Origin: a virus
Direction: 5' to 3' (one strand)
DNA: 25,710 nt
Virus record (IMG/VR): IMGVR_UViG_3300030406_004467
Span: 1 to 25,710 of that record
Part shown: positions 1 through 25,710 of the stretch, piece after piece
Numbering within the stretch: the first letter of the stretch is position 1
Layout of the letters: every line of letters starts with the position of its first letter
Position numbers and translations under genes: made by a program
The notes under the pieces: generated by a model
The model's input: the letters and a program-made list of their open reading frames with translations, nothing else
Database searches by the model: none
What the model was told of the DNA's origin: nothing

Positions 1-1
1 T

Positions 2-3000
2 CTTAGAAAGTACATGATAAAAGACTTGGGTCTTACACCAGACAAAGTAAATCTGGTTACAGAGAGAGTTATACAAGCTCCTAGAGGCATTGTAAGAGGT
101 AAAACAGACCTAACGGATGACGGTAAGGCTGTAATAACTCTGGCAACAGAAATTTATGACCCTGAGTTAGTTACAGACAAGAAGCGTGTTAGAGAAGTCT
201 ATCAGAGAATAAAAGGTATACTTCAACACGAAGTTATACACGCCTTGAGAAACTTACAGTTACTAAGTGACGATGAATTTAAAGTTCTTGCTGATGCCGC
301 CAAGAAAAGAAAAGTAAAGATATGGAGAGAAGGTAATTTATTAGAAAGAAACTATACGTTCTTTGACAAGATAAATAGGACGTATGGCAAGAACAAAGAT
401 GTTCTTTACCCAGACATGACCAACGAGAGGTTTCAAGAGGTTCTTGAAGAAGAAGCCGTGGCTGAGATGTTCAGAGCTTACATGGACGACAAGTTGGAGA
501 TGGCAGGCAAGCCTAAGAAGCTATTAGACCGTATACTAGACTTCTTCAGAGCTATATTTAAAGCCAACCAAGACCATGACTTCACACAAGTAGACCAGAT
601 ATTCGAAGATATTAAGTCTGGTGTAATAGGAAAGCAGAGAGAGCCTTTTGCTCCGCCCAAAGAGGGCGTAAGAACTATGTATTCTCTGGGTGATGATGTT
701 TACGATAAAGCTAGAGCTGAGAAGGTAAAAGAAAAAGACCTTGATATATACTCTTTAAATCCAAAGATAAATGCTGATAATCCTGATGTAGAATATGACT
801 CTCCTTTAGGTTTGGTTGATGCCCAAAAAAGATCAGGCAATAACTACATAAAAACAGTTTTGATGTCGATAGAAGATGCTAAGAGATTTTTCCCAAGAAG
901 AACAGACGATGATCGCATAAACGAGCTTGCAAAAATAATGTCTGGCGAAAACCCAGCAAAAATAGCTCCCCCACATTTGTATGTAAGCCAAAGTAGGTTT
1001 GGAGATAAAACATTAATTACAAAGGGTCACGAAGGCGCACACAGATTAAGAGCTTTAGAAAAGCTTGGATATAAGCACATAGCTGTAGATTTACTATCTC
1101 AAGACGGTTTCCAAACTGGTGCATCTGAAGCAAACGTTAGAGCTGATGAGCAAAGAAGAAAAGATAGAATGGTGGAAAAGGGTAACGTTCTAGCTATGGG
1201 TCAAAAATGGGGTGGCACAGAAAAATATAAAGAGAATGCCACTGCCTACATAAACGCTAACAATTATGCAACGATAGAGTACAGGAGATCATTGCAGTTT
1301 GGTGTTTACAGTAAAGCCCTTGAAGAAATAGAACTTATGAAACAAAAGAAGGGCAGAGGACCTGATATCAGAAAGTACCTCAAAGGCAGAGGTGTTAAAG
1401 ATGCTGAACTAGCTTGGACAGGGTTAGACGGTATTCTTGAAAGACCAAGCGTTACAAAAGAAGACCTTTTAGAGCAGATAGGTGCTAACAGGGTTTTATT
1501 AGATGAGGTTGTAAGGGATGAAGATGCGTCACCTCAATTTCTTAATTTTGGTTCTGGTCGTGTGATGGATATTGATGAGGCTCTTGGACCAGATTACTTT
1601 GTTATGGACGCACAAGATATAGTAGAAAATGATCCTAATATGGCAGCAGATTCTTTTGACAATGCTGTTATAGATTTTGAATCCAGAACTCAAGCATCAA
1701 TAGCTGATATTAATTTGCCAATGAGTTTAAGAACTCCAGAGGAACAAGCTGAATTTAGAAAATCAATAATAGAAAAAAATGTTCCTAACTACTTAGAGGA
1801 CGGAACAAATGCAATAGATTTGCTAACAGAAATTGTGGCAGTTTATTTAGAAAAAGCATATTTAGCAGACGACCCGATAGCTAAGTATGTCGATAGTGTC
1901 ACTGATCTTACTATAACTGGAAATGACAACTATGGTTATAGAGTATTTAGGGATGAGGATGATTCTAGGTTCTATGAAAATAGATTAAATCAGGACAGAG
2001 ATGGCAAAGAACAATATCTAGGAACATTTACAGAAGCTGAGACTTTTGCTCTAGAATACGCTGAGAATATGGGTTTGCTTGGACCAGGTGATAGAGAAGT
2101 TCAATACGAATCAAGCACATATCCTGGAGGTTTTAACTACAAAGAGCGTGTTATGCACATACCACATAACACAGAGGCTATGCGTGAGAGAAGAGGAAGT
2201 GGCTATTCAGCAAATCATTTTGATGAAGATGACCAAATATATTTTATTTTAACAAAAGACAGATCACACCACGATGGTGGGAAGATATTAAACATAGATC
2301 AGTTTCAAAGTGACCAAGCTCAAGCTGGAAGGAAAAGAGGGTTTAGATTAGATGAAATAACAAAACGCAAACGCACAGAAAAAGCTCTTAATGAACTGCC
2401 ACAAGATGAAAAAGAGCTGTTTGATATACTAAATACTTTCACAATACGGAATGATGGTGAGGGTAGCTCTATAAGAGAAAACATAATGTCTATGTTTAAG
2501 GGTAAAAAAAGAATACCATTTGGTGAGTTTTATAAATATCAAATAAGAAGAGATGGTATTGTTCGCTCCACTGAAAGCATTAGAGATGTAAAAGAAGTAG
2601 CTTCTAGGTATGGAATAAAAGAAGAATATCTTCCAGATGTAACTAAACAAGGGATTGAATCACCTGAAGTAAGGTTCGATAGCTTGACTAGTGCTGCGGA
2701 GTCAATACTAAAGCCTATTCAAATATTTATAGAGCAAGCTATACAAGGTAACATCATGGACAGTCAGGGTAGAAAACCTATCTATGATGACACATTTCAT
2801 GGAATTAGGTCTATAAGCGATCTTAAAGATTGGATAGACCCTCAAAGTCCAAAAGGATCAAAATTACTCCCAGTTTACAATTTTAAAGAAGAAGTGGGTA
2901 TTGGAAATATAAGATTATATGGCAAACCTAATTCATACTCTGAGTATATGAACAACATAGTTACAGCAAGTCAGCAGCAAAGCATTTTGTTTGGCAACAC

Positions 3001-6000
3001 AGACCCAAATTACCACAGCTCATATCCAACTCTTAATAAAACTCTTTTACCTCTTTATGACAAACAAATGGAAGCGACAGATAAAATTACAGAGGCTAGA
3101 GGATCAATATCTAGTGGTTCAGTGACTAGAGGTCCTTTAATAGAAGACACTGATACTTGGGTTACTCTTGGAGCTAAAAGAGTTTTAAGTTTAGCGGTAG
3201 AAGAAGGTTACGATTACATAGCTGTAAACAATGGAGGGGCAGTAGAAAAAATAGTTGGTGGAGGAGAGGGCAACAAGCAGTTCTATGATACCGTAGTTCC
3301 AAGGCACTGGAATTCATTCTTTAGAAAAATAGACCCAGAATCAGTAATACAACCCCCTGCTTATTTGGTAGGAGACTCTAGTATCCCAGAACAAGAACGA
3401 AGGAGAATAAATAACCATTATAATTACACCATGACGGGTCAATTTGAGGGTAGCCCTATATTTGTGACAAATGTATTTATAAAAATTACTCCTAAATTAA
3501 GACAAAAAGCAAAAGAGGGTAACACATTATTCTCAATAGGATTTGCTGATTTACCTGCTGACGCTGTTAGAGATCAGTCTGGATCAGAAAAAAGACAACA
3601 GCTAGAACAGTTCGATAGTGATGACGAGAAAGAATCAAACATAAGAGAGCAGCAAGAAAGAATAAACAGAGCTGTAGAACAAAGAAGATTATCAATAGGA
3701 TTTGATGACGGTCCAGAAGAGCCGAAGAAAACAGATAAAACACAAGAGACTTCTTTCAGAAAGAAGATGCAGAACAACCAGCACAAAATGATGTATACGG
3801 CTTCTGCTAACTTCATAGCTGATGCACTGGCAGGCAAAGTAAAAGGTGTAAAGCTTAATCCTTTTGTTAGTGATGAAAAAGCACAAGCAATGTCAGACAC
3901 ATTTATAGAGCTGTTCCAAGACAGAATGATATCTGTATCAAGAATGGTAGACGGGATACAGAAAAAAGGTCTGACGTTAGACGAGGCTATGGACCCAATA
4001 CAGCAAGAAAGAATTATGCACGGAAAGGTTGGGGATAAGCTAGAGACAAACCAAGAAACAATATTCCAAGACATGATGGACACTGTTAAGAAGATAAAGA
4101 TATCCGACAGTGACATGAGAGACCTTCAAAGAGTTTCTGAAGTGTCATCAGACCCTGACCAAGTTGGTTACGTTAAAACAGCATTAGACAGCCATCTTAG
4201 AAGAGGTTTCTTTAGAAAGGTTTTATATGGCAAGAAGATGGGCAACAACCTTGTGGCAGCCGAAGCATATCTATATGCCAAACACGCATCAGAGAGAAAC
4301 GATTATGTAAGAAGAATAGACCGCAACAGGATAAACGAAAACCCTGAGAGGGGTTCTGGTATGTCAGATGCAGAAGCTGACGCTATAATAAACTGGTTTG
4401 AAGGTAAAAAAAGTTACATAGAACTTTTAAGAAAGCTAGACGAGCAAGCTCAGATAGTGGTGCTTGATACAAACAAAGCAAGAATAGATGGTGGTTTACA
4501 GCCCATATTCGAGGAAAACTCTGGCTGGAAGAAGTACATACCACTGAAAGGTGTGTTCCATGCAGAGGACGAGACTGTTGACTTCACTAACAGAAACCCA
4601 TCGAGCAAGGCATTGTTCGGAGCTTCAGGAACAGAGGACGCAAGGGTAAAGGGTAGGATAGATTATGCTCCACATATTATTGCCAACCTGTTTACACAGA
4701 ACGCCAACTCAAACATAAGAGCGGAGAGAAATAAGGTTGGTCTTAGTATGCTAAAGCTCCTAAGAACCTACCCCAACGAACTAAAAGAGTTCGCTGCAAT
4801 ACAGGACATACCTCCTGAAAGAAGGGTACTAGATGCAAGAACAGGCATACTCAGCACTAGAAAAACTACACCACAAGCTCTTTTAGATGACAAAAGATAC
4901 TTAGTTCTAAAAGAAGACGGCAAAGAGGTCGTGATACGGTTTGAAAAAGAAAGCATAGCAGGAGCTTTTAGAGGAGATAATGACGTACAGATACTTCCTG
5001 ACGCTGTTGTAGAGAAGGTGGGTATATTTAACAGGTTCCTATCTAACGTAAATACATCATACAACCCTGCGTTTATCATACCTAACTTCTTCAGAGACTT
5101 GGCTACTGCTGGCGTAAACATGAATCAGTATGAAAGCGAGAAGCTATCAAGAAAAGTTATGAGAGAAGCATTGCCTTACGCCAGGGGAGTGATGCGAGCT
5201 GTTGCAAAGCAAGATTTTTTACTCAGAAAGAGAGAGATAGACACAACATCTAAAGAAGCCAAAGCATACTTCGACTTCGTAAAAGCAGGTGGTAAGAACG
5301 TAACCAACCAGATGACCACATTGGACGACCAGATAAATGATGTAGGTAAAATTTTAGATGGAATATCAGAGGCAGGGCTCGTAGGCAATGCAAAGAAAGT
5401 AAAGCTGGGTTGGGTCGGAGAAAAAACTGGCTCTATACTAAGTTTAGTAGAAAACCTTAACACAGCCGCTGAGAACGGAGTTCGTGTTGCTACATTCAAA
5501 AACCTCATGGATACTGGCAAATACTCACCAGAACAAGCAGCCCTAGCCGCCAGAGAGATTACAGTAAACTTTGCTAGAGGTGGCAGACTAAAGAAACAGT
5601 TAAACTCACTATACTTGTTTTACAATGCCTCCATACAGGGAACTTTTGCCTTGTTAAATGCTTTTGCAAAATCAAAGAAAGTAAGACAAGTCTGGATGGG
5701 AATAGTTGGTCTTGGGTTTATGTTAGATCAATTCAACGCAGCTATGTCTGACGAGGATGACGAGGGTAACCTAGAGTATGACAAGATTCGTGACTTTGTT
5801 CTTGAACACAACTTACTGTTTCCAAACTTTGCAGCTAAGATAGTCGGAGCAGAAGAGGACAAAACGTTTGTAACCATACCACTGCCATACGGGATTAACA
5901 TGGCATATAACTTTGGTAGAGCTTTGAGTAGAAGATTAAGAGGTGGTTACACAGCAGCTCAGACAACATCAACAACGTTATCTACAATGATAGAGACAGT

Positions 6001-6841
6001 TAACCCTCTGGGAGGTACAGAAACCTTTCTAAACTGGGTTAGCCCAACTGTAACTGACCCAGTTATGAGTTTGTTGCAGAACGTTGATTACGACAATACA
6101 CCCATATACAAAGAGGTATCACAGTTTGATGTCGGAACACCAAGCAGTCAGGCATATTGGAACACAGCATCACCAACAGCTATATCTACAGCAGAGTTTC
6201 TAAACTATCTGGGCTTGGGTGGACCTCTTACAAGCAAGAGTGCAGGGTACAAAGTTAGAAGCAGTATGCTAGATGTATCGCCTGATGTATTGGATTACCT
6301 CTTCGGTTACTTCACTGGTGGTGCAGGAAACTTTGTAAGAAGAAGTGCAGAACTGGGTAAAGATGTAGTAACTGGTGACTTCTTCGAATCATTTGAAGAA
6401 AGCCTGACTGGTCAGAAAGCAAGAGACCAGATAAGAGCCACCCCAATATTAAGACGATTTATATACTCAACATCAGAAAGAGAAGACACTGGTATATTCT
6501 TCAAGCGTAGGGATCAAGTTTTTGAAGCAAGAAAAGAATTAGTAAACGCTATAAAGTCTAAGGATCAAAACTACATAAACCAAGTTAAATCCGATTATTC
6601 AGAAGAGTTGAGGGTGTATGGTATAATAAGAGCTATAAACGGGAAGAGACAAAACCTTACAGCTATAAGAAATAAATTAATAAGAGCTGATAAAGAAGGT
6701 CTAAATGATAAAGCTATAAAACAGAGAGAACTACAAATAGAGAGACTAGATAAACAAATACAAACTCTAGTCTCCCGTGGTAATAAAATTATGGAAAGAG
6801 TTAATCTTCCGTTCTTCCAAGAACTATTACCTTCTAGATAA
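2..6841 (+). CDS. Giant polyvalent-type phage protein (zincin + ParB-like + LPD-like domains), 5' end beyond window
   Basis: The reading frame stays open to the window edge (codons from base 2, no stop, no ribosome site before the first ATG at 14), so the N-terminus is probably missing. Residues below count from that ATG. HEVIH at 72-76, with a Glu-rich helix at 145-151 as a likely third ligand, makes a zincin peptidase. GHEGAHRLRALEKLG at 338-352 resembles the core of ParB/sulfiredoxin-fold domains. Around 755-780 a segment reading ILNIDQFQSDQAQAGRKRGF, and around 1049-1100 a segment with GAKRVLSLAVEEGYDYIAV, look like domains that recur in phage large polyvalent proteins. Residues about 1680-1900 (NPAFIIPN, then ARGGRLKKQLNSLYLFYNAS) resemble the large polyvalent-protein C-terminal domain family (LPD38-like). 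A hydrophobic stretch lies near 1900-1918 and a charged helix closes the protein. Such proteins are thought to be packaged and injected with phage DNA, so an early takeover or ejection role is inferred. Domain names come from memory of motifs, without a profile search. Confidence 0.8.
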   Translation, partial: LRKYMIKDLGLTPDKVNLVTERVIQAPRGIVRGKTDLTDDGKAVITLATEIYDPELVTDKKRVREVYQRIKGILQHEVIHALRNLQLLSDDEFKVLADAAKKRKVKIWREGNLLERNYTFFDKINRTYGKNKDVLYPDMTNERFQEVLEEEAVAEMFRAYMDDKLEMAGKPKKLLDRILDFFRAIFKANQDHDFTQVDQIFEDIKSGVIGKQREPFAPPKEGVRTMYSLGDDVYDKARAEKVKEKDLDIYSLNPKINADNPDVEYDSPLGLVDAQKRSGNNYIKTVLMSIEDAKRFFPRRTDDDRINELAKIMSGENPAKIAPPHLYVSQSRFGDKTLITKGHEGAHRLRALEKLGYKHIAVDLLSQDGFQTGASEANVRADEQRRKDRMVEKGNVLAMGQKWGGTEKYKENATAYINANNYATIEYRRSLQFGVYSKALEEIELMKQKKGRGPDIRKYLKGRGVKDAELAWTGLDGILERPSVTKEDLLEQIGANRVLLDEVVRDEDASPQFLNFGSGRVMDIDEALGPDYFVMDAQDIVENDPNMAADSFDNAVIDFESRTQASIADINLPMSLRTPEEQAEFRKSIIEKNVPNYLEDGTNAIDLLTEIVAVYLEKAYLADDPIAKYVDSVTDLTITGNDNYGYRVFRDEDDSRFYENRLNQDRDGKEQYLGTFTEAETFALEYAENMGLLGPGDREVQYESSTYPGGFNYKERVMHIPHNTEAMRERRGSGYSANHFDEDDQIYFILTKDRSHHDGGKILNIDQFQSDQAQAGRKRGFRLDEITKRKRTEKALNELPQDEKELFDILNTFTIRNDGEGSSIRENIMSMFKGKKRIPFGEFYKYQIRRDGIVRSTESIRDVKEVASRYGIKEEYLPDVTKQGIESPEVRFDSLTSAAESILKPIQIFIEQAIQGNIMDSQGRKPIYDDTFHGIRSISDLKDWIDPQSPKGSKLLPVYNFKEEVGIGNIRLYGKPNSYSEYMNNIVTASQQQSILFGNTDPNYHSSYPTLNKTLLPLYDKQMEATDKITEARGSISSGSVTRGPLIEDTDTWVTLGAKRVLSLAVEEGYDYIAVNNGGAVEKIVGGGEGNKQFYDTVVPRHWNSFFRKIDPESVIQPPAYLVGDSSIPEQERRRINNHYNYTMTGQFEGSPIFVTNVFIKITPKLRQKAKEGNTLFSIGFADLPADAVRDQSGSEKRQQLEQFDSDDEKESNIREQQERINRAVEQRRLSIGFDDGPEEPKKTDKTQETSFRKKMQNNQHKMMYTASANFIADALAGKVKGVKLNPFVSDEKAQAMSDTFIELFQDRMISVSRMVDGIQKKGLTLDEAMDPIQQERIMHGKVGDKLETNQETIFQDMMDTVKKIKISDSDMRDLQRVSEVSSDPDQVGYVKTALDSHLRRGFFRKVLYGKKMGNNLVAAEAYLYAKHASERNDYVRRIDRNRINENPERGSGMSDAEADAIINWFEGKKSYIELLRKLDEQAQIVVLDTNKARIDGGLQPIFEENSGWKKYIPLKGVFHAEDETVDFTNRNPSSKALFGASGTEDARVKGRIDYAPHIIANLFTQNANSNIRAERNKVGLSMLKLLRTYPNELKEFAAIQDIPPERRVLDARTGILSTRKTTPQALLDDKRYLVLKEDGKEVVIRFEKESIAGAFRGDNDVQILPDAVVEKVGIFNRFLSNVNTSYNPAFIIPNFFRDLATAGVNMNQYESEKLSRKVMREALPYARGVMRAVAKQDFLLRKREIDTTSKEAKAYFDFVKAGGKNVTNQMTTLDDQINDVGKILDGISEAGLVGNAKKVKLGWVGEKTGSILSLVENLNTAAENGVRVATFKNLMDTGKYSPEQAALAAREITVNFARGGRLKKQLNSLYLFYNASIQGTFALLNAFAKSKKVRQVWMGIVGLGFMLDQFNAAMSDEDDEGNLEYDKIRDFVLEHNLLFPNFAAKIVGAEEDKTFVTIPLPYGINMAYNFGRALSRRLRGGYTAAQTTSTTLSTMIETVNPLGGTETFLNWVSPTVTDPVMSLLQNVDYDNTPIYKEVSQFDVGTPSSQAYWNTASPTAISTAEFLNYLGLGGPLTSKSAGYKVRSSMLDVSPDVLDYLFGYFTGGAGNFVRRSAELGKDVVTGDFFESFEESLTGQKARDQIRATPILRRFIYSTSEREDTGIFFKRRDQVFEARKELVNAIKSKDQNYINQVKSDYSEELRVYGIIRAINGKRQNLTAIRNKLIRADKEGLNDKAIKQRELQIERLDKQIQTLVSRGNKIMERVNLPFFQELLPSR

Positions 6842-6857
6842 AGTTATATAGAACTTT
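6840..6857. repeat. Dyad repeat copy 1 (AAAGTT-N6-AACTTT)
   Basis: A six-base inverted repeat followed by a T run. It covers the stop codons of the two convergent genes (plus-strand stop ending at 6841, minus-strand stop at 6844-6846). This is the weakest member of the dispersed AAAAAGTTA/TAACTTTTT family. Between converging genes it could serve as a bidirectional terminator, but the stem is AT-rich and short. Confidence 0.5.
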
Positions 6858-7278
6858 TTTTACTTTCCATATAATCAGATAGTATTACCTTAAATCTTTT
6901 TTGAACGTCTTTATTTGTTTTTATTTCTCTCCTAGACGCTATACCAAGGTAATCTTTCAACGCTGTAGCACATTCTTCCTCACTTTTGACATGAGGAAAG
7001 AAAGGTTCTAAATCCCAGAACTCTGGCTCTTTGCAACACATTATGGCGCTCTTCATAAGACGTTGACCCTCAAGCTGTTCTTCACTAATAACTGGTTTAT
7101 CTTCTTCGTCAATCTTAACCATAGCTACCATGTATCGACTGCCAACCCAATCTTTGTGCAGTTCTTGTGGAACATCATCAGGGTGTATACACAGCCTAAG
7201 ATTAGTGCCGTTCTTGTCTTGAGACATAGAAACCTTTATGGCTTCAAATTTTAATGCAAGCTCTTTTACATCAGTCAT
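6844..7278 (-). CDS. Conserved phage protein of unknown function, last gene of recombination operon
   Basis: 144 residues. The middle segment (LRLCIHPDDVPQELHKDWVGSRYMVAMV, about residues 28-55) resembles a small phage family I recall beside RusA, ERF and HNH genes, typically 'LRL-IHP-D-P-EL-----GSRYMVA-V', with no known activity. A short C-terminal segment ends in a basic tail. The ATG overlaps the TGA of the upstream 81-aa gene within GGGATGACTGA and has AGGAG just upstream, so translational coupling is likely. It ends 2 nt from the stop of the giant plus-strand gene, with a dyad over both stops. Role in recombination or replication is inferred only from position. Confidence 0.75.
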   Translation of the reverse strand: MTDVKELALKFEAIKVSMSQDKNGTNLRLCIHPDDVPQELHKDWVGSRYMVAMVKIDEEDKPVISEEQLEGQRLMKSAIMCCKEPEFWDLEPFFPHVKSEEECATALKDYLGIASRREIKTNKDVQKRFKVILSDYMESKKSSI

Positions 7279-7516
7279 CCCATTTCTCCTCTTGTGGTGA
7301 TGCCTTTACAGCAGAAACTTTTTTAACTTCGTAACCAAGATTGTTCATCTTGTCGTATCTACGCTTGGCATAAGCTTCTTCTCTTTCTCTTGCAAACTCT
7401 CTTGCCTGACGTAAATTAAAAGCTCTTACTCTTCTGGTTCTTCGATATGTAACTTCGACCAACACATCAAAGGACATTGCTTTGTTATAATTACCTTTTC
7501 TTCTTTCTAGTTTCAT
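7271..7516 (-). CDS. Small basic protein of unknown function
   Basis: 81 residues, rich in Arg, Lys and Glu, with a predicted beta-then-helix pattern (SFDVLVEVTYRRTRRVRAFNLRQAREFAREREE). I do not recognise a family. The first ATG has GGAG eight bases upstream and lies inside the 3' end of the HNH gene (26-nt overlap). A second possible start at Met14 has AAAGG 14 nt upstream and would make a 68-residue protein; the first is preferred because of its better ribosome site. It sits in a run of overlapping genes and is probably co-translated with HNH. Confidence 0.65.
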   Translation of the reverse strand: MKLERRKGNYNKAMSFDVLVEVTYRRTRRVRAFNLRQAREFAREREEAYAKRRYDKMNNLGYEVKKVSAVKASPQEEKWDD

Positions 7517-7775
7517 TATACTTTCTCCAATAATTTGTTGCCCATTCGATAGGGTCTATGCCTTGACCAACCCACCATTTTCTTTCGTTACCAAAATGAT
7601 GTATCTGCATATGATGCGTATGACATATAGGAACAGTCCAGTTATCCCCTACCTTTAGTGCAATCCCTCTGGGCTCTGCATACATGACATGGTGAGCTTC
7701 GCTTTCTTTTCCACAAATCAAACAAGGCTCACCTCTCACGAGAGACAAATACTTTTTGTCTCTTACATATCCCAA
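7491..7775 (-). CDS. HNH endonuclease (DUF968/NinG-style zinc-finger HNH)
   Basis: 94 residues. CLIC (Cys18, Cys21), EAHHV (His28, His29) and CHTHHMQIHH (Cys51, His54, His55, His59) give the metal-binding and catalytic pattern of small phage HNH nucleases of the recombination region. The arrangement 'GLIALKVGDNWTVPIC' followed by 'G-ER-WW' and 'ID' fits DUF968-like proteins, which in lambdoid phages lie among recombination genes. The start is TTG at 7775: upstream in-frame codons contain no ATG or GTG before a TAA, and GGAG lies about 12 nt upstream. It overlaps the preceding gene by 13 nt. It may process branched or nicked recombination intermediates; the substrate is unknown. Confidence 0.8.
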   Translation of the reverse strand: MGYVRDKKYLSLVRGEPCLICGKESEAHHVMYAEPRGIALKVGDNWTVPICHTHHMQIHHFGNERKWWVGQGIDPIEWATNYWRKYNETRKKKR

Positions 7776-8074
7776 GGGTCTTTCTCTCCACCAGAGTCTT
7801 GAGCCACCTTACGTTCTACGTTTTCTTTGGCTTGTCGATCTTGAGGAACACCTGCCTTTAGAGAAACAAAATTGTTTCCAGACTTTTGTATAGTCTTTCT
7901 CCAACCTGCAAGCGTTATCTTCGGGAAAGGAACCCCTGCATGAAACTGGTCACTCAAGTATTCCACAACTTCTTGTGAAAGCTCTAGTGTTCCAGTAAAG
8001 TCTGGGTGCTTATCCATTTTTTTATTAACGTTATTAAAAAGTGCGCCACTTGGACCGTAATTTCTTTTTTCCAT
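7763..8074 (-). CDS. Small phage protein next to ERF, possibly ssDNA-associated
   Basis: 103 residues from the chosen start. The N-terminal segment (GPSGALFNNVNKKMDKHPDFTGTLEL) resembles a phage family whose members begin 'GxLFKNDKK--KHPDYTGS', often encoded near annealing proteins and sometimes likened to DUF736. Function is not established. An earlier ATG at 8086 exists, but the ATG at 8074 has GGAG six bases upstream and lies 2 nt after the ERF stop codon, so I prefer it. The tail (residues about 70 to the end) is polar and probably disordered. Position suggests a partner of the annealing protein. Confidence 0.7.
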   Translation of the reverse strand: MEKRNYGPSGALFNNVNKKMDKHPDFTGTLELSQEVVEYLSDQFHAGVPFPKITLAGWRKTIQKSGNNFVSLKAGVPQDRQAKENVERKVAQDSGGEKDPWDM

Positions 8075-8076
8075 AA

Positions 8077-8796
8077 TTAACTCCATTTACCATTTTTTTT
8101 AATTTTCTCTCCCTGCTCGTCAAAGGAAGCTCTAAGTTGCTTGTAGAGGTTAGGGTCTTTCTCCTCTATCAAACTAACAGCGACTTTGTTTTGTTTCCAA
8201 AATCGGTGTAATGATTCTTTGTTGTCACAATCAACAACAAAAGTTTGAAATATTTCTAGCAGTTGCTCTACTGTATTCTTCCCTGCTTTTACTTCGCCAG
8301 TGGGACTGACAATCTTAAAGGGATGCTCAACAGTGTCAGGTGATGTAAACACTGTAACATCATCTTGTTTAGTATTTTTATTTCCCTGCACGGTAGTGGC
8401 ATCGCCATCATCATCAGTCTCTGGGTCACATTCTAAGTTAAGCATAGACTGTAAAAGATACCTACGCATATAGGAAATCCCTGATCCAATGGCTTGACTC
8501 CCTTTTTTAGTATCATCAAGACAGCTAACTTTACTCTCTAACATTTCTCCAGAATTTAAATGGTGTAGTCTGCATACCAATAAATTTTCAACCCTATTAT
8601 CCACGACAATAGCATCAGTGGTAAAAGATATATGCACTCCATTATCTTCTAAAGGTTTTTTGCAGGCATTGAATACATCAAGAAGAGTAGAGTATTTGCT
8701 ACCTATATGAGGGTTCTTCCCATTCTTCTCTAGCTTTTCAAATCCTTCACCTCTGGCTTTTTCTATAGCCAAAAATATTTCTTTGTTTTCACTCAT
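8077..8796 (-). CDS. erf: ERF-family single-strand DNA annealing protein
   Basis: 239 residues from the preferred start. The segment KKGSQAIGSGISYMRRYLLQSMLNLECDPETDDDGD (about residues 97-132) is the hallmark of the ERF superfamily: a 'Q-IGS-I-Y-RRYLL' helix followed by an acidic 'DDDG' stretch. ERF proteins form rings that anneal complementary single strands and drive phage recombination and circularisation. The C-terminal third is charged and variable, as usual for the family. An upstream ATG at 8808 is possible, but the ATG at 8796 has GGAG six bases before it and overlaps the upstream stop in ATGAGTGA. It works with the PD-(D/E)XK nuclease of the same operon in an exonuclease/annealase pair. 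Confidence 0.9.
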   Translation of the reverse strand: MSENKEIFLAIEKARGEGFEKLEKNGKNPHIGSKYSTLLDVFNACKKPLEDNGVHISFTTDAIVVDNRVENLLVCRLHHLNSGEMLESKVSCLDDTKKGSQAIGSGISYMRRYLLQSMLNLECDPETDDDGDATTVQGNKNTKQDDVTVFTSPDTVEHPFKIVSPTGEVKAGKNTVEQLLEIFQTFVVDCDNKESLHRFWKQNKVAVSLIEEKDPNLYKQLRASFDEQGEKIKKNGKWS

Positions 8797-9091
8797 TATG
8801 TTCTCCATACATTTTTTTAGTTCTAAAAAAGCCCTCGTACTCTGGATAGCGGTGCATAAAATATCGGGCGTACATCGCTATATACTCGTTACTAATCTTA
8901 AATGGGTCTCCATACGTCACAACACTGGTTTCCCAACGGACACGGTTTATTATCAACCAAGCTGATAAATGTTTATGCCCTCTCTTAATAGCGTGTAGTG
9001 TAAATTTATCGAACAGCTCACAGACTTCTGGGTTCTGCTTGTGCCATTTCCACCACTTCTTTTTAAGTTCTTCATAAGGATTACTTGCCAT
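8789..9091 (-). CDS. Conserved small phage protein of unknown function (recombination region)
   Basis: 100 residues, rich in aromatic amino acids: 'WWKWHKQNPEVCELFDKFTLHAIKRG', then 'INRVRWET', 'KISNEYIAMYARYFMHRYPEYEGFF'. This pattern of NP-x(4)-F near the start, RWET in the middle and YARYF...P...FF at the end resembles an uncharacterised family frequent near annealing proteins in many phages. The start ATG has AAGGA upstream and overlaps the 3' end of the 52-aa gene by 11 nt. Its stop overlaps the ERF start. I know of no biochemical function. Confidence 0.75.
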   Translation of the reverse strand: MASNPYEELKKKWWKWHKQNPEVCELFDKFTLHAIKRGHKHLSAWLIINRVRWETSVVTYGDPFKISNEYIAMYARYFMHRYPEYEGFFRTKKMYGEHNE

Positions 9092-9239
9092 TTTTCTTAT
9101 CCTTATGTTTGTCGTTGTTTAATTTCTTTTTTACGGCTTCAAGAGTTTCTTTTTTCCAAAACCGATTGTTGTGGATATTAGACTTTTTAATATCAAAGTT
9201 TCTGATATCGAACAGCTTATCTAAATCATTATTTTTCAT
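9081..9239 (-). CDS. 52-residue basic protein, unknown function
   Basis: A short ORF that fills the apparent gap between its neighbours. It begins MKNNDLDKLFDIRNFDIKKSN and ends KDKKNGK, and is strongly basic in its C-terminal half. The start ATG overlaps the TGA of the upstream gene in the classic ATGA arrangement, and its stop lies 11 nt inside the downstream gene. Without it there would be a 140-nt hole in an otherwise seamless operon. That coupling is the main evidence that it is a real gene. Function unknown. Confidence 0.65.
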   Translation of the reverse strand: MKNNDLDKLFDIRNFDIKKSNIHNNRFWKKETLEAVKKKLNNDKHKDKKNGK

Positions 9240-9466
9240 GGCATACCTTTTGGTTTTTTAAGTGGAACTCTGACTCTAATTTCATAGTTTTTTACTTCGA
9301 CACAATTTGGTTTACGAACCCAAGGGTCGTACAGTTGTCTGAGTTCTTGAGCTATTTCAATGCAGTCTTCCTTATAGCTAAATACCAATCTATTTACTGA
9401 GTAAACACCATAATTGATATCAGGAAGTGTTATAAGATGAAGCACAAAATAAGACACTGGTGTCAT
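9236..9466 (-). CDS. Small protein of unknown function
   Basis: 76 residues, mixed hydrophobic and charged, without a clear membrane segment. The central part (YKEDCIEIAQELRQLYDPWV) is likely helical and the end (YEIRVRVPLKKP) likely a strand. The start overlaps the upstream stop by ATGA and the stop overlaps the 52-aa gene by ATGA, so it belongs to a translationally coupled chain. No family recognised. Confidence 0.65.
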   Translation of the reverse strand: MTPVSYFVLHLITLPDINYGVYSVNRLVFSYKEDCIEIAQELRQLYDPWVRKPNCVEVKNYEIRVRVPLKKPKGMP

Positions 9467-9657
9467 TGTAACAAGCTCCCATAGTCAATAGTTTCTATGT
9501 AACTTTTTTTAGGAACTTTGAAGCTAATAGTAATTTGTTTTTCTTCGTCTTGAGTTTCCTCTTTAACTACAAACATTCTCCATTTTTCCAGAGGACAGTT
9601 TCTTAGCCATTCATAAAATTGGGTATCTTGCCCAAAGTCTTTCTTTCTTTCACTCAT
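9463..9657 (-). CDS. Small acidic protein of unknown function
   Basis: 64 residues with a charged N-terminus and the segment 'QFYEWLRNCPLEKWRMFV' followed by a probable beta strand (KQITISFKV). The start overlaps the stop of the nuclease gene in ATGAGTGA and the stop overlaps the next start by ATGA. A decayed-looking match to the AAAAAGTTA dyad lies within its codons (9491-9510) but is discounted. Function unknown; location suggests an accessory to the nuclease. Confidence 0.65.
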   Translation of the reverse strand: MSERKKDFGQDTQFYEWLRNCPLEKWRMFVVKEETQDEEKQITISFKVPKKSYIETIDYGSLLQ

Positions 9658-10525
9658 TTATAGTCTCCTTATATTGATTGCAAAAATCAGCAACACCGCA
9701 GTAATTGTTTTTACATCGTGCGCTCTCCCCTGCACGAAACTCAATTTCGTACAAATGCTTGTCTTTTAGATTATCTAAAAATTGTTCTGCGTTTTCTCTA
9801 TCTTCGAATCTTTTCTTAGCCTTCTTGTTGCTTGGTTTCTTTACAGCGTACACATCTGGCTTTGACCACATTTCATCTTTGGTGCATAAGACCATGCCAT
9901 CGTTTAAATCAAACAACTGCCTAGCGTTCTGGTGTAACGCTATTCTATCCTCCACATACGCTGTGCGCTCTTCTAAGCTCCATAGAGGTATATCTACGAC
10001 TGCTATGGGGGTCTGGGGGTAATCTGGTCTAAGGGAAGCCTCACGCCTATTCCAGTCTCTTAGAATGGCACATATCTGTATGCTGTTTACTGGTATCTGT
10101 TCTTCCATCTCAAGAAGATAGGCATACACATTTAACTGATTGACCCATTCCTGCTTGTTAAATATCACAGACCAAACAGATGTAACCTTGTAATCAGTGA
10201 TTCGCAAAGCGTTGTCTTTTATTTCGTATTGGTCTACTTGACCAGATAGAACCCAACCATCTACATCTCTGTATAACCTTTTCTCCTTTACAACATTCTC
10301 TCCAACTGCTCCCTCAAGAACAGCATGAACAGCAGTGCCGAACAAAGCCCAAACCATATCCATTGCATCTGTTGTTAATTCTTCTTTGTGACGTTCACGC
10401 ATCAAAAGTATTCTGGGTGAATCAATTAATTGTGTGACTGATATATCCGAATCACCTTTGGAATATTTGTCACTACGAGCATAGTTCACAAAAGCATCGG
10501 GAAGCCCGTGATTGTTAGTAATCAT
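9650..10525 (-). CDS. PD-(D/E)XK exonuclease, Cas4/RecB-like, with four-cysteine set
   Basis: 291 residues. The RecB-type nuclease core is visible: His67 in GTAVHAVLEG, Asp98 in GQVDQYEI, Asp111 and Lys113 in ITDYKV, and the QxxxY helix (Gln130, Tyr134) in WVNQLNVYAYLL. Cys214 plus Cys271, Cys276 and Cys282 near the C-terminus copy the one-plus-three cysteine layout of Cas4 and AddB nucleases that hold an iron-sulphur cluster. The spacing here (Cx4C, Cx5C) is looser, so iron or zinc is possible. With ERF it would resect DNA ends for annealing. It is the first gene of the minus-strand recombination operon; only a weak AGG precedes the ATG, and the promoter/operator spacer shared with RusA lies directly upstream. 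Confidence 0.85.
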   Translation of the reverse strand: MITNNHGLPDAFVNYARSDKYSKGDSDISVTQLIDSPRILLMRERHKEELTTDAMDMVWALFGTAVHAVLEGAVGENVVKEKRLYRDVDGWVLSGQVDQYEIKDNALRITDYKVTSVWSVIFNKQEWVNQLNVYAYLLEMEEQIPVNSIQICAILRDWNRREASLRPDYPQTPIAVVDIPLWSLEERTAYVEDRIALHQNARQLFDLNDGMVLCTKDEMWSKPDVYAVKKPSNKKAKKRFEDRENAEQFLDNLKDKHLYEIEFRAGESARCKNNYCGVADFCNQYKETINE

Positions 10526-10575
10526 TGTATACCTATGTTTTTTCTTTTATAGTTTTTAAAAACAAAAATAGGTAT
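10524..10575. promoter_or_regulatory. Divergent promoter/operator between nuclease operon and rusA
   Basis: A 55-nt spacer separates two divergent genes. On the plus strand TTGTAT (10525-10530), a 17-nt gap and TATAGT (10548-10553) form a plausible sigma-70 promoter. The spacer also holds the 13-mer ATTGTATACCTAT (10524-10536), nearly identical to two sites at 21254 and 21294. An inverted half ATAGGTAT (10568-10575) and a perfect palindrome GTTTTTAAAAAC (10552-10563) complete it. No convincing minus-strand promoter was seen. Confidence 0.5.
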
Positions 10576-10580
10576 TTAAA

Positions 10581-10997
10581 ATGGCAGTGTCAATACAAAA
10601 TAGTACAAAAAAATGTTTTAATGTTATTTTTACAATAAAAGGTGAGCCTGCAAGCAAAGCTAATTCACGCAAGTTGGTTATGATAAATAAGCGAATAGTG
10701 CCTATTAAGTCACAAAAAGCTCTGGACTATGTAAAGTATTTTGCGGAACAGATACCCACCATAGACCCCCTAACTGAAGAATACGTCAAAGTTGAAATGA
10801 TGATTTATTATAAGTCACGCAGACCAGACCTAGACGAATCATTAATACTAGATTGTATGCAAAACAAAGTTTACTACAACGACAGACAAGTTAAAGAGAA
10901 GCACATATACTGGGGTCTTGATAAAGAAAACCCTAGAACAATTATTAGAGTTACAGAGTTTGACGCAAGCAAAATTCCTGACTACTTGACAATATAA
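10581..10997 (+). CDS. rusA: RusA-family Holliday junction resolvase
   Basis: 138 residues. GEPASKANSR (21-30) matches the N-terminal 'G-P--K-R-R' signature, and RRPDLDESLILD (80-91) with NDRQV (100-104) supplies the acidic residues (Asp83, Asp85, Asp91, Asp101) that bind magnesium in RusA. The enzyme acts as a dimer and cuts four-way junctions symmetrically, which fits with ERF-mediated recombination and resolution before packaging. There is no good Shine-Dalgarno before the ATG. A start a few codons later cannot be excluded, since the first 11 residues (MAVSIQNSTKK) are not part of the fold. It is followed after 40 nt by the primase-helicase. Confidence 0.88.
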   Translation: MAVSIQNSTKKCFNVIFTIKGEPASKANSRKLVMINKRIVPIKSQKALDYVKYFAEQIPTIDPLTEEYVKVEMMIYYKSRRPDLDESLILDCMQNKVYYNDRQVKEKHIYWGLDKENPRTIIRVTEFDASKIPDYLTI

Positions 10998-11037
10998 AAA
11001 TCATTTCTAATAATGACCAAATCAGAGTCGAGGAATC

Positions 11038-12774
11038 ATGGAACAAGCAAAAATAAGCGTCATGGTTCAAAATTTAGGTATAGGTCAGCACAAGATACAT
11101 TGCCCTAGTTTTGATTGTCGTGACAGAAAAAAGAAGAATTTAAAAACGTTAGCAGTAAAAGTTGACTACGATGGTTTTGTTTATTACTGCCATCATTGTG
11201 ACTTTCGTGGTTCTGAAAATAAAAAGAAAAAAGTAGAGGTAGAACCAATGACCGTTATGAAAGATATTCAAGAAAAAGATTTAAGTATCAATAGCTTACA
11301 GTGGTTAAGTGATAGAGGTATTAGTGAAGATACAGCAAAGAAACTAGATTTAAAAACAGCGAAAAATTATATTACATCGGTTGGCAGCGAAACCGAATGT
11401 TTAATATTTCCGTATACAAACAAAGGTCATGTCTACGCTTCAAAGATACGTTCAATATCTGATAAAGGGTTTGCCTGCAACGGTTCACCACAGAGTTTTT
11501 TTAATATTGATAACATAGATACTTCTCAACCTTTAGTGGTCGTTGAAGGTGAAATGGACACGCTTGCAGTTATACAAGCTGGTTACGATAATGTGGTTTC
11601 TGTTCCCAACGGTAGTGTTATGAAAGTTGTTGATGGCGAGATAGACCCTCAGTCAGATGGAAAGTTTAGGTTTATTTGGAACGCTAAAGAAGTCATAGAG
11701 AACACAGAAAAAATAATTATTGCTACTGACAACGACTCTGCTGGCAAGGCTATGTCAGAGGAAATGGCTAGGCGTATAGGAAGACATAAATGTTTTAGAT
11801 TAGACTTCCCAGAAGATTGCAAAGATGCAAATGAAGTTCTACTCAAAAAAGGTGCTATGGAACTTTTAACGCTTATAGATGAAGCCAGAGCATTTCCAGT
11901 TTCTGGGTTGTATGATGCAGATCATTTTTATAAAAGTTTGGATAAACTATATGAAGAGGGTTACGGCAGAGGCGAGTCGACAGGGTATTCAGATGTAGAC
12001 GAGCTGTATACAGTTGTAACAGGTCAGATGACAGTAGTGACTGGTCATCCCTCCTCTGGTAAGAGTGAGTTCATAGATCAAATCATGGTAAACCTTGCAA
12101 AGTCTAAAGGTTGGAAGTTTGCAGTCTGTAGCTTCGAGAACCAACCTAGTATTCAAATAGCCAAACTAATATCAAAATATTGTCAAAAGCCATTCTTTGA
12201 GGGTATGTCTCCAAGACTGGACAAGAATGATCTTAAAATTGGAAAAGAATTCGTGCAAAATTATTTTAGTTTTGTGCATCAGGCTGATGGCTCTCTTGCG
12301 TCACTACCCTCAATAATAGAAAGATTAAAGACAAGTGTTCTTCGTATGGGTTGTAGAGGTGTAATCATTGACCCCTATAACTATATCAGTAGACCAGATG
12401 TAAAGGAAACAGATTGGGTATCAGAAATGCTTACTTCGCTGCGTACTTTCGCACAAAGTTATGACGTACATTTATGGCTCATAGCCCACCCAACTAAGAT
12501 GATGAGAGACTCAAGTGGAAACATACCAGTTCCTAAAGGGAATGATATTAGTGGTTCTGCGCACTTCTTTAGTAAGACAGATGTAGGACTTACAGTTCAT
12601 AGACCCAATCCCTCTGGATCAAATCTAGCAGAGATACATTGTTGGAAGTGCAGATACTCTTGGGTAGGCAAGCAGGGTGAAACTACATTGAACTACAATT
12701 CTGTTACCACGAGCTACAAGCCAAGGCTTCAAAAAGTTACCGATAACTTTTTAGATGATGATTGTCCACTCTAG
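11038..12774 (+). CDS. Bifunctional DNA primase-helicase (T7 gp4-like)
   Basis: 578 residues. A zinc-binding domain (Cys22, Cys27, Cys51, Cys54) recognises primer start sites in this family. A TOPRIM primase domain follows, with VVVEGEMDT (Glu170) and ATDNDSAG (Asp231, Asp233). The C-terminal DnaB/gp4-type helicase carries Walker A GHPSSGKS (336-343), a catalytic Glu in SFEN (Glu367), Walker B GVIIDPYN (441-448), LIAHPTKM (His484) and the PKGNDISGSAHF loop (499-510). The length equals the T7 gp4 class. The start has GAGGAATC upstream. The gene is probably co-transcribed with rusA. Its last codons contain a perfect copy of the dyad repeat (12731-12752). No DNA polymerase is in this window; it is presumably elsewhere in the genome. 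Confidence 0.95.
   Translation: MEQAKISVMVQNLGIGQHKIHCPSFDCRDRKKKNLKTLAVKVDYDGFVYYCHHCDFRGSENKKKKVEVEPMTVMKDIQEKDLSINSLQWLSDRGISEDTAKKLDLKTAKNYITSVGSETECLIFPYTNKGHVYASKIRSISDKGFACNGSPQSFFNIDNIDTSQPLVVVEGEMDTLAVIQAGYDNVVSVPNGSVMKVVDGEIDPQSDGKFRFIWNAKEVIENTEKIIIATDNDSAGKAMSEEMARRIGRHKCFRLDFPEDCKDANEVLLKKGAMELLTLIDEARAFPVSGLYDADHFYKSLDKLYEEGYGRGESTGYSDVDELYTVVTGQMTVVTGHPSSGKSEFIDQIMVNLAKSKGWKFAVCSFENQPSIQIAKLISKYCQKPFFEGMSPRLDKNDLKIGKEFVQNYFSFVHQADGSLASLPSIIERLKTSVLRMGCRGVIIDPYNYISRPDVKETDWVSEMLTSLRTFAQSYDVHLWLIAHPTKMMRDSSGNIPVPKGNDISGSAHFFSKTDVGLTVHRPNPSGSNLAEIHCWKCRYSWVGKQGETTLNYNSVTTSYKPRLQKVTDNFLDDDCPL
12731..12752. repeat. Dyad repeat copy 2 (AAAAAGTTA-N4-TAACTTTTT), inside primase-helicase 3' end
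   Basis: A perfect 9-bp inverted repeat with loop CCGA, coding for QKVTDNF about 20 nt before the stop codon. It shares its arms exactly with intergenic copies at 13071, 14420 and 16981, so coding constraint does not explain it. It may act as a protein-binding site or weak terminator. Confidence 0.7.
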
Positions 12775-12906
12775 GTGATATGGTTGATATACTTGATATA
12801 TCATTCCTTACCTGGGAGCCCGTGATGGGGTTGCAATAAGGTGGCTACGATAAGTTGGCTACGATATGATGATAAGTCCATTGCCCTCTGAAAAAACTGT
12901 ATTTTG

Positions 12907-12936
12907 TTGACAAAAAGCTTAAACATACGATATATA
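12907..12936 (+). promoter_or_regulatory. Candidate sigma-70 promoter
   Basis: Perfect -35 TTGACA at 12907-12912, then an 18-nt gap, then TATATA at 12931-12936. A start near 12943 would give an RNA of only about 70 nt before the terminator at 12978-13014, with no ORF inside. It could therefore be a small-RNA promoter or a chance match. Confidence 0.4.
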
Positions 12937-12977
12937 GTGTTTGAGAATACCTATTAGTTTTTTCACTCTGATAAACT

Positions 12978-13014
12978 TGGACTCCTAGATTAATTTTAGG
13001 AGTCCATTTTTTTT
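12978..13014 (+). terminator. Rho-independent terminator
   Basis: TGGACTCCTA (12978-12987) pairs perfectly with TAGGAGTCCA (12997-13006) around a 9-nt loop, and eight T residues follow. It is the strongest plus-strand terminator in the window and would end the rusA/primase-helicase transcript. Confidence 0.85.
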
Positions 13015-13070
13015 ATCCGTTGTGGGTAAGGAAGCAGTGTTGCATATTTACGTTTCATTATTTGGGCTCA

Positions 13071-13093
13071 AAAAAGTTACTATATAACTTTTT
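13071..13093. repeat. Dyad repeat copy 3 (AAAAAGTTA-N5-TAACTTTTT)
   Basis: Perfect 9-bp arms, loop CTATA. The surrounding bases (GGGCTC left, GAATCCC right) extend partial pairing. It lies between the plus-strand terminator and the candidate RNA terminator. Confidence 0.75.
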
Positions 13094-13141
13094 GAATCCC
13101 CTATGCTGCGTGACCTGTAAAAGGGAATCAAAAAAAAGAGC

Positions 13142-13174
13142 AAAAAAAAACCCCATGCAAAACGCATAGGGTTT
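13142..13174 (-). terminator. Rho-independent terminator of the candidate RNA
   Basis: On the minus strand 13174-13164 pairs with 13158-13148 (11 bp including one G-U) around the loop GTTTT, and the T run continues to 13142. It would end both the small RNA and any read-through from the module genes. Confidence 0.8.
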
Positions 13175-13298
13175 AGTTGGGAGGAAAGAGCCTGCTAAAA
13201 AATAGGGGTAGGCATTGTCTAGGATAGTGTCGGAAACCTACCCCCAAGTTTTCCAATAGGCAAGGGAGTGAGACCCTAGCAGGCAGTTGCCTATTGGT
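13142..13298 (-). ncRNA. Candidate structured small RNA (~157 nt) with pseudoknot and anti-Shine-Dalgarno loop
   Basis: No ORF fits here, but both ends and the fold are well defined on the minus strand. Stem 1 pairs 13297-13288 with 13262-13253 (10 bp, perfect). Stem 2 pairs 13284-13277, inside the stem-1 loop, with 13197-13190 further downstream (8 bp, perfect), giving a pseudoknot. A mini-hairpin GGG-UCUCACU-CCC sits at 13276-13264. A third hairpin pairs 13244-13237 with 13212-13205 (8 bp). A terminator closes the RNA. The terminator stem has one G-U pair on the minus strand that would be C-A on the plus strand, which fixes the orientation. A promoter lies directly upstream (13304-13331). 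The loop UCUCACUCCC complements the GGAGUGA ribosome sites of the neighbouring module, so a translational regulator is proposed. No known RNA family was recognised. Confidence 0.7.
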
Positions 13299-13303
13299 GT
13301 TCT

Positions 13304-13331
13304 ATAATACATTAAGAAGATTTTTTCTCAA
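13304..13331 (-). promoter_or_regulatory. Candidate sigma-70 promoter for the structured RNA
   Basis: On the minus strand TTGAGA (13331-13326), a 16-nt gap and TATTAT (13309-13304); each hexamer matches the consensus at five of six positions. The predicted start near 13297-13298 falls at the first base of stem 1. The -35 lies in the last codons of the upstream gene. Confidence 0.6.
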
Positions 13332-13788
13332 TGCTTTCGGTAATCTTTTTGTACTTGGCTAATTCTCCACGACTCCTAAATACAAAAAATTTATTGGCAA
13401 ACTTTACTAGATCACTATTCTTTAACTCTTTTAAATTTTTATAATCAGATAAAGAAAAAGTATTAATCAATTCTAGTATTTGTTCCAGAGTATATGTTTC
13501 ATCTTGATCGGAGTCAGACTCCCATAAATGAACCGTACCAATTTCTATAGCTAATTCTTTTCGTATTCTAGCCATCTTACTTTCATTAAGTACTTTTAGT
13601 TTCTCTTGTCTTTCTTCTCTGTTACGAATCCAGAGTTCCCTTTTGAGAAACTTTATTTCTCTCTCTAGTTTATGTTCTCTGTAGTCTCTAATTTCCATAT
13701 GTTCTCTATGTATACGTTTATGAAAATCTAACTCAGACTCTTCAAACTCTCTATTAAGATCGGCTCTTGATAATTTTCTTACTGCCAT
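13312..13788 (-). CDS. Highly charged coiled-coil protein, unknown function
   Basis: 158 residues. Residues about 8-85 are almost entirely charged and helical (many Arg, Glu, Lys with heptad-like Leu/Ile), predicting a long coiled coil. The C-terminal part (TLEQILELINTFSLSDYKNL onward) looks like a small helical domain. No family recognised. The start has AGGGAGAGA upstream and overlaps the end of the upstream gene by 10 nt, so the two are probably coupled. It is the last gene of the accessory module; the structured-RNA promoter begins in its final codons. Confidence 0.7.
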   Translation of the reverse strand: MAVRKLSRADLNREFEESELDFHKRIHREHMEIRDYREHKLEREIKFLKRELWIRNREERQEKLKVLNESKMARIRKELAIEIGTVHLWESDSDQDETYTLEQILELINTFSLSDYKNLKELKNSDLVKFANKFFVFRSRGELAKYKKITESIEKKSS

Positions 13789-14135
13789 TCTAATCTCTCC
13801 CTAAAGCTAAATTCTAATACTCCAAAATCTTTTCTATCTGGTGGCAATTGGTTTATCTGTAACCCTTTCAATAATGCGTAGTTTATAAAATGATAGAAAG
13901 AGTCATTAGACTCATCTTCATTAACAAAAGCTAAATCAACTTCAAAAGCATTAGCGATTATTGAGTCATTGATAATTACGTTACCATCATCTTTATAATC
14001 CGATAGGGCAATGTGCGCCCTATCAGTTATAAAAAGCATAAAATTATATTTAGGAGTCATATAAGTATCTGGTAAAGTATCTCTCAGAATATCTAAGCCA
14101 GATGACTTAAACCTTTTCTTTATATATGCGCTCAT
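13779..14135 (-). CDS. Hypothetical protein of accessory module
   Basis: 118 residues, alternating predicted strands and helices (TPKYNFMLFITDRAHIALSDYKDDGNVIIND), acidic overall, with no motif I can name. Cytosolic, with no signal or membrane segment. The start has AAGGAG at good spacing (the site reads GGAGTAA rather than the GGAGTGA of its neighbours). It follows the upstream 73-aa gene by 4 nt and overlaps the next gene by 10 nt. Confidence 0.7.
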   Translation of the reverse strand: MSAYIKKRFKSSGLDILRDTLPDTYMTPKYNFMLFITDRAHIALSDYKDDGNVIINDSIIANAFEVDLAFVNEDESNDSFYHFINYALLKGLQINQLPPDRKDFGVLEFSFRERLEWQ

Positions 14136-14139
14136 TAAA

Positions 14140-14361
14140 TTACTCCTTAACTATATCTTTTCCATAATCGTAAAAATAATTTTTTATAAAATTTTCAACA
14201 TCAATTTCTAATTGGGTTAAGTCATAAGAAAGACTATCTTCAATAGATGTTTCTTTGTTGATAGCACCAATATCAATTTTTCTTTTACGCAACTCTTCAA
14301 CATCAATATTTATTTCTGTTACAAATTTTTGTTTATGAAACTTTGGGTTTAATATTTTCAT
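14140..14361 (-). CDS. Small acidic protein of accessory module
   Basis: 73 residues from the ATG at 14361. A TTG two codons earlier at 14367 is also possible and sits closer to AAAGGAGTGA; the ATG is ten bases from GGAG. The sequence (KFVTEINIDVEELRKRKIDIGAINKETSIEDSLSYDLTQLEIDVENFI) suggests strand plus helices. No family recognised. Its leader (14362-14500) is highly structured. Confidence 0.65.
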   Translation of the reverse strand: MKILNPKFHKQKFVTEINIDVEELRKRKIDIGAINKETSIEDSLSYDLTQLEIDVENFIKNYFYDYGKDIVKE

Positions 14362-14500
14362 AATCAATTCACTCCTTTTTGTTTTTGTTATCGATACTAA
14401 TTGTATCTATATAGAGATAAAAAAGTTACCATATAACTTTTTGCAACCCTTGTATGGTACTCAGGTTGCAAAAGATTTATCTCTATAAGGTTACAATTAT
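14362..14500 (-). promoter_or_regulatory. Structured leader with nested inverted repeats and GGAGTGA ribosome site
   Basis: An outer 24-nt inverted repeat (14398-14421 with 14476-14499, 21 of 24 positions pair) encloses a perfect dyad copy (14420-14442) and a TTGCAACC/GGTTGCAA hairpin (14441-14448 with 14464-14471). A small hairpin GATAC-taatt-GTATC (14393-14407) follows. The ribosome site reads AAAGGAGTGA on the minus strand (complement at 14369-14378). Confidence 0.65.
14420..14442. repeat. Dyad repeat copy 4 (AAAAAGTTA-N5-TAACTTTTT)
   Basis: Perfect 9-bp arms, loop CCATA, nested in the larger inverted repeat of the leader of the 73-aa gene and about 60 bases beyond the stop of the upstream membrane-protein gene. 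Confidence 0.75.
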
Positions 14501-14689
14501 TTAAGCATCTGCACCCCATGCGCCAACCAATATTCCTAGGAAGTCAATCAGCAAAAAAACAGATAAACCATTTAGTTTATCAATCTCTCCATAAAACATG
14601 GCATGGGTTACAAAGTAAGCTAGAGGGAAAAAAGCTATAGCAGAGACTATAAAAATTTTCCCAAAGATATTTCGATTCCACATTTCCAT
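14501..14689 (-). CDS. Small two-helix membrane protein
   Basis: 62 residues. Two hydrophobic segments are visible: FGKIFIVSAIAFFPLAYFV (about 10-28) and LSVFLLIDFLGILVGAWGA (about 43-61). I chose the ATG at 14689, which overlaps the stop of the preceding 35-aa gene in TAATG. A longer reading from TTG further upstream would run out of frame across that gene and has no ribosome site. Such proteins in phages include holins and immunity or membrane-remodelling factors; nothing here decides between them. Confidence 0.65.
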   Translation of the reverse strand: MEMWNRNIFGKIFIVSAIAFFPLAYFVTHAMFYGEIDKLNGLSVFLLIDFLGILVGAWGADA

Positions 14690-14796
14690 TAGTAGTCCCC
14701 CAAATAAAGAGAGAGGACTACCCAACAAGCAATTATAGAACCAATAAGAAGAACAAAACTTATACAACTTAATATCTCTTCAAAATCATATTTCAT
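14689..14796 (-). CDS. 35-residue single-span membrane peptide
   Basis: A very short ORF beginning MKYDFEEILSC, then one hydrophobic span (ISFVLLIGSIIACWVVLSLYL) and a short GDY end. Its ATG lies one base after the stop of the 272-aa gene, with GGGGGAA upstream, and its stop overlaps the next ATG (TAATG). The perfect packing between two genes and the clean membrane span are the evidence. It may act with its neighbour as a two-component membrane pair. Confidence 0.6.
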   Translation of the reverse strand: MKYDFEEILSCISFVLLIGSIIACWVVLSLYLGDY

Positions 14797-14797
14797 T

Positions 14798-15616
14798 TTA
14801 TTCCCCCAATATAGACTTCATTACTTTAGCATTGGTTCTTCTGCTCAATAAACTTTCTGCTTTGTGAACATTGTGACCAACTCCAAAAGTATAATTTCCT
14901 GCTATGTCCTGCTTAATCAAAACTACTTGATCGGATAATAATTCTGGGGAAAAAGCATAGCCATATTCCTTATCTCTTTTCTTATATGCAGGGTCTAAAA
15001 GTGTTCCTCTAAAACAACTAATATTTTTCTCTTTGAGATATTTGTTATCTTCTTTTACTAGGTTAATAGTAAAATAGGTTCTTCTTCCAGACGGTATATA
15101 ATGAAGATTATTATCAGCTATCTTTTTATGCCAAGTAATAGGAATAGTAATTTTATGGTTATTGTAATAACTACTCTCTCTGGTGGCAGTTAGAGAACAA
15201 GCAAAACCATGTTTGTCAGTACAAACTTCTGCTTTTAATTCTCCAGATGCTCTAGGAAAAAATCTGGCAAAAAGATTTTCAAAACGACTTTTAGCATCTT
15301 CTTTTGCTTTTTCGTAAACTGATAGTTTCTTTTCTGCTTTTGAAAAATTTTCCCTAACACTCCTAATAAATTCACATAGGGTAACTATTCTTTCTAAGGA
15401 ATCCATAATATTAATACCTATACTGCCATTACAAGAATCTCTAAAATTTTGTAACCATTCTTCTACAGATTTGTTAGGCGAATGTAACTTTAATTCTGCT
15501 CTTCCATAATGATCTTTTTTAGTATTAGTAATATGCTTTCTAACTTCAATGGGTACTTTATGAAGAGTACACAAGAAGTCTATTTCTTTATTAAGTTTAT
15601 TTACTAATGTTTCCAA
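14798..15616 (-). CDS. Hypothetical 272-residue protein of accessory module
   Basis: Residues about 1-120 are helical and charged, with a coiled-coil-like stretch (SVRENFSKAEKKLSVYEKAKEDAKSRFENL). The second half is rich in beta-type sequence, with 'HKITIPITWHKKI', 'RRTYFTINLV' and 'SDQVVLIKQDIAGNYTFGVGHNVHKAESLLSRRT'. The ending looks like a compact fold seen in some phage proteins beside MoxR/VWA pairs, but I cannot name it. The start is TTG, six bases after GGAGTGAAAA; no ATG is nearby. It heads a three-gene cluster with the two membrane peptides. Confidence 0.7.
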   Translation of the reverse strand: METLVNKLNKEIDFLCTLHKVPIEVRKHITNTKKDHYGRAELKLHSPNKSVEEWLQNFRDSCNGSIGINIMDSLERIVTLCEFIRSVRENFSKAEKKLSVYEKAKEDAKSRFENLFARFFPRASGELKAEVCTDKHGFACSLTATRESSYYNNHKITIPITWHKKIADNNLHYIPSGRRTYFTINLVKEDNKYLKEKNISCFRGTLLDPAYKKRDKEYGYAFSPELLSDQVVLIKQDIAGNYTFGVGHNVHKAESLLSRRTNAKVMKSILGE

Positions 15617-15724
15617 TTTTCACTCCTTTAATAAATTGTATGGGAACAACCCCAAAAAGAATAAAAGAACCTTATTGCTCTTTTACTCTTCCAGAAGTTG
15701 TTAGGGGGGTAAACCCCCCCAACA
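15617..15724 (-). promoter_or_regulatory. Intergenic leader: G/C hairpin, U-tailed hairpin, GGAGTGA ribosome site
   Basis: On the minus strand, two bases after the VWA gene stop, a hairpin of GTT plus six G pairs with its complement (15700-15723). A second hairpin follows (15684-15677 with 15670-15663, 8 bp with a wobble that pairs only on the minus strand) and a U-rich stretch resembling a terminator. The ribosome site AAAGGAGTGA (complement 15620-15629) precedes the TTG start. Confidence 0.65.
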
Positions 15725-16921
15725 TTATTTAATATGAATAGTCTGACCAAAGGGCGCAGGCAATCCATTCTCATTTACAGATACCCAAAGAACTGGATAG
15801 GCAGGGGGTTCTTTTGGATAATCCCAAATTTCCATATCTGAAAATATTATAAGCTTATCTATTTCCATCTGCTCTTTTTCTATGTAGTCAAATAATGGTG
15901 CTACATTAGTTCCCCCTCTTCCTTTAATATCAAGCTTCTCAATAATCTCTCCCTTATCGAAAACTTGTACCTTGTCTTCTTTGACGTTACCATCAAAAGG
16001 AATTACTGTAACCTGCTCTGGGGAAAACTTTTCAGATATGTAGTTTAATTCTGAAAAACCTTTTTGTAATTCCTTGTCACTAACAGAAGCAGATTGATCT
16101 TGACCCACAACCAGATGACCAGAACCAAAGCGATCAGAAGTAGGGTTAAGAACATCTAAGACTTCAAGAGCAACTTTATGTATTCTCTTATAGGAATAGT
16201 CTTCTGGTTGCTCTCCTCCAACAAACTTTTCTAGTTCTTCTTCCCATAATACTTGAGGTTCTAAAAGCTTATCTATAATTCCTTGTAGTTCAGCGGGAAT
16301 TGTACCCCTACCCCTATACTGACTAGCAGTAACAAGAATATCATCTATGGCTCTTTCTTGTCTCTTGATATCAGACTCTGACAAAGAGGTTCCATCTGAT
16401 TTAGTTGGTTCGATAACGGCTCCCCATTCTGGCATTTCTCCAGAACCAGAGCCACCATTACCCCCCTCTTGTTCCTCTTCATCTTGAATACGACTATAAC
16501 AAGTTTCTGCTCTAAGGGTTTTATATTTCTCTTCAAATAAACAATCTTTTGGCAATGCAAGCTTACCCCCATTGATACCTACTGCATCTAGTACAATAGG
16601 GTTAATTACATAATCGCAAGCATAGTTCCATTTCTTGTGATCTCTGTTCTTCATTCTTAATGGGTGTTTCAAAATAATGTGTAAAACTTCATGAGCAAAT
16701 ACCCCTGCTAATTCTTGTGCGTTTATCTTCTGCACAAACTCCCTATTCCAGATGATGCTAGTTCCATCAGTAGCCATAGTTGAAACTCTTTCATTATCTT
16801 CAATAACTTTAACACTCATTAAGATAGACCCATAAAAGGGAAACTCTTTGTTGAGATATGTTTTGGCTCTAGCCAAAGCAAAATCAACATCTTCTTTTGA
16901 TACTTCATCTAATAAGTCCAT
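15725..16921 (-). CDS. VWA-like / zincin metallopeptidase-domain protein (DUF2201-type), MoxR partner
   Basis: 398 residues. The N-terminal half contains AHEVLHIILKH (His77, Glu78, His81) and WNYACDYVIN (98-107), the signature of the DUF2201 putative metallopeptidase domain. A low-complexity acidic/glycine linker lies near 145-162. The C-terminal half is VWA-like, with DQSAS (275-279) as the metal-site DxSxS motif, GRGGTN (334-339) and FSDME (360-364). In bacteria and large phages these proteins are encoded beside MoxR AAA+ ATPases and are thought to form chaperone-like complexes that remodel or load metal into a client. Here the ATPase is the next gene upstream. Whether the zincin is active is unknown. 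The start ATG has GGAGTGA upstream. Confidence 0.85.
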   Translation of the reverse strand: MDLLDEVSKEDVDFALARAKTYLNKEFPFYGSILMSVKVIEDNERVSTMATDGTSIIWNREFVQKINAQELAGVFAHEVLHIILKHPLRMKNRDHKKWNYACDYVINPIVLDAVGINGGKLALPKDCLFEEKYKTLRAETCYSRIQDEEEQEGGNGGSGSGEMPEWGAVIEPTKSDGTSLSESDIKRQERAIDDILVTASQYRGRGTIPAELQGIIDKLLEPQVLWEEELEKFVGGEQPEDYSYKRIHKVALEVLDVLNPTSDRFGSGHLVVGQDQSASVSDKELQKGFSELNYISEKFSPEQVTVIPFDGNVKEDKVQVFDKGEIIEKLDIKGRGGTNVAPLFDYIEKEQMEIDKLIIFSDMEIWDYPKEPPAYPVLWVSVNENGLPAPFGQTIHIK

Positions 16922-17048
16922 TTTTTCACTCCTTTAATTATTAGATTGTCACAAGATTTATTATCTTGTTTGGTACACAAAAAAAGTTACATAGTAACTT
17001 TTTGTATACTAAGCAAAATAATGGGGGGGTATGACCCCCCCAAAGTAT
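16922..17048 (-). promoter_or_regulatory. Intergenic leader: G/C hairpin, dyad, hairpin, GGAGTGA ribosome site
   Basis: Seven G and seven C (17023-17029 with 17035-17041) form a hairpin just after the MoxR stop. Next come the dyad copy (16981-17003) and a perfect 7-bp hairpin ACAAGAT/ATCTTGT (16951-16957 with 16963-16969). The ribosome site AAAGGAGTGA (complement 16926-16935) ends the leader. Confidence 0.65.
16981..17003. repeat. Dyad repeat copy 5 (AAAAAGTTAC-ATA-GTAACTTTTT)
   Basis: The strongest copy: 10 bp perfect with a 3-nt loop, and flanks (TACAC/GTATA) that extend the pairing further. Located in the leader between the MoxR and VWA genes. Confidence 0.8.
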
Positions 17049-18146
17049 TTAAACAAACAAGTCCATATTTTGTGAACCGTCTTTATTAGAGTTTCTTAAC
17101 CAACTTAATAAATCTTTGTTCTTCTTCATTTCCTTGTTTTGTCTAACAATATCCATAATGGCAATGCCTGCATATTCCTTTTGGGGAATACGATCTATAT
17201 AGGTAATAATATTTTTCATATTACTATTGTTAGCTTTTCCTGCTACTGCACCGATCAAAGCATATAAAACGTCTGGTTGCTCTGGTATCTTTGCAGTCGT
17301 TGGGTTTTGAATTAAGTTATCCAGATTCATAAACTCTGGAACATTCTTAATTATTTTTAAGAAAGCAGTAAAATCTTTCATGGCAGGCTCTCCAACTTGA
17401 CCAGATATTAACTCCCTTATTATGTGGGGAATATCTGAACTAGAAAACAAGTCAGAAAAATTAAACTTTAATATATTGGCTACTCTTTCCCAACTTCTAG
17501 GGGTAGGGTTAGAGTCTTGTGAGGGGTCGTTTACACAATAAAACTGCTCTCTGGCTCTAAGATATGCAATAACTTTGAAGTCACATTTTTTAGTAGCCAT
17601 ATAGTTACAAGTTGCTTCTCTGTTAGGCTCAATGTTGAAATAGGTTAGACAATCTTTTAAATGACTAGGGAGTCTATTTACCCCTGCTTTATCTTGTAAC
17701 CTATTGCCTGCACAAACTACTGACCAACCGTCTGGAAGATGATGTTCCCCAACTCTTCTTTCATTTACCAACTGCCTACAAACATTAAGAACTGCTGTAG
17801 GTGCTTGTGGTAATTCATCTAGGAACAATACACCAGTTTTAAACCCATTGGCTACCTGCTTATCAATAGCAACTTTCCAATCTGGTGTTGCAACATGAAC
17901 AGACTTTCTATCTTGTGAAGGTATTCTTTGACCCCCCAATTCAGTTGGGTCTACTTGTGCAACAACCAAAGAGAAGAACCCCCTCTTTGTTTCTAAGCAG
18001 GCTTGATAGCCAGATGCAGTCTTTCCTAGTCCTTGCATACCTACAATATAGGGAACTATCCTAGTAGCATCTGTATCGCCTTTAGAAAGCGACTCATTGT
18101 GATTTAAGGTTGCTATTAAAGCTTTTTTACACTCTGTTATATTCAT
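17049..18146 (-). CDS. MoxR-like AAA+ ATPase
   Basis: 365 residues. Walker A GMQGLGKT (36-43), Walker B VLFLDE (106-111), sensor-1 Asn148 in CAGN and the following 'NRLPSHLKDCLTYF' region (157-170) match the MoxR branch of AAA+ proteins. 'DPTELGGQRIP' (66-76) matches the usual 'D--DL-G---P' segment. The C-terminal part is a helical lid (about 185-330). MoxR ATPases act with VWA proteins to remodel target complexes; the VWA-like partner is encoded directly downstream. Phages of large and medium size carry such pairs (often mislabelled CobS/CobT) without a proven role. The start ATG has AAAGGAGTGAAAA upstream. Confidence 0.9.
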   Translation of the reverse strand: MNITECKKALIATLNHNESLSKGDTDATRIVPYIVGMQGLGKTASGYQACLETKRGFFSLVVAQVDPTELGGQRIPSQDRKSVHVATPDWKVAIDKQVANGFKTGVLFLDELPQAPTAVLNVCRQLVNERRVGEHHLPDGWSVVCAGNRLQDKAGVNRLPSHLKDCLTYFNIEPNREATCNYMATKKCDFKVIAYLRAREQFYCVNDPSQDSNPTPRSWERVANILKFNFSDLFSSSDIPHIIRELISGQVGEPAMKDFTAFLKIIKNVPEFMNLDNLIQNPTTAKIPEQPDVLYALIGAVAGKANNSNMKNIITYIDRIPQKEYAGIAIMDIVRQNKEMKKNKDLLSWLRNSNKDGSQNMDLFV

Positions 18147-18232
18147 TTTTCACTCCTTTATGTTTTATGAATATGATACCTAAAATTGGTATCTCTTAGG
18201 GGGTTAATCAAAACCCCCTATTAGATAACAAC
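18147..18232 (-). promoter_or_regulatory. Intergenic leader: G/C hairpin, GATACC hairpin, GGAGTGA ribosome site
   Basis: TAGGGGGTT (18197-18205) pairs perfectly with AACCCCCTA (18212-18220). A second hairpin GATACC/GGTATC lies at 18175-18180 with 18188-18193. The ribosome site AAAGGAGTGA (complement 18150-18159) precedes the MoxR start. Confidence 0.65.
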
Positions 18233-18961
18233 TTACATAGGGTTATTGTCTAAATCTGCTTGTTGATAGTTATCTGCAAGCTTTCCCAATTGGTCAGAAA
18301 CTTCTGCTACTTTTTCTTGAGTCTCTAGTTCATCTTCATAGACTTCAATAGTCTCTTTAAGATCACTTAAAAACTTTTCTCTAGCTACAAGAGCAGACTC
18401 TAAACGTCTTTGAAAATCTTCCAACTCTTCTTCATTTAAACCCTCTTTGTAACCAGAACCGTCTTTCTTTGGTTTACCAACAATCTTAGCAACTAAAGTA
18501 TCTAACTTATCTAGTTCCTCTTCTTTGTTAGGGTTAAACTCTTTAACAAGTTTAGCTTCTGAAGTAATACCCATAGCAGTTAATTTATCTCTAACTAATT
18601 CCGCAGTGCAATTAGAAGAGGGTAAGGGTTCGTTAGTCTTAAACCATTTATGAACCCATTGAGTCTTTTCCCTTTTCTTCTTGTTAGAAGCATCTGAAAA
18701 ACCAACATCTGATAACTGCTTTTTAAAAGTATTCATATCTCTAGTAGATATTTTGTCAGCAGGGTAAGAAGCATAAGCAGATATTAGTTCACAATAAATA
18801 TCAATGTTCCCTGCATTAATAGCATTAGAATTGTTTTTATTATCTTCACGCATATTTGTAATACTTGAATTAATAGAACCTAATCTAGTTGCTACATCAT
18901 CTGCTAAATACTCTTTACCTAGTTGTACTTTTTTAGTCTTTTTTGTTTTTGATTTAGTCAT
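18233..18961 (-). CDS. Helical protein upstream of MoxR/VWA pair, unknown function
   Basis: 242 residues from the ATG at 18961, chosen because GGAGTGA lies directly upstream; an in-frame start 13 codons earlier lacks one. The N-terminus is very basic (TKSKTKKTKKVQLGKEYL), the middle contains 'REKTQWVHKWFKTNEPLPSSNCTAELV', and the C-terminal 100 residues are acidic and strongly coiled (EELEDFQRRLESALVAREKFLSDLKETIEVYEDELETQEKV). Its place is where other phages encode a DUF3150-like third partner of MoxR/VWA, but I cannot confirm that homology. It may be an adaptor or client. Confidence 0.7.
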   Translation of the reverse strand: MTKSKTKKTKKVQLGKEYLADDVATRLGSINSSITNMREDNKNNSNAINAGNIDIYCELISAYASYPADKISTRDMNTFKKQLSDVGFSDASNKKKREKTQWVHKWFKTNEPLPSSNCTAELVRDKLTAMGITSEAKLVKEFNPNKEEELDKLDTLVAKIVGKPKKDGSGYKEGLNEEELEDFQRRLESALVAREKFLSDLKETIEVYEDELETQEKVAEVSDQLGKLADNYQQADLDNNPM

Positions 18962-19039
18962 TATTTTCACTCCTCTATTATCTGATAAATGACCCTGCAA
19001 AGCAGGAATCTAACCCCCAAAAGATAGGGGGTTAGTTTG
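18962..19039 (-). promoter_or_regulatory. Intergenic leader: G/C hairpin, CCTGC hairpin, GGAGTGA ribosome site
   Basis: CTAACCCCC (19010-19018) pairs perfectly with GGGGGTTAG (19027-19035). A second hairpin CCTGC-AAA-GCAGG spans 18994-19006. The ribosome site on the minus strand reads AGAGGAGTGA (complement 18967-18976), ahead of the 242-aa gene. Confidence 0.65.
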
Positions 19040-19411
19040 CTACTTTGATTTAGATTTACGAACATCTTTCAAAAGGTTCTCGACTTGAGTCCAAGTCCTA
19101 GGGGTAACATTTATAGGTTGTACTTCATCTGCAAACATTATTCCTTTTGGTTTACCTAAAATTGGTACTGCTTTTTCTATTGCTTTTAAGGTTGCTCTAG
19201 CAGATACAACTACACCCCAAAGATAATGGCTAGGGTGCGTATCTACATAAGGAATAGAATAATAATAAGCATCTGAATGTAATTCCTCTAGGTGTTCATC
19301 TTCAGAATTTATCCAATAATTTTTTGTATTCTCTTTCACTATAAGAGGACTTTCTAAGTCTCTTTCATTGTGATCATCATAAAATCTTTTTGGTATCTTA
19401 ATTAGTTTCAT
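19040..19411 (-). CDS. Hypothetical protein, first gene of accessory module
   Basis: 123 residues, acidic and aromatic-rich in the first half (YWINSEDEHLEELHSDAYYYSIPYV), then 'HYLWGVVVSARATLKAIEKAV' and a basic C-terminus (LLKDVRKSKSK). No domain recognised. The start has GGAGTGAGA six bases upstream, the one ribosome site in the module that is complementary over nine bases to the candidate RNA loop. It is transcribed first in the module if the promoter near 19828-19855 is real. Confidence 0.65.
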   Translation of the reverse strand: MKLIKIPKRFYDDHNERDLESPLIVKENTKNYWINSEDEHLEELHSDAYYYSIPYVDTHPSHYLWGVVVSARATLKAIEKAVPILGKPKGIMFADEVQPINVTPRTWTQVENLLKDVRKSKSK

Positions 19412-19500
19412 TTATCTCACTCCATTTTATTAATGCTAGATAGGTAACAAGACTCGCCTGCTACCTACCTAAAATTAATAGGGGGGAATGAACCCCCCTA
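19412..19500 (-). promoter_or_regulatory. Leader of first module gene: G/C hairpin, TAGGTAGGTA hairpin, GGAGTGAGA ribosome site
   Basis: TAGGGGGG (19479-19486) pairs with CCCCCCTA (19493-19500). TAGATAGGTA (19437-19446) pairs with TACCTACCTA (19462-19471), with one wobble. The ribosome site GGAGTGAGA (complement 19415-19423) is next to the start. The G/C hairpin here has no gene directly upstream, unlike the other four. Confidence 0.6.
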
Positions 19501-19827
19501 ATAGGTAATAGATTGAGAGTGTTTAAACAGATAGAAGTAATAAGGCTCAATATCGTTTCTATCCTATGGCTACCTACTTTTTTGAAATGGGGGGTAGTAC
19601 TCTAATCAGTTCGTTAAATCTTATAATGCAAAGAACCTTTATTGGTTAATTGAGTTGTTACGGTGTACCTATCCTAATGAGAGATAGGGAATAAATCAGT
19701 CCGACTTGTTATAAGATTATGTAACCCTGCAATACTGCGATTAGACCCATTATATGCCTGCTAAATACTCTGGTTATAAAACTCCTTTCTAAAACGAATC
19801 ATTTTTTAAAATTTCAAAATCTTCCCA

Positions 19828-19855
19828 AAGATAGCAGTTTGGTCAAATATGTCAA
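19828..19855 (-). promoter_or_regulatory. Candidate promoter for accessory module
   Basis: On the minus strand a perfect TTGACA (19855-19850), a 16-nt gap and TATCTT (19833-19828, four of six). ATTTGAC occurs twice in tandem across the -35. It would give a leader of about 400 nt before the first module gene. Confidence 0.4.
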
Positions 19856-19874
19856 ATTAGTATAAAAACATAGG

Positions 19875-20030
19875 TAAGTCATTGATAACAAGTTGGTTTT
19901 CAAAGACCCATTTAAAATATCAAAATTAGCCAATTTCATACTAAAAAAGTTAATATGTAACTTTTCTAAGTCATTGTTTTTATTACGTTTTTTTTCTAGT
20001 GTTTTTGCTATTTAAAATGCTAAGTCATTG
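19875..20030 (+). repeat. Three direct repeats TAAGTCATTG
   Basis: Exact 10-mers at 19875-19884, 19967-19976 and 20021-20030 in AT-rich DNA. The second and third extend as C-TAAGTCATTG followed by TTTTATTA/ATTTTATTGA. Iteron-like, but the spacing (92 and 54 nt) is irregular. Confidence 0.5.
19945..19965. repeat. Dyad repeat copy 6 (AAAAGTTA-N5-TAACTTTT)
   Basis: 8-bp perfect arms, loop ATATG, followed directly by the second TAAGTCATTG repeat. Confidence 0.7.
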
Positions 20031-20239
20031 ATTTTATTGACTTTTTTTATTTAGATTATGAAAATTTTAGAAAAAAAAATCCTCTGTATGGCTCTAGGTT
20101 TAGCATTGAGTGGGGTTTAAGATTCCATAATGCTTGAGTCATGTTTTTTTAATGGCTCTGTATAGCCAAATATAACGGTCTGACGGGAAAAAAGAAAAAG
20201 GGTTTTTAGACGTTATATGCCGCTTTTTTTGCCTATTTA

Positions 20240-20267
20240 TTGACTATAAAAGGGTTTTGAATATAAA
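20240..20267 (+). promoter_or_regulatory. Candidate sigma-70 promoter of terminase operon
   Basis: TTGACT (20240-20245), a 16-nt gap and TATAAA (20262-20267), each five of six to consensus. The start is expected near 20274, about 25 nt before the TerS ATG, which has GAGGG eight bases upstream. Confidence 0.65.
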
Positions 20268-20283
20268 GTTACATGGTAACTTT
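20265..20283. repeat. Dyad repeat copy 7 (AAAGTTAC-ATG-GTAACTTT) over terminase promoter
   Basis: Perfect 8-bp arms with a 3-nt centre. It overlaps the -10 hexamer and the predicted transcription start, the position of a classical repressor operator. Confidence 0.75.
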
Positions 20284-20298
20284 TAAGAGGGTCTAAAG

Positions 20299-20796
20299 AT
20301 GAAAAAACCAAAGCTAACACTAGTAAAAGGGAAGAGGAAAAAAACGGCTCGACTGACTGCTAAGCAGTCTAAATTTATAGATGCTATATTGGGAATAGGA
20401 GTAGATAAAGAACATACTTACACAGACGCATATAAATTAGCATACGAGACAAGTAATAGTAGCGATTCCACAATTAGACATTCTGCGCACTCATTATTTC
20501 ATAACCCCAACATTACCCCAATTTATGAAGAGAGAAAGAGACAAATAGAGGAAAGAAATCGCACGATTGCGCTGGGTCGATCAGATAGAATAATTACACG
20601 CCTAGAAGAAGAAGCATCTGATTTTGAGAATGGTAGTCCAACAAGTAGAGTTAGAGCCCTAGAGTTATTAGGGAAGTTAAAGGAAACTCAATTGTTTAAT
20701 ACGTCTGTTTCTGTAGAGGACTCCAGAGAACCAGAAGAAATAAAACAAGAATTAGAAAAGAAGTTAAACTTGATCCTTGGAAATGACCCCACCTAA
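20299..20796 (+). CDS. terS: Terminase small subunit
   Basis: 165 residues. After a basic N-terminus, 'LTAKQSKFIDAILGIGVDKEHTYTDAYKLAYETSNSSDSTIRHSAHSLFHNPNI' (about 19-72) is the helix-turn-helix DNA-binding region typical of TerS, which recognises the packaging site and activates TerL. A helical middle (YEERKRQIEERNRTI) should oligomerise and the acidic C-terminus contacts TerL. TerL is encoded downstream after three plus-strand genes and one opposing gene. A promoter and dyad lie directly upstream. Confidence 0.8.
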   Translation: MKKPKLTLVKGKRKKTARLTAKQSKFIDAILGIGVDKEHTYTDAYKLAYETSNSSDSTIRHSAHSLFHNPNITPIYEERKRQIEERNRTIALGRSDRIITRLEEEASDFENGSPTSRVRALELLGKLKETQLFNTSVSVEDSREPEEIKQELEKKLNLILGNDPT

Positions 20797-20864
20797 CCCC
20801 ACCCCACTGATGACAAGCCGTATGCTAGGCACGACAGTATATAGTAATCTGCACATAAAATGAT

Positions 20865-21017
20865 ATGGATTTACTAAAACGGTTCAAAGTCAATGAATGG
20901 GTTATCTTTAGTGTCTTATTCTCTTATATAATGGAGAGGCTTATAGAAGGCGATACAGAGGGTTTAATGGTTTGGTGGTACTTTGTGTTATATTTGGGTT
21001 CACTGCCCACTGAGTGA
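20865..21017 (+). CDS. 50-residue membrane protein, possible holin
   Basis: An ORF in the gap after TerS, starting MDLLKRFKVNEW. Two hydrophobic segments (WVIFSVLFSYIM, about 12-23, and GLMVWWYFVLYLGSL, about 33-47) are separated by a charged loop (ERLIEGDTE). This is the layout of short class II holins, and packaging/lysis genes often neighbour each other. There is no Shine-Dalgarno ahead of the ATG, which lowers confidence; the stop lies 3 nt from the stop of the opposing gene. Confidence 0.5.
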   Translation: MDLLKRFKVNEWVIFSVLFSYIMERLIEGDTEGLMVWWYFVLYLGSLPTE

Positions 21018-21020
21018 CGC

Positions 21021-21251
21021 TTATTTTTGGGCTAATAAGCTATCTAGCTTCTGTTCCAACCTCACTAGATGTTCGACTACCCTGTCAACGTCATCTTTAT
21101 GGTCGTTCTTGTGAACGTATTGTTCTCGTGTTTTATTAAGAAGTATCTGAACTCTTTTGAGTTCATCACTTTGTGATTTGATATACCACGCTATAGGTGC
21201 TATAACTATAGTTATTATGATATTCCACAGAGTTGATATATCGAGTTCCAT
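21021..21251 (-). CDS. Small membrane-anchored coiled-coil protein
   Basis: 76 residues. One N-terminal membrane span (LWNIIITIVIAPIAWYI, about 8-24) is followed by a charged coiled coil ending 'HKDDVDRVVEHLVRLEQKLDSLLAQK'. The shape is like XhlA or other lysis-cassette proteins, and I recall similar short proteins in many marine phages. It is the only minus-strand gene in the packaging block and diverges from the next gene across a spacer full of GGTATACC sites, so it may be expressed under separate control. Confidence 0.7.
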   Translation of the reverse strand: MELDISTLWNIIITIVIAPIAWYIKSQSDELKRVQILLNKTREQYVHKNDHKDDVDRVVEHLVRLEQKLDSLLAQK

Positions 21252-21253
21252 AT

Positions 21254-21321
21254 ATGGTATACCTATAGTGTTTTGTAAGAGGTATATCTATAAATGGTAT
21301 ACCTATTATACTAGGTATACC
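21254..21321. promoter_or_regulatory. Operator-like cluster of GGTATACC palindromes
   Basis: Three perfect GGTATACC palindromes (21256-21263, 21296-21303, 21314-21321) and one variant GGTATATC (21281-21288) lie in the divergent spacer. The first two sit in an identical 13-mer ATGGTATACCTAT (21254-21266, 21294-21306). A minus-strand TATAAT (21310-21305) overlaps the sites but has no good -35. Confidence 0.6.
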
Positions 21322-21348
21322 GTATAGGGAAGGGTTGTAAAGAAAAAA

Positions 21349-22272
21349 ATGGCGAAAAGAAAATCAGGCGCATTAAAGACTGCAAAATTTCCCCCACCCA
21401 GTCCTTTCAGGAAGAATGAAGACATTGAAAAAGCTAATGTTGCTTTTGGTGACCTGGAGTTTGAGGCAGCCATACAAGATTATGTGAAAGACAGCCCAGT
21501 GGCACTACTTGCCCTACAAGACATAAACAAACGAGGTGGCATAAGTAAATTTATCAGAGCATTGCAGAAAGGTGAAAAGTTTTATGGAACAACGTCAAGA
21601 GGAACCTTTAACCCTATAACAGATGAAATAAAATATAACGTAACAGATGTACTAGACTTCTTAGACCCAAACCCAACTAAAGAGCAGGTTAAAGCAGCAA
21701 ATCTCGTTCAAGGTTCTATACCCACCATTGCCCATGAGCTGTTTCATTACGGAATGAATGTATTAAGAAAACAGGGATATGATGTTCCACAAGGTTACAT
21801 CGGGAGAGAGCTTGGAGACCCAAGAATTTCTACTGATGTTAAAAACGAAGAAGCAATTATAGATTTTTTAGAAAAGTATCAAAGAAAGAGAACTGGTGAA
21901 GATGAAGATGCTTTTGATAAAGCTGCAATGTCTATAGGATTGCCCTTAAAAAGAGGAGAGGATAGATCGGAAAAACCCCTCTTAGGAAGCTTTAGATCAA
22001 GCGGTTACAGTGCAAACGAATCTCCTTTTTCTCTTTTTCAGAAGGGTATGTATAAGCGTCAAGAGTCAGCAGGTGAGGCTTTAGATAGATTTGAAGGCAT
22101 GGCTTTAGATGAACTAAAAGAAAGAAACTATGCCAGAACAGAGGAGCCATTGAAAGATACAAGAGAAAAATCATTTCTTGAAAAATTAGCAGGTTTAAAT
22201 CCTTTTAGAGAAAAACCAAGACCAATGTATAATCAAGGGGGCGTTGTTAATATGCTCAAAAATTTAAAATGA
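21349..22272 (+). CDS. HExxH zincin-like protein of packaging region
   Basis: 307 residues. IPTIAHELFHYGMNVL (124-139) contains HELFH (His129, Glu130, His133), and NEEAIIDFLEKY (166-177) could supply the third ligand, so a metallopeptidase fold is likely. The region before it is acidic/helical and the C-terminal 120 residues are charged and low in structure, ending PMYNQGGVVNMLKNLK. That glycine-bearing tail resembles the ends of two downstream proteins. Position between TerS and TerL suggests a virion or assembly role. The ATG has no clear ribosome site; the stop overlaps the next ATG (ATGA). Confidence 0.65.
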   Translation: MAKRKSGALKTAKFPPPSPFRKNEDIEKANVAFGDLEFEAAIQDYVKDSPVALLALQDINKRGGISKFIRALQKGEKFYGTTSRGTFNPITDEIKYNVTDVLDFLDPNPTKEQVKAANLVQGSIPTIAHELFHYGMNVLRKQGYDVPQGYIGRELGDPRISTDVKNEEAIIDFLEKYQRKRTGEDEDAFDKAAMSIGLPLKRGEDRSEKPLLGSFRSSGYSANESPFSLFQKGMYKRQESAGEALDRFEGMALDELKERNYARTEEPLKDTREKSFLEKLAGLNPFREKPRPMYNQGGVVNMLKNLK

Positions 22273-22475
22273 GTCAGTACAGAAAATATCACGCATCTAA
22301 AAAGATGAAGCAGGAACGTGCTTTACGAAATAAAAACAGAAGAGCAGCTATAAAAAAGGGTGTAGTTAAAAAAGGCGACAAGAAACACATAGATCATCGT
22401 GATGGCAATCCCAGAAACAATAAACGCACAAACCTTAGAGTTATATCAGCCAAGAGAAACAGAAAGAAACAATGA
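22269..22475 (+). CDS. HNH endonuclease beside terminase
   Basis: 68 residues, very basic. KKHIDHRDGNPRNNKRTNLRVIS (38-60) is a compact HNH motif of the HNH_3 kind (His40, Asp42, His43, Asn50, Asn55), without the zinc-finger cysteines. HNH proteins next to terminase are needed for cos cleavage and packaging in HK97-like phages. It overlaps the previous stop by 4 nt and the TerL start by 4 nt, so all three are coupled. A freestanding homing nuclease is less likely given this tight embedding. Confidence 0.8.
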   Translation: MSQYRKYHASKKMKQERALRNKNRRAAIKKGVVKKGDKKHIDHRDGNPRNNKRTNLRVISAKRNRKKQ

Positions 22476-23983
22476 CCCTTGCTATCAAGGACATAAAAAG
22501 CAAGCTTAGTTTACTTCCCCTGGAGCAGCAAAGGGATGTACTAAAGCTACTGGAACAATATGAGACAGCCAAAAAAAAAGAAGAAGCTAAAAAACAATTT
22601 CTTCCTTTTGTAAAAATGATGTGGTCTGCATTCGTTGGAGGACCCCACCATGACATAATGGCTGATTCTTTTGAAAGAGTTGCTCGTGGTGAGCTAAAAA
22701 GACTAATAATCAATATGCCACCCCGTCATACCAAGTCAGAATTTGCATCATACTTGTTTCCTGCATGGTTCTTGGGGCAGTACCCAGATAAAAAGGTGAT
22801 CCAGACAGCCCACACTGCTGAGTTGGCAGTGGGTTTTGGTAGAAAGGTGCGTAACCTTATACAGTCAGAGGACTATCAAAAGGTTTTTAAGGGCATAGAG
22901 CTATCCACAGACAGTAAAGCAGCAGGTAGATGGAACACAAACAAGAGTGGTGACTACTTTGCGATAGGTGTTGGTGGTGCTGTTACTGGTAAAGGTGCGG
23001 ATATTCTCATAATAGATGACCCACATTCGGAACAGGAGGCTCAATTAGGGCAGTACAACCCCGATGTATACGACAAAGTATACGAATGGTACACATCAGG
23101 TCCAAGACAGCGTCTACAGCCTGGAGGAGCTATCATACTTGTGATGACCAGATGGTCAAAAAGAGACTTAACAGGTCAATTATTGAAGGTTATGCAGGAA
23201 AGAGAGGGTGCAGATGACTGGGAACTCATACAATTACCTGCAATTATGCCTTCAGGCGACCCTTTGTGGCAAGAATTCTGGTCTTTAGACGAATTAAACA
23301 GCCTAAAAGCAGAATTACCTGTATCAAAATGGAATGCACAGTACCAACAAGACCCCACATCGGAAGAAGGAGCATTAATTAAGCGCGAATGGTGGCAAGA
23401 ATGGACAGAAAACGAGCTTCCACCCTGTGAATGTATCATTCAGTCCTGGGATACAGCATTTTTAAAGACAGAACGTAGTGACTATAGTGCCTGCACCACC
23501 TGGGGGGTGTTCTATCACCATAAAGATGTAGATCAGAACAGACCACACCTAATTTTACTAGATGCTTTTAAGGAAAAGCTAGAATTTCCAGAATTAAAAA
23601 GAGCTGCATACGATAAATACTGGGAGTTTGAGCCCGATCAGATGATTGTTGAAGCAAAAGCGTCTGGTGCGCCATTAGTTTTTGAGCTTCGTGCTATGGG
23701 AATACCTGTAACAGAGTTCACCCCCACGAGGGGTAACGATAAAATTGCTAGGGTAAACGCTGTAACAGACCTTTTCTCTAGTGGTAGTGTGTGGTATTAT
23801 TCCTCTCGTTGGGCTGATGAGGTTATAGAAGAATGTGCATCATTCCCTTCAGGAGAGCATGACGATTTGGTTGACAGCACTACGCAGGCGCTGTTAAGAT
23901 TTCGGCAAGGTGGATGGGTTCGTGCTGAGAGAGATGATTGGGATGACGAGCCTAAATATAGAAGACCCGTATCATATTACTAA
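22472..23983 (+). CDS. terL: Terminase large subunit
   Basis: 503 residues. The ATPase domain has Walker A-type PPRHTKSE (83-90), adenine-region 'KRLIINMP' just before it and Walker B ILIIDDPH (178-185). The RNase H-like nuclease domain has Asp327 (IIQSWDTAF), Glu394 (MIVEAKASG) and the Asp cluster in GEHDDLVDS (461-469), the expected metal ligands. The pattern fits the Terminase_6 family common in marine phages. The motor packages DNA into the prohead through the portal, whose gene starts at 25219. Confidence 0.95.
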   Translation: MTLAIKDIKSKLSLLPLEQQRDVLKLLEQYETAKKKEEAKKQFLPFVKMMWSAFVGGPHHDIMADSFERVARGELKRLIINMPPRHTKSEFASYLFPAWFLGQYPDKKVIQTAHTAELAVGFGRKVRNLIQSEDYQKVFKGIELSTDSKAAGRWNTNKSGDYFAIGVGGAVTGKGADILIIDDPHSEQEAQLGQYNPDVYDKVYEWYTSGPRQRLQPGGAIILVMTRWSKRDLTGQLLKVMQEREGADDWELIQLPAIMPSGDPLWQEFWSLDELNSLKAELPVSKWNAQYQQDPTSEEGALIKREWWQEWTENELPPCECIIQSWDTAFLKTERSDYSACTTWGVFYHHKDVDQNRPHLILLDAFKEKLEFPELKRAAYDKYWEFEPDQMIVEAKASGAPLVFELRAMGIPVTEFTPTRGNDKIARVNAVTDLFSSGSVWYYSSRWADEVIEECASFPSGEHDDLVDSTTQALLRFRQGGWVRAERDDWDDEPKYRRPVSYY

Positions 23984-23992
23984 GGAGCAGTC

Positions 23993-24847
23993 ATGGTAGG
24001 AACAGCAGAAAGACGAAAAAGGTTACAGGAAAGTAGGGAAAGAGCTAAAGAAAAAGGTCCTACAAAAATAAACAAAGCTTTAACACCTAAAAATGTATCT
24101 CCAGGCTCTGCTGGGAGAGAGCAAGCAACACCGTCAGGTATAACAAAAATAAACAAAGCTTTAGGGGCTAGTAAAGATGCTTCTCCTGGTTCTAAAGTTA
24201 GAACAGAGCCAAAACAAAATATTCCCAAAACACAAAGTGGAAAAACTGCTTCGGCAGACACTAAACCACCTAAGAAAGAAACAGACCCTTTAGCAGGTAA
24301 GCCTAGATCAATAGCTGAAGCCAAAAGAAAAGGTCAAATGTACTTTTTTGATAAGAAAGGTGTAAAAAAGTTAGCTGTAACTAAAGCTGATTTAGATAGA
24401 ACTGGTTTATCTTTAAGAGAGTATGCTAACAAGTATGCTCCAAAAAAGGTTACAAAAAAAGAAGCAGAAAAATTTAAGATTAAAAAAGCTGGAGGTGGCG
24501 TTATGAAGAAAAAAGGTTATGCAGGCGGTGGTAAGATGAAAAAGAAAAGCTACGCTGGCGGTGGTAAAATGGCGATGAAGAAAAAGATGGCTGCCAGAGG
24601 TGGTGGAGTAATGAAGAAAAAAGGAATGGCAGCAGGCGGAAGAACCACAATGAAAAAGCAAATGATGCGTGGTGGAGGCGTTGCTGGCATGAAGAAAAAG
24701 ATGATGGCTGGTGGCGGAGTCATGAAGAAGAAGGGATATGCTGTCGGAGGTGCTATGAAGAAAAAAGGCATGAAGAGTGGCGGCAAGGTCATGAAGATGA
24801 GAGGTGGAGGTCTAGCCACTAGAGGCACTAACTTTAGGATTAGATAA
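23993..24847 (+). CDS. Lys/Gly-rich repeat protein
   Basis: 284 residues in two parts. The N-terminal half is polar and basic, with a direct repeat TKINKAL...SPGS (about residues 23-40 and 48-66). The segment MYFFDKKGVKKLAVTKADLDRTGLSLREYANKYAP (about 116-150) is likely the only folded element. From about 164 on, the sequence is about ten imperfect repeats of GGG-V/K-MKKK-G-YA/MAA, ending MRGGGLATRGTNFRIR. The charge suggests DNA or capsid-interior binding. AAGGAG precedes the ATG, ten nt after TerL. Similar tails occur in neighbouring genes. Confidence 0.7.
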   Translation: MVGTAERRKRLQESRERAKEKGPTKINKALTPKNVSPGSAGREQATPSGITKINKALGASKDASPGSKVRTEPKQNIPKTQSGKTASADTKPPKKETDPLAGKPRSIAEAKRKGQMYFFDKKGVKKLAVTKADLDRTGLSLREYANKYAPKKVTKKEAEKFKIKKAGGGVMKKKGYAGGGKMKKKSYAGGGKMAMKKKMAARGGGVMKKKGMAAGGRTTMKKQMMRGGGVAGMKKKMMAGGGVMKKKGYAVGGAMKKKGMKSGGKVMKMRGGGLATRGTNFRIR

Positions 24848-25219
24848 ATGACAGAAAAATCTAGCAAGAAAAAAAATAAAAAAGAACTTAAATTCGAAAG
24901 TATTGACGATAGAATGAAAAGGCTAAATGAAAAGCTAGAAAATATTAGAAAATTCTATACAACTCCGTCAAGTCAAGTATTTAACAAAGACACAGGTCTT
25001 TATGAAAGAATGATGTTTGCTAGACCTGGAGGATATGGAGAGAAGTCAGACGATTTTATTAGAAAGCAAAGAAAACGTGATGAAGAATATAATCGTGAAT
25101 TTTCTGGTAATCCTTATGTAAAGGGAGAGAGAAAGTCCAGAAAAAGCAAGACCGCAATGAGAGGTGGTGGTATTGCTAGATCGGGTTCAGCTAGTCTATC
25201 TGGATATAAAATATCGTAA
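24848..25219 (+). CDS. Small basic protein with GGG tail
   Basis: 123 residues, charged and mostly helical at the N-terminus (DRMKRLNEKLENIRKFY), then polar. 'SSQVFNKDTGLYERMMFARPGGYGEKSDDFIRKQRKRDEEYNREF' may be the structured part. It ends AMRGGGIARSGSASLSGYKIS, matching the tail style of the upstream repeat protein. The start follows the previous stop directly, and the stop overlaps the portal ATG (TAATG). No family recognised. Confidence 0.65.
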   Translation: MTEKSSKKKNKKELKFESIDDRMKRLNEKLENIRKFYTTPSSQVFNKDTGLYERMMFARPGGYGEKSDDFIRKQRKRDEEYNREFSGNPYVKGERKSRKSKTAMRGGGIARSGSASLSGYKIS

Positions 25220-25710
25220 TGGCAGTAGATAAAAATCTAGAGCCTTTTGAGGTTGACGTTGAGGGAAACCCAGAGGAGTCCGAACTTAAAGTTGAAATAG
25301 TAAACCCAGATGCTGTTGCTATAGATACAGATGACGGTGGTGTGATAGTTGACTTTGAGGGCAGTGTGACCGAACAAATGATTGGTCCCGACCACAATTC
25401 TAATCTAGCAGAGTTTATAGATGATGAAGACCTAAATGAAATGGCTGCTAATTTAGTGGAGGACTTCGAATCAGACAGGACATCTAGGAAAGAATGGTCT
25501 AGGTCTTATGTAAAGGGTCTGGACCTTTTAGGCATGAAGATAGAAGAAAGAACGCAACCTTGGGAGGGAGCTTCTGGAGTGTTTCACCCTCTTCTATCAG
25601 AGGCTGTGGTTCGCTTCCAGGCTCAAGCTATGGGAGAGATATTTCCTGCTTCAGGTCCAGTAAGGACTAAAATTGTAGGAAAACAAACAAAAGAAAAGAA
25701 TGCACAGGCA
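25219..25710 (+). CDS. Portal protein, N-terminal part (continues past window)
   Basis: The first 164 codons of an ORF open at the right edge. After an acidic N-terminal arm of about 75 residues, 'DRTSRKEWSRSYVKGLDLLGMKIEERTQPWEGASGVFHPLLSEAVVRFQAQAMGEIFPASGPVRTKIVG' matches the opening of portal/head-tail connector proteins of marine podo-like phages as I recall them ('W--GL-LLG----ER--PW-GA-G--HP-L-EA---F-A----E--P--GP'). Position directly after the terminase block supports it. The portal forms the dodecameric ring at the capsid vertex through which TerL drives DNA. Confidence 0.8.
   Translation, partial: MAVDKNLEPFEVDVEGNPEESELKVEIVNPDAVAIDTDDGGVIVDFEGSVTEQMIGPDHNSNLAEFIDDEDLNEMAANLVEDFESDRTSRKEWSRSYVKGLDLLGMKIEERTQPWEGASGVFHPLLSEAVVRFQAQAMGEIFPASGPVRTKIVGKQTKEKNAQA

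Follow-up and report, generated by a model that had tools for sequence, protein, structure and literature searches.

A conserved pseudoknotted RNA at the end of a phage operon, predicted to pair with a ribosome-binding word shared by many of the operon's genes

The minus strand of the window (the whole 25,710-nucleotide stretch of virus record IMGVR_UViG_3300030406_004467 analyzed here) carries at positions 13302-13141 a pseudoknotted RNA of ~160 nt, with a small hairpin loop complementary to a ribosome-binding-site (RBS) word that recurs along the operon ending there. That this structured RNA is a conserved element is close to certain, and that it is transcribed is, judging from its sequence, very likely. 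It is probably, though by no means surely, a phage small RNA (sRNA) that represses its own operon through the shared RBS tag; this is the best explanation of the patterns described below, which come from a limited number of independent lineages. The original prediction of a new structured phage RNA with a pseudoknot and its own promoter and terminator is partly supported, and the likely RBS target of the hairpin loop, together with a second, convergent RNA candidate, is new relative to it.

The conserved unit, which reads GAACACCAAUAGGCAACUGCCUGCUAGGGUCUCACUCCCUUGCCUAUUGG... on the minus strand, runs from GAACACC to the T-run of an intrinsic terminator (13141..13302), and is matched by the covariance model R1 at 63-184 bits in the window and its relatives. 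It folds as an H-type pseudoknot with an inner hairpin, followed by the terminator, and all of the three helices and the terminator stem proposed earlier are present. Stem P1 (CCAATAGGCAA/TTGCCTATTGG, 13297-13287 with 13263-13253) measures 11 bp. Stem P2 (GCCTGCTA/TAGCAGGC, 13284-13277 with 13197-13190), of 8 bp, joins the P1 loop to the strand 3' of hairpin P4 and thereby forms the pseudoknot, while P4 itself (GGGGTAGG/CCTACCCC, 13244-13237 with 13212-13205; element 13205..13245; 8 bp) is inserted in the third pseudoknot loop. The mini-hairpin P3/L3 (GGG-UCUCACU-CCC, 13264..13276) has a loop that reads UCUCACUCC in the window (13273-13265) and UUCACUCC in most relatives; this is the anti-RBS element, the reverse complement of the operon RBS motif GGAGUGA(A/G). 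Directly 3' of P4 lies a terminator-like U-tract (13197..13202), U-rich in all relatives, which is a possible Hfq site. The single-stranded linker UUUCCUCCC (13179..13187) is a second, general anti-Shine-Dalgarno stretch, and the intrinsic terminator (13141..13174; stem 13174-13148 plus T-run) has a hairpin that is kept in relatives.

Two features of P4 can be recorded here. Its apical loop, UUUCCGACAYAAUCC (window about 13236-13213, minus strand), is kept in the window, L002, L003, L006 and L015, and is shorter in L004, L005 and others. P4 and its U-tract (13245-13197, minus strand) are shaped like an intrinsic terminator inside the pseudoknot, and a shorter RNA ending at that U-tract is possible.

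None of 200 dinucleotide shuffles folds as well as the minus strand (z = -4.6, computed without the pseudoknot), and 0 of 2000 shuffles reached the P2 pairing that joins the P1 loop of the window sequence to its 3' region. Chance often produces crossing stems of 8+8 bp within 180 nt, so that a pseudoknot is weak evidence unless covariation supports it. Related viral contigs were reached through the primase-helicase gene that adjoins the RNA, and the RNA was then sought by BLASTN, by pattern and with R1. Fifteen further viral contigs (L002-L007, L015, L057, L058, L063, L065-L067, L079, L100), which represent 12 further distinct sequences, carry it downstream of the primase gene and on the strand opposite to that gene. 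L001 also carries it, being near-identical to the window (99.8% across the intergenic region), and L031 has a cut-off copy. No credible match was obtained at the other loci examined, including those of primase relatives of 58% identity or less, or with R1 in the first 50 kb of Pelagibacter phage HTVC027P and phage 023Pt_psg01. A DNA search of a phage collection for relatives gave nothing beyond a short match, due to chance, to the record of a gut phage, and alignment of the primase against genome contigs gave no relative. Weak R1 matches in L022 and at window 16978-17094 (17-18 bits) are apparently chance matches to terminator-like sequence, L022 being the one inspected.

Compensatory changes, which the original prediction had proposed to look for, back P1, P4 and the pseudoknot stem P2. 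In the model-based alignment A5, whose 13 distinct sequences include that of the window, 94.0% of cells are paired and 16 pairs (51 cells) have changed on both sides, which 0 of 500 shuffles equalled; P1, P3, P4 and the terminator belong to the model, which biases their counts towards structure, and P2 is outside it. Pairing falls to about 53% when the partner is slid by one column. Both-side changes occur at five pairs of P1 and six of P4, and at three positions of P2 by hand count (two in the A5 count). For example, P2 reads GCCUGCUA/UAGCAGGC in the window and UACCUGU/ACAGGUA in L067, it gains a paired UA/UA insertion in L057, and one of its positions varies among C-G, U-G and U-A. When whole strands were swapped, P1 and P4 paired better within than between sequences (0/2000); the result for P2 alone is less clear (162/2000), because its core CCUG/CAGG hardly varies. 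Since homologues show compensatory changes, we conclude that the fold, including the pseudoknot, is not due to chance.

Over P1, P2 and P4, G-U cells outnumber A-C mismatches 14 to 2 on the minus strand, which supports the original choice of that strand as the functional RNA. The same bias speaks against an element that works as DNA, for instance a single-stranded replication origin, a reading that the strong intergenic hairpins adjoining the primase gene would favor; the terminators, and GGAGTGA at the RBSs of same-strand genes, count against it as well, and we hold it to be very unlikely. The order of strands (P1, P2, P3, P1', P4, P2'), singled out earlier as unusual, is that of the HDV ribozyme, and P1 begins near the presumed 5' end, as might be expected of a self-cleaving ribozyme of the HDV type trimming the 3' end of the operon. 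Such ribozymes, which include the theta ribozymes of phages, require a catalytic C at the first J4/2 position (PMC10879173), and that base is U in the window and A in most relatives. Further differences are a P1 that is too long (10-11 bp), a poly-U junction, a P3 that is missing from the L065 group and hence dispensable, and the lack of any match to an HDV family; the ribozyme was rejected as a candidate, and we give this reading almost no credence.

The predicted regulatory role concerns the operon itself. From 19411 to 13312 on the minus strand, its start regions repeatedly use the RBS AAAGGAGUGAAAA, and six genes preceded by GGAGTGA (19423, 18973, 18156, 16932, 15626, 14375; operon 13312..19423) are the predicted targets. 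The L3 sequence of relatives, UUCACUCC, is the exact reverse complement of the operon RBS GGAGUGAA. In the window, gene 19411 has GGAGUGAGA, which the loop UCUCACUCC fits over 9 nt; the exact 9-nt match is found at this one RBS only (19423), and the others match over 7 nt. Across eight loci with L3, GGAGTGA is present at 27 of the 43 Shine-Dalgarno-bearing genes of the RNA-side operon vs. 1 of 72 other genes (Fisher p = 4e-14); as the phages are related, this and the other statistics overstate independence. GGAG is followed by TGAA in 24 cases, and the next commonest words occur twice each. The GGAGTGA-tagged genes represent 13 unrelated protein families, so that inheritance of the genes does not by itself account for the tag. 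In counts over entire contigs (35-52 kb), GGAGTGAA words lie mostly on the operon side and strand, and one further such word per contig is, in most contigs, the complement of L3 itself. Predicted duplexes with L3 are stronger at operon starts than at other starts (-10.2 vs. -7.6 kcal/mol, p = 5e-6), with a weak contrast in L005. For the linker UUUCCUCCC, general complementarity to phage starts is no better than in shuffles.

The operon includes an AAA+/MoxR-type ATPase (17049-18146) and a metallopeptidase-VWA protein. The latter (window 15725-16921, minus strand) carries the PHROG 1314 label HNH endonuclease; Pfam assigns it a DUF2201 metallopeptidase and a VWA-like domain, which fits the AAA+ neighbor.

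A second short RNA candidate may read the same tag from the other side. Between the primase gene and its terminator, and convergent with the pseudoknot RNA, the plus strand has a promoter-like sequence TTGACA-N18-TATATA (12907..12936; layout similar in relatives), the anti-RBS stretch UUUUUUCACUCUGA (12958..12971) about 15 nt downstream of the expected start, and then a terminator (12978..13014), the whole candidate spanning 12907-13014 and its predicted transcript ~12942-13014. It carries UUUUUUCACUCU, complementary to the same operon RBSs as L3, and ten of its letters, UUUUUCACUC, pair with GAGUGAAAAA. Its predicted duplexes are likewise stronger at operon starts than at others (-9.5 vs. -7.4 kcal/mol, p = 3e-4), with weak contrast in L002 and L058. 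A pattern search for the motif returned no contig beyond those already known.

The L065 group provides a natural comparison for these features. Its RNA keeps the fold without P3/L3, and four contigs of the group (25-50 kb) have no GGAGTGAA word. The plus-strand anti-RBS motif, kept in all L3-bearing phages, reads CACUAUGA there, with CACTATGA for the stretch that corresponds to window 12958..12971. Among homologues of the VWA gene, those of the window and L006 have AGGAGUGAAAA where the L065 group has AGGAGUUAAC, and the tag is missing from this gene in some L3-bearing phages as well. In the primase tree this sister group falls outside the L3-bearing phages, except that the position of the window lineage has weak support. 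The presence of loop, tag and plus-strand motif together in one set of phages, and the absence of all three in the other, may therefore amount to one joint evolutionary event.

These observations bear on a competing view, namely that the element is a structured operon end and nothing else, with the pseudoknot and two terminator-like hairpins stopping transcription and protecting the mRNA 3' end, and with an accidental match between L3 and the RBSs. The location of the RNA between convergent operons and just past a stop codon, the terminator-like form of both P4 with its U-tract and the final hairpin, and the retention of the fold without L3 in the L065 group are all consistent with this view. 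It leaves unexplained the 8-nt complementarity to an operon-specific RBS word, the same complementarity in the plus-strand candidate, and their joint absence from the L065 group, and we consider it unlikely, albeit the most serious of the alternatives.

Under the favored reading, repression through the RBS tag, the end of the minus-strand operon would yield a regulatory RNA, which would either have its own start just past the final stop codon or be processed from the 3' UTR. The pseudoknot would display the P3 loop as a seed, and the loop (UUCACUCC in most relatives, UCUCACUCC in the window) would base-pair with the tag GGAGUGA(A/G) before many genes of its own operon. Such pairing in the cell would cover the Shine-Dalgarno sequence and lower translation, giving negative feedback. 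The second short RNA, transcribed from the plus strand toward the first and carrying UUUUUUCACUCU, would target the same tag.

The transcript could arise by either of these two routes. The proposed promoter sequence, TTGAGA-N16-TATTAT (13304..13331, minus strand), does exist and is strong in the window, where it ranks in the top 0.1% of sites by sigma-70-like score; it is poorly conserved, with sites at the same position ranking in the top ~1% in L002, L057 and L058, where it is still strong, and just in the top 5-29% in other relatives, and is thus weak in most of them. Promoter-like sites in the region number 3, against 2.5 expected. The upstream gene, which differs from phage to phage, has its stop codon no more than about 10 nt from the start of the GAACACC unit. 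Because the RNA starts a few nucleotides after this stop codon, 3' UTR processing is a live alternative, and we regard it and an own promoter as equally possible.

No Rfam family was matched at the gathering threshold, in agreement with the original view that the RNA belongs to no known family. The best Rfam match is suhB/mmgR (E 7e-5 for the region), with RF00519 scores of 31.1 bits in the window, 29.6 in L006 and 24.4 in L003 and L065 (threshold 41 bits). The alphaR8 sRNAs of this family (MmgR, SisA-D) have the core UUUCCUCCCU (PMC12559287). Nine of its ten letters recur here as UUUCCUCCCA in the window and several relatives, and as in alphaR8 the single-stranded anti-Shine-Dalgarno UUUCCUCCC is followed by an intrinsic terminator. 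An RNA that mimics alphaproteobacterial alphaR8 (MmgR/SisA) through this stretch and silences host mRNAs would also suit the nearest named terminase relatives, which include Pelagibacter phages. The sub-threshold score, the degraded core in L005, L006 and the L057 group, and a pseudoknot in place of the weak upstream hairpin all weigh against it. Family membership was accordingly rejected and a purely host-directed function seems improbable; an alphaR8-like role may exist as an additional, not exclusive, function.

Other known sRNAs offer the closest parallels for parts of the model. Location at an operon 3' end with an intrinsic terminator, and complementarity to translation initiation regions of the same operon, are two features that this RNA shares with 3' UTR-derived autoregulatory sRNAs. 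In Vibrio cholerae, OppZ and CarZ (PMC7398697) likewise come from operon 3' ends, pair with translation starts of their own operons and repress them, as is predicted here; the present RNA differs in its phage origin, its pseudoknot, a loop seed directed at many tag-sharing RBSs, and the second convergent candidate. The c4 antisense RNA of phages P1 and P7 (reviewed in PMC12197685) also blocks a phage RBS, with complementary sequences thought to lie in loops; c4 acts on ant mRNA, whereas the RNA described here is predicted to address many unrelated genes. RydC of enterobacteria (PMC4337610), a regulatory sRNA that needs its pseudoknot for stability, exposes a 5' seed, in contrast to a seed in a hairpin loop inside the pseudoknot; Rfam scans gave no match to RydC.

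With its well-defined fold, the RNA represents a new structured family not covered by Rfam. Most phage regulatory RNAs known so far act on one or a few transcripts, and here a whole operon appears to be addressed via an RBS word. Whether the word GGAGUGA(A) before 13 unrelated gene families, with two convergent RNAs that read it, constitutes a phage-encoded post-transcriptional regulon that new genes join by adopting the tag is, in our estimate, an even question. If so, a phage would have a simple means of bringing a variable gene set under a single post-transcriptional switch, and targets could be predicted by reading the RBS.

Different structures were also seen in related phages. In L008 (about 8131-8210, minus strand), as well as in L012, L014 and relatives, which are phages of 58% primase identity, another compact H-type pseudoknot, of 10+10 bp (GCATACAGAG / AAGTGACAGG), sits at the corresponding position downstream of the primase gene, right after an upstream stop codon. 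Read on the minus strand, its variants in L013 and L014 would form G-U pairs. Operon ends with pseudoknots may be a recurring feature of these phages. Intergenic regions of L002, L006, L057 and other loci also contain scattered palindromic hairpins (AAAGTTATATAGAACTTT / AAAGTTCACTTGAACTTT).
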